Part shown: positions 1-64,000 of the stretch, in pieces | Layout of the letters: every line of letters begins with the position of its first letter | Position numbering within the stretch: position 1 is the stretch's first letter | DNA from: Ensifer sp. LC163 | GTDB lineage: Bacteria; Pseudomonadota; Alphaproteobacteria; Rhizobiales; Rhizobiaceae | Length of the DNA stretch: 64,000 bases | Assembly (NCBI RefSeq): GCF_001695855.1 | Contig: NZ_MBSS01000013.1 | Coordinates: 1-64,000 of the forward strand | Direction of reading: 5' to 3' | Position numbers and translations under genes: made by a program | The notes under the pieces: model-generated | Told to the model about the DNA's origin: nothing | The model's database searches: none | The model's input: the letters and a program-made list of their open reading frames with translations, nothing else

Positions 1-65
1 GGCACCAGACTGTCGAGCGTCACCATCTCGAGCGCCGTCTGTTCGGGAACGGGTTTCTTCAACAT
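1..65 (-). CDS. Transposase N-terminus (IS1182-like), cut by window edge
   Basis: Reading leftward from an ATG at 65, the first 21 codons give MLKKPVPEQTALEMVTLDSL and then run off the window. The pattern K-P-x-P-E-Q-x-x-L-E-M-V-T-L-x-x-L-V is what I know as the start of IS1182-family DDE transposases. Everything after residue 21 lies outside the window, so neither intactness nor the catalytic residues can be judged. The hairpin at 81-106 lies just upstream of its start. The family call rests on a short match and could be wrong. Confidence 0.55.
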   Translation of the reverse strand, partial: MLKKPVPEQTALEMVTLDSLV

Positions 66-80
66 GTCCCAATGAATCAT

Positions 81-106
81 AAACCCCTGGACGGTGCCAG
101 GGGTTT
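81..106. other. Perfect 10-bp hairpin upstream of the transposase start
   Basis: AAACCCCTGG (81-90), loop ACGGTG, CCAGGGGTTT (97-106). It sits 16 bases upstream of the minus-strand transposase start. Insertion sequences often place a stem-loop here that limits expression from read-through transcription; that role is inferred. The IS terminus itself cannot be placed from this short flank. Confidence 0.5.
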
Positions 107-119
107 GTCAGCGGTCTGA

Positions 120-143
120 GCCGGGGCTCGTCCCCGGCTTTTT
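120..143 (+). terminator. Rho-independent terminator
   Basis: GCCGGGG (120-126), loop CTCGT, CCCCGGC (132-138), then TTTTT. The T run is on the + strand, so it would stop rightward transcripts coming from the left before the reductase gene at 226. Confidence 0.65.
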
Positions 144-225
144 CCGTTTTATATCCCTCTGATCCCATTGGCATTGCCGCCGCGTCGACCCATGATGGCG
201 GCAACAAGCAAAAAAGGGTCAGATC

Positions 226-789
226 ATGGTGAAACTCCTCGGCATATCCGGAAGCCTCAGGAAGGCGTCGTTCAACACCGGCCTGATGATGGCTGCCGCT
301 GCCGGTGCGCCCGATGGTGTCGAATTCGAAACCGCGACGCTGCACGGCATTCCGCTCTATGACGGCGATTTGGAAGCCAGGGACGGAATCCCAGAGGCTG
401 TCACCGCGCTGAAACAAAAGATCATGGCGGCTGATGGCGTGATCCTGTTCACACCGGAATACAACAATTCGATGCCGGGTGTTTTCAAGAATGCGATTGA
501 TTGGTTGAGCCGGCCCTCCGCCGATATCGCCAAGGTGTTTCGTGGCCGGCACTTTGCGCTGGCGGGCGCGTCGCCGGGCAATTTCGGCACGATCCTCAGC
601 CAGAACGCCTGGCTTCCGGTGATGCGCACGCTCGGCGCTGAACTCTGGTCGGGCAAGCGGCTGATGCTGCCGCGTGCGGAAACCCTGTTTAATCAGGATG
701 GGGTGCTGACGGACGCTGAGGCGGGCGACCGCCTGCGCGCCTTCGTCAAGGCTTTCGCCGATTTTGCCGGGGCGCAGAGCGGCAGGTAG
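226..789 (+). CDS. NADPH-dependent FMN/quinone reductase
   Basis: A 187-residue flavodoxin-like reductase of the ChrR/YieF/ArsH-type NADPH-dependent FMN reductase family, expected to be cytosolic and to reduce quinones or other electrophiles with NAD(P)H and bound FMN. Visible marks are the N-terminal phosphate-binding loop GISGSLRKASFNT (residues 6-18), the flavin loop TPEYNNSMPGVFKNAIDWLSR (about 75-95) and a later GASPGNFGT segment. Length is normal for the family. The ATG follows a purine stretch (AAAAAAGGGTCAG). The gene converges on the dioxygenase-esterase gene at 1083-2639, a family also tied to quinone stress, but the two are not in one operon. Confidence 0.88.
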   Translation: MVKLLGISGSLRKASFNTGLMMAAAAGAPDGVEFETATLHGIPLYDGDLEARDGIPEAVTALKQKIMAADGVILFTPEYNNSMPGVFKNAIDWLSRPSADIAKVFRGRHFALAGASPGNFGTILSQNAWLPVMRTLGAELWSGKRLMLPRAETLFNQDGVLTDAEAGDRLRAFVKAFADFAGAQSGR

Positions 790-838
790 GGGCTCCAGTC
801 CTGAGGGCCGCTTTAGGTGGGGCCACGGCAACAAGCCA

Positions 839-895
839 TCTCCTGCTTTTTACGCACTGACGGAAACCGCTTCGCTTTTTTTGCTAGAAATGCTC
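839..895 (-). repeat. Degenerate rhizobial intergenic repeat (GCGAAGCGG..TTCCGTCA..TGCGTAAAAA)
   Basis: On the minus strand this stretch reads AAAGCGAAGCGGTTTCCGTC, then AGTGCGTAAAAAGC and AGGAGATGG. It matches, with gaps, the element at 33809-33890 (GCGAAGCGG, TTTCCGTCAG, TGCGTAAAAAC, AGAGATAG). A more distant relative lies at 56875-56922. No coding potential is seen. Confidence 0.5.
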
Positions 896-914
896 TCACG
901 AAAGACTGAATTTT

Positions 915-1019
915 GTCATCCTCGGGCTTGACCCGAGGATCCACAATGGTTGTGGGCAAGGACCCGTTTTGCGCTCAGAGCCCGGGGGCACGGATGCTCG
1001 GGTCAAGCCCGAGCATGAC
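915..1019. repeat. RIME1-type double-palindrome element
   Basis: About 105 bp bounded by two large palindromes: TCATCCTCGGGCTTGACCCG with its AGGATCC continuation (917-942), and CGGATGCTCGGGTCAAGCCC with its GAGCATGA continuation (991-1018). The outer ends GTCATC and GCATGAC are inverted copies. Size, the two palindromes and the sequence agree with the Rhizobium intergenic mosaic element RIME1. It lies between two converging genes, where such elements usually sit. Short open frames across it are chance. Confidence 0.75.
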
Positions 1020-1082
1020 GCAGAGAACGGGTCGCCGTCTATCGGTCTGCACTGAACCGAACCGCCGACGGCCCGCAAGCGC

Positions 1083-2639
1083 TCAAGCGCCGCTTTCTGC
1101 CAGCCATTGCTGGATGGCAGCGATGTCGGGGGCACCGATTTCGTGACCCATGTCGAGATCGATGGCGGTGAGCTTGGCACCGGTCTTCTCCAGCTCGGCT
1201 TTCAGGCGCGGCGCAAACTCACCGTAGCTGTCGCTGCGGCCGGTCAGGAGCAGAATATCCGTGCCAGTGAGATCCGGCGTCGGCATATCGTCGAGCACGA
1301 TCATCGAGCGCATCAGCACCACGTGCCGGATCAGCCCCGGATGTAGCGTCATCAATGCGACCAGCAGATTGGCGCCGTTGGAATAGCCGATGAACACGGC
1401 CTTCGCGAGATCGATGCCGTAGCCGTCGCGCGCGCCTTCGAGAAAGGCGGCAAAGGCGTCGGCCTCGGTGCGGGCGTCCTTCTGGTCGAAGGTGGTCGAG
1501 GAATAGCGCCGGAACCAGCGCGGCGAGCCTTCTTCGGTGGAACGGCCGCGAACCCCGAGCAGCGTTGCCCGGCCGTCCACCTGATGGCCGAGGTGAAGGA
1601 GTTGCGTCTCGTTGCCGCCGCTGCCGTGCAGGAGCACGAAGGTGCGCTCGTCGGGCGTATCAGGATGATAGAAGCGGTGAACGAAGGGAAGATCCCGTTC
1701 CGTCAGGCGCGGCTCGCCCGGTAGCGCGAACTGCGGCAGGCTGACCAGCGTTTCCGCGGTCCGGTCCGCAAAATGGGCAGGGATGAACAGCTGCGTGCCG
1801 AGCGTCTCCTTGGGCTCGTCGATGGTAAAGCCGGGCTTGTCGGTTGCAAACTCATAGAGCGAGCCACCGGGTTCGCGGACATAAAGCGAGAAGAAGTACT
1901 TGCGATCATGGGCGTTGATGGCGCCGGCATCGTCGTGCTTCAGGTCGTCGCGGACCTTCAGCACGGTGTCCTTGTCCGGGGCGCGAAAGGCAATGTGGTC
2001 GATCGTGCCGGTTCCGGGTGCCGAGGTCCAGAAACCGGTGGCGTCGCGCACGTCGATGATGTCGCCCGATTGGGAGGTGAAGCGGCGGATCGTGTCGGTG
2101 GCGCCGGTTTCGACATAGCCGAAATGCGTGGCGAGGAAACGGGCGGATTCGGTCGGCTGCTCGGTCAGGATCGTGGCGCCGCGCAGGCGCCGGATCGCGT
2201 CCGCCTCGGGAATATCGCGCGTGCTCCAGGGTGCGGCAGCGGGCAGCGCGTCGGTGCCCACGAGCTTGACGATGACGCCATCGGGGTCCTTGAGCCGCAG
2301 CACCGGTTCGCCGAATTCTTGGGCGGGACCGGAAATCTTGATGTTGTACTGGAGCGCCCGCGTCAGCCAGAAGCCGATGCTTTCCGGCGCAATGGCAAAG
2401 GCGATCTCGCTCGGCTGGCCGTGGCCGACACGTCCGGGCGCGCCGTCTTCCCACATCAGGAAGGTTACGAGCGAGCCGGGCGAACCCTCGGCGTCGCCAT
2501 AGAAGAGATGAAGCTGGGTGGCATCCTCGTAGCCGCCGGTTCGCTTCACCAGGCGCAGGCCGAGGAAGCCGACGTAAAAGTCGACATTTGCCTGCACCTT
2601 GCGGGCGATCAGCGTGATGTGGTGGATGCCGCTCGTCAT
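1083..2639 (-). CDS. Fused ring-cleaving dioxygenase (VOC) and alpha/beta hydrolase, MhqO-MhqD type
   Basis: A 518-residue two-part protein. Residues 1 to about 310 hold two vicinal-oxygen-chelate (glyoxalase) modules; metal-ligand candidates are His7 in GIHHIT, a second-module His in TIDHIAF and Glu in GGSLYEFA. Residues about 325-518 are an alpha/beta hydrolase with LLHGSGG, nucleophile Ser420 in GYSNGA, Asp470 and His499 in DMGHEI. In Bacillus the two halves are separate proteins of the methylhydroquinone operon (MhqO dioxygenase and MhqD esterase); here they are one polypeptide. The ATG at 2639 was chosen because VOC homology begins there; an upstream in-frame extension to 2909 has no such character. 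The likely role is breaking down hydroquinones or catechols and then hydrolysing the product; substrates are unknown. Confidence 0.82.
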   Translation of the reverse strand: MTSGIHHITLIARKVQANVDFYVGFLGLRLVKRTGGYEDATQLHLFYGDAEGSPGSLVTFLMWEDGAPGRVGHGQPSEIAFAIAPESIGFWLTRALQYNIKISGPAQEFGEPVLRLKDPDGVIVKLVGTDALPAAAPWSTRDIPEADAIRRLRGATILTEQPTESARFLATHFGYVETGATDTIRRFTSQSGDIIDVRDATGFWTSAPGTGTIDHIAFRAPDKDTVLKVRDDLKHDDAGAINAHDRKYFFSLYVREPGGSLYEFATDKPGFTIDEPKETLGTQLFIPAHFADRTAETLVSLPQFALPGEPRLTERDLPFVHRFYHPDTPDERTFVLLHGSGGNETQLLHLGHQVDGRATLLGVRGRSTEEGSPRWFRRYSSTTFDQKDARTEADAFAAFLEGARDGYGIDLAKAVFIGYSNGANLLVALMTLHPGLIRHVVLMRSMIVLDDMPTPDLTGTDILLLTGRSDSYGEFAPRLKAELEKTGAKLTAIDLDMGHEIGAPDIAAIQQWLAESGA

Positions 2640-2733
2640 TTTTCGTCTCCCGATATCATGCCTCACAAACCACATGCGGGTCAGCCGCGCCAGAACCGCG
2701 CCGGCGAACGCTGTGTCAACGTGGGCGGAAAAG

Positions 2734-3591
2734 TCAGCTCCGGTCCTTGGCGAGGAAGGCCTTGAAGGCATCGGCATAATCCGGATGCCAGCGCGACAGC
2801 GGCGGCCGGTTCTCGACGATATCGCCGGCGGCCCACAGAATGCGCTTCTCGTCGGTCGACCTGATGACGTCGTTGTCGGGGCAGAGGATGTAGAAGTCGC
2901 CGCGCTCAAGGCTTTCCATCATGAAGTCGACGGTCTGATCCGGCGTCCAGGCGCCCTCAGGCTTTTCCGTGCGGCCACTTGCCGTGAGCGACGTATAGAC
3001 GAAGCCGGGGATCAGCAGATGGGCGTGGACCTGTCCGCCCGCAATGTTGCGCAATTCATGCTCCAGCGCCTCGGTGAACGCTTTCACGCCGGCTTTGGAG
3101 ACATTGTAGGCGGCGTCGCCGGGCGGTGTGGTGATACCCTGCTTCGAGCCGGTGTTGATGATAACCGCCGGCTGGCCGTGGGCGGTCATGGGCGGTGCGA
3201 AGACGCGCGAACCGTTGATAACGCCCCAGAGATTGACCGCGAGCACGGCCTCCCAGTTTGCCTGTGGGCCAAACATCGCGCTGCCTGGCTGAATGCCGGC
3301 GTTGTTCATCAGCACATGGACAGGCCCGAAGCGCTCGTGGACGGCGCGCTCCAGCGCCTCGATGTTCTCCAGGCGAGAGACGTCGGCAGGGATGGCTGCA
3401 ACGTAGTCCGCGCCATGCGGCGAAAGGTCAGCAACCTCCACTGCGGCTTGCGTCAGGCGCTCACCCTCGAGATCGGCAAGCACGACACGCATGCCGAGCC
3501 GCGCGAAGCGGCAGGCGGCGGCAAGGCCAATGCCGGAAGCGGCACCGGTGACGACGGCAAGGTGATCGGGGGCAAAGGCGGGATGAGACAT
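2734..3591 (-). CDS. SDR-family oxidoreductase
   Basis: A 285-residue classical short-chain dehydrogenase. It shows the Rossmann motif TGAASGIG near residue 17, a cofactor-selecting acidic residue in VVLADLEGE (suggesting NAD), NNAGI, and the active-site set with Tyr-x3-Lys in YNVSKAG. The C-terminal part (WTPDQTVDFMMESLERGDFYILCPDNDV) resembles SDRs acting on hydrophobic or steroid-like alcohols. Substrate is unknown. ATG 3591 is preceded on the minus strand by GGAG with 9-base spacing; a longer in-frame start at 3840 adds 83 low-quality residues. It lies 94 bases upstream of the dioxygenase-esterase fusion on the same strand, so the two may be co-transcribed. Confidence 0.85.
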   Translation of the reverse strand: MSHPAFAPDHLAVVTGAASGIGLAAACRFARLGMRVVLADLEGERLTQAAVEVADLSPHGADYVAAIPADVSRLENIEALERAVHERFGPVHVLMNNAGIQPGSAMFGPQANWEAVLAVNLWGVINGSRVFAPPMTAHGQPAVIINTGSKQGITTPPGDAAYNVSKAGVKAFTEALEHELRNIAGGQVHAHLLIPGFVYTSLTASGRTEKPEGAWTPDQTVDFMMESLERGDFYILCPDNDVIRSTDEKRILWAAGDIVENRPPLSRWHPDYADAFKAFLAKDRS

Positions 3592-4200
3592 GGCGGTGGC
3601 TCCAGCGGGCAGGATCGAATGCAAGAGATAGGGCGCGATGCGACGGCTGTCCATCGCCGCGAGCAGTTGCCGGAAGCGATGAAGCACCTGAAATCTATCC
3701 GTTTTTGGCAGGGAAACCTTGCCGCCCCGGCCGTGCACGCTAGTTCCAATCAGGACCATGGTCGCCAAAGCGGCCTGCCGCAACAGGTATCGGATGGATT
3801 GATGCAGGAACGGCAACCCGCAACGACAAACGCATCCCATGCGAAGGCTTCGGCATGTGTTTCAGCTTTGCCAGCGGTTACGGCGATGCTGAGATCTTCC
3901 CGGCACATCTGCGTGGCATCCCGAGGATCGAGAAACCCTTCAACGAGAGCTCGGTGGGAAACCTGATCGCTAAAGCTGCCAAGCGCGAAGGCGCATAACG
4001 CCGTCGCCTTGTTACTCTTCATAGTGTGTGTCGCGTGGCGCTGCCACCATCGGTCGCAGCGCCGTTTGCCACTGCGGGACTTCCAGACGACGGCCAAGTA
4101 TGCGACTTTATTGGCATCCTCGCGATGAACGCGGTGTGCATCTTGCATATTGAGGGATCACGATAACAGCCCCGATTAATGCCTAAGCCGGGTGGAGCGT
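3592..4200. other. Gene-poor spacer with one gene remnant
   Basis: Between the SDR start (3591) and the efflux adaptor start (4201) I see only the receiver-domain remnant at 3837-3998. The rest (3592-3836 and 3999-4200) has no convincing frame, no clear terminator and no repeat that I recognise. Promoters for the two divergent genes should lie here. Confidence 0.6.
3837..3998 (+). pseudogene. C-terminal remnant of a response-regulator receiver domain
   Basis: In the frame ending with TAA at 3996-3998 the translation contains FASGYGDAE, then LRGIPRIEKPFNESS and about 14 more residues. The order [small]-SGYGD ... P-x-[ILV]-x-KPF is the last beta strand, conserved Lys-Pro and final helix of a CheY-like receiver. 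The phospho-acceptor Asp and first three strands are absent upstream, so this is a broken piece, not a working gene. An ATG at 3855 could start a 47-residue product, but no ribosome site precedes it. Confidence 0.55.
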
Positions 4201-5304
4201 ATGAAGCAATTCACATGCAGGGTGCGGCAATGTGGTTGGGGCGTCATGCTCGCTTCCACCGTCTTGCTGGCGTCGTGCCAGAAGCAGGAAGCAGAGGCCA
4301 AAAGGCCGGAAACGACCGTCCGGATCGTCGAAGCACAACTCACCGATTACCAGCAGACTGTCACCTTGACCGGCGAAGTCGTGGCACATGTGCAGGCGAA
4401 CCTTGCCTTTCGCGTCAGCGGTCAGGTCACGCAGTGGTTTGCCGATGTCGGCGCCCATGTCGATGAAGGCGAGCTGCTGGCGAAGATCGACCCGCGCGAG
4501 CAGGAAGCCGATGTTCAGGCGTCCGAGGCGGCGGTGAAGGCCGCAGAAGCGCAGTTGCGGCAGGCTTCGGCCACGTTGACCCGACAAAACACTCTGATGA
4601 CGCAAGGCTTTACGACGCGGCGGGATCTCGTTCAGGCGGAGACCGCCGAACGCACCGCTGCAAGTGCGCTCGATGCCGCCAAGGCAGAACTCGGCGCGGC
4701 CCGCACGGCCCTTTCCTATACCGAGTTGCGTTCGAGCGCCGCCGGCATCGTGACGGCGCGACATGCCGAAGCGGGGCAGGTGGTGCAGGCGGCGCAAACC
4801 ATGTTCTCCGTTGCCAAGGACGGGCCGCGTGACGCCATCTTCAACGTTCACGAGGGCCTGTTGTTCATGAAGCCGGCGAGCCAGGACGTGACGTTGGCGT
4901 TGGTCAGCGATCCCTCGGTCACGGCGATCGCCCGGGTGAGCGAGATCTCGCCTACCATCGACGCCAAGGCCGGTACGGTGCGGGTGAAGCTGGCGATGCT
5001 ACAGACGCCGGAGCGCATGACGCTCGGCTCGTCGGTGACGGGCGTCGCCCGCTTCGAACCCGCCAAGGTCATCGCGCTGCCGTGGACGGCGCTCACCGCC
5101 GTCGACGGCAAGCCGGCGGTCTGGATCGTCGATCCCAAGGACAGCACGGTCGGTCTCAAGCCGATCGAGGTGAAGACCTATGAGAGCGGCCGGGTACTGG
5201 TCGCCTCCGGGCTTTCGGTCGGAGACAGGGTCGTGGCGGAGGGGGCTAAGTTCCTGCGCCCGGGCCTGGCGGTGCATGCGGTGGCAGAGGAGCAGGCGAA
5301 ATGA
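4201..5304 (+). CDS. RND efflux periplasmic adaptor (lipoprotein), first of two
   Basis: A 367-residue membrane-fusion protein of an RND pump. The N-terminus has a signal peptide ending in the lipobox LLAS-Cys, so it should be a lipoprotein. Then come a lipoyl/barrel-sandwich segment (FRVSGQVTQWFADVGAHVDEG), an alanine-rich coiled-coil hairpin (about residues 98-160) with the family landmark SYTELRSSAAGIVTAR, and a beta-barrel/MP domain. ATG 4201 sits 3 bases after GGAG; a GTG at 4192 is possible but lacks a ribosome site. It overlaps the next adaptor by ATGA, so the three genes form a tight operon. No outer-membrane factor is encoded nearby. Confidence 0.88.
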   Translation: MKQFTCRVRQCGWGVMLASTVLLASCQKQEAEAKRPETTVRIVEAQLTDYQQTVTLTGEVVAHVQANLAFRVSGQVTQWFADVGAHVDEGELLAKIDPREQEADVQASEAAVKAAEAQLRQASATLTRQNTLMTQGFTTRRDLVQAETAERTAASALDAAKAELGAARTALSYTELRSSAAGIVTARHAEAGQVVQAAQTMFSVAKDGPRDAIFNVHEGLLFMKPASQDVTLALVSDPSVTAIARVSEISPTIDAKAGTVRVKLAMLQTPERMTLGSSVTGVARFEPAKVIALPWTALTAVDGKPAVWIVDPKDSTVGLKPIEVKTYESGRVLVASGLSVGDRVVAEGAKFLRPGLAVHAVAEEQAK

Positions 5305-6380
5305 GCTGGTCGACATTCAATCGTCTGGTCGTGCCGGTTGCTGTCCTTCTGCTGGCCGGTTGCCAGAAGGAAGAGGAGCAGGCGACCGGCGTCGTTCGTC
5401 CGGTGCTGTCGATGGTGGTCAGCCAGCGCGTCGACGCGGCCGCGAGCTTTGCCGGAACGGTGCAGCCGAAGGTGCAGACGGAGCTTGGCTTCCGGGTGAT
5501 CGGTCGGCTGGTCGCTCGCGATGTTACGGTCGGGGATGAGGTGGTCGCCGGGGCCGAGCTTGCGGCGCTCGACCCGACCGCTTTCGAACTGGCGCTGCGG
5601 TCCGCCAAGGCCGATCTGGCGAGTGCGGAAGCAACGCTTGCCAACGCGGCGGCGGCCGAAGAACGCCTGACCGCCCTCTTGAAGACCGACACTGAATCGC
5701 AAGCCACCGTCGATAGCGCCCAGCAAGCCCGCGAGGCGGCACAGGCTTCGCTGATACGCGCGACGGCGGGGCTCTCGAAGTCCGAGGAGCAGCTCTCCTA
5801 TACCAAGCTGAAGTCCAATTTCGACGGCATCGTTACCGCGACCGGGGCAGAGGTCGGCCAGGTGGTGTCGGCAGGCGAGATGGTGGTGACCGTCGCCAGG
5901 CCGGGCGAGCGCGACGCGGTCGTCGACGTACCCGACGGCATCGCGCTGTTTCCGATCGGCACGCCGTTTTCGGTGGCGCTGCAGATCAATCCGGACCTGC
6001 GGGTCAACGGCACGGTGCGTGAGGTCGCGCCGGCGGCCGACCCTGTCACCCGGACGCGACGCGTAAAGATCGCGCTCGACGACCCGCCGGTCGGGTTCAG
6101 GCTGGGAACGACCATCACCGCGACGCGCCAGGGCTCCGAGCACGAACTTATGCTCGTTCCTTCAACCGCCGTGTTCGAGCGGGAGGGCAAGAACTTCGTC
6201 TGGATCGTCAACGAACAAGGCGGCGATGTCGCGGCGCGCGAAGTCGACGTCGGGGCCGATGTCGGCGGCTTGAGGCCGGTCAACGCCGGGCTCAAACCGG
6301 GGGAGCGGATCGCCACGGCGGGCGCGCACAGCCTCGAAGAAGGCCAGAAGGTGAAGATTTCCGACGGAGCGCGTTCATGA
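5301..6380 (+). CDS. RND efflux periplasmic adaptor (lipoprotein), second of two
   Basis: A 359-residue membrane-fusion protein. Its signal sequence ends in the lipobox LLAG-Cys. The barrel-sandwich segment FRVIGRLVARDVTVGDEV, the hairpin rich in Ala/Glu (about 85-145), the landmark LSYTKLKSNFDGIVTATGAEV and the C-terminal AREVDVGADVGGLRPVNAGL segment parallel the preceding adaptor, so the pair probably arose by duplication. It starts inside the stop of the upstream gene (ATGA) and overlaps the pump gene the same way. The two adaptors could form a mixed hexamer around one pump, as in some HAE-type systems with paired adaptors. Confidence 0.88.
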   Translation: MSWSTFNRLVVPVAVLLLAGCQKEEEQATGVVRPVLSMVVSQRVDAAASFAGTVQPKVQTELGFRVIGRLVARDVTVGDEVVAGAELAALDPTAFELALRSAKADLASAEATLANAAAAEERLTALLKTDTESQATVDSAQQAREAAQASLIRATAGLSKSEEQLSYTKLKSNFDGIVTATGAEVGQVVSAGEMVVTVARPGERDAVVDVPDGIALFPIGTPFSVALQINPDLRVNGTVREVAPAADPVTRTRRVKIALDDPPVGFRLGTTITATRQGSEHELMLVPSTAVFEREGKNFVWIVNEQGGDVAAREVDVGADVGGLRPVNAGLKPGERIATAGAHSLEEGQKVKISDGARS

Positions 6381-9300
6381 AGAAGTTCAACCTTTCGGAC
6401 TGGGCGCTCGATCACAGCTCCATGGTCTGGTACTTCATGATCGTCTTCGTCGTGCTCGGCATCACCTCCTATGTGGAGCTCGGCCGCGAGGAGGATCCGT
6501 CCTTCACCATCAAGACGATGACGATCTCGGCCGCCTGGCCGGGCGCTTCGGTCGAGGAAACGACGCTGCAGGTCACCGAGCGCATCGAGCGCAAGCTCGA
6601 GGAACTGGAGTCGCTCGACTACACCAGGAGCATGACGACGCCGGGCCAGACGCTGGTCTTCGTCAACCTGAAACCGGAGACGAAGGCGCGCAATGTGGCG
6701 GCGACTTGGGTCACGGTTCGCAACATGATCAACGACATTCGCGGGGAGTTCCCTTCCGGCGTCGTCGGCCCTGCCTTCAACGACCGCTTCGGCGACGTCT
6801 TCGGCAATATCTACGCGTTCACCGGCGACGGGCTGACCCAGCGCCAGCTGCGCGACTATGTCGAGGATGCGCGCCGCGATATCCTGACGGTGCCGAATAT
6901 CGGCAAGGTCGATTTGATCGGCGCGCAGGACGAGGTGATCTACCTCGAGTTTTCGCCGCGCCAGCTCGCGGCACTCGGCATCAACCAGCAGCAGGTGATC
7001 GAGACGCTGCAGGCCCAGAACGCCGTATCGCCATCGGGCGTCATCCAGACCGAAGGCGAACGTGTCAGCATCCGCGTCGGCGGCCAGTTTTCATCGGAAG
7101 AGAGCATCCGTTCCGTTAACCTGCAGGTCAACGACCGCTTCTTTCGCCTGAGCGACATCGCCACGATCAGCCGCGGCTATGTCGATCCGCCGTCCGCCTT
7201 GTTCCGCTTCGAGGGCAAACCGGCGATCGGCTTGGCGATCGGCATGAAGCAGGGCTCGAACCTGCTCGATTTCGGCAAGGCGGTCGAAGAGAAGATCGCG
7301 CTCCTGGAAGAGAGGCTGCCGGTCGGCGTCGACATTCATCTCGTGTCCGACCAGCCGCTCGTGGTCGAAGAGGCTGTCTCCGGCTTCACGCAGGCGCTGT
7401 TCGAAGCGGTGATCATCGTCCTTGCGGTCAGCTTCGTCAGCCTCGGCATGCGCGCCGGCCTTGTCGTGGCGCTTTCCATCCCGCTGACGCTGGCGATTAC
7501 CTTCGTCTTCATGTCCTATTGGGGCATCTCGCTGCAGCGCGTTTCGCTCGGGGCGCTGATCATCGCGCTGGGCCTGCTTGTCGATGATGCGATGATCGCG
7601 GTGGAAATGATGGTGGCGCGGCTTGAGGTCGGCGATTCGCTGCGCAAGGCGGCGACCTACGTCTATACCTCGACCGCCTTTCCGATGCTGACGGGCACGC
7701 TCGTCACCGTTGCCGGTTTCATTCCGATCGGCCTCAACAACAGCGCCGCCGGGGAGTTCACCTTCACGCTGTTCGTCGTCATCGCGATTTCGCTGCTCGT
7801 TTCGTGGATCGTGGCGGTGATCTTCGCGCCGCTGCTGGGCGTTACGATCCTGCCGAAGACGATGAAGCAGCATGCCGGCGAAAAGGGTCGGATCGGGCGA
7901 CTGTTTTCCAGGCTGCTCGACCTCTGCATGCACTGGCGCTGGACGACGATCATCGCCACGGTCGCGGTCTTCTGCCTTTCGGTCTTCGGCATGGGCTTCG
8001 TCCAGCAGCAATTCTTTCCGTCCTCCGACCGACCCGAGATCATTGTCGACTGGTCGCTGCCGCAGAATTCCTCGATCGAGAAGACCAATGCGCAGATGGC
8101 GAAGTTCGAGAAGGAGAAGCTCGCCGGCAACCAGGATGTGCTGCGCTGGTCGAGCTATGTCGGCGAGGGGGCGGTGCGTTTCGTGCTGTCCTTCGACGTG
8201 CAGCCGCCGCATCCGTCGTTCGGGCAGATGATCATCGTCACCAAGGGGCTCGACGTCCGCGACAAGGTGCGCGCCGATCTGCAGGCCTATCTCAAGCAGA
8301 CGTTCCCGGGAACGGATGCCTATGTGAAGCTGCTCGACATCGGCCCGCCGGTCGGGCGTCCGATCCAGTATCGCGTCAGCGGGCCGGATATCGATCAGGT
8401 GCGCAAACATGCGCTCGAGCTCAGCACCGTTCTCGGACGCAATCCGCTGCTCGGCGAGATCGTCTACGACTGGAACGAGCCGGCACGCATGATCAAGGTC
8501 GATGTGCTGCAGGACAAGGCGCGCCAACTCGGCGTCACCTCGCAGGATATCGCAACGGCGCTCAACGGCATCGTCGGCGGTACGACCGTCACCCAGGTGC
8601 GCGACGACATCTACCTGATCGACGTCGTCGGCCGGGCGCGTGAATCCGAGCGGCAGTCGATCGAGACGCTACGCGATCTCCAGCTTCCCGGCGCCAGCGG
8701 CAATTCCGTGCCCTTGGCCGCCGTTGCCAACTTCCGCTACGAGATGGAGCAGCCGGTCGTCTGGCGCCGTTCGCGCCTGCCGACGATCACGGTCAAGGCG
8801 GCGATCAACGGCTCGGCGCAGCCGTCGACGGTTTCGGCGCAGCTGGAAAAGGAGGTGGCGGCGTTTGGCGCCGGCCTTCCCGACGGCTACAGAATAGAAA
8901 TCGGCGGCACGATCGAGGAAAGCGCCAAGAGCCAGGCGCCGATTGCCGCCGTCGTGCCCTTGATGCTGTTCACCATGGCGACGATCCTGATGATCCAGCT
9001 TCAGAGTTTCTCGCGTCTGGTCCTCGTCTTTGCGGTGGCACCACTGGCGCTGATCGGTGTCGTCGCGGCGCTGCTGCCGAGTGGCGCACCGCTCGGCTTC
9101 GTCGCCATCCTCGGCGTGCTGGCGCTGATCGGCATTCTCATTCGCAACTCGGTCATCCTCGTCGTGCAGATCGAGGATCTGCGAAGGGAAGGGGTGGCCG
9201 CCTGGGATGCGGTGCGGGAGGCGACCGAACATCGCATGCGGCCGATCATGCTGACGGCAGCCGCCGCAAGCCTCGGGCTGATCCCGATTGCGAGGGAAAT

Positions 9301-9475
9301 CTTCTGGGGGCCGATGGCCTATGCGATGATGGGCGGCATCATCGTCGGAACGGTGCTGACGCTTCTGTTCCTGCCGGCGCTTTATCTCGCCTGGTTCCGT
9401 ATCAAGCCACCGGCCGAGAACCGCGCTGCCGATGGGGCGACGACGTCGAGTGACGGCGAGGCGGTGCCGGTCTGA
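6377..9475 (+). CDS. RND multidrug efflux permease (HAE1/AcrB type)
   Basis: A 1032-residue inner-membrane proton/drug antiporter of normal RND length. It has the N-terminal TM helix, a first porter domain, a TM2-6 block, a loop, a second porter domain and a TM8-12 block. The TM4 motif LLVDDAMIAVEMM carries the paired Asp of the proton relay. The second half shows MIQLQSFSRLVLVFAVAPLALIG and the GILIRNSVILV segment typical of TM9-10. It overlaps the second adaptor by 4 bases. The predicted partners are the two lipoprotein adaptors and an unlinked TolC-like channel. Drug range cannot be inferred. Confidence 0.93.
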   Translation: MKKFNLSDWALDHSSMVWYFMIVFVVLGITSYVELGREEDPSFTIKTMTISAAWPGASVEETTLQVTERIERKLEELESLDYTRSMTTPGQTLVFVNLKPETKARNVAATWVTVRNMINDIRGEFPSGVVGPAFNDRFGDVFGNIYAFTGDGLTQRQLRDYVEDARRDILTVPNIGKVDLIGAQDEVIYLEFSPRQLAALGINQQQVIETLQAQNAVSPSGVIQTEGERVSIRVGGQFSSEESIRSVNLQVNDRFFRLSDIATISRGYVDPPSALFRFEGKPAIGLAIGMKQGSNLLDFGKAVEEKIALLEERLPVGVDIHLVSDQPLVVEEAVSGFTQALFEAVIIVLAVSFVSLGMRAGLVVALSIPLTLAITFVFMSYWGISLQRVSLGALIIALGLLVDDAMIAVEMMVARLEVGDSLRKAATYVYTSTAFPMLTGTLVTVAGFIPIGLNNSAAGEFTFTLFVVIAISLLVSWIVAVIFAPLLGVTILPKTMKQHAGEKGRIGRLFSRLLDLCMHWRWTTIIATVAVFCLSVFGMGFVQQQFFPSSDRPEIIVDWSLPQNSSIEKTNAQMAKFEKEKLAGNQDVLRWSSYVGEGAVRFVLSFDVQPPHPSFGQMIIVTKGLDVRDKVRADLQAYLKQTFPGTDAYVKLLDIGPPVGRPIQYRVSGPDIDQVRKHALELSTVLGRNPLLGEIVYDWNEPARMIKVDVLQDKARQLGVTSQDIATALNGIVGGTTVTQVRDDIYLIDVVGRARESERQSIETLRDLQLPGASGNSVPLAAVANFRYEMEQPVVWRRSRLPTITVKAAINGSAQPSTVSAQLEKEVAAFGAGLPDGYRIEIGGTIEESAKSQAPIAAVVPLMLFTMATILMIQLQSFSRLVLVFAVAPLALIGVVAALLPSGAPLGFVAILGVLALIGILIRNSVILVVQIEDLRREGVAAWDAVREATEHRMRPIMLTAAAASLGLIPIAREIFWGPMAYAMMGGIIVGTVLTLLFLPALYLAWFRIKPPAENRAADGATTSSDGEAVPV

Positions 9476-9508
9476 TCCCGGCTCCGCCGGTTCAGGCTGA
9501 CGGCGGTC

Positions 9509-10285
9509 TCAGATCTTCCCGCGCGAGACGAACCAGGGATTGGCGAAATCGCTGTCGCTTTTCTGGTTGCGCTTGCCATAGGTGAGCGGCGTGCCTTCCA
9601 TCGTCAGCGTCTCGCCGCCTGCCGCACGCAGGATGGCATCGCCGGCGGCCGTGTCCCATTCCATCGTACGGCTGAAGCGCGGATAGACGTCGGCAAGCCC
9701 TTCGGCCAGCAGACAAAATTTGAGCGAGGAGCCGACGGCCTCGTAGTCGGTGACCCCATGTTCGGCGAGATAGGCGATGGTCTCGGCGCTGTTGTGCGAA
9801 CGGCTCGCCAGCGCCACCAGCCGATCGCCGCGACTGCGGCAGCCGATCACGGTTTCCGGCTGGACCTGGAAGGTTTCGGAGACCACTACCTTCAACGCCT
9901 TGCCGCCGGCCGCGGCGTAGAGGATACCGAGTGCTGGCGCATAGACGACGCCGGCAACCGGCGCGCCGTTTTCGATGAGCGCGATGTTGACGGTGAAGTC
10001 GTTGTGGCGGCCGATGAATTCCTTGGTGCCGTCGAGCGGATCGACGAGGAAGAACGATTTGCCTGAGATCTCGGGGATGGAACCGGCCGCAACCGATTCC
10101 TCGGCCACGACCGGAATCTCCGGAAAAGCGGCGGCAAGATCGGCCAGGATGATGCGCTCGGCACATTCGTCGGCATCCGTCACCGGCGAACAGTCGGGCT
10201 TGTAGGTCACTGCCGGACCGGAATTGTAAATGTCGAGGATTGCGCGCCCGGCGGCGAGCGCGGTCTTTTGCAGAATGTGCAGCAT
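9509..10285 (-). CDS. cysQ: 3'(2'),5'-bisphosphate nucleotidase CysQ
   Basis: A 258-residue member of the inositol monophosphatase superfamily. It removes the 3' phosphate from PAP/PAPS, preventing build-up of these sulfate-assimilation intermediates. Metal-binding motifs are VTDADECAE with downstream VVAEES (about 35-66), DPLDGTKEF (about 82-90) and the C-terminal WDTAAGDAIL (about 210-219). The KEF extension after DGT, which ordinary inositol monophosphatases lack, supports CysQ. It converges with the RND pump gene 33 bases away and is divergent from soxB. Confidence 0.92.
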   Translation of the reverse strand: MLHILQKTALAAGRAILDIYNSGPAVTYKPDCSPVTDADECAERIILADLAAAFPEIPVVAEESVAAGSIPEISGKSFFLVDPLDGTKEFIGRHNDFTVNIALIENGAPVAGVVYAPALGILYAAAGGKALKVVVSETFQVQPETVIGCRSRGDRLVALASRSHNSAETIAYLAEHGVTDYEAVGSSLKFCLLAEGLADVYPRFSRTMEWDTAAGDAILRAAGGETLTMEGTPLTYGKRNQKSDSDFANPWFVSRGKI

Positions 10286-10425
10286 TGCTTGTCGTCTTTC
10301 AGGTCTTCATCGGCGCCATACCACACTCGGCGACGGAAGTTGCCCATAGTTTTCGACGGTTCCGGCAAAATGTCTTCTCGCCAAGCGCCAGTGTGGCGAA
10401 TTTTCCGGCCTTGCGGCAAAACGGC

Positions 10426-10465
10426 AGCTTGATTTTTGCACCTGCGAGAAGCTTGCATCTTTGCT
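10426..10465. promoter_or_regulatory. Imperfect direct repeat upstream of soxB
   Basis: AGCTTGATTTTTGCA (10426-10440) and AGCTTGCATCTTTGCT (10450-10465) are near copies, 24 bases start to start, 51-90 bases before the soxB ATG. The spacing of about two helical turns suits a dimeric activator of sarcosine/betaine catabolism, but no regulator gene is adjacent, so this is only a candidate. Confidence 0.3.
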
Positions 10466-10515
10466 CCTCGCGTCGGCTGTGCAAATGTGGCGACGCAACT
10501 GAACTGGATGCCTTC

Positions 10516-11766
10516 ATGCGTTATTCCGCATTCTCGATCGTCAGGAACGCCCTTTCCGGAAACCTGAACTGGAAACCGCAATGGCGGCAGCCGCAGCCGA
10601 AATCCCATTATGACGTGATCATTGTCGGCGGTGGCGGCCATGGTCTTTCGACCGCTTATTACCTCGCCAAGGAATTCGGCGTGAAGAACGTCGCGGTGCT
10701 CGAGAAGGGCTATCTCGGATCGGGCAATGTCGGCCGCAACACGACGATCGTGCGCTCCAACTACATGCTGCCGGGCAACGAATCCTTCTACGAATTCTCG
10801 ATGAAACTCTGGGAAGGGCTGGAGCAGGACCTGAACTACAACGTCATGCTGTCGCAGCGCGGCGTCATCATGCTTTACCACAGCGACGCCCAGCGCGACG
10901 CCTATGTCAGGCGCGGCAATACGATGTGGATGGAAGGGGTCTCGGCCGAGCTCATCGAGCGCGAACAGCTGAAGAAGATGATCCCCTTCCTCAATTACGA
11001 TCATGCGCGCTACCCGATTCTCGGCGGCCTTCTGCAGCGCCGTGCGGGTACCGCCCGCCACGATGCCGTCGCCTGGGGTTATGCCCGCGGGGCCGACCAG
11101 CACGGCGTCGACATCATCGAGCATTGCGAAGTCACCGGCATTCGCCGCGAGAACGGCGTCGTCACCGGGGTGGAGACGTCGAAGGGTTTCATCGGCTGCG
11201 GCAAGCTGGCGCTGGCGGCGGCCGGCAATTCTTCGCGCGTCGGCGAGATGGCCGACCTGAAGCTGCCGCTCGAAAGCCATGTATTGCAAGCTTTTGTGAC
11301 CGAGGGGCTGAAGCCGTGCATCGATCACGTGATCGTCTATGGCGGCGGACATTTCTACATCTCGCAGTCGGACAAGGGCGGACTGGTCTTCGGCGCGGAG
11401 ATCGACGGTTATTCCTCCTATGCCCAGCGCGGCAATCTGGCGACAGCCGAGCATGTGATGGAGGAGGGGGTGTCGATGATCCCCGGCCTGTCGCGCGTTC
11501 GGGTGTTGCGCGCCTGGGGCGGCGTCATGGACATGAGCATGGACGGCTCGCCAATCATCGATCGCACCTCGATCGACAACCTCTACCTCAACTGCGGCTG
11601 GTGCTACGGCGGCTTCAAGGCGACGCCGGCGTCTGGCTACTGTTTCGCGCATCTGATCGCCAGGAACGACACCCACCCGGTGGCGCGCGCCCTGCGGCTC
11701 GATCGTTTCGCGCGCGGTTATGCGGTCGACGAGGCAGGGGCCGGGCCGCAGCCCAATCTGCACTAG
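10516..11766 (+). CDS. soxB: Sarcosine oxidase beta subunit
   Basis: A 416-residue flavoprotein subunit of heterotetrameric sarcosine oxidase, which oxidises sarcosine to glycine and passes the methyl group to folate as 5,10-methylene-tetrahydrofolate. Residues 33-50 carry the FAD Rossmann motif DVIIVGGGGHGLSTAYYL. The segment GTARHDAVAWGYAR (about 179-192) holds the His that in this family carries covalent FMN. The conserved GWCYGGFKATPASG near the C-terminus closes the active site. ATG 10516 gives the standard length; a longer in-frame start at 10240 adds 92 unrelated residues. First gene of soxBDAG. Confidence 0.95.
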   Translation: MRYSAFSIVRNALSGNLNWKPQWRQPQPKSHYDVIIVGGGGHGLSTAYYLAKEFGVKNVAVLEKGYLGSGNVGRNTTIVRSNYMLPGNESFYEFSMKLWEGLEQDLNYNVMLSQRGVIMLYHSDAQRDAYVRRGNTMWMEGVSAELIEREQLKKMIPFLNYDHARYPILGGLLQRRAGTARHDAVAWGYARGADQHGVDIIEHCEVTGIRRENGVVTGVETSKGFIGCGKLALAAAGNSSRVGEMADLKLPLESHVLQAFVTEGLKPCIDHVIVYGGGHFYISQSDKGGLVFGAEIDGYSSYAQRGNLATAEHVMEEGVSMIPGLSRVRVLRAWGGVMDMSMDGSPIIDRTSIDNLYLNCGWCYGGFKATPASGYCFAHLIARNDTHPVARALRLDRFARGYAVDEAGAGPQPNLH

Positions 11767-11775
11767 ATCGGCGCA

Positions 11776-11834
11776 AGCCGGATGACGACACATCCGGCTG
11801 ACCAGGAATATTGAGGGAGCCAGGTTGAGGCTCC
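11776..11834 (+). other. Two tandem hairpins between soxB and soxD
   Basis: AGCCGGATG-ACGACA-CATCCGGCT (11776-11799) is followed by GGAGCC-AGGTTGA-GGCTCC (11816-11834), and soxD starts at 11850. No T run follows either, so they look like mRNA processing or stability structures within the operon, not terminators. Confidence 0.5.
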
Positions 11835-11849
11835 AGGATACGGAAGACA

Positions 11850-12128
11850 ATGGCAAGCCTGATCACCTGCCCCCATTGCGGGGTCCGCCCGAAGGAAGAG
11901 TTCGCAATCCGCGGCGATGCCTCGCTCATTCGGCCCGCGCCCACGGCGTCGGATGAAGCCTGGCATGACTATGTCTATGTGCGCGCCAACCCGCGGGGCC
12001 GGACGCTGGAACATTGGCATCATGTTGCCGGCTGTCGCCGTTTCCTGGTCGTCGAGCGCGACACGGTCACCCATGAGGTCTATTCGGCCGTCGACGGCGT
12101 AGTCGCCGCGCGGGAGGCCCAGCGATGA
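11850..12128 (+). CDS. soxD: Sarcosine oxidase delta subunit
   Basis: A 92-residue zinc-binding small subunit of heterotetrameric sarcosine oxidase. Zinc ligands expected from known structures are all present: Cys7 and Cys10 in CPHCG, and His58 and Cys62 in HWHHVAGC. It stabilises the alpha-beta assembly and has no catalytic site of its own. It overlaps soxA by 4 bases (ATGA). Confidence 0.95.
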   Translation: MASLITCPHCGVRPKEEFAIRGDASLIRPAPTASDEAWHDYVYVRANPRGRTLEHWHHVAGCRRFLVVERDTVTHEVYSAVDGVVAAREAQR

Positions 12129-15082
12129 CGGCCTATCGCCTGTCCTCCGGCGGTCTTGCCGATCGCAGCAAGGCACTGAGCTTCACCTTCGACGGTCGGC
12201 CGCTGCGCGGCTTTGCCGGCGACACGCTCGCGTCCGCCCTGCTTGCCAACGACCAGTTGCTGGTCGGCCGCAGCTTCAAATACCACCGGCCGCGCGGCAT
12301 CGTCAGCGCCGGGCCATCTGAGCCGAACGCGCTTGTGACCCTCGGTTCGGGTGTCCGCAGCGACCCGAACACGAAGGCGACGGTCGTCGAGCTTTATGCC
12401 GGCTTGACGGCGAAGAGCCAGAACCGCTGGCCCTCGCTCGGTTTCGATGTCGGTGCGGTCAACGGCCTGCTTTCGCCGTTTCTCGGTGCCGGCTTTTACT
12501 ACAAGACCTTCATGTGGCCGCGGCAGCTCTGGGAAAAGCTCTATGAGCCGGTGATCCGGCGGGCAGCAGGTCTCGGGCGGGCGGTGCTCGAACGCGATCC
12601 TGAAAGCTACGAAAAATCCTGGGCCTTCTGCGATCTGCTTGTCGTCGGTGGTGGCCCTGCGGGTTTGATGGCGGCCCTGATGGCCGGCCGCGCCGGGCTT
12701 CGCGTTATCCTTGCGGACGAGGATTTTCGCCTCGGCGGATCGCTGCTCTCGGAAACCGAAACGGTCGACGGCGCGTCGGCGCCGGCGTTTGCGGAGCGGA
12801 TCGTCGCCGAACTGCAGTCGCTCGAAAACGTCACCCTGCTTTCGCGCACCACGGTCTTCGGCTGGTATGACGACAATGTCTTCGGGGCCGTTGAGCGGGT
12901 GCAGAAGCACGTGGCCGAACCATCGGCCAAGCTGCCCACCGAGCGCGTGTGGCGCATCGCCGCCAAGCGTGCATTGCTGGCGACCGGTGCCGAAGAGCGG
13001 CCGCTGGTGTTTGGCGGCAATGATCGCCCCGGCGTGATGATGGCCGGAGCGATTGGCACCTACGCCCATCGCCATGGCGTTTCTGCCGGCAAGTCGGTCG
13101 CGATCTTCACCAGCGGCAGCAGCGGCTATCGCACGGCGCGGGGCCTGTCGGCGAAGGGTGTGACCGTTTCGGCGATCATCGACAGTCGGCCGGAGGCCAG
13201 CGACGCAGCGCCCGATGGCGTGCGCGTGATCCGTTCGGGCGCGATCGTCGACACCAAGGGTCGGCAACGGCTGTCGGGCATCGTCGTCGAGCGCTCGGGT
13301 TTCGAGGAACTCGTTGCCTGCGATGCGCTCGGCATGTCCGGAGGGTGGAGCCCGGTCGTTCATCTCGCCTGCCAGCGGGGCGCGCGGCCGGTGTGGTCGG
13401 ATGCGTTGAAGGCATTCGCAGCACCCGATGTCGGCGACACCCTTCGCGTCGTCGGCGCGGCCAATGGTGTCTACACGCTTGCCGGTTGCCTGCGCGATGG
13501 CGCCGAGACGGCGACGGCGATGGCCGCGGAACTGGGCTTCAACGCCGCCGCGGCGCCGCTGCCGGTCACCGAGACTGAGGCGGACCCTTCGTTTGCAGCC
13601 CTCTGGTATGTGCCGGGCGCCAAGTCGAAAGCCTTCGTCGATTTCCAGAACGATGTGCATGCCAAGGATCTCGGCCTCGCGCTGCGCGAGGGTTTCGGTC
13701 ATGTCGAGCACGCCAAACGCTATACCACCAGCGGCATGGCCACCGACCAGGGCAAACTTTCCAACATCAATGCGGTCGGCATTCTCGCCGGCATGCGCGG
13801 GGTGAGCCCGGCCGAGGTCGGCACGACCACGTTCCGGCCGTTCTACACGCCGGTCTCCTTCGGTGCGCTGGCGGGGACAGCCCGCGACAGCCACGCGACA
13901 CCGACCCGCAAGTCGCCCTTGCATGAATGGGCGAAGAAGCACGGTGCGACCTTCGTTGATTCCGGGCTCTGGTTCCGCTCGGCCTGGTTCCCGCGCGCCG
14001 GCGAAAAGACCTGGCGGGAAAGCGTCGATCGGGAGGTTCTCAACGTCCGTGCCAATGTCGGGCTTTGCGATGTGTCGACGCTCGGCAAGATCGAGGTTTT
14101 CGGGCCCGATGCGGCGGAGTTTCTCAACCGCCTCTACTGCAACGCCATGCTGAAGCTGCCGGTCGGCAAGGCCCGTTACGGGCTGATGCTGCGCGAGGAC
14201 GGCTTCGTCTTCGACGACGGTACGGTGAGCCGGCTTTCGGACGACCATTTCTTCGTGACGACGACCACTGCCATGGCCGGCGCCGTCATGTCCCACATGG
14301 ATTATTGCGCGCAGGTGCTGTGGCCCGACCTCAAGGTGCGGTTCTGCTCGTCCAGCGATCAATGGGCGCAGATGGCCATTGCCGGCCCGAAGGCGCGCGA
14401 GGTGCTGCAGCAACTGGTCGACGAGGACATTTCGGAAACGGCGTTCCCGTTCCTGTCGGCACGGGCAATGGCTCTTCGCGGCGGCATCAATGCCCGGCTG
14501 TTCCGCATTTCCTTTTCCGGTGAACTCGCCTTCGAGCTCGCGGTTCCCGCCGGTTATGGCGAAGCGGTTGCTGACCAGATCATGGAGGCGGGAAGGGCGC
14601 ACAATGTCTGCGCCTATGGCGTCGAGGCATTGAACGTGCTGCGGCTGGAGAAAGGTCTGCTGACCCACGCCGAATTCGACGGTCGCGTGACGCCCGACGA
14701 TGCCGGGCTTGGGCGCATGTTTTCGGCGCAGAAGCCCGACTTCATCGGCAAGCACCTGTCGGCGCGCTACGGCCTGACGGCGGCAGACCGCATGCAGCTT
14801 GTCGGGCTGAAGCCGGTGGACAAGGACAAGGACATACGCGCGGGCGCCCATCTTCTCAAGGAAGGCATGAAACCGTCGACCCTCAACGATCAGGGCTGGG
14901 TCAGCTCCGCCGGCTACTCACCGGTTCTGGGGCACCACATCGCGCTCGCCTTCCTCAAATCCGGGCGCGAACGTTATGGCGAGAAGGTCGTCGTCTGGGA
15001 CAAGCTGCGCGATCACGAGGTCATCGCCGAGGTCTGCGACCCGGTGTTCGTCGATCCCCAGAACACGAAGCTGAAAGCCTGA
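12125..15082 (+). CDS. soxA: Sarcosine oxidase alpha subunit
   Basis: A 985-residue subunit in family order. It has an N-terminal 2Fe-2S-ferredoxin-like fold (about 12-100, with LRGFAGDTLASALLAN and FKYHRPRGI), an NAD/FAD-type domain with LLVVGGGPAGLMAALMAGRA (about 172-192), and a C-terminal aminomethyltransferase (GcvT-like) folate-binding domain from about residue 600. The folate domain accepts formaldehyde equivalents channelled from the beta-subunit flavin, making methylene-tetrahydrofolate. Length is normal. It starts inside the soxD stop codon; soxG follows after 10 bases. Confidence 0.95.
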   Translation: MTAYRLSSGGLADRSKALSFTFDGRPLRGFAGDTLASALLANDQLLVGRSFKYHRPRGIVSAGPSEPNALVTLGSGVRSDPNTKATVVELYAGLTAKSQNRWPSLGFDVGAVNGLLSPFLGAGFYYKTFMWPRQLWEKLYEPVIRRAAGLGRAVLERDPESYEKSWAFCDLLVVGGGPAGLMAALMAGRAGLRVILADEDFRLGGSLLSETETVDGASAPAFAERIVAELQSLENVTLLSRTTVFGWYDDNVFGAVERVQKHVAEPSAKLPTERVWRIAAKRALLATGAEERPLVFGGNDRPGVMMAGAIGTYAHRHGVSAGKSVAIFTSGSSGYRTARGLSAKGVTVSAIIDSRPEASDAAPDGVRVIRSGAIVDTKGRQRLSGIVVERSGFEELVACDALGMSGGWSPVVHLACQRGARPVWSDALKAFAAPDVGDTLRVVGAANGVYTLAGCLRDGAETATAMAAELGFNAAAAPLPVTETEADPSFAALWYVPGAKSKAFVDFQNDVHAKDLGLALREGFGHVEHAKRYTTSGMATDQGKLSNINAVGILAGMRGVSPAEVGTTTFRPFYTPVSFGALAGTARDSHATPTRKSPLHEWAKKHGATFVDSGLWFRSAWFPRAGEKTWRESVDREVLNVRANVGLCDVSTLGKIEVFGPDAAEFLNRLYCNAMLKLPVGKARYGLMLREDGFVFDDGTVSRLSDDHFFVTTTTAMAGAVMSHMDYCAQVLWPDLKVRFCSSSDQWAQMAIAGPKAREVLQQLVDEDISETAFPFLSARAMALRGGINARLFRISFSGELAFELAVPAGYGEAVADQIMEAGRAHNVCAYGVEALNVLRLEKGLLTHAEFDGRVTPDDAGLGRMFSAQKPDFIGKHLSARYGLTAADRMQLVGLKPVDKDKDIRAGAHLLKEGMKPSTLNDQGWVSSAGYSPVLGHHIALAFLKSGRERYGEKVVVWDKLRDHEVIAEVCDPVFVDPQNTKLKA

Positions 15083-15092
15083 GGAGGCGGTG

Positions 15093-15647
15093 ATGGTTCG
15101 CGACTACAACAACCGCCATGCGCTCGACCAGAAGCTGCGGGGCACGCCGAAGCCCGTAAATGCGGATCACCTTGAGGTCGGCCATTGGCAGGCGATCGCG
15201 ACAGTGCTTGCCCAGGTCGGGCTTGAAGCGGCCGTACAGCGGGCGCTTTCGTCGACGCCGGAGCTGTCATTGCGCTATTGCGGACCCGGCGAGTGGCTGG
15301 TCGTATCCGAGGTCGACACACCGATCGGCCTCATGCGCCGTCTCGACATGCTTTGCGGTACGCAGGCGCATGTCGTCGACCAGAGCGACGGCCGCGTTCT
15401 TATGCGTCTGTCCGGGCCGTGCGCGCGGCGGGTCCTTGCCAAGGGCGTCGGCGTCGATCTCCACCCCGGCGCCTTTGCGCTCGGTGGCAGCACCAATGTG
15501 CTTTGCGGCCATATCGCCATCAACCTGGCGCGTACCGGCGAGGATATCTTCGAACTGATCGTTTCGCGCAGCTTTGCCGAATCGCTGTTCGACGACCTGA
15601 TGACGATGGGCCGCGCGTTCGACCTATCGGCCGCTTTTTCCGACTAA
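15093..15647 (+). CDS. soxG: Sarcosine oxidase gamma subunit
   Basis: A 184-residue gamma subunit, fourth and last gene of soxBDAG. It has a GcvT-related fold; recognisable segments are YCGPGEWLVV, DQSDGRVLMRLSGPCAR and the C-terminal ELIVSRSFAESLFDDL. ATG 15093 lies 5 bases after GGAGG (15083-15087); a GTG at 15090 is too close to that site. A strong hairpin follows the stop. Confidence 0.93.
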   Translation: MVRDYNNRHALDQKLRGTPKPVNADHLEVGHWQAIATVLAQVGLEAAVQRALSSTPELSLRYCGPGEWLVVSEVDTPIGLMRRLDMLCGTQAHVVDQSDGRVLMRLSGPCARRVLAKGVGVDLHPGAFALGGSTNVLCGHIAINLARTGEDIFELIVSRSFAESLFDDLMTMGRAFDLSAAFSD

Positions 15648-15651
15648 AAAC

Positions 15652-15676
15652 AAATGCGGCATCGAATGCCGCATTT
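15652..15676. terminator. Hairpin terminator after soxG
   Basis: AAATGCGGCAT (15652-15662), loop CGA, ATGCCGCATTT (15666-15676): a perfect 11-bp stem with A-rich upstream and T-rich downstream arm ends, 5 bases after the soxG stop. It should end the sox transcript and separate it from the flavoprotein gene at 15892. Confidence 0.65.
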
Positions 15677-15891
15677 GGGTCGCCGATCCGCCAGCAGATG
15701 GCGGAAACGGACAAGCCTCCTTCGCAGCCACGTCTTTATCGCGGCCGTCTTTCTGACTAGGCTTTCCCCGTTCGCCACTTGCCGTTCCCCGTGCCGGAAC
15801 AGACATGGGCGGGCGGCAGTCGTGCCTGATCCTTTTCCCCTAGAAACTGAGCCGCGCTTCGTCAGGATGCCCGGGAAAGCGGAGTGCGCGC

Positions 15892-18318
15892 ATGAAAAGC
15901 CATGCCAGAGTCGTCGTGATCGGTGGCGGTGTTGTCGGTTGCTCGATCCTCTACCACCTCACGAAGTTCGGCTGGACCGACGTGGTGCTTGTCGAGCGAT
16001 CGGAGCTGACCTCCGGCTCGACCTGGCACGCAGCCGGCGGCATGCACACGATCAATGGCGACCCCAACGTCGCCAAGCTGCAGAAATACACCGTCGAGCT
16101 CTACAAGGAGATCGAGGAATATTCCGGTCAGGACATCGGCCTGCACATGACGTCGGGCATGATGCTGGCTGCGACCAAGGAGCGTTTCGACTGGATGAAG
16201 TCGATCCTCGCCAAGGGCCGCTACATGGGGCTCGAGGCCGAGCTGTTGACGCCAAAGGAAGCGCACGATCTGATGCCGCTTTTGGATCCGGATCAGTTCG
16301 TCGGCGCGGTGTTCGATCCGGTCGAGGGGCATCTCGACCCCTATGGCACGACGCATGCCTATGCCAAATCTGCCAAGAAGAATGGCGCCGAGATCTATCT
16401 GCACACGAAGGTCGAGGATCTGGTGCAGCGCGAGGACGGGTCGTGGCGCGTCATCACCAATCAGGGTGAAATCATTGCCGAGCATGTGGTCAATGCCGCG
16501 GGCCTGTGGGCGCGCGAGGTTGGTCGCATGGTCGGCCTGGAACTGCCTGTTCTGGCGATGGAGCATATGTATCTCATCACCGAGGATATGCCCGAGGTCA
16601 TCGAGTTCAACCAGACGCGCGGCAAGGAGCTGATGCATTGCGTCGATTTCGACGGCGAGATCTATCTGCGCCAGGAGCGCAACGGCATGCTGATGGGCAC
16701 CTATGAAAAGGCCTGCCGCCCCTGGTCGCCGGTGACGACACCGTGGGATTTCGGCCACGAACTGCTGGCGGAAGACATCGACCGCATCTCGCCTGAGCTT
16801 GAGGTCGGCTTCCGACATTTCCCGGCCTTCAACAAGGCGGGCATCAGGAGGGTCATCAACGGTCCCTTCACCTTCTCGCCGGACGGAAACCCGCTGGTCG
16901 GGCCGGTGCGGGGCTTGCGCAATTTCTGGTCGGCCTGCGCCGTCATGGCCGGCTTCAGCCAGGGCGGCGGCGTCGGCCTGGCGCTCGCCAACTGGATGAT
17001 CGAGGGCGATCCCGGCTTCGACGTCTTTGCCATGGACGTGGCGCGCTATGGGGATTTCGCCACGCTCGCCTATACCAACGCCAAGGTGCGCGAGAACTAT
17101 TCGCGTCGCTTCTCGATCCGCTACCCCAACGAGGAGCTGCCGGCGGCACGACCGCTGCTGACGACGCCGATCTATGACAGGCTGAAGGCGGCCGGTGCCG
17201 TGTTCGGCGCTTCCTATGGCCTGGAAACGCCGCTGTGGTTTGCGCCTCCCGGTGTCGAGGATCACTTCTCCTGGCGCCGCTCGACCGACTTCGACACTGT
17301 CGGCGATGAAGCCCGCGCGGTGCGCGCCGCCGTCGGGCTGATGGAGACCTCCGGCTTTGCCAAATACGAGATCAAGGGGGCGGGGGCGGAAGCCTGGCTC
17401 GACCGGATGCTCGCCTGCCGCATTCCGGCGACGGGTCGGATGGCGCTGGCGCCGATGCTGAAGGGTGACGGCAAGCTGATCGGCGACTTCACCCTCGCCA
17501 AACTCGGCGAGCAGGATTTCCTCCTGATCGGATCCGGCATCGCCGAGGATTATCATATGCGCTGGTTCGAGACGCACCTGCCGTCGGACGGCTCGGTCTC
17601 GATCCGTCCGTTGAAGCTGGAACTGGTCGGCCTGTCGATCGCCGGTCCGAGGGCGCGCGACGTGCTGGCGGCGCTGACACATCTCGATGTCGGTGATTCG
17701 GCCTTTGCCTTCATGGATATTCGCCGGATGGATCTCGGCATGGCGCCAGCGATCGTCGGTCGCGTCAGTTATACCGGCGATCTCGGCTACGAGATCTGGA
17801 TGAAGCCGGAATACCAGCGCTATCTTTTCGATCTGATCCTGGAGAAGGGAGCGGCGTTCGGTATCAGGCTGTTTGGCCTTCGCGCCCTCAATGCGCTCAG
17901 GGTCGAAAAGCCCTTCGGCAGCTGGTCGCGTGAGTTTCGGCCGCTCTACGGTCCGCTGGAGGCCGGCCTCGGCCGGTTCGTGGCGCTCGGAAAACCGGCG
18001 GATTTCATTGGAAAGGCGGCAGCGATCCGCGAGAAAGCAGAGGGCGGGCAGCTTCGACTGCGCACCTTCCTGCTGGAGACGAGCGATGCCGATGTCATCG
18101 GCGACGAGCCGATCTATTTCGACGGCGCCGTGCGCGGATGGGTGACATCAGGCGGATACGCCCATGCCAGCGGCGTGTCGGTGGCCCTGGGTTACGTGCC
18201 CAAGGAGATCGCCGATGAAGCGGAAGGCTGGGCGATCGAGCTGCTTGGCGAGATCCTGCCGGCGCGGTTGCAGCCCTACCCATTGTTCGACGCAAACGGT
18301 GAGCGCATGCGCGCCTGA
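15892..18318 (+). CDS. Dimethylglycine/sarcosine dehydrogenase-like flavoprotein with GcvT domain
   Basis: An 808-residue protein of the DMGDH/SARDH family. Residues 1 to about 400 are a DAO-type FAD domain (VVVIGGGVVGCSILYHL). His46 in SGSTWHAAGG is the expected covalent FAD attachment residue. The C-terminal half is a folate-binding aminomethyltransferase domain (YTGDLGYEIW, ALNALRVEKPFGSW). It probably demethylates an N-methylated glycine, such as dimethylglycine, and gives the one-carbon unit to folate. It follows soxBDAG on the same strand but has its own 5' region, so it may complete betaine to glycine degradation beside Sox. Exact substrate is uncertain. Confidence 0.85.
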   Translation: MKSHARVVVIGGGVVGCSILYHLTKFGWTDVVLVERSELTSGSTWHAAGGMHTINGDPNVAKLQKYTVELYKEIEEYSGQDIGLHMTSGMMLAATKERFDWMKSILAKGRYMGLEAELLTPKEAHDLMPLLDPDQFVGAVFDPVEGHLDPYGTTHAYAKSAKKNGAEIYLHTKVEDLVQREDGSWRVITNQGEIIAEHVVNAAGLWAREVGRMVGLELPVLAMEHMYLITEDMPEVIEFNQTRGKELMHCVDFDGEIYLRQERNGMLMGTYEKACRPWSPVTTPWDFGHELLAEDIDRISPELEVGFRHFPAFNKAGIRRVINGPFTFSPDGNPLVGPVRGLRNFWSACAVMAGFSQGGGVGLALANWMIEGDPGFDVFAMDVARYGDFATLAYTNAKVRENYSRRFSIRYPNEELPAARPLLTTPIYDRLKAAGAVFGASYGLETPLWFAPPGVEDHFSWRRSTDFDTVGDEARAVRAAVGLMETSGFAKYEIKGAGAEAWLDRMLACRIPATGRMALAPMLKGDGKLIGDFTLAKLGEQDFLLIGSGIAEDYHMRWFETHLPSDGSVSIRPLKLELVGLSIAGPRARDVLAALTHLDVGDSAFAFMDIRRMDLGMAPAIVGRVSYTGDLGYEIWMKPEYQRYLFDLILEKGAAFGIRLFGLRALNALRVEKPFGSWSREFRPLYGPLEAGLGRFVALGKPADFIGKAAAIREKAEGGQLRLRTFLLETSDADVIGDEPIYFDGAVRGWVTSGGYAHASGVSVALGYVPKEIADEAEGWAIELLGEILPARLQPYPLFDANGERMRA

Positions 18319-18609
18319 AACGGCCGAACCGGCAAGCTGGTCTTGTTGCTTGCCGATTCATCCACGGCCCGGATGGCTCGCCGTTTTAGACTAAAGTTGA
18401 CTATCCCGCAGGCGAGGCGTGCATTTTTTTTGTTTTTTCTGACTTCAAAAGCGTCAAATCGATTTTATCGGCGAAGATTTTGCCGGTCCCACGTTTTTTA
18501 GCTTTTCTTTTCGTTTGAAAGAGGTATGGAATCGATCAAACAGAACGCTCAACAATGAGCTCAAAAAACAAGAGACCGGACCTTATGGATCTGGTCCAGG
18601 GGAAGATTG
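18319..18609. other. Spacer before the liv operon, with hairpin and T tracts
   Basis: A hairpin CGGCAAGC (18330-18337) / GCTTGCCG (18348-18355) follows the flavoprotein stop and is probably its terminator, though the T run is weak. TTGACT at 18397-18402 could be a -35 box. Unusually T-rich tracts lie at 18424-18440 and 18491-18511. The livH promoter must be in this segment. A frame from ATG 18555 runs out of phase into livH and is not credible. Confidence 0.45.
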
Positions 18610-19512
18610 ATGGAGTATTTCGTCCAGCAGCTCGTCAACGGGCTGACTCTTGGGTCTATTTATGGTATGATCGCAATTGGTTATACCATGGTCTACGGCA
18701 TCATTGGCATGATCAACTTCGCCCACGGCGATATCTTCATGCTCGGCGGTTTTGCCGCTTTGGTTGTCTTTCTGCTTCTCACTTCATTTATAGCAGGCGT
18801 GCCGGTTGTACTTGCGCTTTTGCTGATGATGGTCGTGGCTATGCTCGCGGCGTCGCTGTGGAACTGGACGATCGAGCGGGTGGCTTACCGGCCGCTGCGC
18901 GGCTCGTTCCGGCTGGCGCCGCTGATTACCGCGATCGGCATGTCGATCGTCTTGTCGAACTTCATCCAGGTGACGCAGGGCCCGCGCAACAAGCCGATTC
19001 CGCCGCTCGTTTCCTCGGTTTATGAGCTCTTCGGCATCACGATTTCGCTGAAGCAGATCATCATCATCATCATTACGGCGATCCTCTTGTCCGTCTTCTG
19101 GTACATCGTCAACAAGACGCCGCTCGGGCGCGCCCAGCGCGCCACCGAGCAGGATCGCAAGATGGCGGCGCTGCTCGGTGTCGATGTCGACCGTACCATC
19201 TCGGTAACCTTCATCATGGGCGCAGCGCTCGCTGCTGTCGCCGGCACCATGTACTTGATGTATTATGGTGTGGTCGTCTTCACCGACGGATTTGTTCCGG
19301 GGGTCAAGGCCTTTACTGCGGCTGTTCTTGGCGGCATCGGCTCCTTGCCGGGCGCTGTTCTCGGCGGACTGCTGATCGGTCTCATCGAGTCCCTCTGGTC
19401 CGCTTATTTCACCATCGACTACAAGGATGTTGCGACGTTCTCCATTCTCGCAATCGTCCTGATCTTCAAGCCGTCTGGCATACTCGGACGACCGGAAGTC
19501 GAGAAGGTATAA
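18610..19512 (+). CDS. livH: Branched-chain amino acid ABC transporter permease LivH
   Basis: A 300-residue inner-membrane permease of the LivH family, one of two channel subunits. It shows [21 protein letters not shown] near the N-terminus, the [12 protein letters not shown] motif, and the cytoplasmic coupling segment [21 protein letters not shown]. Eight or so hydrophobic segments are seen. ATG 18610 follows GGGGAAG; a TTG three bases earlier is less likely. First of livH-livM-livG-livF, 4 bases before livM. Confidence 0.94.
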
Positions 19513-19516
19513 TTCA

Positions 19517-20902
19517 ATGGCAAACATTGCTTCTACATCTGCAAGCGCCGGCAGTGACCTGACGGCGCGGGCCCTACGCGAGTCTGTCTTCGCGGGGCTC
19601 ATCACGCTCGGACTGTTCGTCCTCTTCGTCGGCCTCAAGACCGACCAGAACATCCGCAACGAACTGATTCTCACCGAGCGTTGGGGGCTCTTGGCGATCT
19701 TCGTGATCACTGCCATGGTTGGCCGCTTCCTCATGGTCGCCTATGTCCAGCCCCGGCTTGCCCAGCGAAAGGCCGCGAAGGCGGCGGCACCGGAAATCGC
19801 TAAGGAAGAAAACTTCTTCAGTCGCAATTTCTCGATAATCGCAATCGTTGCCTTGATCCTCTATCCGCCAGTCATCCTCGCCCTCACCGGTGTTCAGGGC
19901 TCGTTGAAATGGGTTGACAATTTCGGTGTCCAGATTCTGATCTATGTGATGCTCGCCTGGGGCCTCAACATCGTCGTCGGGCTCGCTGGTCTGCTTGATC
20001 TCGGATACGTTGCCTTCTATGCGGTCGGCGCCTATAGCTATGCGCTGCTGTCGACCTATTTCGGCCTGTCCTTCTGGGTGCTGCTGCCGGTGGCCGGTCT
20101 TCTATCCGCCTGCTGGGGTTTGGTCCTCGGCTTCCCGGTGCTGCGCCTGCGGGGCGACTATCTGGCGATCGTCACGCTCGCCTTCGGCGAAATCATCCGC
20201 CTCGTCCTGATCAACTGGACCGAGGTGACCAAGGGTACCTTCGGCGTATCGGGCATTGCCAAGGCAACGCTGTTCGGCATCAAGTTCGATGCGTCCAAGG
20301 ATGGCTTTGCCGCACTGATGGGTCTGCCGATCTCGTCGGCCTACTACAAGATCTTCCTGTTCTACTTGATCCTCGGCCTTTGCATGCTGACGGCCTTCGT
20401 CACGATCCGCATGCGTCGCATGCCGATCGGGCGTGCCTGGGAAGCTCTGCGCGAAGATGAGATCGCCTGCAAGTCGCTCGGCATCAACACGGTTACCACC
20501 AAGCTGACCGCCTTCGCCATGGGCGCCATGTTCGGCGGCATCGCCGGGTCCTTCTTCGCCGTACGCCAGGGCTTCGTGTCGCCGGAATCCTTCGTGTTCC
20601 TCGAATCCGCGGTGATCCTCGCAATTGTCGTTCTGGGCGGCATGGGATCGCTGACCGGCATTGCGATCGCAGCGATCGTCATGATCGGCGGCACCGAAAT
20701 CCTGCGCGAGCTCACCTTCCTGAAGGCCGTCTTCGGGCCGAACTTTACGCCGGAACTCTACCGAATGCTGATCTTTGGCCTGGCCATGGTCGTCGTCATG
20801 GTCTGGAAGCCGCGCGGCTTCGTCGGATCGCGTGAGCCGACCGCGTTTCTGCGCGAACGCAAGGCCGTCTCCGGCAGCTTTACCAAGGAAGGGCATGGCT
20901 GA
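19517..20902 (+). CDS. livM: Branched-chain amino acid ABC transporter permease LivM
   Basis: A 461-residue second permease of the Liv importer. An N-terminal extension of about 110 residues with two hydrophobic segments (a DUF3382-like region) precedes the core, which has [31 protein letters not shown], the [19 protein letters not shown] motif and the coupling loop [20 protein letters not shown]. It shares one base with livG (TGATG), so translation is coupled. Confidence 0.94.
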
Positions 20903-21795
20903 TGGCCCTCGAGACCACGACGATGACAATGACACAAGACCCCATTCTCAAGGTTGAGCACCTGTCGATGCGCTTCGGCGGTCTGATGGCCATCAACGAC
21001 TTCTCCTTCGAGGCCCATCGCGGCGAAATCACCGCGCTGATTGGCCCGAACGGTGCCGGCAAGACCACGGTATTCAACTGCATCACCGGCTTCTACAAGC
21101 CGACGATGGGCATGATCACCATGAAGCAGCGGTCCGGAAAGGAGTATCTCCTGGAGCGGCTGCCGGACTTCGAGATCACCAAACATGCCAAGGTGGCACG
21201 CACGTTCCAGAACATCCGGATGTTCTCGGGCATGACTGTGCTCGAGAACCTGCTGGTTGCGCAGCACAACAAACTGATGCTGGCGTCCGGCTATACGGTG
21301 CTCGGGCTAATTGGATTTCCTGCCTATCGGCAGGCCGCGAAGGAGGCGACGGAACTCGCCAAGCATTGGCTCGAAAAGGCGTCGCTGATCGACCGGGCTG
21401 ACGACCCGGCCGGGGATCTGCCTTATGGCGCACAGCGACGGCTGGAGATTGCCCGTGCCATGTGCACGGAACCGGAGTTGTTGTGCCTCGATGAGCCTGC
21501 AGCCGGCCTCAACCCGCGCGAGTCGCATGCTCTCAATGAACTGTTGCAGAGCATTCGCCGTGACACCGGCACCTCCATCCTGCTGATCGAGCACGATATG
21601 TCCGTGGTCATGGAGATCTCGGACCATGTCGTCGTGCTCGAATATGGTCAGAAGATTTCCGACGGCACCCCGGATTTCGTGAAGAACGATCCAAAGGTCA
21701 TCGCGGCCTATCTGGGTGTCGAGGATGAAGAGGTTGAACAGGTGATCGAGCAAATCGAGCAAATCGAAGGCGGGCAGGGAGGCACCAAGCAATGA
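20902..21795 (+). CDS. livG: Branched-chain amino acid ABC transporter ATP-binding protein LivG
   Basis: A 297-residue ATPase of the Liv importer. It has Walker A GPNGAGKTT (about residue 50), a signature-like DLPYGAQRRLEIARAM and Walker B LLCLDEPAAGLNP. The divergent signature (PYGAQRR instead of LSGGQ) is typical of LivG. The C-terminus has an acidic tail with repeated EQIEQIEG. A second ATG at 20929 may be used. It overlaps livF by ATGA. Confidence 0.94.
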   Translation: MALETTTMTMTQDPILKVEHLSMRFGGLMAINDFSFEAHRGEITALIGPNGAGKTTVFNCITGFYKPTMGMITMKQRSGKEYLLERLPDFEITKHAKVARTFQNIRMFSGMTVLENLLVAQHNKLMLASGYTVLGLIGFPAYRQAAKEATELAKHWLEKASLIDRADDPAGDLPYGAQRRLEIARAMCTEPELLCLDEPAAGLNPRESHALNELLQSIRRDTGTSILLIEHDMSVVMEISDHVVVLEYGQKISDGTPDFVKNDPKVIAAYLGVEDEEVEQVIEQIEQIEGGQGGTKQ

Positions 21796-22517
21796 CTGCG
21801 CCGCTGCTGCAAGTGAGAGCCGTCGAAACCTACTACGGCAACATTCGGGCGCTGAGCGGCGTCGATGTCGAGGTCCATCGCGGAGAAATCGTTTCCCTGA
21901 TCGGCGCCAACGGCGCGGGCAAGTCGACATTGATGATGACGATCTGCGGTAGCCCGCAGGCACGCACCGGCACGGTGATGTTCGACGGTCATGACATCAC
22001 GCGCCTGCCGACCCACGAAATCGCGCGTATGAGAATTGCGCAGTCGCCGGAAGGCCGCCGCATCTTCCCGCGCATGACGGTTTTCGAGAACCTGCAGATG
22101 GGTGCGAGTCTCGACAATCTGAAACATTTCGCTGAGGACGTGGAAAAGATCTTCCGGCTGTTTCCGCGGCTCAAGGAGCGGCAGGCACAGCGTGGCGGAA
22201 CGCTGTCCGGCGGTGAGCAGCAGATGCTGTCGATCGGCCGCGCGCTGATGGCTCGACCGAAGCTGTTGCTTCTCGACGAGCCGTCGCTGGGTCTCGCACC
22301 GCTGATCGTCAAGGGCATCTTCGAGGCGATCAAGAAACTCAACAAGGAGGAAGGCCTGACGGTCTTCCTCGTCGAGCAGAACGCTTTCGGCGCGCTCAAG
22401 CTCTCGGACCGCGGCTACGTGATGGTCAACGGGCGGGTGACGATGAGCGGCACCGGCAAGGACCTGCTCGCCAATCCGGAAGTTCGCGCGGCCTATCTCG
22501 AAGGCGGCCGTCATTGA
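21792..22517 (+). CDS. livF: Branched-chain amino acid ABC transporter ATP-binding protein LivF
   Basis: A 241-residue second ATPase of the Liv importer. Walker A GANGAGKST, signature LSGGEQQML and Walker B LLLLDEPSLGLAPL are intact, and SPEGRRIFPRMTVFENL is the LivF Q-loop region. It pairs with LivG. It is separated from the next small gene by 24 bases that contain GGAG. Confidence 0.95.
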   Translation: MTAPLLQVRAVETYYGNIRALSGVDVEVHRGEIVSLIGANGAGKSTLMMTICGSPQARTGTVMFDGHDITRLPTHEIARMRIAQSPEGRRIFPRMTVFENLQMGASLDNLKHFAEDVEKIFRLFPRLKERQAQRGGTLSGGEQQMLSIGRALMARPKLLLLDEPSLGLAPLIVKGIFEAIKKLNKEEGLTVFLVEQNAFGALKLSDRGYVMVNGRVTMSGTGKDLLANPEVRAAYLEGGRH

Positions 22518-22541
22518 CGGTTTGCATCTGGAGCAAGTGAC

Positions 22542-22886
22542 ATGCAGGGAATTCTCTACGAAGAAGTGTCGATCTGGCAGTTTCTTTTCATAAGCTGCGT
22601 GCTTGGCGGTTGGACTGCCTGGCGCACGGGCAAGAGCGTCGCCGAAAGCTGGCAGGGCATGCAGCGCCTGCTTCTCTACGTGGCGTTGTTAGGGTTGGGG
22701 ATCCGTTTCATCCACCATGCCCTCTTCGGCGGCACGATGTTCAGCCTGCAATACTATATCGTGGACACGGTCGTGCTTTTGTTGTTTGCTACCGTAGGTT
22801 TCCGGTACTACCGGACCAAGCAAATGACCAATAACTATTACTGGCTCTACGAGAAGGTCTCGCCCTTCTCCTGGAGAACCAAGTAA
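22542..22886 (+). CDS. Small membrane protein of the liv operon (DUF6867-like)
   Basis: A 114-residue protein with three or four hydrophobic stretches (about 12-28, 42-62, 68-88) and a conserved-looking tail [16 protein letters not shown]. It sits between livF and the binding-protein gene. I recall proteins of this type in alphaproteobacterial liv operons under the name DUF6867, with no known function. The context suggests an accessory subunit of the importer; no catalytic motif is visible. The start follows GGAGCAAGTGAC, which contains GGAG. Confidence 0.75.
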
Positions 22887-22901
22887 AGGGAACAGCGCGT
22901 G

Positions 22902-22918
22902 CCGGCCGCCGCGGCCGG
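22902..22918 (+). other. GC-rich hairpin between small membrane gene and livJ
   Basis: CCGGCC (22902-22907), loop GCCGC, GGCCGG (22913-22918), with no T run, 84 bases before the binding-protein start. Such hairpins often protect a binding-protein message that must be made in excess over the membrane subunits. Confidence 0.45.
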
Positions 22919-23001
22919 TGCGAAAGAAACACCGGCGCAAATTATGGTGGGCATTGCGCAGGTTCATAACGAGACCCGCTCGGATAATTGGGAGTAACAA
23001 G

Positions 23002-24120
23002 ATGAAAAAGTCTCTTCTGTCGGCCGTTGCGCTGACGGCAATGGTCGCTTTCAGCGGCACCGCATGGGCTGATATTCTCGTTGGTGTCGCTGGCCCGCTG
23101 ACCGGCCCGAACGCCGCCTTCGGCGCACAGTTGCAGAAAGGCGCCGAACAGGCCGCTGCCGACATCAATGCTGCCGGCGGTATCAATGGGGAACAGATCA
23201 AGGTTGTGCTCGGCGACGACGTTTCGGACGCCAAGCAGGGCGTTTCGGTCGCCAACAAGTTCGTTGCTGACGGCGTGAAGTTCGTTGTCGGCCACTTCAA
23301 CTCGGGCGTGTCCATCCCGGCTTCGGAAGTCTACGCCGAGAACGGCATCCTGCAGATCACGCCGGCTTCGACTAACCCGCAGTTCACCGAGCGCGGCCTG
23401 TGGAACACCTTCCGCACTTGCGGTCGTGACGACCAGCAGGGCGCAGTTGCCGGCGCCTTCCTCGCCGCTAACCACAAGGACGCGAAGATCGCCGTCATCC
23501 ACGACAAGACGCCTTATGGCCAGGGCCTTGCCGACGAAACCAAGAAGGGCATGAACGAAGCCGGTCTCACCGAAGCCCTCTATGAAGGCATCAACACCGG
23601 CGACAAGGACTTCTCGGCACTCATCGCCAAGATGAAGGAAGCCGGCGTCTCGATCGTCTACTACGGCGGTCTGCACACCGAAGCCGGCCTGATCATGCGC
23701 CAGATGAAGGACCAGGGCCTCAAGGCTACCCTGATGTCGGGGGACGGTATCGTTTCGAACGAACTGGCTTCGATCGCAGGCGATGCCGTTGACGGCACGC
23801 TGATGACGTTCGCTCCGGATCCGCGCAAGAACCCGGCCGCCAAGGAACTCGTCGAGAAGTTCCGCGCTGCCGGCTTCGAACCGGAAGCCTACACGCTCTA
23901 CGCCTACGCTGCTCTGCAGGTTGTCGCCGAAGCTGCCAAGGCTGGCGGCACGACCGATCCGCAGGCCGTTGCCGAAGCGGTCAAGGCCAAGGGCCCGTTC
24001 AAGACCGCAATCGGCGAACTCGGCTATGACGAAAAGGGCGACATCACCCGTCCGGACTACGTCATGTACACCTGGAAGAAGGGTGAAGACGGCAAGTACA
24101 GCTACTTCGAAAACGAGTAA
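23002..24120 (+). CDS. livJ: Branched-chain amino acid ABC transporter substrate-binding protein
   Basis: A 372-residue periplasmic binding protein (LivJ/LivK type). The signal peptide [20 protein letters not shown] ends near AWA-D at about residue 24. The mature part starts [17 protein letters not shown] and contains [43 protein letters not shown] and [10 protein letters not shown], all typical of the family. ATG 23002 follows GGGAG. Codon use looks strongly biased to preferred codons (AAG, GGC, GTC), suggesting high expression. A terminator follows. Confidence 0.93.
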
Positions 24121-24161
24121 GTCTCGCTTCGGGTTCGCTGAACCACGTCAGAACTTCGAAG

Positions 24162-24187
24162 GCCCGGCGAGTGATCGCCGGGCTTTT
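24162..24187 (+). terminator. Rho-independent terminator of the liv operon
   Basis: GCCCGGCGA (24162-24170), loop GTGA, TCGCCGGGC (24175-24183), then TTTT. It begins 42 bases after the binding-protein stop. A second hairpin without T run (GGGTGAGGA / TCTTCACCC, 24212-24233) follows. Confidence 0.85.
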
Positions 24188-24349
24188 CGTTTCGGGGTGG
24201 GAGTTCTCGGCGGGTGAGGATGGTTCTTCACCCCCGTTCCGTCTCGGCAAAGTCATTGCTCAGGCCTTCATTCGTCGGCGCGCAGCAGGCTGTCCGTCGC
24301 CGTGATTTCGTGCACTATCGCCGAACGATTCTGTTTCGGAGGTTGCCCC

Positions 24350-25324
24350 ATGAGTTCCAAGCCGCGCATTCTCGTCACCCGCCGTTGGCCCGAAGCGGTG
24401 GAGCGCGTGCTGGCCGACCGTTTCGATGTCGTGCTGAACGAGCAAGACGTGGCGATGTCGGGCGATCAGATGGCGCAGGCGCTGCGCGATTTTGATGCCG
24501 TGCTGCCGACGGTTTCCGACCGTCTGCCGGCAAGCCTGTTCGACGGCGGCGGCATCAGGGCAAGGATCCTCGGCAACTACGGTGTCGGTTACAACCACAT
24601 CGACGTTGCCGCCGCCAAGGCAGCCAATATCGTCGTCACCAACACGCCTGGCGTTCTGACCGATTGCACCGCCGATATCGCCATGACGCTGCTGCTTGCC
24701 GTGGCGCGGCGCGCGGGCGAGGGGGAGCGCCAGATCAGGGCGGGCGAATGGACCGGCTGGCGACCGACCCACATGATCGGCGGCAAGGTGACCGGCAAGA
24801 CGCTCGGCATCATCGGCTTCGGCCGGATCGGCAAGGCGATGGCAAAGCGCTGTCATTTCGGGTTCGACATGGAGGTGGTGTTCTACAACCGCTCGCCTAT
24901 CGATGCGGCCGAAGCCGCACGCTACGGCGCACGCCAGCTCGATACCGTCGATGAGGTGCTGAAGGTCGCCGACTTCGTCTCGCTGCACTGCCCGGGTGGT
25001 GGTGAGAACCGGCATCTCATCAATGCCGAGCGGCTGGCGATGATGAAAAAAGGCGCCCACCTCGTCAACACGGCGCGCGGCGATGTGGTGGATGAGCCGG
25101 CGCTGATCGAGGCGCTGAAGAACGGTGTCATCAGAGGCGCCGGCCTCGACGTCTTCGAGGCGGAACCGAATGTCCCGGCCGGCCTGCGAGCGCTCGAGAA
25201 CGTCGTTCTGCTGCCGCATCTCGGCAGTGCGACCGAGGAAACACGCGTCGCGATGGGCATGAAGGTGGTCGACAACATCACCGCCTTCTTCGACGGGCGG
25301 GAGCCACCGGATCGGGTGGCGTAA
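24350..25324 (+). CDS. D-2-hydroxyacid dehydrogenase (glyoxylate/hydroxypyruvate reductase type)
   Basis: A 324-residue NAD(P)-dependent enzyme of the D-isomer 2-hydroxyacid dehydrogenase family. It shows NYGVGYNHIDV, the dinucleotide loop GIIGFGRIGKAMAKR (about 152-166), ARG in NTARGDVVDEPAL, the Glu of FEAEP and the catalytic His in LPHLGSAT. An Arg in FYNRSP after the second strand suggests NADP(H). The likely reaction is reduction of glyoxylate or hydroxypyruvate. ATG 24350 follows GGAGG at 24338-24342. It stands alone between the liv terminator and the urease genes. Confidence 0.88.
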   Translation: MSSKPRILVTRRWPEAVERVLADRFDVVLNEQDVAMSGDQMAQALRDFDAVLPTVSDRLPASLFDGGGIRARILGNYGVGYNHIDVAAAKAANIVVTNTPGVLTDCTADIAMTLLLAVARRAGEGERQIRAGEWTGWRPTHMIGGKVTGKTLGIIGFGRIGKAMAKRCHFGFDMEVVFYNRSPIDAAEAARYGARQLDTVDEVLKVADFVSLHCPGGGENRHLINAERLAMMKKGAHLVNTARGDVVDEPALIEALKNGVIRGAGLDVFEAEPNVPAGLRALENVVLLPHLGSATEETRVAMGMKVVDNITAFFDGREPPDRVA

Positions 25325-25346
25325 GGACTTGGCCGTTCGTTGGGCA

Positions 25347-25375
25347 TTGACTGCTCATAAAGCGGTCACTTTGAT
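25347..25375 (+). promoter_or_regulatory. Possible promoter of the urease operon
   Basis: TTGACT (25347-25352), 17-base spacer, TTTGAT (25370-25375, 4 of 6 to TATAAT), 60 bases before the ureD ATG. The surrounding 110 bp is AT-rich for this genome. No sigma-54 (TGGC-N8-TTGC) site was recognised, so direct NtrC control is not evident. Confidence 0.35.
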
Positions 25376-25435
25376 GATTTTCTTTGCAAAACAATAGCTT
25401 GACTTGACGCCTCCAGATGCCGACGATGGCGGCGG

Positions 25436-26275
25436 ATGAACATGAGCATTGCGGCAATCATCGCCCCGCAGCGGGCGTTTGGAAAAGGACGGCTGGTGGC
25501 CAAGGCGGCCGTCGGTCGAACGGGCATTGCCGAGCTTTACCAGGAAGGCTGCGCCAAGATCCGGCTGCCGAAAACCTTCGACAGCTCCATGGAGGCCGTG
25601 TTGATCAACTCGTCGGGCGGGCTGACCGGCGGTGATCGCATGCTCTGGGAGATCGAAGCCGGTGCGGCGACCGAGCTGACCATCACCACGCAGGCCTGCG
25701 AGAAGATCTACAAGGCCAGCGCCGGCACGGTCGATGTCACGACACGCATTGACGTGGCAGCGGGGGCGCGGGTCGAGTGGCTGCCGCAGGAGACGATCCT
25801 GTTCGATCGCGCCTCGCTGTCGCGCTCACTGGACGTCGAGCTTGACGACGGCGCGACATTTCTTGGCGTCGAAGCCGTGCTGCTCGGCCGCAGGGCCATG
25901 GGCGAAGCGGTGCACTCAGGGCTCTTCCGCGATCGCTGGCGCATTCGCGTCGATGGCCGGCTGCTGCACGCTGAGAACCTGACCTTCGCCGACGATATTG
26001 CCGCCCTTGCGGTGCGCGCTTCGGTCCTCGGTGACAATGTGGCCTTTGCGACGTTGTTTTATGCCGGACCCGATTGCGAATTGCTGCTGCCGCGACTGCG
26101 CGCGCAGCTTGAAACGCAAGCGGGGGCGGGCGTCAGCCATGTCCAGGTCGGTGGTCGCGACAAGCTGGTTGCGCGTTTTGTAGCAGCGGACGGCTTCTCG
26201 CTCAGAAAAATCCTCATCCCGGTCATTTCGCACTTGCGCAAGCAAACGACAGTGCCGAAAGTCTGGGTCCTCTAA
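25436..26275 (+). CDS. ureD: Urease accessory protein UreD
   Basis: A 279-residue UreD/UreH protein, which forms the platform binding apo-urease and UreF-UreG during nickel insertion. Family segments are [48 protein letters not shown] and [10 protein letters not shown] 25436 or the second ATG at 25442 may be used. It is the first gene of the urease cluster; ureA begins 25 bases after its stop. Confidence 0.95.
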
Positions 26276-26300
26276 TCCGCAATCAAACCGGTGGCGACGC

Positions 26301-26603
26301 ATGAATCTTACCCCGCGCGAAAAGGACAAGCTGTTGATTTCCATGGCCGCGATGGTTGCCCGCCGCCGCCTGGAGCGCGGCGTCAAGCTCAACCATCCCG
26401 AGGCGATCGCGCTGATTACCGATTTCGTCGTCGAAGGTGCGCGTGACGGTCGATCGGTCGCCGAACTGATGGAAGCGGGCGCCCATGTGATCACCCGCGC
26501 GCAGGTGATGGAGGGGATCGCGGAGATGATCCACGACATCCAGGTCGAGGCGACCTTCCCGGATGGCACCAAGCTTGTCACCGTGCACGAACCGATCCGC
26601 TGA
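26301..26603 (+). CDS. ureA: Urease gamma subunit
   Basis: A 100-residue structural subunit of urease (UreA). Typical are [20 protein letters not shown] at the start and [22 protein letters not shown] at the end. With UreB and UreC it forms the nickel enzyme that splits urea into ammonia and carbamate. Length is exact for the family. Confidence 0.97.
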
Positions 26604-26615
26604 GGAGGCTGAGAG

Positions 26616-26870
26616 ATGCTGGCACTGCGCCCGAACTGCGAATGCTGCGACAAGGATCTGCCGCCCGACAGCCGCGAAGCGATGATCTGCACCTTCGAGT
26701 GCACGTTCTGCGTCGATTGTGTCGAAGGCACGCTCGGTGGCACCTGCCCCAACTGCGGCGGCGAGTTTACCCGGCGCCCGGTGCGCCCGGCCGCGCTGCT
26801 GGCGAAGTATCCGGCATCGACCGAACGGGTGCTGAAGCCGCAAGGCTGCGCCGACGCCAACGCGGCCTGA
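26616..26870 (+). CDS. DUF1272 zinc-ribbon-like protein
   Basis: An 84-residue Cys-rich protein between ureA and ureB. It has eight Cys in C-x-C-C (9-12), then C-x4-C-x2-C-x2-C and C-x2-C-G-G, a pattern matching DUF1272. It likely binds one or two zinc ions; function is unknown. It starts 12 bases after ureA with GAGGCTGAGAG as ribosome site, and ureB follows 17 bases later, so it is co-translated with urease structural genes. A role in metal handling is only a guess. Confidence 0.85.
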
Positions 26871-26887
26871 CAGGGGAGAGGGAACAG

Positions 26888-27193
26888 ATGATCCCAGGGG
26901 AAATCATTGCCGCAAGCGGCGAGATCGAGCTCAACCACGGCGTCGAGACGGTGGCGATCGAGGTCTCCAACACCGGCGATCGGCCGGTGCAGGTCGGCAG
27001 CCACTATCATTTTGCCGAAACCAATGCCGGGCTCGACTTCGACCGCAGTGCGGCCCACGGCAAACGGCTCGATATTCCCGCGGGCACCGCTGTCCGCTTC
27101 GAGCCCGGACAGAAAAGACTGGTCACGCTCATTCCGCTTTCGGGCAAGCGCGAGGTTTACGGCTTCCGCCAGCAGGTCATGGGAAAGCTATAG
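26888..27193 (+). CDS. ureB: Urease beta subunit
   Basis: A 101-residue UreB. The start [16 protein letters not shown], the motif [11 protein letters not shown] and the tail [14 protein letters not shown] are family features. ATG 26888 follows GGGAGAGGGAACAG. The following lprI-like gene starts 2 bases after the stop. Confidence 0.97.
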
Positions 27194-27195
27194 GG

Positions 27196-27618
27196 ATGAG
27201 GATGCGAACGACGCTGATCGTGGGCGCCTGGCTGCTGGTAGCCATACCGGCCCTGGCGCAGGAGGACGATGTCGATTGCGCCAATACGATGACGCAGGCG
27301 GACATGAACATCTGCTCGAACAAGGACTATGAGACGGCGGACGCCGAACTCAACAAGGTCTACAAGCAGACCGTTGCGGCGATGAAGGCCAAGGACAAGG
27401 AACTTGCCGACATCAGCGCCGACTATGTCGGTGCGGAGGAGGCGCTGAAAAAGGCGCAGCGCGCCTGGATCGGCTACCGTGACGGCCAGTGCGAGCTTGC
27501 CGGCTTCGAGGCGCGCGGCGGATCGATGGAGCCGATGCTGGTGTCCGGTTGCCTGGCGCAACTGACCACGGCACGCACCAAGGAACTCAAAGAGCTGCTC
27601 GAGCCCACGGAAAACTGA
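27196..27618 (+). CDS. LprI/DUF1311-family secreted protein
   Basis: A 140-residue protein with a signal peptide (hydrophobic residues about 6-20, likely cut after PALA-Q). The mature part has paired Cys and the DUF1311 pattern CANTMTQADMNICSNKDY-x-TADAELNKVYK, then AWIGYRDGQCELAGFEARGG. Members with this fold include the lysozyme inhibitor LprI. It is probably periplasmic and disulfide-bonded. Tight spacing (2 bases from ureB, 5 bases to the next gene) makes it part of the urease transcript, though urease is cytosolic. Confidence 0.85.
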   Translation: MRMRTTLIVGAWLLVAIPALAQEDDVDCANTMTQADMNICSNKDYETADAELNKVYKQTVAAMKAKDKELADISADYVGAEEALKKAQRAWIGYRDGQCELAGFEARGGSMEPMLVSGCLAQLTTARTKELKELLEPTEN

Positions 27619-27623
27619 CCCTG

Positions 27624-28268
27624 ATGTCTGGTCGCACCATCATGATCGTGGGGAACGGAGAGGTGCCGGAAGGTGCTGCCGCGACCATTGATGCGGCCGA
27701 TATCGTCATCCGCTTCAACGATTGTCGTTCCGTCGGCGCCGGCGGGATGAGGACCGATATCGTCGCCGTCTGCAACACGGGCCGGCCGGCGTTTGCCATG
27801 CTCGGCGGCGGGCGCTGGAAGAACAGCGCCCCGGTGCGGCAGGCGCGCGAGATCTGGAGCGTGCGATCGGCTAGGAAATTTGCTGGCCTGCGCGCGGCAT
27901 TGGCCGAAACACACCCGGACCTCGATGATTTCTGCGACGATTATACCGCCGGTTTCGAGAGTTTTGCGGCGTCGACCGGGCGGGCGCATCGGGTCATCGC
28001 CAGCGCGTCTCATGAGCGGTTGGACCGGGATTTGTCCCGGTTTGCGCCCGGGCCTTATGTGGTGCCGTCGAGCGGCATGGTGGTGATCGCCGACGTGCTG
28101 TCCGGTTTTGCGGCAGCTGATGATGATGTCGTTCTTGCCGGTTTCGGCCATGTCGGCTGGGCGTTGCATCCCTTCGCTGCCGAGCGGCAGTTCGTCGACG
28201 CCCTTGTTGCCGAAGGCCGTCTTCGTCGTCTTTCCCCTTCTTCTTCAGACTTGTCCCAAGGAGCCTGA
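27624..28268 (+). CDS. GT29 (sialyltransferase)-like protein of the urease operon
   Basis: A 214-residue protein annotated in relatives only as a urease operon accessory protein. I see three segments like the sialylmotifs of glycosyltransferase family 29: L-like (IMIVGNGEV, then [12 protein letters not shown], residues 6-33), S-like ([14 protein letters not shown], then VVLAGFG, 147-175) and VS-like His182-x4-Glu187 in HPFAAERQF. The spacing and order match. No signal peptide or TM helix is evident, so it should be cytosolic. It has no known role in nickel assembly. It lies 5 bases after the LprI-like gene and 4 bases before ureC, whose ribosome site AAGGAG is inside its 3' end. Confidence 0.7.
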
Positions 28269-28272
28269 GCCC

Positions 28273-29985
28273 ATGCCCTACAAGATGTCGCGCGCGGCCT
28301 ATGCCAACATGTTCGGCCCGACGGTCGGCGACAAGGTTCGGCTCGCCGACACGGAGCTGTTCATCGAGGTGGAGAAGGACTTCACCACCTATGGCGAGGA
28401 GGTGAAATTCGGCGGCGGCAAGGTTATCCGCGACGGCATGGGGCAAAGCCAGGTGACGCGCGCGGCGGGTGCCGTCGACACGGTGATCACCAACGCGCTG
28501 ATCGTCGACCACTGGGGCATCGTCAAGGCGGATATCGGGCTGAGGGGCGGGCGCATCGCGGCGATCGGCAAGGCCGGCAATCCCGATATGCAGCCTGGTG
28601 TGACGATCATCGTCGGCCCCGGCACCGAGGTGATTGCCGGGGAGGGCAAGATCGTTACGGCCGGCGGCATGGACAGCCACATCCACTTCATCTGCCCGCA
28701 GCAGATCGAGGAAGCACTGATGAGCGGGCTCACCTGTATGCTCGGCGGCGGCACGGGACCTGCGCATGGGACGCTCGCAACCACCTGCACGCCCGGCCCC
28801 TGGCATCTTGCCCGCATGATCGAGGCGGCGGACGCCTTCCCGATGAACCTTGCCTTTGCCGGCAAAGGCAATGCCTCGTTGCCGGGCGCGCTTGTCGAGA
28901 TGGTGCTTGCGGGCGCGACGTCGCTGAAGCTGCATGAGGACTGGGGCTCGACACCGGCTGCCGTCGACTGCTGCCTTGGTGTTGCCGACGAATACGACGT
29001 GCAGGTGATGATCCACACCGATACGCTGAACGAGAGCGGTTCCGTCGAGGACACGATCGCGGCGATCAAGGGCCGCACGATTCATGCCTTCCACACGGAA
29101 GGTGCAGGTGGAGGCCATGCGCCCGACATCATCAAGATCTGCGGCCAGCCGAACGTCATTCCGTCGTCGACCAACCCGACACGGCCCTACACCAAGAACA
29201 CGCTGGCCGAACACCTCGACATGCTGATGGTCTGCCATCACCTGTCGCCATCGATCCCCGAGGATATCGCTTTCGCCGAAAGCCGGATCCGCAAGGAGAC
29301 GATCGCCGCCGAAGACATCCTGCATGACATCGGCGCCTTCTCGATCATCTCGTCGGACAGCCAGGCGATGGGGCGCGTCGGCGAGGTGGCGATCCGCACC
29401 TGGCAGACGGCCGACAAGATGAAGCGCCAGCGCGGCGCACTGCCGCAGGAAACCGGCGACAACGACAATTTCCGGGTCAAGCGCTATATCGCCAAATACA
29501 CCATCAACCCGGCGATCGCCCATGGCCTCAGCCATGAGATCGGTTCGCTCGAAGTCGGCAAGCGAGCCGACCTTGTCATCTGGAACCCGGCCTTCTTCGG
29601 CGTGAAGCCCGACATGGTGCTGATCGGCGGAACGATCGCCGCGGCACCGATGGGCGATCCCAACGCCTCCATCCCGACGCCGCAGCCGGTGCACTACCGG
29701 CCAATGTTCGGCGCCTATGGCAAGAGCCGCACGAATTCCTCCGTCACCTTCGTATCGCAGGCCTCGCTCGATGCAGGTTTGGCCGCCAAGCTCGGCGTCG
29801 CCAAGCAACTCGTTGCCGTCAAGAACACCCGGGGCGGTATCGGCAAGGCGTCGATGATCCACAACAACCTGACCCCGCATGTGGAGGTCGATCCGGAGAC
29901 CTACGAAGTGCGCGCCGACGGCGAGCTTCTCACCTGCGAGCCGGCGACGGTTCTGCCGATGGCGCAGCGCTATTTCCTGTTCTGA
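28273..29985 (+). CDS. ureC: Urease alpha (catalytic) subunit
   Basis: A 570-residue catalytic subunit. All nickel-site elements are present: HIHFICPQQ (two His, about 136/138), the carbamylated Lys in KLHEDWG (about 219), HTDTLNESG (about 248), [12 protein letters not shown] (about 274), the flap His in MVCHHL (about 322) and Asp in SSDSQAMGR (about 362). The C-terminus PMAQRYFLF is universal. ATG 28273 gives standard length. The enzyme hydrolyses urea; ureD, E, F and G assemble its two nickel ions. Confidence 0.98.
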
Positions 29986-29998
29986 GCCGCAAACGACA

Positions 29999-30700
29999 TT
30001 GTCTCGAAAAAGCGGGATCTGGCGGGTCCTCAAGTGGACCGCGTATGGCGTGTCGGCACTTATCCTGGCTGCCGTTCTCGGGACGGTCGTCCCGCGACCG
30101 CTGCTGCCGAACACGGCCACGGCCGCGGCGGTTGTGTCGGCTGCCGCCGGCGAGCGTATCCTGATCCTTTCCGGTCCGATCCACACCGATATCGCCATTC
30201 CGCTCAATGAAGAGACCCGTGCTCGGTTCGCCTTCGCAGGCGAGGCGGGCGTGCCGCTTGATCATCCGGAGGCGCGATGGCTGATCTTCGGCTGGGGCGG
30301 CCGTTCGTTCTATCTGGAAACGCCGACATGGTCGGAACTGAAGCCGATGCCGGTCGTAAGGGCGCTGACGCTCGACCGCTCGGTCATGCATGTGGATATC
30401 GCCGGGGCGATCGTCGAACCCCAGCCTTCGGTCGAAAGCGTCGATCTCGAGCGTGCCGAGTTCGAGAAGCTCATGACGTTCATCTCTGAAAGCTTTGCCA
30501 GGAACGGCAGCGCCGTCGTTCCGGTCGAGGGCTTTTCCTATGGCTATGCCGACCGCTTCTTTGAGGCGGAGGGCACGTTCAATGCGCTGTTCGGATGCAA
30601 CACCTGGACGGCGCAGGCTCTGAGAGAAGCCGGATTGCAGACGGGGTTCTGGAGCCCTTTACCTTCCACCCTCGGCCTGTCCTTGCTGCTCCACAACTGA
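29999..30700 (+). CDS. TIGR02117/DUF2459 family membrane-anchored protein
   Basis: A 233-residue protein with one N-terminal TM segment (about 10-28) and a periplasmic domain with ILILSGPIHTDIAIPL, WLIFGWGGRSFYLETPTW, VIPVEGFSYGYADRFFEAEG-like and FGCNTWTAQALREAG segments. These resemble the family TIGR02117, known for occurring beside urease genes; its function is unknown. The conserved His, Tyr and Cys-Asn-Thr might be catalytic (NlpC/P60-like architecture is possible). The start is taken as TTG 29999, 14 bases after ureC, for lack of an upstream ATG; it is not certain. Confidence 0.75.
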   Translation: MSRKSGIWRVLKWTAYGVSALILAAVLGTVVPRPLLPNTATAAAVVSAAAGERILILSGPIHTDIAIPLNEETRARFAFAGEAGVPLDHPEARWLIFGWGGRSFYLETPTWSELKPMPVVRALTLDRSVMHVDIAGAIVEPQPSVESVDLERAEFEKLMTFISESFARNGSAVVPVEGFSYGYADRFFEAEGTFNALFGCNTWTAQALREAGLQTGFWSPLPSTLGLSLLLHN

Positions 30701-30732
30701 GACATTGTCGAGCTTGATGCGACACTATCACA

Positions 30733-30753
30733 GGCATGCGTCGGCCGCATGCC
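30733..30753. other. Perfect 8-bp hairpin before the peroxiredoxin gene
   Basis: GGCATGCG (30733-30740), loop TCGGC, CGCATGCC (30746-30753). It sits 33 bases after the TIGR02117-family stop. Without a T run it is a weak terminator candidate or an operator; the region up to 30892 probably holds the peroxiredoxin promoter. Confidence 0.4.
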
Positions 30754-30892
30754 TGCCATGCGCGGGCGTGAATCGAAGCCTTTCGTGCTGCACCGCAGCG
30801 GAATTTCCGGTAGGAAGCGGGCTGATATTTCCGATCACGACTGTTCTCCCAAGACCGCTCGCGATCGAGTGCCTGCACTGAAGGAGATGACC

Positions 30893-31432
30893 ATGCTCGG
30901 CAGAAAAGTACCCTCCGTAACGTTCCGCACCCGCGTTCGCGATGAAGCCGTCGGCGGCTCCAACCCGTTCCGTTGGCAGGACGTTTCCTCCGACGACTAT
31001 TTCGCCGGCAAGCGCGTCGTGCTGTTCTCGCTTCCGGGCGCCTTCACGCCCACCTGCTCGACCTTCCAGCTGCCCGACTTCGAAAAGCTGACGGCCGAAT
31101 TCCGCGCCGAAGGTGTTGACGAAATCTATTGCATCTCGGTCAACGACGCCTTCGTGATGAACGCCTGGGGCAAGTCGCAGAACCTCGCAAACGTCAAACT
31201 GATCCCGGATGGTTCGGGCGAGTTCACCCGCAAGATGGGCATGCTCGTTGCCAAGGACAATCTCGGTTTCGGCATGCGCTCCTGGCGCTACGCTGCCGTC
31301 GTCAACAACGGTGTCGTCGAGCAGTGGTTCGAGGAAGAAGGCTATTCCGACAATTGCGACAGCGATCCCTACGGCGTTTCCTCGCCGCAGAACATTCTCG
31401 AAACGCTGAAGTCGCAGAAGCTCGCAGCCTGA
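30893..31432 (+). CDS. Peroxiredoxin (Prx5/AhpE-like, glutaredoxin- or GSH-dependent type)
   Basis: A 179-residue thiol peroxidase that reduces hydroperoxides. The peroxidatic Cys55 lies in PGAFTPTCSTFQLP. Two more Cys (80, 155) are present; Cys155 in YSDNCDSDPYGVSSP may resolve. Family features are FSLPGAFTPTC and SVNDAFVMNAWG. ATG 30893 lies 6 bases after AAGGAG; the in-frame ATG at 30887 is too close to it. It has its own 5' region and a strong terminator, so it is likely an independent unit inserted in the urease cluster. Confidence 0.9.
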   Translation: MLGRKVPSVTFRTRVRDEAVGGSNPFRWQDVSSDDYFAGKRVVLFSLPGAFTPTCSTFQLPDFEKLTAEFRAEGVDEIYCISVNDAFVMNAWGKSQNLANVKLIPDGSGEFTRKMGMLVAKDNLGFGMRSWRYAAVVNNGVVEQWFEEEGYSDNCDSDPYGVSSPQNILETLKSQKLAA

Positions 31433-31460
31433 TCAGGCCGACGGACGGATCGTTTTTTGA

Positions 31461-31490
31461 AACCCCGGTGCTAGCGCCGGGGTTTTTTCT
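31461..31490 (+). terminator. Strong terminator after the peroxiredoxin gene
   Basis: AACCCCGG (31461-31468) pairs with CCGGGGTT (31477-31484), inner loop TGCTAGCG partly paired, followed by TTTT. ureEFG lie beyond it, so unless read-through occurs they need a promoter between here and 31528. Confidence 0.85.
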
Positions 31491-31527
31491 TGCTACACTG
31501 CCTGATGAAAAAGATGTCGAGGGTTCA

Positions 31528-31824
31528 ATGGTTTACATTATCGCATATCTGACGGCTCACCCGGGCAAGGGCGCCGAGGTCGTGTCGCTCGCAGGTCCGT
31601 TGATCGAGGCGACGCGACGGGAATCGGGCTGCATCAGCTACGATCTCTATCAGAAGCCAGCCGAGCCCGATGCTTTGGTGTTCGTTGAAACCTGGAAGGA
31701 CAAGGAAGCAGTCGACGCCCATTTCGCCGAGCCGCATCTGAAGGCTTTCCAGGCGGCAATGGCGGACCTGCTGGTCGAGGCGCGCATCGAGCTCGTTCAC
31801 CCGGAAAAGATCGAGGTGCTCTGA
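31528..31824 (+). CDS. Antibiotic biosynthesis monooxygenase (ABM) domain protein
   Basis: A 98-residue single-domain protein of the ABM/YgiN-like ferredoxin-fold superfamily. It has [53 protein letters not shown]. Members form dimers and include quinol monooxygenases and heme-degrading enzymes; the ligand here is unknown. ureE begins one base after its stop, so it is co-translated with ureEFG. GAGGG lies before the ATG. Confidence 0.82.
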
Positions 31825-31825
31825 C

Positions 31826-32302
31826 ATGCCCTATCGTTCGACCGAGGTGCTTTCGCCGGGACCCAAGGACAAGGCGCCATTGCACAGCGTCGCCTTGGCC
31901 CATGATGCACGGCATCTGCGCCGCAAGCTACTGCATCTCGAGAACGACGATGTGGTCATGCTTGATCTGAAGGAAGCGGTAATGCTGGCCGACGGCGACC
32001 TGCTGGTGCTGGAAGGCGGCGGCTATATCGGCATCGTCGCGGCACCCGAAGCGCTTTACGAGATCCGCCCGCGCGATCCACTGCATCTCGTCGAACTGGC
32101 CTGGCATTTGGGCAACCGCCACTTGCCCGCACAGATCGAGCCGAACCGCATTCTGATCACCCGCGATCCGGTCATTCGGGCGATGCTCGAGGGGCTGGGC
32201 GCCACGGTCGTCGATGTCTCCGAGCCGTTCCATCCGCTGCGCGGCGCCTATCACGCGGCCGCCGGTCACGATCACGGCCATCACCACCATCACCATGGCT
32301 GA
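31826..32302 (+). CDS. ureE: Urease accessory protein UreE
   Basis: A 158-residue nickel chaperone. It has the UreE core ([38 protein letters not shown] with the conserved His at the dimer interface) and a natural His-rich tail [11 protein letters not shown] that should store nickel. The tail codons overlap the ureF start, so the two are translationally coupled. Confidence 0.95.
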
Positions 32303-32966
32303 ACGGGTCGATACGCAAGCGCTGCTTCGCCTCGTGACCTGGCTGTCGCCGGCCTTCCCCGTCGGTGCCTTCTCCTATTCGAACGGGTTGGAACAGGCGG
32401 TTCACGACGGCCATGTCCCCGATGCCGAAAGCCTGCGACTGTGGCTGGAGACGCTTCTTTGCCACGGCTCCGGCTGGAACGATGCGGTGCTGCTTGGCGA
32501 AGCCTATCGAGCCTTCGATGAGCCAGCGCGGCTTCAATCCGTCATCGAGCTTGCCGAGGCGATGGCGGCAAGCCGTGAGCGGCACATGGAAACCATGTTG
32601 CAGGGCGAGGCTTTTCTCGCAGCAGCGCGGCATTGGCCGCATCCTGTCTTCGAAGCACTCGGAGACACCGTCGCCTATCCCGTCGCAGTTGGTGCAGTCG
32701 CGGGTGCGCACTGCACAGGCCTCGAGCCGGCGATCGCCGCCTATCTCAATGCATCCGTTTCGAATGCGGTATCGGTGGCGATCCGCTGCGGCGTCACCGG
32801 CCAGCGCGACGGGGTCGGTTTGATCGCAGGACTTGAACCGACGATTGCTGCAGTGGCGCGCGAAGCGGAGGCTGCATCGCTGGAAAACCTTGGCTCGGCC
32901 ACGATAACAGCCGATATTTCATCTCTCAGGCACGAGACCCTGCATTCACGGCTTTTCCGCTCCTGA
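32295..32966 (+). CDS. ureF: Urease accessory protein UreF
   Basis: A 223-residue all-helical accessory protein that bridges UreD and UreG and gates GTP-dependent urease activation. Typical are [21 protein letters not shown] near the start and the C-terminal [13 protein letters not shown]. The start is ATG 32295, inside the His codons of ureE (8-base overlap); in-frame codons further upstream encode no family sequence. Length is normal. Confidence 0.95.
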
Positions 32967-32996
32967 GCGTGAGCGCCGCCTCGAAAGGAACGTCAC

Positions 32997-33608
<612 letters not shown>

Positions 33609-33695
33609 GGCCGCGCGCCGACAGGCTTGAACCGAGACCACTGTGAGGAATTCTCGTCCACCGTTGTCACACGGGATTACGACCCGCTTCGGTGC

Positions 33696-33801
33696 TACTG
33701 CATAATTCCTTAAATCGGAATCGATTTAAGGACAAAATTATGCAGCAACTCAAAGTGTTACAGCGACCTTTGCGCGTCTAAATAGATGCGCGGCGCTATA
33801 G
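33696..33801 (+). repeat. Structured two-hairpin repeat, copy 1
   Basis: Stem 1: CTGCATAATTCCTTAAATCG (33698-33717), loop GAAT, CGATTTAAGG (33722-33731), 4-base bulge ACAA, AATTATGCAG (33736-33745): 20 paired bases. Then CAGCGACCTTTGCGC leads into stem 2: GCGCGTCT (33772-33779), loop AAAT, AGATGCGC (33784-33791, one G-U pair). Copy 2 is at 39688-39792. The ATG inside (33740) opens a 13-codon frame that copy 2 breaks after 4 codons, so it is not a gene. I recognise the type as widespread in Rhizobium/Sinorhizobium genomes; an RNA function is not shown. Confidence 0.75.
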
Positions 33802-33802
33802 G

Positions 33803-33890
33803 GCATGTCCAGGAAAAGTGCGAAGCGGCTTTCCGTCAGGAAGTGCGTAAAAACAAAGAGATAGAGCGTTTCTGCGACTCCGTCTAAGGC
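33803..33890 (+). repeat. Rhizobial intergenic repeat (AGGAAAAGTGCGAAGCGGCT type)
   Basis: The block GTCCAGGAAAAGTGCGAAGC, GGCTTTCCGTCAGGAAGTGC, GTAAAAACAAAGAGATAGAG has the internal inverted parts GGAAAAG and CTTTCC. A gapped relative lies at 839-895 on the other strand and a more distant one at 56875-56922. It is directly attached to the structured repeat, as expected of mosaic elements. Confidence 0.6.
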
Positions 33891-33918
33891 GGAAGCGCTC
33901 CAGGTCCGGTTGCGGCCG

Positions 33919-34599
33919 CTAGAAGCGCTCCAGGGCCTGGCGGTCGTGGATCTCGATCATGCGGCCCTTGACGGTGACGCCCGAGCGGCGAAGGGCAGAA
34001 AAGGCGCGCGAAAGTGCCTCGGGTGCCAGGCCCAGCTTGCCGGCCAGCACGTTCTTCTGGAACGGCAGCCTGAACGAGAAGGTTGTCGAGCCATCGGGGC
34101 AGTGGCCGAGTATGTAGCTCGCGACGCGCTGCGGCGCTGTCAGGAGACGGTCCTCGGCCAGGCAATCCTCGGCCATCTGGCCGTGACGGCAGAGCAGTTC
34201 CATCAGCGCCTGGGCGATATCCGGATGCTGCTCGGCAAGCCTGCGCAGGTTCCGGCTGTCGAGCCGGGCAATCATCGAGGACCCGATCGCTTGCGCATTG
34301 GCGGTGGCGCGGTTGCCGAGGAACATCGCGTTCTCGCCGAAAATCTCACCCCTGGGAAAGACGGCGATGTCGGCTTCGCGCCCATCCTTGCCGAGCCGAT
34401 AGACGCGCGCGAGGCCGGACAACACGCAGAAGACACTGTCCACTGGCTCATCCTGGTGAAACAGAATATCGTGTTCCTCGTGGTTGGAAACGACCGCGCC
34501 TTCGAGAATGGCATCGGATGCCGCTGCCGACAGCTTCTCAAAAAAGCGAGAGCCCAGCAGAACCGCTTTGTCATTCGAGTTCAATCGCAAGGTCTTCAT
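33919..34599 (-). CDS. Crp/Fnr-family transcriptional regulator (no Fe-S cysteines)
   Basis: A 226-residue regulator. It has an N-terminal cyclic-nucleotide-binding-like beta roll (VFCVLSGLARVYRLGKDGRE, FPRGEIFGENAMFLGN, about 58-95), a dimer helix and a C-terminal winged helix-turn-helix with KNVLAGKLGLAPEALSRAFSALRRSGV (about 182-208). It lacks the N-terminal Cys cluster of oxygen-sensing FNR, so it is nearer to DNR/NnrR or FixK-like regulators of nitrogen-oxide or microoxic genes. ATG 34599 was chosen by alignment; an upstream in-frame start adds 25 residues. An FNR-type box lies 58-71 bases upstream. Confidence 0.88.
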   Translation of the reverse strand: MKTLRLNSNDKAVLLGSRFFEKLSAAASDAILEGAVVSNHEEHDILFHQDEPVDSVFCVLSGLARVYRLGKDGREADIAVFPRGEIFGENAMFLGNRATANAQAIGSSMIARLDSRNLRRLAEQHPDIAQALMELLCRHGQMAEDCLAEDRLLTAPQRVASYILGHCPDGSTTFSFRLPFQKNVLAGKLGLAPEALSRAFSALRRSGVTVKGRMIEIHDRQALERF

Positions 34600-34656
34600 C
34601 ACACCGGCCCTGAGTAAACGTCTAGTCTCAGGATAACCGGGCTTTTGAAACGTAAA

Positions 34657-34670
34657 TTGACCTCGATCAA
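34657..34670 (-). promoter_or_regulatory. FNR/FixK-type box upstream of the Crp/Fnr gene
   Basis: TTGACCTCGATCAA is a full match to TTGA-N6-TCAA, including the common C and A next to the half-sites. It is centred about 64 bases before the regulator start codon on the minus strand, where it could serve autoregulation or activation by another FNR/FixK protein. It is also within 90 bases of the terminator of the RND operon. Confidence 0.6.
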
Positions 34671-34680
34671 ACAATTCCTA

Positions 34681-34710
34681 CAAAAAAAGCCCGCACCGGT
34701 GGGTGCGGGC
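34681..34710 (-). terminator. Terminator of the RND pump/adaptor operon
   Basis: On the minus strand: GCCCGCACC, loop CACC, GGTGCGGGC, then TTTTTTTG. It lies 25 bases after the pump gene stop (34735). The perfect 9-bp stem and seven T make this a clear rho-independent terminator. Confidence 0.88.
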
Positions 34711-34734
34711 CGATTGTCAGGTGATTTGTGCCGG

Positions 34735-37700
34735 TTACTCGGCAGCAAGCGCCGGATGATTGATCACCTTGCCCGCTTGCTTGCCTTTCGACTGGCCGTC
34801 CTCGATCGTCTTCAAGCGCTCTTCCAGGTCTTCGATCGTCTTGCCCTGATCGTTGACGAGCTCCGTCAGCGCCTCGCGGTCGAGAGGCAGGTTTTCCTCG
34901 TCCTTCTTGCCGACGAAGCGACCGAAGATCCGGGCGAGCAAGCGCGACAGGTCGTCCATGATCAGGAAGAAGGACGGCACGACGACGAGGCTCAGGATGG
35001 TCGAGACAATGATGCCGCCGATCACCGCGATCGCCATCGGCGCGCGGAACGAGCCGCCTTCGCCGACGCCGAGCGCGGAGGGTAGCATGCCTGCAGACAT
35101 GGCGATCGAGGTCATGACGATCGGGCGGGCGCGCTTGCGGCCGGCTTCGATCATCGACAGCGTCCGGTCCATGCCGTGATGCATCATCTCGATACCGAAA
35201 TCGACAAGCAGGATCGCGTTCTTGGTGACGATACCCATCAGCATCAGGATACCGATCAACACCGGCATCGACAGCGCGTTCTGGGTGAGGATCAGCGCAC
35301 CTGCCACGCCGCCGATGGCAAGCGGCAGCGAGAACAGGATGGTGAAGGGCTGGATCACGTCCTTGAACAACAGGATCAGCACCACCAGCACCAGCATCAG
35401 GCCGAGCAGCATGGCGTTGCCGAAGCTCTGCTGCATCTCCGCCTGCACCTCGGCGTCGCCGCTTTCTAGGAACTGCACCGAAGACGGAAGCTCGGCGCCA
35501 TCGGCGATCTGCTTGAAGCGTTCCGACGCGGTGTTGAGGGCGACTCCGATCGGCAGATCGGCGCCCAGCGTGACCACGCGATTGCGGTCATAGCGTTTGA
35601 TCGAGCTTGGGCCCTCGGAGTAATTAATGTCGGCAACGCTCGACAACGGCACCGTCGACCCCGAGGCCGTCTGGACCTTCAGATTGCGGATTGCGGCGAT
35701 ATCCGTGCGGAAGTCGCGGCTGATCTGGACCCGGATCGGGATGAGCCGACCATCGAGCGCAATCTTCGTAAGCGCAGCATCGATATCGCCGATGGTCGCC
35801 ACACGGACCACTTCGGAAATCTGGGCAGTCGTGATGCCGAGGCGCGACATCTGTTCGTCACGCGGACGGATCTGCAGCTCCGGACGCGGCAGGGCGCCAT
35901 CGGGACTGACATTGGCCAGCAGCGGATCGCTGCGCAGCTTCGATTCGAGTGTCGCAACGGCCTTGTCGAGATCGGCCTCATTGTTGGAAAGCAGGTTGAA
36001 CGACAGGTCACGCTCGCCGCGGTCGTTGAGCTTGATGACCCGGACATCCGGGATCGAGCCGACCCGTGCGAAGATTTCCTTCTCGATCTGCGACTGCGGA
36101 ATGATGCGCCCAGTGGGCGGCAGCTTCGGCAGGTACTGGCCGATGACCGGCAGGCCGCCAATGACGTCGTTGACGAGCTTGTTGAGCAGCGAGTGGTCGA
36201 GCTTTTTCAGAAGCACGGTGACCGTAGCGCGGCGCAGTTCGAGGTCGCCCTTCGGTGATGCGCCGCCAAGCACGAAGACACTTTCGACGCCTTCGAGGTC
36301 TTTGACCCGTTCGTAGATCTCGGCGGTCGTCCGGTCGGTATCCTCGAGCATCGCGTCCGGCGGCAGTTCGATCGACAGGCTGACGCGCGAGGCGTCTTCC
36401 GGCGGCAGGAAGCTGCCGGGCACCTGGAACAGGAAGTAGACCGAGATCACCAGGCTGGCGATGGCGGCGAGCAGCGTCGTATAGCGCCAGCGCGTCGTCA
36501 CTCGGATCAGCCCGGTGTAGAGCTTCATCAAACCGGTATCTTCGTCGCCGTGATGCTTGCCGACATCCGATGCTCGCATCAGGTAAGCGGCCATCACCGG
36601 GGTGATCAGGCGGGCAACGAGAAGCGAGAAGAACACCGACACGGCGACGGTCAGGCCGAACTGAATGAAGTACTGGCCCGGTATGCCCGGCATGAACGAC
36701 ACGGGCACGAACACGGCGATGATGGTGAAGGTGGTGGCGATGACGGCGAGGCCGATCTCATCCGCCGCTTCGATCGCCGCTCGATAGGGCGATTTGCCCA
36801 TGCGGATGTGGCGCTCGATATTCTCGATCTCGACGATCGCATCGTCGACGAGAATGCCGGTTGCGAGCGTCAGGGCCAGGAAGCTGACGAGGTTCAGCGA
36901 GAAGCCAAGCATATCCATGATCCAGAAGGTCGGGATCGCGGAGAGGGGCAGGGCGACGGCTGAGATCAGCGTGGCGCGCCAGTTGCGCAGGAACAGCATG
37001 ACGACGATGACGGCGAGCAGCGCGCCTTCCATCAGCGTATGCAGCGCCGCCTCGTAGTTGCCGTAGGTGAAGTAGACGGAATCGTCGACCATCTCGATGG
37101 TGACGTCTGGGTTCGCCGCGCGGATCTTTTCCAGCGACTTGGCGACCGTCTCTGCAACGCTCACCTCGCTGGCGCCCTTGGCGCGGAAAACCGCAAAGGT
37201 CACGCCGGGATTGCCGTTGAAGCGCGAGAAGGAGCGGGGTTCCTCATAGGTATCGGTGACGGTGCCGAGTTCGGAAAGGCGGACGAAGCGGCCGCTTGGA
37301 ACCGAGATCATCGTGTTGGCGAGCTGGTCGACATTGCGGGCGTCGCCGAGCGTGCGGATCGCCTGCTCGCTGCCGCCGACCTGGCCGCGGCCGGAGCCGA
37401 GGTCCATGTTCATGCGGCGAAGTTGGCCGTTGACGTCGGCGGCCGTGATGCCGAGCGAATTCAGCCTGTCCTCGTTGAGCTCGACGCGGACTTCACGGTC
37501 GGCGCCGCCGTAGCGGTCGACCCGGCCGATGCCGCTCTTGCCCTGAATTTCACGTTTGATCGTGTCGTCGACGAACCAGGAAAGCTCTTCCAGCGTCATG
37601 CCGGGCGAGGAGACCGCAAAGGTCTGGATCGCCTGGCCCTCGACATCGACCTTGGAAACGATCGGTTCTTCGATCGAGGTCGGCAGATCGCCGCGAATGC

Positions 37701-38040
37701 GGTCGATCGCGTCCTTGACGTCCTGCACTGCCTGGGTCGTCGGCACTTCCATGCGGAAGATCACGGCCGTGGTAGACGTGCCATCGTTGATCGTCGATTG
37801 GATGTGGTCGACGCCGGTGATGCTGGCGACCGCGTCCTCGATTTCCTTGGTGACCTGGGTTTCGAGTTCAGCCGGCGAGGCGCCGCTCTGTGCGACGTTG
37901 ATCGAGACGATCGGCACGTCGATATTGGGGAAGCGGGTGATCGGCAGGCTGACGAACGACTGGTAGCCGAGTACCAGCAGCACGAAAAAGGCGAGGATCG
38001 GAGCGATCGGATTTCGGATGGACCAGGCTGAGAAGTTCAT
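34735..38040 (-). CDS. RND efflux permease (HAE1 family)
   Basis: An 1101-residue inner-membrane RND transporter, slightly longer than AcrB because of a C-terminal tail of about 60 residues with a coiled-coil-like segment (ALTELVNDQGKTIEDLEERL). N-terminal helix WSIRNPIAPILAFFVLLVLG, TM4 LATGILVDDAIVEIENI with the paired Asp, and the GIVTKNAILLVDFGIE motif in the second half are standard. ATG 38040 is preferred over GTG 38046. It forms an operon with the adaptor upstream (14 bases apart). Substrates are unknown. Confidence 0.93.
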   Translation of the reverse strand: MNFSAWSIRNPIAPILAFFVLLVLGYQSFVSLPITRFPNIDVPIVSINVAQSGASPAELETQVTKEIEDAVASITGVDHIQSTINDGTSTTAVIFRMEVPTTQAVQDVKDAIDRIRGDLPTSIEEPIVSKVDVEGQAIQTFAVSSPGMTLEELSWFVDDTIKREIQGKSGIGRVDRYGGADREVRVELNEDRLNSLGITAADVNGQLRRMNMDLGSGRGQVGGSEQAIRTLGDARNVDQLANTMISVPSGRFVRLSELGTVTDTYEEPRSFSRFNGNPGVTFAVFRAKGASEVSVAETVAKSLEKIRAANPDVTIEMVDDSVYFTYGNYEAALHTLMEGALLAVIVVMLFLRNWRATLISAVALPLSAIPTFWIMDMLGFSLNLVSFLALTLATGILVDDAIVEIENIERHIRMGKSPYRAAIEAADEIGLAVIATTFTIIAVFVPVSFMPGIPGQYFIQFGLTVAVSVFFSLLVARLITPVMAAYLMRASDVGKHHGDEDTGLMKLYTGLIRVTTRWRYTTLLAAIASLVISVYFLFQVPGSFLPPEDASRVSLSIELPPDAMLEDTDRTTAEIYERVKDLEGVESVFVLGGASPKGDLELRRATVTVLLKKLDHSLLNKLVNDVIGGLPVIGQYLPKLPPTGRIIPQSQIEKEIFARVGSIPDVRVIKLNDRGERDLSFNLLSNNEADLDKAVATLESKLRSDPLLANVSPDGALPRPELQIRPRDEQMSRLGITTAQISEVVRVATIGDIDAALTKIALDGRLIPIRVQISRDFRTDIAAIRNLKVQTASGSTVPLSSVADINYSEGPSSIKRYDRNRVVTLGADLPIGVALNTASERFKQIADGAELPSSVQFLESGDAEVQAEMQQSFGNAMLLGLMLVLVVLILLFKDVIQPFTILFSLPLAIGGVAGALILTQNALSMPVLIGILMLMGIVTKNAILLVDFGIEMMHHGMDRTLSMIEAGRKRARPIVMTSIAMSAGMLPSALGVGEGGSFRAPMAIAVIGGIIVSTILSLVVVPSFFLIMDDLSRLLARIFGRFVGKKDEENLPLDREALTELVNDQGKTIEDLEERLKTIEDGQSKGKQAGKVINHPALAAE

Positions 38041-38054
38041 GGTCACGGTTCCTG

Positions 38055-39242
38055 TCAGTTGGTCGCTGGTTGCGCTGATTTGACGGGGTTGATGCGGTCG
38101 CCGTCGCGCACATAGGCGCCGGCCCTTGCCACGACCTGCTCGCCGGCCTTCAACCCGTCAACAACCTCGACGAACTTGCCGTCGGAGATACCCGTTATCA
38201 CCGGCACGATGTTCACCACACCATTGTCGACCTTGCGGACGATGGTTTTGCCGTTCTCATTGGTGACCGCCGTTTGCGGCAGAACGACAGCCTGCTTCTG
38301 TTCGGTGGTGATGACGGCGTTGGCATACATGCCCGAGCGTGCCTTGGTGGTGTCCTTGAGACTGATGAAGACGGTGCCGAGACGAGACACGGGATCGACC
38401 GTCGGTGCGATCAGTCGAATGGCGCCTTCGACCTTGGTGTTGCCGCCCGCAAGAGTGATCGTCGCCGGTTGGCCGACCGCAAGCTTGATGATGTCGGCTT
38501 CGGCAACGTCGGCCTTCATCTCGATCGCGCCGTCGCGGATCATCGCAAAGAGCGGCTCGCCGCTGCCATTGGCGATCGCGCCGATCTTGGCGTTCTTGGC
38601 GGAAATGACACCGGCGACCGGGGCTTTGACCTCGGTGCGGGTGAGGCGAAGATCGATGTCATCGATCTGGGCTTGCGCCACCTTGATATCGGCACTGGAG
38701 ACGGCAACGGCCTGTTCGGCCGAGCGGACGCGGGCACGGGTGGCTGCGGCAAGAGCGCGGACACGATCGGCTTCAGCCGTCGAGACCGTGCCGTTCTTGG
38801 CAAGCTCTGCGTTGCGATCGCTGACGCGTGTCGCTTCCTCGGAATTGGCCTTGGCTTCACTGAGCTGGGCGTTGAGTTGTGCGAGGCCGGCTTCCGCCTT
38901 GGCGAGTGCCGCTTCGAGCTGGCTCTTTTCAAGCCGCAGGGCGTCGTCGTTGAGAACGACGAGTACGCTACCTTCTTCGACCTTGTCGCCGATATCGACG
39001 TTCAGCGCGCGGATCGACAATCCCTCGACCTGCGGCGCGACATAGACCTGCTCCACGGCCTGTATCGTCCCGGTTGCAACGACGCGATCGCTGATCGACT
39101 GATCGACGGCCTCGGTGACGACGATCGACGGCAGGCTCTGCGCCGGCTGGACCTTGGTCGCTTCTTCGGCAGATGCACTTGAATACGGAGCAATGATCAT
39201 CGCAGCGCAAACGCTGAGAACAGGTAATACTTTCTGAGCCAT
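38055..39242 (-). CDS. RND efflux periplasmic adaptor (HlyD/MFP family)
   Basis: A 395-residue membrane-fusion protein with a signal peptide (hydrophobic 5-20, likely cleavage near SASA-E at 25). Unlike the two adaptors at 4.2-6.4 kb it has no lipobox. Barrel-sandwich parts are APQVEGLSIRALNVDIGDKVEEG and LTRTEVKAPVAGVISAKNAKIG; the alpha-hairpin between them is long and Ala-rich (about 100-190). The C-terminus has AVVLPQTAVTNENGKTIVRK. It precedes the pump gene. Confidence 0.9.
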   Translation of the reverse strand: MAQKVLPVLSVCAAMIIAPYSSASAEEATKVQPAQSLPSIVVTEAVDQSISDRVVATGTIQAVEQVYVAPQVEGLSIRALNVDIGDKVEEGSVLVVLNDDALRLEKSQLEAALAKAEAGLAQLNAQLSEAKANSEEATRVSDRNAELAKNGTVSTAEADRVRALAAATRARVRSAEQAVAVSSADIKVAQAQIDDIDLRLTRTEVKAPVAGVISAKNAKIGAIANGSGEPLFAMIRDGAIEMKADVAEADIIKLAVGQPATITLAGGNTKVEGAIRLIAPTVDPVSRLGTVFISLKDTTKARSGMYANAVITTEQKQAVVLPQTAVTNENGKTIVRKVDNGVVNIVPVITGISDGKFVEVVDGLKAGEQVVARAGAYVRDGDRINPVKSAQPATN

Positions 39243-39687
39243 CGGCTTTACAATCCTGGCAACGGAAACGACGTAAAAGCGGATCTGTGCCTTCCAAGGC
39301 CGGATCCCGGTACAATCAAGCGATTTTCAGTTTCGCCGACGCCTTGTTTTCGCGAACCAGGCGAAACAATGCATAGGCGCACGGCCATCGTATTCATGCG
39401 CCGCTCACACGGTATCAGACCGTGAGCGCGGGCAGGACGGGGATAGACTTCCTCAAGCAAACCGTTCGGAAAATGAACTCCTCCGTGTTGCTTGCCTCCA
39501 ACAAACATCCGCGCCTATGTAATCTTCACATCATGTGCTTACAAGTGCGGTGAAGTGATGGTTCCTCAATATTTCTTCTGTTCTGCAGTCTTGGTTGCAA
39601 TCTCGACACGATCTTGACAATCGGGGTGCATCACCGGCCCGTTGACCTCGAATTGCCACCCCCACGCCCGGAAATTCGCGGCAACCC

Positions 39688-39792
39688 TACTGCATCATTC
39701 CTTAAATCGGAATCGATTTAAGGAGAAAATTATGCAGCAGATTTAAGGTGTTACAGCGTCCTTTGCGCGTCATATTTGACGCGCGGCGTTGT
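39688..39792 (+). repeat. Structured two-hairpin repeat, copy 2
   Basis: Stem 1 core CCTTAAATCG (39700-39709), GAAT, CGATTTAAGG (39714-39723) is identical to copy 1; the outer arm TGCATCATT pairs less well with AATTATGCA. Stem 2 is GCGCGTCA (39765-39772), loop TATT, TGACGCGC (39777-39784), a perfect 8-bp helix. Compared with copy 1 the pair closing the loop changes from T-A to A-T, and a wobble becomes a Watson-Crick pair, so pairing is kept while sequence changes. Confidence 0.75.
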
Positions 39793-39827
39793 AGTGGGCC
39801 ATGAATGGCCTGCACAGAAACGGAAGA

Positions 39828-39855
39828 GGGCCGCGCGATTGCCGTCGCGCGACCC
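39828..39855 (-). terminator. Hairpin terminator of the NMT1-type importer operon
   Basis: On the minus strand GGGTCGCGCGA, loop CGGCAA, TCGCGCGGCCC (11 pairs, one wobble), followed by TCTTCCGTTTCTG. It starts 27 bases after the binding-protein stop. The T content is modest, so efficiency is uncertain. Confidence 0.6.
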
Positions 39856-39881
39856 TTTCCTGTCGTTCAGCCCGGTTCTTC

Positions 39882-40874
39882 TTACTTCAGCGCTGCGTCG
39901 GTGATCTCGTGCGTCCAGGCGCCTTCCGGCTCCTTGGAGATGACCGGATCGGAACCGCCCGAAAGCAGCGACTGCACGGTGCGCTTGTAGTCGGCTTCAT
40001 CCAGAGCGCCGTTCGAACCGGCGGTCAGCTTGGCCACTTCGCCCATCATGCGTTTCTGGTGTTTTTCCGTCTGGGCGCCGGTCGAGTCATTTTCGAGAAC
40101 GATGCCGGCGGCTTCATCCGGGTTTTCCTCGGCGTATTTCCAGCCCTTCATCGAGGCGCGCACGAACTTGACCATCTTCTCCTTGAAGGCCGCGTCCTTG
40201 AGCTTGTCTTCGAGCACGTAGAGGCCGTCTTCGAGCGTCGCCACACCCTGGTCTTCATACTGGAAGGTCACGAGATCGTCCGGCTTGATGCCGGCGTCGA
40301 TGACCTGCCAGTACTCGTTGTAGGTCATGGTCGAGATGCAGGCCGCCTGCTTCTGGATCAGCGGGTCGACGTTAAAGCCCTGCTTCAGAACCGTCACGCC
40401 TTCCGGCCCGCCATCGGTCGGGATCTTCAGGTGCGACATCCAGGACAGGAACGGATATTCGTTGCCGAAGAACCAGACGCCAAGGGTGTGTCCCTTGAAC
40501 TTGTCGGGGCTGGTGACGCCGCTCTCCTTGAGGCAGGTCAACATCATGCCCGATTTCTTGAACGGCTGGGCGATGTTGACGAGCGGCACGCCCTTTTCGC
40601 GGGTGGCAAGGGCCGAAGGCATCCAGTCGACGACGACGTCGGCGCCGCCACCGGCAATCACCTGCGCAGGCGCGATGTCCGGGCCGCCGGGCTTGATGTC
40701 GACGTCGAGCCCTTCTTCCTCGTAAAAGCCCTTGTCCTTGGCGACGTAGTAACCGGCGAACTGGGCCTGCGTGACCCATTTCAGCTGCAGCGTCACCTTG
40801 TCGGCGGCTTCGGCCTGGAACGCTGTAAGCGAAAAGACGCCTGCGGCGAGGAGCGATGCAAGTCTCTTGTTCAT
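39882..40874 (-). CDS. ABC transporter substrate-binding protein, NMT1/THI5-like
   Basis: A 330-residue periplasmic binding protein with signal peptide (cut near AEA-A, about residue 23). Mature start DKVTLQLKWVTQAQFAGYYVAKDKGFYEEEGL is the NMT1/THI5 pattern seen in importers of pyrimidine or thiamine/riboflavin precursors. The four importer genes lie next to dihydropyrimidine catabolism genes, so a pyrimidine-like ligand is plausible. ATG 40874 follows GAGGGAA; upstream codons in this frame lie in the permease gene. It is the last gene of a six-gene operon read leftward from 44306. Confidence 0.88.
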   Translation of the reverse strand: MNKRLASLLAAGVFSLTAFQAEAADKVTLQLKWVTQAQFAGYYVAKDKGFYEEEGLDVDIKPGGPDIAPAQVIAGGGADVVVDWMPSALATREKGVPLVNIAQPFKKSGMMLTCLKESGVTSPDKFKGHTLGVWFFGNEYPFLSWMSHLKIPTDGGPEGVTVLKQGFNVDPLIQKQAACISTMTYNEYWQVIDAGIKPDDLVTFQYEDQGVATLEDGLYVLEDKLKDAAFKEKMVKFVRASMKGWKYAEENPDEAAGIVLENDSTGAQTEKHQKRMMGEVAKLTAGSNGALDEADYKRTVQSLLSGGSDPVISKEPEGAWTHEITDAALK

Positions 40875-40963
40875 GTCAGTTCCCTCTTGTTTTTGCTTCA
40901 TTTTCTTTGAACCAAGCCATTCCGGGAAAACCGTTCGATGCCTTTCCTGGAATTGCGTCTTTC

Positions 40964-41833
40964 TCAGGCGCGCCCTCCGCGGACGGAGGGATGCCAGAAG
41001 GTGACGGCGCGCTCGATGAGTGCCACCACCCCGTAAAAAGCCGAACCTGCCACCGCCGCGACGGCGATTTCGGCCCAGACCATGTCGACGTTCATGCGGC
41101 CCACTTCCGTGGAGATCCGGAACCCCATGCCGACAATGGGTGTCCCGAAGAATTCGGCGACGATGGCGCCGATCAGCGCCAGGGTGGAATTGATCTTGAG
41201 CGCGTTGAAGATGAACGGCCAGGCGGCCGGCAGGCGCAGCTTGACGAGCGTCTGCCACCAGGAGGCGGCATAGGTGCGCATCAGGTCGCGCTCCATGTGG
41301 CTGGCCGCCGCCAGGCCGGCGATGGTGTTCACCAGCATCGGGAAGAACGTCATGATGACGACGACGGCGACCTTGGACTGCCAGTCGAAGCCGAACCACA
41401 TGACCATGATGGGGGCGACGCCGATGACCGGCAGCGCCGAGACGAAGTTGCCGAGCGGCAGCAGTCCCTTCTGCAGGAAGGGCGAACGATCGATGAGGAT
41501 GGCAACGACGAAGCCGAGGCCGCAACCGAGCGCATAGCCCGTCAGCACCGCCTTCAGGAAGGTCTGGCGGAAGTCTGCCGCCAGCGTCGGCAGCGAGTTG
41601 ATCAGGCGCTGCCAGATCATCGACGGTGCCGGCAGCAGGACCGAAGGCACGGAAAAGCCCCGCACGATGCCCTCCCAAAGCACCAGAAGGGTGATGCCGA
41701 AGAGGAGCGGTACGGCGAAGCGTGCAGCGCTGTTGGCGACATCGCTTTCAAAACGCTGGCGCACCAGCCATTCGTTGAAGGCCCAGGCGGCAAGCCAGAA
41801 GACGATGGCGCCAATCAGGATCGGAAGGTTCAT
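40964..41833 (-). CDS. ABC transporter permease (SsuC/ThiX-like), first
   Basis: A 289-residue permease with about six hydrophobic helices and the coupling motif in LAAASHMERDLMRTYAASWWQTLVKLRLPAAWPF, the EAA loop. The C-terminal half has LALIGAIVAEFFGTPIVGMGF, typical of NitT/TauT-type permeases. It overlaps the upstream permease by 4 bases. Between it and the binding-protein gene is an 89-base gap with an imperfect hairpin (ATTCCAGGAAA / TTTTCCCGGAAT on the minus strand). Confidence 0.9.
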   Translation of the reverse strand: MNLPILIGAIVFWLAAWAFNEWLVRQRFESDVANSAARFAVPLLFGITLLVLWEGIVRGFSVPSVLLPAPSMIWQRLINSLPTLAADFRQTFLKAVLTGYALGCGLGFVVAILIDRSPFLQKGLLPLGNFVSALPVIGVAPIMVMWFGFDWQSKVAVVVIMTFFPMLVNTIAGLAAASHMERDLMRTYAASWWQTLVKLRLPAAWPFIFNALKINSTLALIGAIVAEFFGTPIVGMGFRISTEVGRMNVDMVWAEIAVAAVAGSAFYGVVALIERAVTFWHPSVRGGRA

Positions 41834-42720
41834 GGCTTGGCCCCCATGCGCTTCAGGACGGCGGTGTGTGCAAAGCCGACGATCATCACCAGGACGGCAG
41901 CCAGCGCTGCCGCCATGAATAGAGCCGACCAGATCTGCACGGTCTGGCCGTAATAGGAGCCGGCCAGCAGGCGGGCGCCGAGGCCGGCCACGGCGCCGGT
42001 CGGCAGTTCGCCGACAATGGCGCCGACGAGCGAAATGGCGACGGCAACCTTCAGCGAGGTGAAGAGATAGGGCATCGACGACGGCCAGCGCAGTTTCCAG
42101 AAGGTCTGTGCCTGCGAGGCGTTGTAGGTGTGCATAAGGTCAAGCTGGATCGCCTCGGGACTGCGCAGGCCCTTCACCATGCCGACGACCACGGGGAAGA
42201 AGGAGAGGTAGGTCGAGATCAGCGCCTTCGGCAGCAGGCCGGAGATACCAATCGCGTTCAGGACGACGATGATCATCGGCGCGACGGCGAGGATCGGGAT
42301 CGTCTGGCTGGCGATCACCCAGGGCATCAGCGATCGGTCCATGGCGCGGTTGTGGACGATGCCGACGGCCAGGAGGATGCCGAGCACAGCGCCGATGCCG
42401 AAACCGAGCAGGGTGGCCGAGAGCGTGATCCAGGCGTGATAGACCAGGCTGCGTTTCGAGGTGATCGGCTTGTTGAACGTCGTGTCCCAGATCTCGGCAA
42501 TAACCTGATGCGGTGCCGGCAGCACCGGCCGTTCCTGCGCCATGGTGTTGTGAACGATCTGCGAGAAACTGATCTCGGTGCCGGCGCGGGCGGCGGTGTC
42601 GCGCTCGAAGGGCGCGTTCAGGAAGACGACAGCGATGTACCAGACCACGATCAGCAGCGCGACAACGGTGCCGACGGGCAAGAGTTTGTCCCTGAGAAAG
42701 CTTTCCTCGCGCATGGTCAT
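41830..42720 (-). CDS. ABC transporter permease (SsuC/ThiX-like), second
   Basis: A 296-residue permease of the same family as its neighbour. The EAA loop is VGMVKGLRSPEAIQLDLMHTYNASQAQTFWKLRWPSSMPY. An N-terminal segment of about 70 residues between the first and second helices (with RAGTEISFSQIVHNTMAQERP) is probably periplasmic. It forms a heterodimeric channel with the first permease. It overlaps both neighbours by 4 bases. Confidence 0.9.
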   Translation of the reverse strand: MTMREESFLRDKLLPVGTVVALLIVVWYIAVVFLNAPFERDTAARAGTEISFSQIVHNTMAQERPVLPAPHQVIAEIWDTTFNKPITSKRSLVYHAWITLSATLLGFGIGAVLGILLAVGIVHNRAMDRSLMPWVIASQTIPILAVAPMIIVVLNAIGISGLLPKALISTYLSFFPVVVGMVKGLRSPEAIQLDLMHTYNASQAQTFWKLRWPSSMPYLFTSLKVAVAISLVGAIVGELPTGAVAGLGARLLAGSYYGQTVQIWSALFMAAALAAVLVMIVGFAHTAVLKRMGAKP

Positions 42721-43052
42721 GCCTTTCCGCTTGCCGGCAGCAACATCAGGCCCATGGCGGCGATGCCGAGCATGACGCCGGCCGCCTGGGTGAGGCTGAG
42801 CCTTTCGCCGAACACAGCAAAGGCGATGATGTTGACGAGAACCAGTTGGACTATGGCCGACAGCGAGATCGCAAGGCCAAGCCCGCCATCACGCATCAGT
42901 TTTACCATGATGATGTTGCCGATCATGTAGAGCCCGAGTGCCACGACCAGCACGCCGATATGGCTGTTGGAGACATAGGCGCGCGAAGCCGTCGCGCCGC
43001 CGAGAAAGATGGTCGTGGCAAGCAGTAGCCAGAGGACATAGGCAAGGTTCAT
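42717..43052 (-). CDS. Small SMR/EamA-like membrane transporter
   Basis: A 111-residue protein with four TM helices (about 3-22, 32-48, 58-78, 86-105). The last two helices VQLVLVNIIAFAVFGERLSLTQAAGVMLGIAAMGL resemble the half-size drug/metabolite transporters of the SMR family. It would need to dimerise. Ligand is unknown; the conserved early Glu of EmrE is not in the first helix, so a quaternary-amine drug pump is unlikely. It overlaps neighbours by 4 bases on both sides. Confidence 0.8.
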   Translation of the reverse strand: MNLAYVLWLLLATTIFLGGATASRAYVSNSHIGVLVVALGLYMIGNIIMVKLMRDGGLGLAISLSAIVQLVLVNIIAFAVFGERLSLTQAAGVMLGIAAMGLMLLPASGKA

Positions 43053-43525
43053 GGCCGCCCCTCCGCTCCGCGCCAATGGTAGAGAATGTCAGGCAGGCTT
43101 TCCTCGTTGTCGCCATCGGTGCGGCGAACGGCCGAAAAACCCTGTCGTTCATAGAAGCGCTGGGCTTTGCCGTTTGCCTCAAAGGTCCAAAGGTTCAATT
43201 CGCTTGCGGACAGCGATTTGGCGGTCTTGAGCAGATCGCTGCCGACGCCTATGCCGCGGCAGGCGTCGTCGACATAAAGCGCCGTCACATAATGATTGCT
43301 GGAGAGTGCCATGAAACCCGCGACCCGGTCGTCCCGCTCGGCGACGACCACCGTCCGTTCGACAAAAACCGTCTCGACATAAAACCGCTCGACGTCGGCA
43401 TGGTCGTGTATCCGCGGCATCCACGGGGTCGCGTCGATCCAGCGGTTCAGAATGTCGGCGCAGGCGCTCATGTCGGCCCGTGCTGCAGCACGGCAGATGG
43501 TCGAAGACGCCCCGCTATTCCTCAT
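43049..43525 (-). CDS. GNAT-family N-acetyltransferase
   Basis: A 158-residue GNAT protein. Acetyl-CoA binding is shown by VTALYVDDACRGIGVGSDLL (motif A, with R-G-x-G-x-G), and NGKAQRFYERQGFSAVRRTDG is the family C-terminal part. Substrate is unknown. It overlaps the ATPase gene by 11 bases and the SMR gene by 4, so it belongs to the importer operon and may modify the imported compound. Confidence 0.88.
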   Translation of the reverse strand: MRNSGASSTICRAAARADMSACADILNRWIDATPWMPRIHDHADVERFYVETVFVERTVVVAERDDRVAGFMALSSNHYVTALYVDDACRGIGVGSDLLKTAKSLSASELNLWTFEANGKAQRFYERQGFSAVRRTDGDNEESLPDILYHWRGAEGRP

Positions 43526-44306
43526 AGCTGTGCCCCGCTCTCAGGCCTTCGCGCACGCGATGGGCAACCTCGAGAAATTCGGGCGTTTCGCGAATGCCGA
43601 GCGGGCGTTCGCGCGGCAGAGGCGATTCGATGATGTCGGTGACGCGGCCGGGCCGCGGGCTCATCACCACGATCTTGGTCGAGAGATAAACCGCTTCGGG
43701 AATGGAATGGGTGACGAAACAGATGGTCTTGTTGGTGCGAGCCCAGAGCTTCAGGAGCTGCTCGTTCAGGTGGTCGCGGACGATCTCGTCGAGCGCGCCG
43801 AAGGGCTCGTCCATCAAGAGAAGATCGGCGTCGAAGGCAAGCGCACGGGCGATCGATGCGCGCTGCTGCATGCCGCCGGAGAGCTGCCATGGGTATTTTT
43901 TGCCGAAGCCGGCGAGGTTGACGAGGTCCAGCGTGCGGTCGATGCGCGCCTTCTGCTCCTGCCTCGAATAGCCCATGATCTCCAGCGGTAGGGCGATGTT
44001 CTTCTCGATCGTGCGCCAGGGATAGAGCGCCGCCGCCTGGAAGACATAACCATAGGCGCGCTGGCGCCGGGCTTCTTCGGGCGTCATGCCGTTGACGGTG
44101 ATCGTGCCGGAGGTCGCCTTTTCCAGATCGGCGATGACGCGCAGGAACGTCGTCTTGCCGCAGCCGGAGGGGCCGATGAAGGAAACGAAATCGCCCTTGG
44201 CGACATCAAGATTGACGCCGGTCAGCGCGTTGACCGGGCCGTCGGCGGTCTCGAAAGTCAGGCAGAGGTTCCGGGCCGAAACCACGGATGCGGTATTGGA
44301 CGTCAT
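43515..44306 (-). CDS. ABC transporter ATP-binding protein (NitT/TauT/SsuB type)
   Basis: A 263-residue ATPase. Walker A GPSGCGKTT, signature LSGGMQQRASIARAL, Walker B LLMDEPFGALD and the His of VTHSIPEAVYLS are intact. It is the first gene of the operon ATPase-GNAT-SMR-permease-permease-binding protein. ATG 44306 was preferred to upstream in-frame ATGs because the family core begins about 12 residues later. Confidence 0.93.
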   Translation of the reverse strand: MTSNTASVVSARNLCLTFETADGPVNALTGVNLDVAKGDFVSFIGPSGCGKTTFLRVIADLEKATSGTITVNGMTPEEARRQRAYGYVFQAAALYPWRTIEKNIALPLEIMGYSRQEQKARIDRTLDLVNLAGFGKKYPWQLSGGMQQRASIARALAFDADLLLMDEPFGALDEIVRDHLNEQLLKLWARTNKTICFVTHSIPEAVYLSTKIVVMSPRPGRVTDIIESPLPRERPLGIRETPEFLEVAHRVREGLRAGHSYEE

Positions 44307-44427
44307 CGGCGAATACTCATTCTGGCTTGGCTGTGTCAGACTGCTATCCGGACCGGCAACATGCAATCGCGGATTTGTAAGCGGAGCCGTTTGCTGCTGG
44401 TTTTTCAGGGAATTCTGGAGAACAGTC

Positions 44428-44841
44428 ATGTCTCGATCATCCAATCCTGGCTGTCGCGTGGTTCGCCCCGGCAACGGATATGCCGGAATGCAGGGGCTCA
44501 GCTATTTCGAGGGCATCGCGGCGGAAACCGTCGGCGCGACCGGCATCTGCATGCATCTGCTGACGATCCCACCCGGCGCCCGTGCGAAGGCGCACCTGCA
44601 CGAGGGTCATGAGACGGCGATCTATGTGCTGTCGGGGGAGGCGCACACCTGGTTCGGCGAGCGGCTCGAGGAGCATGTCGTCGTGCGCGCCGGCGAGATG
44701 TTCTACATTCCGGCCGGCGTGCCGCATCTGCCGGCGAACCTGTCCGACGCGCCATGTTCGGCGGTGATCGCCCGCACCGACCCCAAGGGGCAGGAAAGCG
44801 TCGTCCTCTTGCCGGAGCTCGACGCTCTCGTGCCTGGATGA
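44428..44841 (+). CDS. Cupin-domain protein
   Basis: A 137-residue single-cupin protein. Metal-ligand motif 1 is PPGARAKAHLHEGHETAIYVLSG (H-x-H-x3-H/E-x6-G type), and motif 2 is GEMFYIPAGVPHLPANLSD. It probably binds a metal and a small ligand; no enzymatic activity is assigned. It is divergent from the importer ATPase (121 bases between starts) and converges on dihydropyrimidinase. GGAG lies 8 bases before the ATG. Confidence 0.85.
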   Translation: MSRSSNPGCRVVRPGNGYAGMQGLSYFEGIAAETVGATGICMHLLTIPPGARAKAHLHEGHETAIYVLSGEAHTWFGERLEEHVVVRAGEMFYIPAGVPHLPANLSDAPCSAVIARTDPKGQESVVLLPELDALVPG

Positions 44842-44865
44842 CGCGACCTGCAACCGCACCGAAGC

Positions 44866-44886
44866 GTCCCGCCGGTTCGGCGGGAC
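44866..44886. terminator. Hairpin between cupin and dihydropyrimidinase genes
   Basis: GTCCCGCCG (44866-44874), loop GTT, CGGCGGGAC (44878-44886): a perfect 9-bp stem between converging stops. No T run follows on either strand, so it is a weak bidirectional terminator candidate. Confidence 0.45.
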
Positions 44887-44939
44887 ATGTCCGGTGGGAC
44901 AGAGCGGTGTGAAGACGTGCAGGCCGCGAAACACCAAGG

Positions 44940-46394
44940 TTACACCCCGGTTGCCGGGATCCCGCTGCGCTGGACGGCGCGCGGAGCGGTGACTTCCTTC
45001 CAGGTGGAGAGCGCGGTGCTGACCGCCGGGAACGGATCGCGGCGGACGAATTCGCCATGACCCTCGCGGGTCTTGATCGTGCTTTCCTCGATGGCGACGA
45101 TCCCGCGCGTCAGCGTGTAACGCGGCAGGCCCTTCACCTCCTTGCCCTCGAAGACGTTGTAGTCGATTGCAGACTGCTGGGTCGTGGCGGAGATCGTCTT
45201 CGTGCGCTTCGGATCCCAGACGACGATATCGGCGTCGGCGCCGACAAGAATGGCGCCCTTCTTCGGGTAGATATTGAGGATCTTGGCGATGTTCGTCGAG
45301 GTGACGGCCACGAACTCGTTCATGGTGATGCGGCCGGTGTTGACGCCGTGGGTCCACAGCATCGGCATGCGGTCTTCGAGCCCGCCGGTGCCGTTGGGGA
45401 TTTTGGTGAAGTCACCGACGCCAGAACGCTTCTGCGCGCTCGTAAAGGCACAATGGTCGGTCGCGACCACCTGCAGCGAACCGGACGCAAGGCCGGCCCA
45501 GAGTGAGTCCTGGTGCTGCTTGTTGCGGAACGGCGGCGACATCACGCGGCGGGCGGCGTGGTCCCAGTCCTTGTTGAAATATTCGGTTTCGTCGAGCGTC
45601 AGGTGCTGGATCAGCGGTTCGCCGAAGACGCGCATGCCCTTGGCGCGGGCGCGGCGGATCGCTTCGTGCGCCTGCTCGCACGAAGTGTGGACGATATAGA
45701 CCGGGCTGCCGGCCATGTCGGCGATCATGATCGCGCGGTTGGTGGCCTCGCCCTCGACTTCGGCCGGCCGCGAATAGGCGTGCGCTTCCGGCCCGTTGTT
45801 GCCTTCCGCCAGCAGCTTCGCCTGCAGCTGGGCGACCACGTCGCCGTTCTCCGCATGGACGAGCGGCAAAGCGCCGAGCGCAGCGCAGCGCTGGAACGAC
45901 GAGAACATCTCGTCGTCGTCGACCATCAGCGCGCCCTTATAGGCCATGAAGTGCTTGAAGGTATTGATGCCCTTGTCTTTGACGATGGTCTCCATCTCGT
46001 TGAAGACCTGCTCGCTCCACCAGGTGATCGCCATGTGGAAGGAATAGTCGCAATTGGCGCGAGTGGACTTGTTGTCCCACATATTAAGCGCTTCGAGCAG
46101 CGACTGGTTGGGCGAGGGCAGGGCGAAATCCACCACCATGGTCGTGCCACCGGCGAGCGCGGCCCGTGTGCCGCTTTCGAAATCGTCTGAGGAGTAGGTG
46201 CCCATGAAGGGCATTTCGAGATGGGTGTGCGGGTCGATGCCGCCCGGCATGACGAAACAGCCGCTGGCGTCGAGCGTTTCGTCGCCGGAAAGATTGGGTC
46301 CGATCTCGACGATCGTGCCGCCTTCGATCTTCACGTCCGCCTTGTAGGTCAGGTCGGCCGTGACGATGGTTCCACCCTTGATGACAGTGCTCAT
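44940..46394 (-). CDS. hydA: Dihydropyrimidinase (hydantoinase)
   Basis: A 484-residue amidohydrolase that opens dihydrouracil or dihydrothymine to N-carbamoyl-beta-amino acids, step two of reductive pyrimidine degradation. Metal ligands: DPHTHLEMPF, carbamylated Lys in FKHFMAYKGALM, HAENGD, HTSCEQ and Asp in VVATDHCAF. It lies 82 bases downstream of the amidohydrolase gene, with a terminator-like hairpin in between. PreT/PreA for step one are at 54.0-56.7 kb. Confidence 0.94.
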   Translation of the reverse strand: MSTVIKGGTIVTADLTYKADVKIEGGTIVEIGPNLSGDETLDASGCFVMPGGIDPHTHLEMPFMGTYSSDDFESGTRAALAGGTTMVVDFALPSPNQSLLEALNMWDNKSTRANCDYSFHMAITWWSEQVFNEMETIVKDKGINTFKHFMAYKGALMVDDDEMFSSFQRCAALGALPLVHAENGDVVAQLQAKLLAEGNNGPEAHAYSRPAEVEGEATNRAIMIADMAGSPVYIVHTSCEQAHEAIRRARAKGMRVFGEPLIQHLTLDETEYFNKDWDHAARRVMSPPFRNKQHQDSLWAGLASGSLQVVATDHCAFTSAQKRSGVGDFTKIPNGTGGLEDRMPMLWTHGVNTGRITMNEFVAVTSTNIAKILNIYPKKGAILVGADADIVVWDPKRTKTISATTQQSAIDYNVFEGKEVKGLPRYTLTRGIVAIEESTIKTREGHGEFVRRDPFPAVSTALSTWKEVTAPRAVQRSGIPATGV

Positions 46395-46443
46395 TGATTT
46401 TCATCCTCGCGATTGTGCTTCCGGTGGCCCGCTGGCCGCCACG

Positions 46444-46470
46444 AAAAAGGGCGGAACTTTCGTCCCGCCC
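46444..46470 (-). terminator. Terminator-like hairpin between amidohydrolase and dihydropyrimidinase genes
   Basis: On the minus strand GGGCGGGAC, tetraloop GAAA (GNRA type), GTTCCGCCC, then TTTTT, starting 7 bases after the amidohydrolase stop. If it works, dihydropyrimidinase is expressed at a lower level or from its own promoter. Confidence 0.75.
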
Positions 46471-46476
46471 GCAAAC

Positions 46477-47727
46477 TCATTCGACGATTTCGGCCGTTTC
46501 GACGACGGCGTGGAAGAGGACGTCAGCGCCGGCGCCGGCCCACTCCCTGGAGATATCCTCCGCCTCGTTGTGGCTGAGGCCTCCGACGCAGGGGCACATG
46601 ACCATGGTCGTGGGGGCGACCTTGGCCGCCCAGCAGGCATCGTGTCCGGCACCGGAAATAAGGTTCATGTGGCTGTAGCCGAGCCTTTCGGCGGCGTTGC
46701 GCACGGCGGTGACGAGTTTCGGATCGAACGTCACCGGCTCGAAGTGGCCGATGGCCTCGACGGAACAGCCGACACCCAGGGCATCCGCGATCTTCGGCGC
46801 TTCCGCCTCGATCCTGGCGCGCATGCGGTCGAGCTTGGCCTTGTCGGGCGAGCGGATATCGACGGTGAAGACGACCTTGCCCGGCAGCACGTTGCGGGAG
46901 TTGGGCGAGAAGACCACCTGGCCGACGCCGCCGACGGCGCCCGGCTGGTTTTCCATCGCCACGCCCTGAACCATTTCGATGATGCGGGACATGGCAAGGC
47001 CGGCGTTGACGCGCATGTTCATCGGGGTCGAGCCGGTATGGGCCTCGCGCCCGGTCAGCGTGAACTCCAGCCACCACAGGCCCTGACAGTGGGTGACGAC
47101 GCCGATGTCCTTGTTTTCAGCCTCGAGGATCGGGCCCTGCTCGATGTGGTATTCGAAATAGGCGTGCATCTTGCGGGCGCCGACTTCTTCGTCGCCGACC
47201 CAGCCGATGCGCTTCAGTTCGTCGCCGAAGGCCTTTCCTTCCGGGTCCTTGCGGCCATAGGCAAAGTCCTGGCTGTGGACGCCGGCAAAAACGCCGGAGG
47301 CGAGCATCGCCGGCGCGAACCGCGCCCCTTCCTCGTTGGTCCAGTTGGTGACGACAATCGGGTGCTTGGTCTTGATGCCGAGATCGTTCATCGAACGCAC
47401 GACCTCAAGGCCCGAAAGCACGCCGAGCACGCCGTCGAACTTGCCGCCGGTCGGCTGCGTGTCGAGATGGGAGCCGACATATACCGGAAGGGCGTCGGGG
47501 TCGGTGCCGGGCCGGGTGAAGAACATGTTGCCCATGGTGTCGACACCCATGGTCAGGCCCGCCTGCTCGCACCAGGACTGGAAGAGCTTGCGGCCTTCGC
47601 CATCCTCGTCGGTGAGCGTCTGGCGGTTGTTGCCGCCGGCGATGCCCGGGCCGATCTTGGCCATGTCCATTAACGTATCCCACAGGCGGTCGGCATTGAC
47701 ACGCATGTTCTCGCCAGGTGCTGCCAC
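46477..47727 (-). CDS. N-carbamoyl-beta-alanine amidohydrolase / hydantoinase-carbamoylase (M20)
   Basis: A 416-residue zinc amidohydrolase of the M20 carbamoylase group, step three of reductive pyrimidine breakdown (releasing beta-alanine, CO2 and ammonia). Metal-site segments are YVGSHLDTQPTGGKFDGVLG (His and bridging Asp), NEEGARF (Glu), HIEQGPILE (His) and GAGHDACW (His). The start is GTG 47727, 7 bases after GAGGAG on the minus strand. Divergent from the RutR-like gene. Confidence 0.92.
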   Translation of the reverse strand: MAAPGENMRVNADRLWDTLMDMAKIGPGIAGGNNRQTLTDEDGEGRKLFQSWCEQAGLTMGVDTMGNMFFTRPGTDPDALPVYVGSHLDTQPTGGKFDGVLGVLSGLEVVRSMNDLGIKTKHPIVVTNWTNEEGARFAPAMLASGVFAGVHSQDFAYGRKDPEGKAFGDELKRIGWVGDEEVGARKMHAYFEYHIEQGPILEAENKDIGVVTHCQGLWWLEFTLTGREAHTGSTPMNMRVNAGLAMSRIIEMVQGVAMENQPGAVGGVGQVVFSPNSRNVLPGKVVFTVDIRSPDKAKLDRMRARIEAEAPKIADALGVGCSVEAIGHFEPVTFDPKLVTAVRNAAERLGYSHMNLISGAGHDACWAAKVAPTTMVMCPCVGGLSHNEAEDISREWAGAGADVLFHAVVETAEIVE

Positions 47728-47777
47728 GGCGGTCTCCTCATTCTTTTTGGCGGCACCTTGGGTGGTGCATGCCCTTC

Positions 47778-47793
47778 ATGTTCCCTTGGTCAA
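47778..47793. promoter_or_regulatory. Second, half-conserved RutR-like site
   Basis: On the minus strand TTGACCAAGGGAACAT; the left half TTGACCA is a perfect half-site of the known RutR consensus TTGACCA-N2-TGGTCAA, the right half is poor (10 of 14 overall). It is 51 bases upstream of the amidohydrolase GTG. Confidence 0.4.
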
Positions 47794-47861
47794 ATCCAGG
47801 CTTGGTTTTTTCTGGTGCCCTTCGATCAGTCGTTGCCTTTGCTGGCGAACTGGCTGATAAT

Positions 47862-47877
47862 TTGACCGGTTGGTAAA
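47862..47877. promoter_or_regulatory. RutR-like operator
   Basis: TTGACCGGTTGGTAAA matches 12 of 14 defined positions of the Escherichia coli RutR consensus TTGACCA-N2-TGGTCAA. It lies in the divergent region between the amidohydrolase gene and the RutR-like gene. A related palindrome at 56743-56758 precedes preT. Confidence 0.65.
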
Positions 47878-48011
47878 CATTACAACTTCCGTTGCGGCAC
47901 TCAAGCCGGAAAAACAAAAAAACGAAGTTGTTGCCCGAAAAGATGGCGGCGCCGAAATTTGGGCAGATACCGCCTGTGCGGATGGACGCGCAGGCACCGG
48001 CAGGGGGCGAA

Positions 48012-48665
48012 ATGGTACTTCCGAGAGCGGCCAAGACCCAGAGGCGTACACGCATCCAGGAGGAGAAGGAAGAGCGGATTCTGGAGGCGGCGCTGGAGGT
48101 GTTTTCGGCGCACGGCTTTCGCGGCGCGACCGTCGATCAGATCGCCGATGTGGCCGGCATGTCGAAGCCCAACCTGCTCTATTATTTCCGCACCAAGGAA
48201 GCGATGCACCGGGCGCTGATCGATCGCGTGCTGGATACGTGGCTCGACCCGTTGCGCGCGTTCGACGCCGAGGGAAACCCGGTTGCCGAAATCCGCAGCT
48301 ACATCAGGCGCAAGCTGGAGATGGCGCGGGATTTCCCGCGCGAAAGCCGGCTCTTCGCCAATGAGGTGCTGCAGGGCGCGCCGCATATCGAAGACGAACT
48401 GAAGGGGCCGCTCAAGGAACTCGTCGACGAGAAGGCGGAGGTCATCCGCGCCTGGACGAAAGCCGGCAAGATCGCCAAATGCGACCCCTACCACCTGATC
48501 TTCGCGATCTGGTCGACGACGCAGCATTATGCCGACTTCGACGTGCAGGTGAGGGCCGTGCTCGGGCAGGGCAGTTCCGGCGAGGGGCGGTTCGAGGACG
48601 CGGCGCGTTTTCTCGAACGCCTGTTCGTCGACGGGCTGCAGGTGAGCGAACAGCCGATCTCCTGA
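48012..48665 (+). CDS. rutR: TetR-family regulator, RutR-like
   Basis: A 217-residue repressor. The helix-turn-helix is GFRGATVDQIADVAGMSKPNLLYYF (about 38-62); the effector domain has LDTWLDPLRAFDAEGNPVAEI, RRKLEMARDFPRESRLFANE and FAIWSTTQHYADF, all close to E. coli RutR (LLYYF, W-L-x-P-L-x-A-F, I-W-x-S/T-T-Q-H-Y-A-D-F). RutR senses uracil or thymine. The ATG 48012 lies after AGGGGGCGA; longer in-frame starts at 47943 and 47982 lack a ribosome site. The symbol is by resemblance. Confidence 0.85.
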   Translation: MVLPRAAKTQRRTRIQEEKEERILEAALEVFSAHGFRGATVDQIADVAGMSKPNLLYYFRTKEAMHRALIDRVLDTWLDPLRAFDAEGNPVAEIRSYIRRKLEMARDFPRESRLFANEVLQGAPHIEDELKGPLKELVDEKAEVIRAWTKAGKIAKCDPYHLIFAIWSTTQHYADFDVQVRAVLGQGSSGEGRFEDAARFLERLFVDGLQVSEQPIS

Positions 48666-48677
48666 ATGCTGTCGCGA

Positions 48678-49607
48678 TCAGTCGGGCAGCAACGCCATCA
48701 GCGCCAGCCCGCAGGCCGTCGTCAGCGCGCCGGCGAGAACCGGCAGGCTGACCCAGCCGTGGCCGAGAATGCCTTCAAGCAGAATGATGAAGCTGGGCGT
48801 CAGATAGCCGTAGCCGAGCACCTTGGACGACGGCAGGCGTAGCGACGCGTACTGCAGCAAGAGGAAGGTGATCGCTGTCGTCACGACGGCGAGATAGGCG
48901 ACGGCGATCCAGACGATTGCCGGCAGGCTCGTGAAGTCGGTGGTGGCAAGGCCGGCGGCGCCGGGAACCAGGAGCCAGGGCACGGTGAAGGCCGCGACCC
49001 AGAAGCCGAAGGCGAAGGGGTTCTCCTTGCGGTCGAACTTGCGGATGAGCGGCACGTAGATCGCGTGGCAGATGACGCCGACGAAGAAGATCAGCTCGCC
49101 CTGGCCGATATCGAAGGCGAGGATCGCCTGGATATTGGCGCGAAAAATCACCCAGACGGCGCCAAGCGCTGCGATGACGAGGCCCGCGAGCACGCCTGGG
49201 CGGGTGTGCTGGCCGAGCAGCAGGAAGGCAAAGCCTGCGCTCAATAGCGGCATCAGCGTGAAGACCGCGCCCGTCGATACGGGGTCGGTAAACTCCAGAG
49301 CCTTGAACATCGTCAGCATGTAGACGGCGATCAACCCGCCGAGGATGAGGAAGCGCCACAACTGCTTGGGAACATGAAACGGCACCCTGGCATAGCCGAA
49401 GGTCAGCGCACCCAGCACGACGACGGTCAGCAGGTAGCGCCAGAGCGTCAGCGGGCCGGCTCCCATATGTTGCGCCGCCAATCCGCCGAAGGAGAAGGAA
49501 CCGGCGATCAGCGCCGAAAAGGTCAGCATCGCCAGATGCGCCTTGAGCTTTTCGACGCCGGTGGCGTGGCTCTGGTGCGCCGTTTTCGGCGAGACGTCCT
49601 GTTTCAT
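48678..49607 (-). CDS. EamA/DMT-family transporter
   Basis: A 309-residue ten-helix transporter made of two EamA repeats (about 25-155 and 175-305). TFSALIAGSFSFGGLAA starts the first repeat and VLGYGYLTPSFIILLEGILG ends the second. Such proteins export amino acids or metabolites; substrate is unknown. It converges on the RutR-like gene (12 bases between stops). Confidence 0.9.
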   Translation of the reverse strand: MKQDVSPKTAHQSHATGVEKLKAHLAMLTFSALIAGSFSFGGLAAQHMGAGPLTLWRYLLTVVVLGALTFGYARVPFHVPKQLWRFLILGGLIAVYMLTMFKALEFTDPVSTGAVFTLMPLLSAGFAFLLLGQHTRPGVLAGLVIAALGAVWVIFRANIQAILAFDIGQGELIFFVGVICHAIYVPLIRKFDRKENPFAFGFWVAAFTVPWLLVPGAAGLATTDFTSLPAIVWIAVAYLAVVTTAITFLLLQYASLRLPSSKVLGYGYLTPSFIILLEGILGHGWVSLPVLAGALTTACGLALMALLPD

Positions 49608-49656
49608 GCTTGCTTCCGGAACTGGAGGTGGCGGGGGCGCATGTGCGCCCGCGCAC

Positions 49657-51363
49657 CTAAGCCGGAGCCGCTGACGGTTGCAAGGCCTTGGCGATATCGC
49701 CGGCGTCCTCGACGATCCAGGTTTCGAGCGTCGCCTGGCGCCCGCGAAGGCTGATGTCGAGCCGTTTGTGTGCCTCCATCACCACGCCGGCGCGGTTGAC
49801 GAGCTCGGCCGAGACGGCAAGCTGGGCGTCATGCTCCTTGGCAAGGCCTTCCAGCCGGCTTGCCGTATTGATCGTGTCGCCGACGGCAGTCAGCGACGTT
49901 GCCTGGCCGTAGCCGATCTCGCCGATGATGGCGGGGCCGGCATGCATGCCGATCGCGATCCGCAGCGGCTCGTCGAGCTCGCCGTGGAAGGTCTGGTTGA
50001 GGGCATCGATGCCCTTGGAGATGCGCGCGGCGGCGGCAAGCGATTGCTGGCAGGCTTCGGTAAAGGAGTTCTTCAGGCCAAAGATGGCGAGCGCACCGTC
50101 GCCGATGAACTTGTCGATGACGCCGCCCGAGTCTTCCACCGCTTCGCCGACCATCTCGAAATAGCGGTTCAGGAGGAAGACGGTATCGAAGGGCAGCTTG
50201 TGCTCGGCGATGCTGGTAAAGCCGCGCAGGTCGCAGAAGAGCACGGCGATGCGCCGCTCGCGGCCTTCGCCATCCTGGCGTACCAGCTGCTTCTTGATGC
50301 CGATGCTGTCGGTATCGAGGATAGGAACGACGGTGACGTTGTGGATCGGGCGGAACTGGCAGGCAAGGCGGACATTGTCGGGGGCGCCGATCCGCGTCAG
50401 CGTCGTCAGCTCGGCATCTTCGGGCTCCGGCTGGCCTTCGAGGCCCTGGATCACGCGGACACGGCAGGTGGAGCAGCGGCCGCGGCCGCCGCAGACCGAG
50501 ACATGCGGGATGCCGGCGGCGCGGCTTGCCTCCAGCACGCTGAAGCCGAGATTGACGGTCGCAACGCGGCCATCGGGATAACGCACGCGGATGCGGCCCC
50601 CCTTGGGTAGGACACGCAAGGCAAAGGTGCCGGCGATCAGGCCGGCAAAGCCGAGATAAAGACCGAGCCGGATATTTTCGAGTAGGTCGACGTCGTAGGG
50701 TGGCTTGACCTGAGCGGTGTCGCCATAGCCGCCATGCTCCGCATAGACGCGCTCGAGCGAGCGGGCGCCGCTGAAGAAGCCGAGAAGCGCGAAGATCGGC
50801 ACCAGGATCGCGATCGTATAGAGCAGGATCTCGTAGCGCGGAAACCAGGTCCGTCCGCGCATCCAGAACCAGGCACCGAGACAGCCATGGCTCCAGGCGA
50901 GCAGCAAGGCGAGTGACTGGCGGGTGGCGTTGGTCCAGCTGGACCAGAGCGCCCGCAGCATGCTGGGATAATCGGCCTCCACACCGGTGAGCAGCGGTTC
51001 GATCCGCGCGGCGGTCACGTGGCCCATCAGCAGGAACGGCAGGCTGAGGCCGAAGACGATTTTGAGCGCCTCTCGCATCGGCATGCGCAGTGTCTGGCGG
51101 CGATAGAGGCTATCGAGCGCCATGGCGAAATGCGCCAGCAGCGCGCCATAGAGCAGGACCGTGCCGGGCACGCTGTGCCAGACGGCGTTGAAGACCTTGC
51201 GGCCGGCCTCCATGGCCTCGATGGAGATCAGCCCGAGCGAATGGTTGAGAAAATGGGCAAGGATGAATGTGCCAAGCACTGCCCCGGAAACGAGGTGTAT
51301 GCGCTTGCGTCTATGGGCGGAAATGATCGTCAAATAGCGAGCCCAGCTCTGCCGGCGAAACAC
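49657..51363 (-). CDS. cyaC: Redox-type membrane adenylate cyclase with heme-b anchor and 2Fe-2S domain (CyaC-like)
   Basis: A 568-residue class III nucleotide cyclase. Residues 15-250 form six TM helices with His at 23, 37, 41, 63, 78, 115 and 159, several placed as heme ligands as in succinate:quinone reductase anchors. Residues 255-350 are a plant-type ferredoxin domain with Cys291, 297, 300 and 335 (C-x5-C-x2-C ... C). The cyclase domain has metal Asp378 (FCDLRGF), Lys418 and Asp422 (DKFIGDG), and VGDTINTASRLEG (Asp496, Asn499, Arg503), the set for ATP. The architecture matches S. meliloti CyaC, a quinone/redox-responsive cyclase. Expected to make cAMP in response to respiratory redox state. 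Confidence 0.88.
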   Translation of the reverse strand: MFRRQSWARYLTIISAHRRKRIHLVSGAVLGTFILAHFLNHSLGLISIEAMEAGRKVFNAVWHSVPGTVLLYGALLAHFAMALDSLYRRQTLRMPMREALKIVFGLSLPFLLMGHVTAARIEPLLTGVEADYPSMLRALWSSWTNATRQSLALLLAWSHGCLGAWFWMRGRTWFPRYEILLYTIAILVPIFALLGFFSGARSLERVYAEHGGYGDTAQVKPPYDVDLLENIRLGLYLGFAGLIAGTFALRVLPKGGRIRVRYPDGRVATVNLGFSVLEASRAAGIPHVSVCGGRGRCSTCRVRVIQGLEGQPEPEDAELTTLTRIGAPDNVRLACQFRPIHNVTVVPILDTDSIGIKKQLVRQDGEGRERRIAVLFCDLRGFTSIAEHKLPFDTVFLLNRYFEMVGEAVEDSGGVIDKFIGDGALAIFGLKNSFTEACQQSLAAAARISKGIDALNQTFHGELDEPLRIAIGMHAGPAIIGEIGYGQATSLTAVGDTINTASRLEGLAKEHDAQLAVSAELVNRAGVVMEAHKRLDISLRGRQATLETWIVEDAGDIAKALQPSAAPA

Positions 51364-51472
51364 CGGCTTCGGTTATTTCCCCCTTTATTATCCAGATCGC
51401 ATACGCCGACAACTTACCTTTTCTACACAATCTGTTTCGTTTTCGTGTCTTGCGCGTCATCTGCTGCCGGCG

Positions 51473-51844
51473 CTATTCGGCGGGGTTCGGCTGCCAGAGC
51501 TCGATCGGGTTGCCCTCGGGGTCGTGAAGCCTGGCGAAGCGGCCATTCGGATAGGTTTGCGGGTCGATCGTCACCGCGATGCCCCCGGCGCGAAGTTGCT
51601 CCGTCATGGCGTCGAGATCGTCGACACGAAAGTTCAACATCCACATCTGCTCACTGCGGCCGAAATAGTCGCTGTCGCGCTTGAACGGGGCGAAGACCGT
51701 GCTGCCGGCGCGCTGCTGCCAGCAGGTGTCGTCGTAGCTCGACGGCACGCGGTCGATGCCGAGATGGGTTTGGTACCAGGCGGCCAGCCCGTCCGGATCG
51801 TCGCTGCGGAAGAAGAGCCCGCCGATGCCTGCCACTTTCTGCAT
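51473..51844 (-). CDS. VOC (glyoxalase/bleomycin-resistance) family protein
   Basis: A 123-residue single VOC-fold protein with IGGLFFRSDDPDGLAAWYQTHLG at the start and the C-terminal metal/ligand segment FARLHDPEGNPIELWQP. The first metal ligand position is Gly instead of His (IGGLFF), so metal binding may be altered. Function unknown. It is 63 bases downstream of the LysR gene on the same strand. Confidence 0.85.
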   Translation of the reverse strand: MQKVAGIGGLFFRSDDPDGLAAWYQTHLGIDRVPSSYDDTCWQQRAGSTVFAPFKRDSDYFGRSEQMWMLNFRVDDLDAMTEQLRAGGIAVTIDPQTYPNGRFARLHDPEGNPIELWQPNPAE

Positions 51845-51907
51845 GTCGATTGCCTCCCTGACTTAAGCGTTGGTCGGCCACGCTCACAACGGAGGCAGCC
51901 GTTAGGG

Positions 51908-52807
51908 TCATTCCATCATGGGCGGCAGGTGTGCGGCAAGCGTATCGATGAGCAGGCGCAGCTTTGGCGGCATGTACTGGGTTTTCGGCCAGACGACATA
52001 GGTGCCATAGGAGAGGGCGGGCGCATCGGCCAGTATGCGGACGAGCGAGCCGGAGGCGATGCGGTTGCCCACAAGCCAGCAGGGTAGCCAGGCGATGCCA
52101 AAACCGTCGGTCGCCGCGTCGGCGATCGACGTCAGGTCGTCGAGCCGCAGTCGCGACGGCGGCGTGATGGCCTGCGTCTGGCCGGCTTTTGCCGGAAAGG
52201 ACCAGGCGAGCGGCTGCCCGCTGCGCCGATAGAGGATCGCCTGATGTCTCATCAGATCTTCGATCGTCTCCGGCGCCCCGTTCGCCTCGATATAGGCGGG
52301 AGAGGCGCACACGGTCATGCGCTGGTCGGCGATCTTGCGCATCATAAGTTCGGGCTCACCCCGAAGCGGGCCGGTGCGGATGGCGAGATCGAAGCCGTCC
52401 TCGACGAGGTCGACATTGCGATCGCTGAAGTTGAGGTCGAACTCCAGCCGCGGATGCTGGGAGAGTAGCTCCGACAGCAGCGGCATGACGCATTGACGGC
52501 CGAAATGCACGGGCATCGACAGGCGCAGACGTCCCTGGATTTCCTGCTTGCCGGACTCCAGCAGCGCCTCGCCGGCCCTGATTTCGCTGAGCGCCCTCAG
52601 GCAGTTTTCGTAGAACAACTGACCCTCGTCGGTCAGACTCTGGGTGCGGGTGGTGCGATGAAACAGGCGAACGCCCAGCCTTTGTTCCAGCTTGGCAACC
52701 GTCTTGCCGACGGCGGAGCGCGACAGGTTGAGCCTCTCGGCAGCTGCGGAAAAACCGCCCGCGTCGGCCGCCTCCACGAATACCGAAACGCCGTTCAGGT
52801 AGCTCAT
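51908..52807 (-). CDS. LysR-family transcriptional regulator
   Basis: A 299-residue LTTR. The N-terminal helix-turn-helix is GGFSAAAERLNLSRSAVGKTVAKLEQRLGVRLFHRTTR (about 17-54), then a periplasmic-binding-protein-like effector domain (about 90-295) with FDLAIRTGPL. It is divergent from the MDR oxidoreductase gene, the classical LTTR arrangement, with a dyad at 52830-52846 between them. Confidence 0.92.
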   Translation of the reverse strand: MSYLNGVSVFVEAADAGGFSAAAERLNLSRSAVGKTVAKLEQRLGVRLFHRTTRTQSLTDEGQLFYENCLRALSEIRAGEALLESGKQEIQGRLRLSMPVHFGRQCVMPLLSELLSQHPRLEFDLNFSDRNVDLVEDGFDLAIRTGPLRGEPELMMRKIADQRMTVCASPAYIEANGAPETIEDLMRHQAILYRRSGQPLAWSFPAKAGQTQAITPPSRLRLDDLTSIADAATDGFGIAWLPCWLVGNRIASGSLVRILADAPALSYGTYVVWPKTQYMPPKLRLLIDTLAAHLPPMME

Positions 52808-52829
52808 ATTTGTATCCTTCAGGGAACCA

Positions 52830-52846
52830 ATATGACGAAATCATAT
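52830..52846. promoter_or_regulatory. Dyad operator candidate for the LysR regulator
   Basis: ATATGA-CGAAA-TCATAT, a perfect 6-bp inverted repeat containing a T-N11-A core, 23-39 bases upstream of the lysR start and 68-84 bases before the MDR gene. Size and symmetry suit an LTTR recognition site. Confidence 0.55.
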
Positions 52847-52913
52847 CGCAACTGGAGAGATAATTTCAACGCTATGCTTTCTTCATCAGATCAATCCGAT
52901 GAAAGGAAAGACC

Positions 52914-53936
52914 GTGGCAAGACTGATGAAGGAATGGACGATCGATACATTCGGCGCACAGAACCTGAAGCTTAACGAGCGGCCCGTTCCGCAGGCGGGG
53001 CCGGGCGAGGTGCTGGTTCGCACGACCGCCGTGTCGCTCAACTTTCGCGACAAGCTGGTGCTGGAAGACGGCATGGGCATGCCGCTCGTCTTCCCCTTCG
53101 TGCCGGGTTCCGACATGGCGGGCGTGGTCGAGGCGGTCGGCAGCGACGTGACGCGTTTCCAGCCTGGCGATCGCGTCATTTCCGTCTTCGACCCCTCCTG
53201 GATCGACGGTCAAAAACCGGGGACTGCCCGCCGGCCAACGTCGTTTGCACTCGGCGGCCTCAACCCGGGTGTCGCTTCCGAATATGTCGCATTCCCTGAG
53301 GACTGGTTCGTGCAGGCGCCAAAGAGCCTCGACGACGGGGAGGCGAGCACGTTGCCCTGCGCCGGTGTGACGGCCTGGTTTGCGCTGGTCGAGAAGGGAC
53401 GCCCGAAGGCGGGTGACCGCGTCGTCGTGCAGGGGACGGGCGGTGTCTCGCTGTTCGGGCTGCAGATCGCCAAGGCGCATGGGGCCGAAGTCATCGTGAC
53501 GTCGGCAAGCCGCGACAAGCTCAAGCGCGCCCTCGAACTCGGCGCCGACCATGGCATCGACCGCGTCAACGAAGACTGGGTGGAGCGTGTTCTTGAGATC
53601 ACCGACGATCACGGCGCCGATCATATCCTGGAGCTCGCCGGTGGCGCCAATCTCGGCCGGTCGTTGCAGGCGGTGGCGGTGCAGGGCCGGATCTCGGTCA
53701 TCGGCGTGCTCGAAGGCGCCGAAATCTCGGCGCCGGTGCCGCCGGTGCTGTTGAAGTCGCCTGTCATTCAGGGCATCGGCGTCGGCCATCGCCGGGCGCT
53801 TGAGGATCTGGTGGCGGCTGTCGATCAAACCGGTCTGAAGCCGGTGGTCGATGCGCGCTACCGGTTCGAGGATTTCCCCGTGGCGCTGGCGCATCTCGAT
53901 CGTGGCGCCTTCGGCAAGGTGGTGGTCGAGGTCTGA
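52914..53936 (+). CDS. MDR-family NAD(P)-dependent alcohol dehydrogenase / quinone reductase
   Basis: A 340-residue medium-chain dehydrogenase. It has SLNFRDKLVLEDGMG, PGSDMAGVVEAVGSDV, the cofactor loop VVVQGTGGVSLFGLQIAKAHGAEV (about 170-193) and LELAGGANLG. The Cys-His zinc ligands of true zinc alcohol dehydrogenases are absent in the N-terminal part, which fits the zinc-free quinone-oxidoreductase branch. GTG 52914 follows AGGA with 6-base spacing; ATG 52899 lacks a ribosome site. Probably controlled by the divergent LysR protein. Confidence 0.86.
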   Translation: MARLMKEWTIDTFGAQNLKLNERPVPQAGPGEVLVRTTAVSLNFRDKLVLEDGMGMPLVFPFVPGSDMAGVVEAVGSDVTRFQPGDRVISVFDPSWIDGQKPGTARRPTSFALGGLNPGVASEYVAFPEDWFVQAPKSLDDGEASTLPCAGVTAWFALVEKGRPKAGDRVVVQGTGGVSLFGLQIAKAHGAEVIVTSASRDKLKRALELGADHGIDRVNEDWVERVLEITDDHGADHILELAGGANLGRSLQAVAVQGRISVIGVLEGAEISAPVPPVLLKSPVIQGIGVGHRRALEDLVAAVDQTGLKPVVDARYRFEDFPVALAHLDRGAFGKVVVEV

Positions 53937-53957
53937 TCGGGCATCATTTCGAACCGC

Positions 53958-53990
53958 CGCCGCCGGACAACAATCCGGCGGCGTCGGTTT
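53958..53990. terminator. Terminator between MDR and preA genes
   Basis: CGCCGCCGGA (53958-53967), loop CAACAA, TCCGGCGGCG (53974-53983), then TCGGTTTT. It serves the + strand gene best; preA converges 3 bases beyond it and may share the stem. Confidence 0.75.
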
Positions 53991-53993
53991 TGG

Positions 53994-55307
53994 TCATTCC
54001 GCGGCCTGGCGGGCCATCGGGTTGTTGGGATGGGTCGTCCAGTTGGCGTAGTTCGGATCGACCGGCTTGCCGGTGCGCTGGTCCATGGCACCTGCCGGCA
54101 GCTCTTCCATGGTGATGCAGTTCTCGACGGGACAGACGCTGACGCAGAGATTGCAGCCGACGCACTCGTCGTCCATCACCTCGAAGTGGCGCACGCCGTT
54201 GACGAACTGGGTGATCGCCTGGTGCGAGGTGTCCTCGCAGGCGATGTGACAGCGGCCGCACTTGATGCAGGAATCCTGATCGATCTTGGCCTTGGCGACG
54301 TAGTTGAGGTTGAGGTACTGCCAGTCGGTGACATTCGGCACGGCGCGGCCGGTGATGTCGTCGAGGTTGCGGTGACCCTTGGCATCCATCCAGTCCGACA
54401 GGCCGGAGATCATTTCCTGGACGATCTTGAAGCCGTAGGTCATCGCCGCGGTGCAGACCTGCACGTTGCCGGCGCCAAGCACCAGGAACTCGGCCGCATC
54501 GCGCCAGGTGGTGATGCCACCGATGCCGGAGATCGGCAGGCCGTAGGTCTCCGGATCGCGGGCAATCTCTGCGACCATGTTGAGCGCGATCGGCTTGACC
54601 GCCGGGCCGCAATAGCCACCATGGGTGCCCTTGCCGCCGACCGTCGGGTTCGGGGCGAAGTTGTCGAGATCGACGGAGACGATCGAATTGATCGTGTTGA
54701 TCAGCGACACGGCGTCGGTGCCGCCCGCTTTGGCTGCGCGCGCCGGCTTACGGATGTCGGTAATGTTGGGCGTCAGCTTGGTGATGACGGGCATGCGCGT
54801 GTACTGCTTGCACCAGCGCACGACCATCTCGATATATTCCGGCACCTGTCCGACGGCAGCACCCATGCCGCGCTCGGACATGCCATGCGGACAGCCGAAG
54901 TTGAGCTCGATGCCGTCGGCGCCGGTTTCTTCCACCAGTGGCAGGATCGACTTCCACGCCTCTTCCTCGCAGGGCACCATGATCGAGGCGATCAGGGCCC
55001 GGTCCGGCCAGTTCATCTTGACCTGCTTCATTTCCCGCAGGTTCACATAAAGATCGCGGTCGGTGATGAGCTCGATGTTGTTGAGACCGAGCAGCCGGCG
55101 GTCGGCGCCCCAGATCGCGCCGTAGCGCGGCCCGTTGACGTTGACGACAGGCGGCCCTTCCTCGCCGAGCGTCTTCCAGACGACGCCGCCCCAGCCCGCC
55201 TTGAAGGCACGCTCGACGTTATAGGCCTTGTCCGTGGGCGGCGCGGACGCCAGCCAGAACGGGTTCGGGGATTTGATGCCGACAAAATTGTTGCGAAGAT
55301 CAGCCAT
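53994..55307 (-). CDS. preA: NAD-dependent dihydropyrimidine dehydrogenase subunit PreA
   Basis: A 437-residue flavo-iron-sulfur subunit. Residues 1 to about 310 form a dihydroorotate-dehydrogenase-like barrel with FMN (FGCPHGMSERGMGAAVGQ, KLTPNITDI, GIGGITTW). The C-terminal part has two 4Fe-4S motifs, CIKCGRCHIACE and CVGCNLCVSVCP. With PreT it interconverts uracil and dihydrouracil using NAD(H). The position aligned in memory with the catalytic Cys of mammalian DPD (ACGQ) is Val here (AVGQ). It is 20 bases downstream of preT. Confidence 0.95.
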   Translation of the reverse strand: MADLRNNFVGIKSPNPFWLASAPPTDKAYNVERAFKAGWGGVVWKTLGEEGPPVVNVNGPRYGAIWGADRRLLGLNNIELITDRDLYVNLREMKQVKMNWPDRALIASIMVPCEEEAWKSILPLVEETGADGIELNFGCPHGMSERGMGAAVGQVPEYIEMVVRWCKQYTRMPVITKLTPNITDIRKPARAAKAGGTDAVSLINTINSIVSVDLDNFAPNPTVGGKGTHGGYCGPAVKPIALNMVAEIARDPETYGLPISGIGGITTWRDAAEFLVLGAGNVQVCTAAMTYGFKIVQEMISGLSDWMDAKGHRNLDDITGRAVPNVTDWQYLNLNYVAKAKIDQDSCIKCGRCHIACEDTSHQAITQFVNGVRHFEVMDDECVGCNLCVSVCPVENCITMEELPAGAMDQRTGKPVDPNYANWTTHPNNPMARQAAE

Positions 55308-55327
55308 TGTTCCGTCCTCCCGATCCG

Positions 55328-56689
55328 TTATGCAACGGCACTCGCGCGCGGCATGGCCGCGGCGAAAGCCCGGTTGATCGCTTCTGCGGCATCGCGACCC
55401 ATGGCGACGGCGGAAACCGTCAGGTCCTCGCCGCCCAGCACGCAGTCGCCGCCGGCCCAGACATTGGCAGCTGAGGTCTTGCCTTCGGCATCGGTGACGA
55501 TGCGGCCGGCTTCGAACGCAAGCGATCCGAGGCCGGACGCCTCGAAGGTCTGACCGATCGCCTTGAAGATCTGGTCGGCGGCAATGATACCCGTTTCCCC
55601 CGTCGTGGTCAGCTTTTCATCTACGAGCGTGGTGTATTCGAGCTCGATGCCGGCGACCTTGCCGTCCTTGAGCGCGATGCGCTTGGGCTGCAGCCAATGG
55701 CGGATGGTTACGCCCTTGGACGTCGCCAGATCCTGCTCGAATTCGGAAGCGTTCATGTGCTCCTTGCCGCGGCGGTAACAGATCGTCACTTCCTCGGCGC
55801 CGAGCAGCTTGGCCTGGACGGCGGCGTCGATGGCGGTCATGCCGCCGCCGAGAACGACGACCCGGCGACCGACGGGAATGTCGGCCTTGGTCTTCGACTG
55901 GCGAAGGGCGGCGATGAAGTCGACGGCGTCGTCGAGCCCTTCCGCGTTTTCGCCTTCGATGCGCAGCGCGTTGACGCCGGCAAGGCCGAGGCCGAGGAAC
56001 ACGGCGTCATATTGCTCGGTCAGATCGCCAAGCGAGAAGTCGCGGCCGAGCGCCTGGCCGTGGCGGACTTCGATGCCGCCGATCGACAGCACGTAGTCGA
56101 CTTCGCTCTGCGCGAAATCATCGACGGATTTGTAGGCGGCGATGCCGTATTCGTTGAGGCCGCCGGATTTCTCGCGGGCGTCGTAGATCACGACTTCGTG
56201 GCCCTTGACCGCGAGACGGTGGGCGCAGGCAAGCCCGGCCGGGCCGGCGCCGACGACGGCGACCCTCCGGCCGGAGGTCGCAGCGCGGGTGTAGAACTGC
56301 TTGTTCTCCTTCATCGCGATGTCGGTCGCGTAGCGCTGCAGGCGGCCGATCTCGACCGGACGCTCCTCGGCCGTGTTGCGCACGCAGGCCTGTTCGCAGA
56401 GCGTTTCGGTGGGACAGACGCGGGCGCACATGCCGCCCAGAATGTTCTGGTCGAAGATCGTCTTGGCCGAGCCGATCGGGTTGCCCGTCGATATCTGCCG
56501 AATGAACAGCGGGATATCGATGGAAGTGGGACAGGCCGTCATGCAGGGTGCATCATGACAGAAGTAACAGCGGTCGGATGCGACCAATGCCTCGTGCCTG
56601 TCGAGGGCTGGATGGAGGTCGGAGAAATTGGTTTCGTAGTCCGCGAGCGGCAGGCGGCCGCCGAGTATCCCAGATTGCGTCGTTCCCAT
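55328..56689 (-). CDS. preT: NAD-dependent dihydropyrimidine dehydrogenase subunit PreT
   Basis: A 453-residue partner of PreA. N-terminal Cys-rich segment CYFCHDAPCMTACPTSIDIPLFI and MCARVCPTETLCEQAC bind Fe-S clusters. VVGAGPAGLACAHRLA (about 147-162) binds FAD and VVVLGGGMTAIDAAVQAKLLG binds NAD(P). GGDCVLGGEDLTVSAVAMGRDAAEAI is the usual end. It passes electrons from NADH to the PreA flavin. First gene of preTA, with a RutR-like palindrome 54-69 bases upstream. Confidence 0.94.
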   Translation of the reverse strand: MGTTQSGILGGRLPLADYETNFSDLHPALDRHEALVASDRCYFCHDAPCMTACPTSIDIPLFIRQISTGNPIGSAKTIFDQNILGGMCARVCPTETLCEQACVRNTAEERPVEIGRLQRYATDIAMKENKQFYTRAATSGRRVAVVGAGPAGLACAHRLAVKGHEVVIYDAREKSGGLNEYGIAAYKSVDDFAQSEVDYVLSIGGIEVRHGQALGRDFSLGDLTEQYDAVFLGLGLAGVNALRIEGENAEGLDDAVDFIAALRQSKTKADIPVGRRVVVLGGGMTAIDAAVQAKLLGAEEVTICYRRGKEHMNASEFEQDLATSKGVTIRHWLQPKRIALKDGKVAGIELEYTTLVDEKLTTTGETGIIAADQIFKAIGQTFEASGLGSLAFEAGRIVTDAEGKTSAANVWAGGDCVLGGEDLTVSAVAMGRDAAEAINRAFAAAMPRASAVA

Positions 56690-56742
56690 TTTTGGCTCCC
56701 AATGTTTTCTCAGGATGATGGAACGGTAACACGCTTTATTTT

Positions 56743-56758
56743 TTTATCAAACGGTAAA
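56743..56758. promoter_or_regulatory. RutR-like operator upstream of preTA
   Basis: On the minus strand TTTACCGTTTGATAAA, 10 of 14 to the RutR consensus and, more tellingly, alike the site at 47862 in the pattern TT-x-ACCG-x-TTG-x-TAAA. It lies 54-69 bases before the preT ATG. A loose extra half-site ACGGTAA is at 56723. Confidence 0.5.
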
Positions 56759-56874
56759 AGTTTGGCGTCGAAATAACCGGAAAGCCTTGCGATCCCGGAC
56801 TTTGCGGCAGACCTGCCAAGCCATTGTTCTTGGGTGCTGTTTGACAGGGCAGGGCAAATAGTGGCAGCAAATTG

Positions 56875-56922
56875 GAGCGGGATGAGGAAAAGTGTGTGCG
56901 GTTTTCTGCCCGCATCCCGCTC
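56875..56922 (+). repeat. Rhizobial palindromic repeat (GAGCGGGATG type)
   Basis: GAGCGGGATG (56875-56884) and CATCCCGCTC (56913-56922) are perfect inverted arms around AGGAAAAGTGTGTGCGGTTT plus TCTGCCCG, with an inner GAAAA/TTTTC pair. The centre resembles the GGAAAAGTG-GCGG-TTTCCG core at 33803-33890. I know this motif as very common between rhizobial genes. Confidence 0.6.
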
Positions 56923-56936
56923 TAGCTTTAAGGGAA

Positions 56937-56985
56937 GCGATTGCGATGTTTTTGGGCTGATTCGACCCAAAAACATCGCAATCGC
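56937..56985. repeat. 20-bp perfect inverted repeat upstream of smoC
   Basis: GCGATTGCGATGTTTTTGGG (56937-56956), loop CTGATTCGA, CCCAAAAACATCGCAATCGC (56966-56985). It ends 20 bases before the smoC ATG. It could be an operator, an mRNA leader hairpin or a small repeat; the inner T-run/A-run makes it weak as a terminator. Confidence 0.7.
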
Positions 56986-57005
56986 GGGGGGAATGGAGAA
57001 TAGGC

Positions 57006-57959
57006 ATGGCGCGCAGGGCTGAGGCGAACAACAGGCTGGACGATGCTGCCCGCGCGGGTTGGCTCTACTATGTCGCCGGCCGCACCCAGGACGAGATCGC
57101 CACGGTCATGGGCATCTCGCGCCAATCGGCGCAACGGCTCGTTTCACTTGCCATGGCCGAACGCCTGATCAAGGTCCGGCTCGACCACCCGATCGCCGCA
57201 TGTCTGGAGGCCGCCGAAAGGCTTCGCGAGAAATACGACCTGAAGCATGTCGACGTTGTCCCGAGCGATCCCGGATCGAGTTCGACCACGGTCGGTATCG
57301 CCGAGGCCGGCGCGGCCGAGATCGAGCGCTGGCTCAAGTCACCGGAGCCCCAGGTGCTGGCGATCGGCACAGGCCGCACCCTGAAGGCAGCGATCGACCA
57401 GCTGCCGGCGATGGAATGTCCGCAGCACCGCATCGTCTCCTTGACCGGCAATATCAGGCTCGACGGCTCGGCCGCCTATTACAACGTCATCTTCAGCATG
57501 GCCGATGCGGTCAAGGCACGGCATTTTCCGATGCCGCTGCCGGTGCTTGCCTCGTCGCCGGAAGAACGCGCGGTGCTGCACAGCCAGAGCCTCGTTCAGG
57601 TGGCGCTGAAGCTCGGGGCGCAGGCCAATGTCGCCTTCGTGGGCGTCGGCGAGCTCGGCCCCGAGGCGCCGCTTTGCCAGGATGGATTTCTGTCACAGGA
57701 CGAAATGGGGGAACTGACGAGGTCCGGCGCCGCCGGGGAAATCTGCGGCTGGATGTTCGACCACGACGGCGCATTGCTGGCCGGCAGCTTCAACGACCGC
57801 GTCGCCTCGGTTCCGCTACCCTCTCGCGACAATGCGTCGGTGATCGGTTTCGCCAAGGGACGGCGCAAATACGAGGCGCTGAGGGCCGCGCTCAAGGGGC
57901 GGATCATCAACGGCATTATCACCGACGAGGCGACCGCCGCCTATCTGCTCAACGCCTGA
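57006..57959 (+). CDS. smoC: SorC/DeoR-type sugar-binding transcriptional regulator (SmoC)
   Basis: A 317-residue regulator with N-terminal helix-turn-helix AGRTQDEIATVMGISRQSAQRLVSLAMAERLI (about 23-54) and a sugar-phosphate-binding SorC domain (about 60-315) with AIGTGRTLKAAIDQLP, SLTGNIRLDGSA and GFAKGRRKYEALRAALKGRI. Its place before the sorbitol/mannitol transporter genes matches smoC of rhizobia. It is separated from smoE by a terminator and a promoter/operator, so it is its own unit. Confidence 0.9.
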   Translation: MARRAEANNRLDDAARAGWLYYVAGRTQDEIATVMGISRQSAQRLVSLAMAERLIKVRLDHPIAACLEAAERLREKYDLKHVDVVPSDPGSSSTTVGIAEAGAAEIERWLKSPEPQVLAIGTGRTLKAAIDQLPAMECPQHRIVSLTGNIRLDGSAAYYNVIFSMADAVKARHFPMPLPVLASSPEERAVLHSQSLVQVALKLGAQANVAFVGVGELGPEAPLCQDGFLSQDEMGELTRSGAAGEICGWMFDHDGALLAGSFNDRVASVPLPSRDNASVIGFAKGRRKYEALRAALKGRIINGIITDEATAAYLLNA

Positions 57960-57982
57960 TCGCAGCGATTAAGCTTGGGAAG

Positions 57983-58005
57983 GGCCGGCCATGCGCCGGC
58001 CTTTT
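57983..58005 (+). terminator. Terminator of smoC
   Basis: GGCCGGC (57983-57989), loop CATGC, GCCGGCC (57995-58001), then TTTT, 24 bases after the smoC stop. Confidence 0.78.
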
Positions 58006-58093
58006 GGCGTTCATATGGCCACTTGCTGATAAAAAATCGACAATCAAAACAGCTTCGTAACGTCTCTGGTTGCAGCGCAGCAACGAAAGCGGA

Positions 58094-58122
58094 TTGACAT
58101 TCTTTCGCGATAGGTGAGTAAT
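58094..58122 (+). promoter_or_regulatory. Predicted sigma-70 promoter of smoEFGK-smoS-mtlK
   Basis: TTGACA (58094-58099, perfect -35), 17-base spacer, AGTAAT (58117-58122, -10). The start point would be near 58129-58130, on the first arm of the operator palindrome, with a leader of about 40 bases to the smoE ATG. Confidence 0.6.
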
Positions 58123-58128
58123 TGCCCA

Positions 58129-58147
58129 TGAGCAAGGCAAATGCTCA
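58129..58147. promoter_or_regulatory. Operator palindrome at the smoE start site
   Basis: TGAGCA-AGGCAAA-TGCTCA, a perfect 6-bp inverted repeat overlapping the predicted transcription start. The position fits repression by SmoC in the absence of polyol. The binding protein is inferred from adjacency. Confidence 0.55.
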
Positions 58148-58168
58148 ATTTCTTCTGGGAGGAAGTCG

Positions 58169-59479
58169 ATGAATTTGAGAACTTTCCTGCTGGGCACATG
58201 CTCGGCAGTCGCTCTGGCAGGTCTGGCCCAAGCAGAAACGCTGACCATTGCGACCGTGAACAACGGCGACATGATCCGGATGCAGAAGCTGACGGATGCT
58301 TTTACGTCCAAGAATCCGGACATCCAGCTCGAGTGGGTAACGCTCGAGGAAAACGTGCTGCGCCAGCGCGTGACGACGGATATCGCCACCAAAGGCGGCC
58401 AGTACGACATCATGACCATCGGCACCTATGAAGTGCCGATCTGGGCCAAGCAGGGCTGGCTGTTGCCGCTCGACAATCTCGGCGCCGACTATGATGTCGA
58501 CGACCTGCTGCCGGCGATCCGCTCGGGCCTCACCATCGACGACAAGCTTTATGCCGCACCATTCTACGGCGAAAGCTCGATGGTGATGTACCGCAAGGAC
58601 CTGTTTGAGAAGGCGGGGCTCACCATGCCCGACGCGCCGACCTGGGACTTCATCGCCGACGCGGCGCGCAAGATCACCGACAAGGGCAACGAAGTCTACG
58701 GCATCTGCCTGCGCGGCAAGGCGGGCTGGGGCGAGAACATGGCCTTCCTGACCGCAACCGCGAACGCCTTCGGCGCCCGCTGGTTCGACGAGAACTGGAA
58801 GCCGCAGTTCGACCAGCCGGAATGGAAGAATGCGCTCGACTTCTACGTCAAGCTGATGAACGACGCCGGACCGCCCGGCGCATCCTCGAACGGCTTCAAC
58901 GAAAACCTGTCGCTGTTCCAGACCGGCAAGTGCGGCATGTGGATCGACGCAACGGTTGCGGCCTCGTTCGTCACCAACCCGAAGGAATCAACGGTCGCCG
59001 ACAAGGTGGGCTTCGCGCTTGCACCCGATACCGGCCTAGGCAAACGCGGTAACTGGCTCTGGGCCTGGAACCTCGCCATCCCCGCCGGTTCGCAGAAGGT
59101 GGCCGCGGCCGAGAAGTTCATCGCCTGGGCAACCGGCAAGGACTATCTGACGCTCGTTGCCGACAAGGAAGGCTGGGCCAACGTTCCTCCGGGCACGCGC
59201 ACCTCGCTCTACGCGAACCCTGAGTACCAGAAGGCGGCGCCATTCGCGAAGATGACGCTCGACTCGATCAACGCTGCCGACCCGAAGAACCCGGCCGTCA
59301 AGCCGGTACCCTATGTCGGCGTGCAGTTCGTGGCGATCCCGGAATTCCAGGGTCTCGGCACGGCCGTCGGGCAGCAGTTCTCGGCGGCGCTTGCCGGCCA
59401 GATGAGCGTCGACGAGGCGCTTGCCAGCGCCCAGAAGCTGACCGAGCGCGAAATGACCAAGGCCGGTTACATCAAATAG
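58169..59479 (+). CDS. smoE: Sorbitol/mannitol ABC transporter substrate-binding protein
   Basis: A 436-residue periplasmic family-1 solute-binding protein. Signal peptide MNLRTFLLGTCSAVALAGLA is cut after AQA (about residue 22). Mature ETLTIATVNNGDMIRMQKLT, APFYGESSMVMYRKDLFEKAGL, FQTGKCGMWIDATVAA and GNWLWAWNLAIPAGSQK are typical of polyol-binding SmoE. GGGAGGAAG precedes the ATG. A stable hairpin follows, separating it from the permease genes, as expected for a subunit made in excess. Confidence 0.94.
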   Translation: MNLRTFLLGTCSAVALAGLAQAETLTIATVNNGDMIRMQKLTDAFTSKNPDIQLEWVTLEENVLRQRVTTDIATKGGQYDIMTIGTYEVPIWAKQGWLLPLDNLGADYDVDDLLPAIRSGLTIDDKLYAAPFYGESSMVMYRKDLFEKAGLTMPDAPTWDFIADAARKITDKGNEVYGICLRGKAGWGENMAFLTATANAFGARWFDENWKPQFDQPEWKNALDFYVKLMNDAGPPGASSNGFNENLSLFQTGKCGMWIDATVAASFVTNPKESTVADKVGFALAPDTGLGKRGNWLWAWNLAIPAGSQKVAAAEKFIAWATGKDYLTLVADKEGWANVPPGTRTSLYANPEYQKAAPFAKMTLDSINAADPKNPAVKPVPYVGVQFVAIPEFQGLGTAVGQQFSAALAGQMSVDEALASAQKLTEREMTKAGYIK

Positions 59480-59494
59480 CGCTCCCAAGGGCCC

Positions 59495-59524
59495 GGGGTG
59501 CCGGCCGCAAATGGCTGGCGCCCC
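59495..59524 (+). other. Intercistronic hairpin between smoE and smoF
   Basis: GGGGTGCCGGCC (59495-59506), loop GCAAAT, GGCTGGCGCCCC (59513-59524): 12 pairs including two wobbles, no T run. It probably stabilises the smoE message and lowers downstream expression. Confidence 0.6.
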
Positions 59525-59621
59525 GGTAATTCCCGGAGGTAGCCAAGGGGCTCGCGCGCACGAACGCGCCGACCCAACCCGATCTCGAAACAGCATTGAA
59601 TTCCGTCATTTGGGGGACGCC

Positions 59622-60494
59622 ATGGCGACCTTGCACACCCGCTCCGCCGCGCGTCTGATGATCGCGCCCTCGGTGCTTCTGCTTCTGGCCTGGATGATCG
59701 TTCCGCTGGCCATGACAATCTATTTCTCGTTCCTGCGCTACAACCTTTTGATGCCGGGGATGGAAGAGTTCGCGGGCTTTTCGAACTACAGTTACTTCCT
59801 CACCGACCCCGCTTTCTTCCAGGCGATCTTCAACACGCTCGCCATCGTGCTCGGCGTGCTCTTTATCACCGTCGTCGGCGGCATCGCGCTGGCGCTTCTT
59901 CTGGACCAGCCGATGTTCGGGCAGGGGATCGTGCGCATCCTGGTGATCGCGCCGTTCCTGATCATGCCGACGGTCGCCGCGCTGGTGTGGAAGAACATGT
60001 TCATGAACCCGGTCAACGGGCTGTTTGCCTGGGTGGCCAAGCTCTTCGGGCTGCAGCCCTTCGACTTTCTCGCCAATGCACCCTTGATGTCGGTGATCCT
60101 CATCGTCGCCTGGCAATGGCTGCCCTTTGCGACGCTGATCCTTTTGACGGCGCTGCAATCGCTCGATGAGGAGCAGAAGGAAGCAGCCCAGATGGACGGC
60201 GCCAGCGCCTGGAGCCGCTTCATCTATCTGACCCTGCCGCATCTCTCCCGCGCGATCACGGTCGTCATCCTCATTCAGACGATCTTCCTGCTCTCGGTCT
60301 TTGCGGAAATCCTGGTGACGACCAATGGCGGGCCGGGCACGCAGAGCACCAACCTGACCTTCCTCGTCTATGCGCAGGCGCTCCTGCAGTTCGACGTGGG
60401 CGGCGCGTCCGCTGGGGGCATCATCGCAGTCATCCTCGCCAACATCGTCGCATTCTTCCTGATGCGCATGATCGGCAAGACGCTGGAGGCTTGA
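59622..60494 (+). CDS. smoF: Sorbitol/mannitol ABC transporter permease SmoF
   Basis: A 290-residue MalF-type permease with six hydrophobic segments and the EAA coupling loop EEQKEAAQMDGASAWSRFIYLTLPHL. The early APSVLLLLAWMIVPLAMTIYFSF helix is typical. ATG 59622 lies 4 bases after GGGGGA; an in-frame start at 59511 would add 37 residues from the hairpin region. smoG follows 5 bases after the stop. Confidence 0.93.
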   Translation: MATLHTRSAARLMIAPSVLLLLAWMIVPLAMTIYFSFLRYNLLMPGMEEFAGFSNYSYFLTDPAFFQAIFNTLAIVLGVLFITVVGGIALALLLDQPMFGQGIVRILVIAPFLIMPTVAALVWKNMFMNPVNGLFAWVAKLFGLQPFDFLANAPLMSVILIVAWQWLPFATLILLTALQSLDEEQKEAAQMDGASAWSRFIYLTLPHLSRAITVVILIQTIFLLSVFAEILVTTNGGPGTQSTNLTFLVYAQALLQFDVGGASAGGIIAVILANIVAFFLMRMIGKTLEA

Positions 60495-60499
60495 GAACC

Positions 60500-61330
60500 A
60501 TGGCACGCAATGTCTCCACCCAACGCAAACTGGTCATCACCGTCGTCGCCTGGACGATCGGGATCCTGATCTTCTTTCCGATCCTCTGGACGTTCCTGAC
60601 GAGCTTCAAGACCGAGGCCGAGGCGATTGCCTCGCCGCCGTCCTTGCTCTTCTTCGAGTGGACGACGGAGAACTACTTCGAAGTGCAGAGCCGCTCGAAC
60701 TACTTCCGCCACTTCATGAACTCGGTCGTCGTCTCCTTCGGCTCGACGCTGATCGGCCTCGTCATCGCCATTCCGTCCGCCTGGGCGATGGCGTTCTCGC
60801 CGACCAAGCGCACCAAGGACGTGCTGATGTGGATGCTCTCCACCAAGATGATGCCATCGGTCGGCGTACTGGTGCCGATGTACCTGTTGTTCCGCAACAC
60901 CGGGCTGCTTGATACCCGCACCGGGCTGGTGATCGTGCTGACGCTGATCAATCTGCCGATCATCATCTGGATGCTCTACACCTACTTCAAGGAGATCCCC
61001 GGCGAGATCCTCGAGGCGGCACGCATGGACGGCGCCTCGCTCGCCAAGGAGATCATCTATGTGCTGACGCCGATGGCGATCCCCGGCATCGCCTCGACGC
61101 TTTTGCTCAACATCATCCTCGCCTGGAACGAGGCGTTCTGGACGCTGAACCTCAGCGCCGCGAAAGCGGCGCCGCTGACGGCCTTCATCGCCTCCTATTC
61201 GAGCCCCGAAGGCCTGTTCTACGCCAAGCTTTCGGCGGCCTCGACCATGGCCATCGCCCCCATCCTCATACTCGGCTGGTTCTCGCAGAAGCAGCTCGTG
61301 CGCGGCCTCACCTTCGGCGCGGTCAAATAA
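60500..61330 (+). CDS. smoG: Sorbitol/mannitol ABC transporter permease SmoG
   Basis: A 276-residue MalG-type permease. The EAA loop is [30 protein letters not shown], with [20 protein letters not shown] as a typical early helix and [21 protein letters not shown] as the conserved C-terminus. GGAGG at 60485-60489 is 10 bases before ATG 60500, and a TTG at 60491 is too close to it. Confidence 0.93.
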
Positions 61331-61341
61331 GGGATACGACA

Positions 61342-62343
61342 ATGGGAAACATTACACTCAGAAACGTCTCGAAGGTCTTCGGCGCCCATGCCGTCATCCC
61401 GTCGATCGACCTCAACATCAACGATGGCGAGTTCGTGGTCTTCGTCGGCCCGTCGGGCTGCGGAAAATCGACGCTGCTGCGGCTGATCGCCGGGCTTGAG
61501 GATGTCAGCGACGGCGAGATCGTCATCGACGGCAAGAACGCCACCGAACTGCCGCCGGCGCAACGTGGCCTGTCGATGGTGTTCCAGTCCTATGCGCTCT
61601 ATCCGCATATGAGCGTTCGCTCGAACATAGCCTTTCCGCTGAAGATGGCGAACGAGGACAAGGCCGCCATCGACAGGAAGGTCTCGGACGCCGCCCGCGT
61701 GCTCAACCTGACCGACTATCTCGATCGCAAGCCCCGCCAGCTCTCCGGCGGCCAGCGCCAGCGCGTCGCCATCGGCCGCGCGATCGTGCGCCAGCCGAAG
61801 GCGTTCCTGTTCGACGAGCCGTTGTCGAACCTCGACGCAGCCCTGCGCGTCAACATGCGGCTGGAGATCAGCCAGTTGCACCAGGACCTGAAGACGACCA
61901 TGGTCTACGTCACCCACGACCAGGTCGAGGCGATGACCATGGCCGATAAGATCGTGGTGCTCAATCGCGGGCGCATCGAGCAGGTCGGCTCGCCACTCGA
62001 CCTCTACCACAAGCCGGACAATCTCTTCGTCGCAGGCTTTATCGGTTCACCGCGCATGAACTTCGTTTCCGGTGCGCCGGCCGCCGCCTACCAGGCGCAC
62101 ACGATGGGCATCCGGCCCGAGCATCTGCTGCTTTCCAAGGAAAGTGGCACCTGGAGCGGCACAGTCGGCGTTGCCGAGCATCTCGGCTCTGACACCTTCC
62201 TGCATGTCAATGTCGACAATATCGGCACGGTGACCGCGCGTGTCAGCGGCGATTTCGCCGTCACCCATGGCGACCGGGTGTTCCTGACGCCCGATGCCCA
62301 GCGTGTCCACAGGTTCGACGACAAGGGGCTGGCAGTTCGATGA
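61342..62343 (+). CDS. smoK: Sorbitol/mannitol ABC transporter ATP-binding protein SmoK
   Basis: A 333-residue MalK-type ATPase. Walker [10 protein letters not shown], signature [15 protein letters not shown], Walker [13 protein letters not shown] and the His of [14 protein letters not shown] are intact. A C-terminal TOBE/regulatory domain (about 235-333) has [10 protein letters not shown]. It overlaps smoS by ATGA. Confidence 0.95.
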
Positions 62344-63113
62344 AACGTCTTCACGGGAAAAGCGCGCTGATCACCGGATCCGCGCGGGGTATCGGTCGCG
62401 CCTTCGCCGAAGCCTATGTGCGCGAAGGCGCCAGGGTGGCAATTGCCGACATCAATGTGACGCGGGCGCGTGAGACCGCATCGGAAATCGGCCCAAGCGC
62501 CTATGCCGTCGAGATGGACGTGACGCAGCAAGGCTCGATCGATGCGGCGATCGCATCGGTCGTCGCCGAGGCTGGGGGGCTCGATATTCTCGTCAACAAT
62601 GCGGCGCTCTTCGATCTCGCACCGATCGTCGAGATCACCCGCGAAAGCTATGACCGGCTGTTTGCAATCAATGTTTCGGGAACGCTGTTCACGATGCAGG
62701 CTGCCGCCAGGCAGATGATCGCGCAGGGCCGGGGCGGCAAGATCATCAATATGGCAAGTCAGGCAGGCCGGCGCGGCGAGGCGCTGGTCGCCGTCTATTG
62801 CGCCACCAAGGCAGCGGTCATCAGCCTGACCCAGTCGGCCGGGCTGAACCTGATCAAGCATCGCATCAACGTCAACGCCATCGCGCCCGGTGTGGTCGAC
62901 GGCGAGCACTGGGACGGCGTCGACGCGCTGTTTGCCAAATACGAGAACCGTCCGCGCGGCGAGAAGAAGAGGCTTGCGGGCGCGGAAGTGCCCTATGGGC
63001 GCATGGGAACGGCCGAGGATCTCACCGGCATGGCGATCTTCCTCGCCTCGGCCGAGAGCGATTACGTCGTTTCGCAGACCTACAACGTCGATGGCGGCAA
63101 CTGGATGAGCTGA
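62340..63113 (+). CDS. smoS: Sorbitol dehydrogenase SmoS (SDR)
   Basis: A 257-residue classical SDR that oxidises D-sorbitol to fructose with [11 protein letters not shown] (about 11-18), Asp in VAIADINV (NAD preference), NNAALF, Ser in INMASQAG and Tyr-x3-Lys in YCATKAAV form the standard set; the C-terminus VDGGNWMS is typical. It is translationally coupled to smoK. mtlK starts 40 bases downstream. Confidence 0.94.
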
Positions 63114-63153
63114 GGCCAGTCTTCGGACGGTGCCTCGATAAGGAAACGGGACC

Positions 63154-64000
63154 ATGACGACCAAACTCTCTCTTGCGGCGCTCGACGCAGTGAAGGCCAG
63201 GGCCGGCGTGCCAAGCTACGACCGTGCCGGGCTGAAAGCCGGCATTGTGCATTTCGGTGTCGGCAATTTTCACCGTGCCCATCAGGCCGTCTATCTCGAC
63301 GATCTCTTCAATGCCGGGCACGACCACGACTGGGCGATCATCGGCGCAGGTGTGCTGCCCTCCGACGAACAGATGCGAGCCAAGCTTGAGGCACAGGATT
63401 TCCTCACGACGGTGGTCGAACAGGACAACAACCGCACCGGCGCGCATGTGACCGGCGCGATGATCGACTACCTGAAGCCCGGGGATGTCGCCGGCATCGT
63501 TGCGAAGCTTGCCGATCCGGCGATCCGCATCGTTTCGCTGACGATCACCGAGGGCGGCTATTTCATCGACCCGGCCTCCGGCGTCTTCAATCCGACCCAC
63601 CCAGCCATCGTCGACGACGCCCAAAATCCGGCTTCGCCGAAGACGGTTTTCGGCCTGATCGTCGCCGGGATGAAGGCCCGTCGCGACAGCCAGGTCCCGC
63701 CGTTCACGGTGATGTCCTGCGACAACATTCCGGGCAATGGCGAGGTGACGCACGCGGCGGTGTCTGGCCTTGCGCGGCTCTTCGACCCTGATTTCGCCGA
63801 CTGGATCGATGCCAATGTCGCCTTCCCCAACGGCATGGTGGATCGCATCACGCCGGCCACCGGCGCACGCGAAATCGGCATCGTGGCTGCGGACTACGAG
63901 ATCGAGGACGCCTGGCCGGTGTTCTGCGAAGAATTCAAGCAATGGGTGCTGGAAGATCATTTTCCGCAAGGACGCCCGGCGCTCGAGAAGGTCGGCGTGC
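63154..64000 (+). CDS. mtlK: Mannitol 2-dehydrogenase MtlK (cut by window edge)
   Basis: The first 282 residues of a long-chain polyol dehydrogenase (normal length about 490). GIVHFGVGNFHRAHQAVYLDDL (about 30-51) is the N-terminal dinucleotide-binding motif, TITEGGYFID and MSCDNIPGNG are family segments, and NGMVDRITPAT leads toward the catalytic domain. It oxidises D-mannitol to fructose. AAGGAAACGGG precedes ATG 63154. The catalytic Lys region lies beyond the window. Confidence 0.93.
   Translation, partial: MTTKLSLAALDAVKARAGVPSYDRAGLKAGIVHFGVGNFHRAHQAVYLDDLFNAGHDHDWAIIGAGVLPSDEQMRAKLEAQDFLTTVVEQDNNRTGAHVTGAMIDYLKPGDVAGIVAKLADPAIRIVSLTITEGGYFIDPASGVFNPTHPAIVDDAQNPASPKTVFGLIVAGMKARRDSQVPPFTVMSCDNIPGNGEVTHAAVSGLARLFDPDFADWIDANVAFPNGMVDRITPATGAREIGIVAADYEIEDAWPVFCEEFKQWVLEDHFPQGRPALEKVGV

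Follow-up and report, generated by a model that had tools for sequence, protein, structure and literature searches.

The window analysed here comprises 64,000 nucleotides of the genome of Ensifer sp. LC163, a soil-dwelling relative of root-nodule symbionts, and harbours a urease operon (Table 1). According to the Pfam assignments, the genes follow the order UreD, UreA, DUF1272, UreB, LprI, (X), UreC, DUF2459, UreE, UreF and cobW/UreG, with X denoting the 214-residue protein studied here. The LprI-family and DUF1272 genes sit inserted among the urease structural genes, and the DUF2459 gene directly 3′ of ureC is present in part of the related operons. An earlier note on this DNA had placed X between ureB and ureC; this position holds, but X does not adjoin ureB, as the LprI-family gene intervenes. 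Towards ureC, a gap of 4 bases separates the X stop codon from the ureC start, and an AAGGAG sequence sits within the final X codons, ahead of ureC. Because of this layout, it is plausible that translation of X is coupled to that of ureC. Inspection of the X sequence by eye revealed no apparent signal peptide or membrane helix. The closest relative among the best 80 of 122 relatives is found in Ensifer adhaerens SD006 and shares 95% identity with X. An artefactual open reading frame was ruled out by the conservation of X and the purifying selection acting on it, both of which are described below.

Table 1. Genes around X in the urease operon of the window and motif segments within X
Feature	Coordinates	Strand	Assignment or remark
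ureD	25436..26275	+	PF01774
ureA	26301..26603	+	PF00547
DUF1272, small Cys-rich protein, between ureA and ureB	26616..26870	+	PF06906
ureB	26888..27193	+	PF00699
LprI-family gene, directly upstream of X	27196..27618	+	PF07007
X (GT29-like putative glycosyltransferase, 214 aa, lid-less)	27624..28268	+	ATG to TGA, stop codon included
L-motif-like segment, begins VGNG, residues 9–32 of X	27648..27719	+	aligns with sialyltransferase sequences
S-motif-like segment, PSSGM...VVLAGFG, residues 148–175 of X	28065..28148	+	aligns with PSTG...GF of ST6GalNAc2
VS-like H182-x4-E187 of X, presumed catalytic base	28167..28184	+	conservation; likeness to bacterial GT29-like HxxxxE
ureC	28273..29985	+	PF00449 and PF01979
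DUF2459 gene	29999..30700		directly 3′ of ureC

The GT29 family is known above all for the sialyltransferases of the eukaryotic Golgi. Computational comparison assigns X a GT-A variant 2 fold like that of ST3Gal1 and ST6Gal1. The GT29-like fold, whose absence the earlier note had named as grounds for giving up its proposal, is thus supported. On its own, X scores 11.4 bits against PF00777, which is below the gathering cut-off of 23, and relatives of X reach E-values of 2e-5 and 3e-8 against this family. No match was obtained when the host genome was searched for PF00777, a phmmer search with X alone against the PDB sequences gave 0 matches, and an NCBIfam scan of X gave 0 families. Two further candidates, DUF2623 and EutK_C, were rejected, as both scored below the Pfam cut-off and matched short stretches, DUF2623 in 7 and EutK_C in 2 of the 62 members. 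Among 199 genomes of the order, 7 contain other PF00777 (GT29) matches that are distinct from X, with up to three per genome. A motif filter retained 3 of these 13 loci (L100–L112), which were compared with X by eye. From His182 on, the C-terminal end of X resembles, likewise by eye, the ends of the bacterial GT29-like proteins L100 and L104.

Motif conservation was computed from an alignment of 126 sequences, consisting of X itself, the best 80 of the 122 genome-contig relatives as well as L083, L093–L099 and L117–L153. In this set L082 and the partial matches L091 and L092 are omitted, L093–L099 stand in for L084–L090, and some near-identical rows remain. Residues G10, R30, N32, G151, G173, F174, G178, H182 and E187 are invariant in all 126 sequences, and N11, P148 and S149 are identical in 125. 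Since these key residues are invariant across the alignment, the three segments resembling sialylmotifs L, S and VS do not arise by chance. The earlier note had read the segments in this order and regarded a lack of conservation among homologues as an argument against them; both the order and the conservation are borne out. X hence contains counterparts of the L, S and VS motifs, the latter with His182 as the presumed catalytic residue, and the conserved VS-motif histidine is the reported catalytic base of GT29 enzymes (PMC10225777). Between Phe174 of the S motif and His182, 7 residues are found in 125 of the 126 sequences and 8 in the remaining one. If His182 is the VS histidine, this gap leaves no room for sialylmotif III between S and VS, and because motif III is missing we file X as a GT29-like variant and not as a full member of the family. 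The HMMER alignment places His182 on the WHHY segment of ST3Gal1, which we take to be motif III, and not on its VS motif. Judged from its sequence, X is a lid-less GT29-like subfamily lodged within the urease operon and a putative enzyme.

When compared to the CAZy GT29 sialyltransferases ST3Gal1, ST6GalNAc2, ST6Gal1 and ST8Sia3, with which it shares 16–21% identity, X differs in its length of 214 residues, in having no signal or membrane anchor that inspection by eye would reveal, in the missing motif III, in an S segment devoid of cysteine and in that sialic acid is an unlikely donor (see below). Bacterial GT29-like sequences were reported in 2018 from alpha-, gamma- and epsilon-proteobacteria, with 19 of 23 being alphaproteobacterial (PMC5811610), and this report reduces the surprise of a bacterial GT29-like protein that the earlier note had implied. 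As described there, these proteins resemble X in being mostly alphaproteobacterial, in lacking a membrane anchor and conserved disulfide cysteines and in carrying L, S and VS motifs, but they possess motif III, unlike X (PMC5811610).

We further examined how tightly X is linked to urease. Among 83 urease-type X loci, ureC lies nearby in 77, and at 70 loci its distance from the X match is no more than 100 bases. Within the host's family, UreC is present in 124 of 151 genomes and X-like proteins in 51. These were divided by E-value into a urease type (25 genomes, 4.1e-79 or better) and a distant type (30 genomes, 7e-46 to 7e-34, or 6e-20 in the case of G306), and 4 genomes carry both. Partial second matches in G280, G298, G268 and G282 are excluded from the counts. 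Urease-type X adjoins ureC in 21 of the 25 genomes, with adjacency being read by eye from two tables and including gaps of up to about 700 bases. X is therefore not present wherever urease is, and its occurrence beside UreC in only 21 of the 124 UreC-bearing genomes rules out a general urease factor. Six of the 83 loci (L030, L031, L036, L049, L068 and L076) harbour X with no ureC nearby. In searches at E up to 1e-50, UreC was detected elsewhere in the genome for four of them and was found neither in the genome of L049 nor in that of L076, which is a MAG. Linkage to ureC is thus needed for neither side. Copies of X located apart from ureC remain intact and are maintained by purifying selection, as four pairs in which both members have no ureC nearby gave dN/dS values of 0.15–0.26, compared to 0.11–0.19 for six urease-linked pairs, with some dS values being saturated. 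At L036 (5015–8300) and L049 (4958–5700), both from Shinella records, weak urease matches surround an intact DUF1272-lprI-X block, namely a ureD fragment and ureE in the former and ureA and ureB fragments in the latter. These remnants suggest that urease was lost at both loci while the block stayed. At L153 (G254), the ureC match beside X begins only at residue 160, possibly reflecting a truncated ureC with X kept.

The frequent proximity to ureC raises the question whether X is a dedicated cytosolic urease helper, which would glycosylate or bind a urease subunit, one of the accessory proteins or a target connected with nickel. For R. tropici, the gene whose locus tag has the matching position, presumably X judging from gene order, is listed as a urease accessory protein with a first listed value of −0.78, close to the −0.76 of ureC (PMC5936775). 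However, most UreC-bearing genomes in the family lack X beside UreC, and X persists under purifying selection at loci devoid of ureC, two of them in genomes with no UreC match at E up to 1e-50. For these reasons we regard a urease helper as unlikely, and the role in nickel or urea metabolism suggested by the earlier note is at best weakly indicated.

A second gene, lprI, stays paired with X at L036, L049, L068, L076, L149 and L150, where ureC is not nearby. Overall, 77 of the 83 urease-type loci have lprI no more than 400 bases from X, and DUF1272 is found in 68. At L149 (1350–6973) and L150 (6587–12278), the lprI-X pair follows a cluster of a GMC oxidoreductase and cytochrome c. Given this pairing, X and LprI might form an envelope-protection module, in which LprI would inhibit periplasmic lysozyme-like enzymes, X would alter an envelope glycan and the urease operon would merely serve as the expression site. 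This appears distinctly improbable to us, because 6 of the 83 loci have no lprI next to X and, in the neighbourhood comparison that covered the distant clade, the lprI family was seen in L149–L153 only, not beside the distant-clade members described below. Moreover, LprI is here a family name, with a putative activity.

The earlier note had also considered a non-catalytic use of the fold, which could be retained as a CMP or nucleotide sensor, or the gene could be kept for translational coupling into ureC. While the missing motif III, the short lid and the 4-base spacing to ureC would fit such a role, the invariance of the presumed catalytic His182 and Glu187 makes it very unlikely, and the intact, selected genes away from ureC likewise speak against it. 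That X is closer to Maf or GT42, which are nonulosonate transferases sharing this broad fold, appears unlikely, as the scores of GT29 chains are higher (up to 12.8) and PF00777 is the sole glycosyltransferase family in the Pfam listings.

We analyzed the distant homologues as well. In a tree of the 126 sequences, computed with FastTree only and midpoint-rooted, a distant clade of 35 sequences (support 0.95) separates from a clade of 91 (support 0.983), of which 78 are urease-linked and the urease-free members are nested at several places. No distant-type X was seen beside ureC in the 30 family genomes when the tables were compared by eye. At least one of nine recurrent families, defined as single-linkage clusters, lies within 5 kb of X in 25 of the 35 distant-clade loci, compared to 0 of 11 control loci, a count that is descriptive and partly circular because the families were picked for recurring at these loci. 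Two of the controls (L152 and L153) are urease-linked, and some have short flanks (L094). A Pfam scan with one member each of seven recurrent families (all but f3 and f21) identified six as GT25, GT4, GT28-like or GT2-like, whereas the seventh, f6, gave no match at 1e-5. One of the GT4 families is presumably lpcC-like. The six Pfam-confirmed families alone account for 21 of the 35 loci, and the distant homologues of X often adjoin glycosyltransferases. The family without a Pfam match, a protein of 233 residues with a DCD motif (L121:6690-7391), recurs near distant-clade X at about ten loci and looks like an undescribed glycosyltransferase partner. In a class-wide search, which scored up to 7 candidates per genome, X-like proteins (E up to 1e-8) were detected in 2 of 385 genomes, the host and one other member of its order, and X is thus likely restricted to this order.

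GT29 enzymes use CMP-sugars, and the biosynthetic genes of the host bear on which of these X might use. A search for the sialic acid synthase NeuB (PF03102) gave no match in the host assembly, which is 96.93% complete, so that the host has no evident source of its own for sialic acid or other nonulosonates. Among 30 other X-bearing genomes chosen out of the 83 loci, NeuB was not found in 21, and in the 9 with NeuB matches a nonulosonate donor is possible. The host does encode KdsB, with an equivalog match above the cut-off (G000:C34), and its second PF02348 match is GlmU-like. CMP-Kdo is hence the only CMP-ulosonate with a supply shown in the host. Since the host has KdsB but no NeuB match, sialic acid is probably not the donor of X and CMP-Kdo is the likelier one. 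Of the sialyltransferase likeness put forward in the earlier note, the fold and the motif order therefore stand, but a literal sialyltransferase is unlikely. Arabidopsis RCKT1 (GT29) is a proposed CMP-Kdo transferase whose mutant contains RG-II without Kdo (PMC11288761), and lpcB is named as a CMP-Kdo transferase (PMC11103875). RCKT1/MGP2 resembles X in being GT29-type, in stemming from an organism in which sialic acid is scarce or absent and in CMP-Kdo being the inferred donor; it differs in having a transmembrane segment and in acting on the pectin RG-II, and the activity of RCKT1 was deduced from the mutant (PMC11288761).

Taken together, we lean, with slightly better than even confidence, towards X being a cytosolic inverting GT29-like glycosyltransferase with CMP-Kdo as the likeliest donor and a surface glycan as acceptor, whose gene moved into the urease operon. 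As a small and probably metal-independent member of a bacterial GT29-like subfamily, X would bind the CMP-activated sugar, most likely CMP-Kdo, in a Rossmann-like core that carries the L and S motifs. His182 would take the proton from the hydroxyl group of the acceptor, with release of CMP. A precursor of a cell-surface glycan, such as LPS core or K-antigen, would probably serve as acceptor on the cytosolic face of the membrane. The gene would have left a surface-glycan context and entered the urease operon in an ancestor common to the Rhizobium-Sinorhizobium-Shinella group. With its translation probably coupled to that of ureC, X would then be made alongside urease without being a urease assembly factor. 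In this picture, the fold, the conserved motifs, the place in the operon, the purifying selection and the glycan surroundings of many distant homologues come from the computations, and catalysis, donor, acceptor, direction of gene movement and co-expression are deduced. Several findings weigh against a surface-glycan CMP-Kdo transferase, namely the sub-threshold Pfam score of X alone with the empty PF00777 search of the host, the missing motif III and the HMMER placement of His182. In addition, X of the window resides in the urease operon and not beside glycan genes, its persistent linkage to urease (77/83 loci) could mean a urease-related job, 10 of the 35 distant-clade loci have none of the recurrent families, whose count is itself partly circular, and NeuB matches do occur in some X-bearing genomes.

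The X branch is a compact bacterial GT29-like lineage that combines presumed catalytic residues with the lack of motif III; the majority of the genomes checked also show no evident sialic acid synthase. It offers a soluble candidate for asking which role GT29 proteins had before sialic acid, and CMP-Kdo is a testable answer. Our data suggest that X acts on sugars of the cell surface, probably with Kdo, and not on urease. If so, the position-based name would have to be corrected, as the 'urease accessory' gene would probably encode a glycan enzyme, and surface-polysaccharide changes are therefore worth seeking in rhizobial urease-operon mutants. A bolder and rather doubtful extension is that X, as a predicted CMP-Kdo transferase, couples urea use to cell-surface remodelling, with induction of urease leading to the addition of Kdo to a surface glycan. 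This would for the first time connect a urease operon with glycosylation of the envelope, and it would be the first activity for the motif-III-less bacterial GT29 branch.

A literature search covering titles and the opening of abstracts of open-licence papers brought up no X-type gene that we noticed and no paper linking bacterial GT29-like proteins to the rhizobial urease cluster. Toffanin et al. reportedly characterised a Rhizobium leguminosarum urease cluster in 2002, by its title the same kind of rhizobial cluster. In our own set, the gene order at L065, from a R. leguminosarum strain, is the same as that of the urease cluster in the window.
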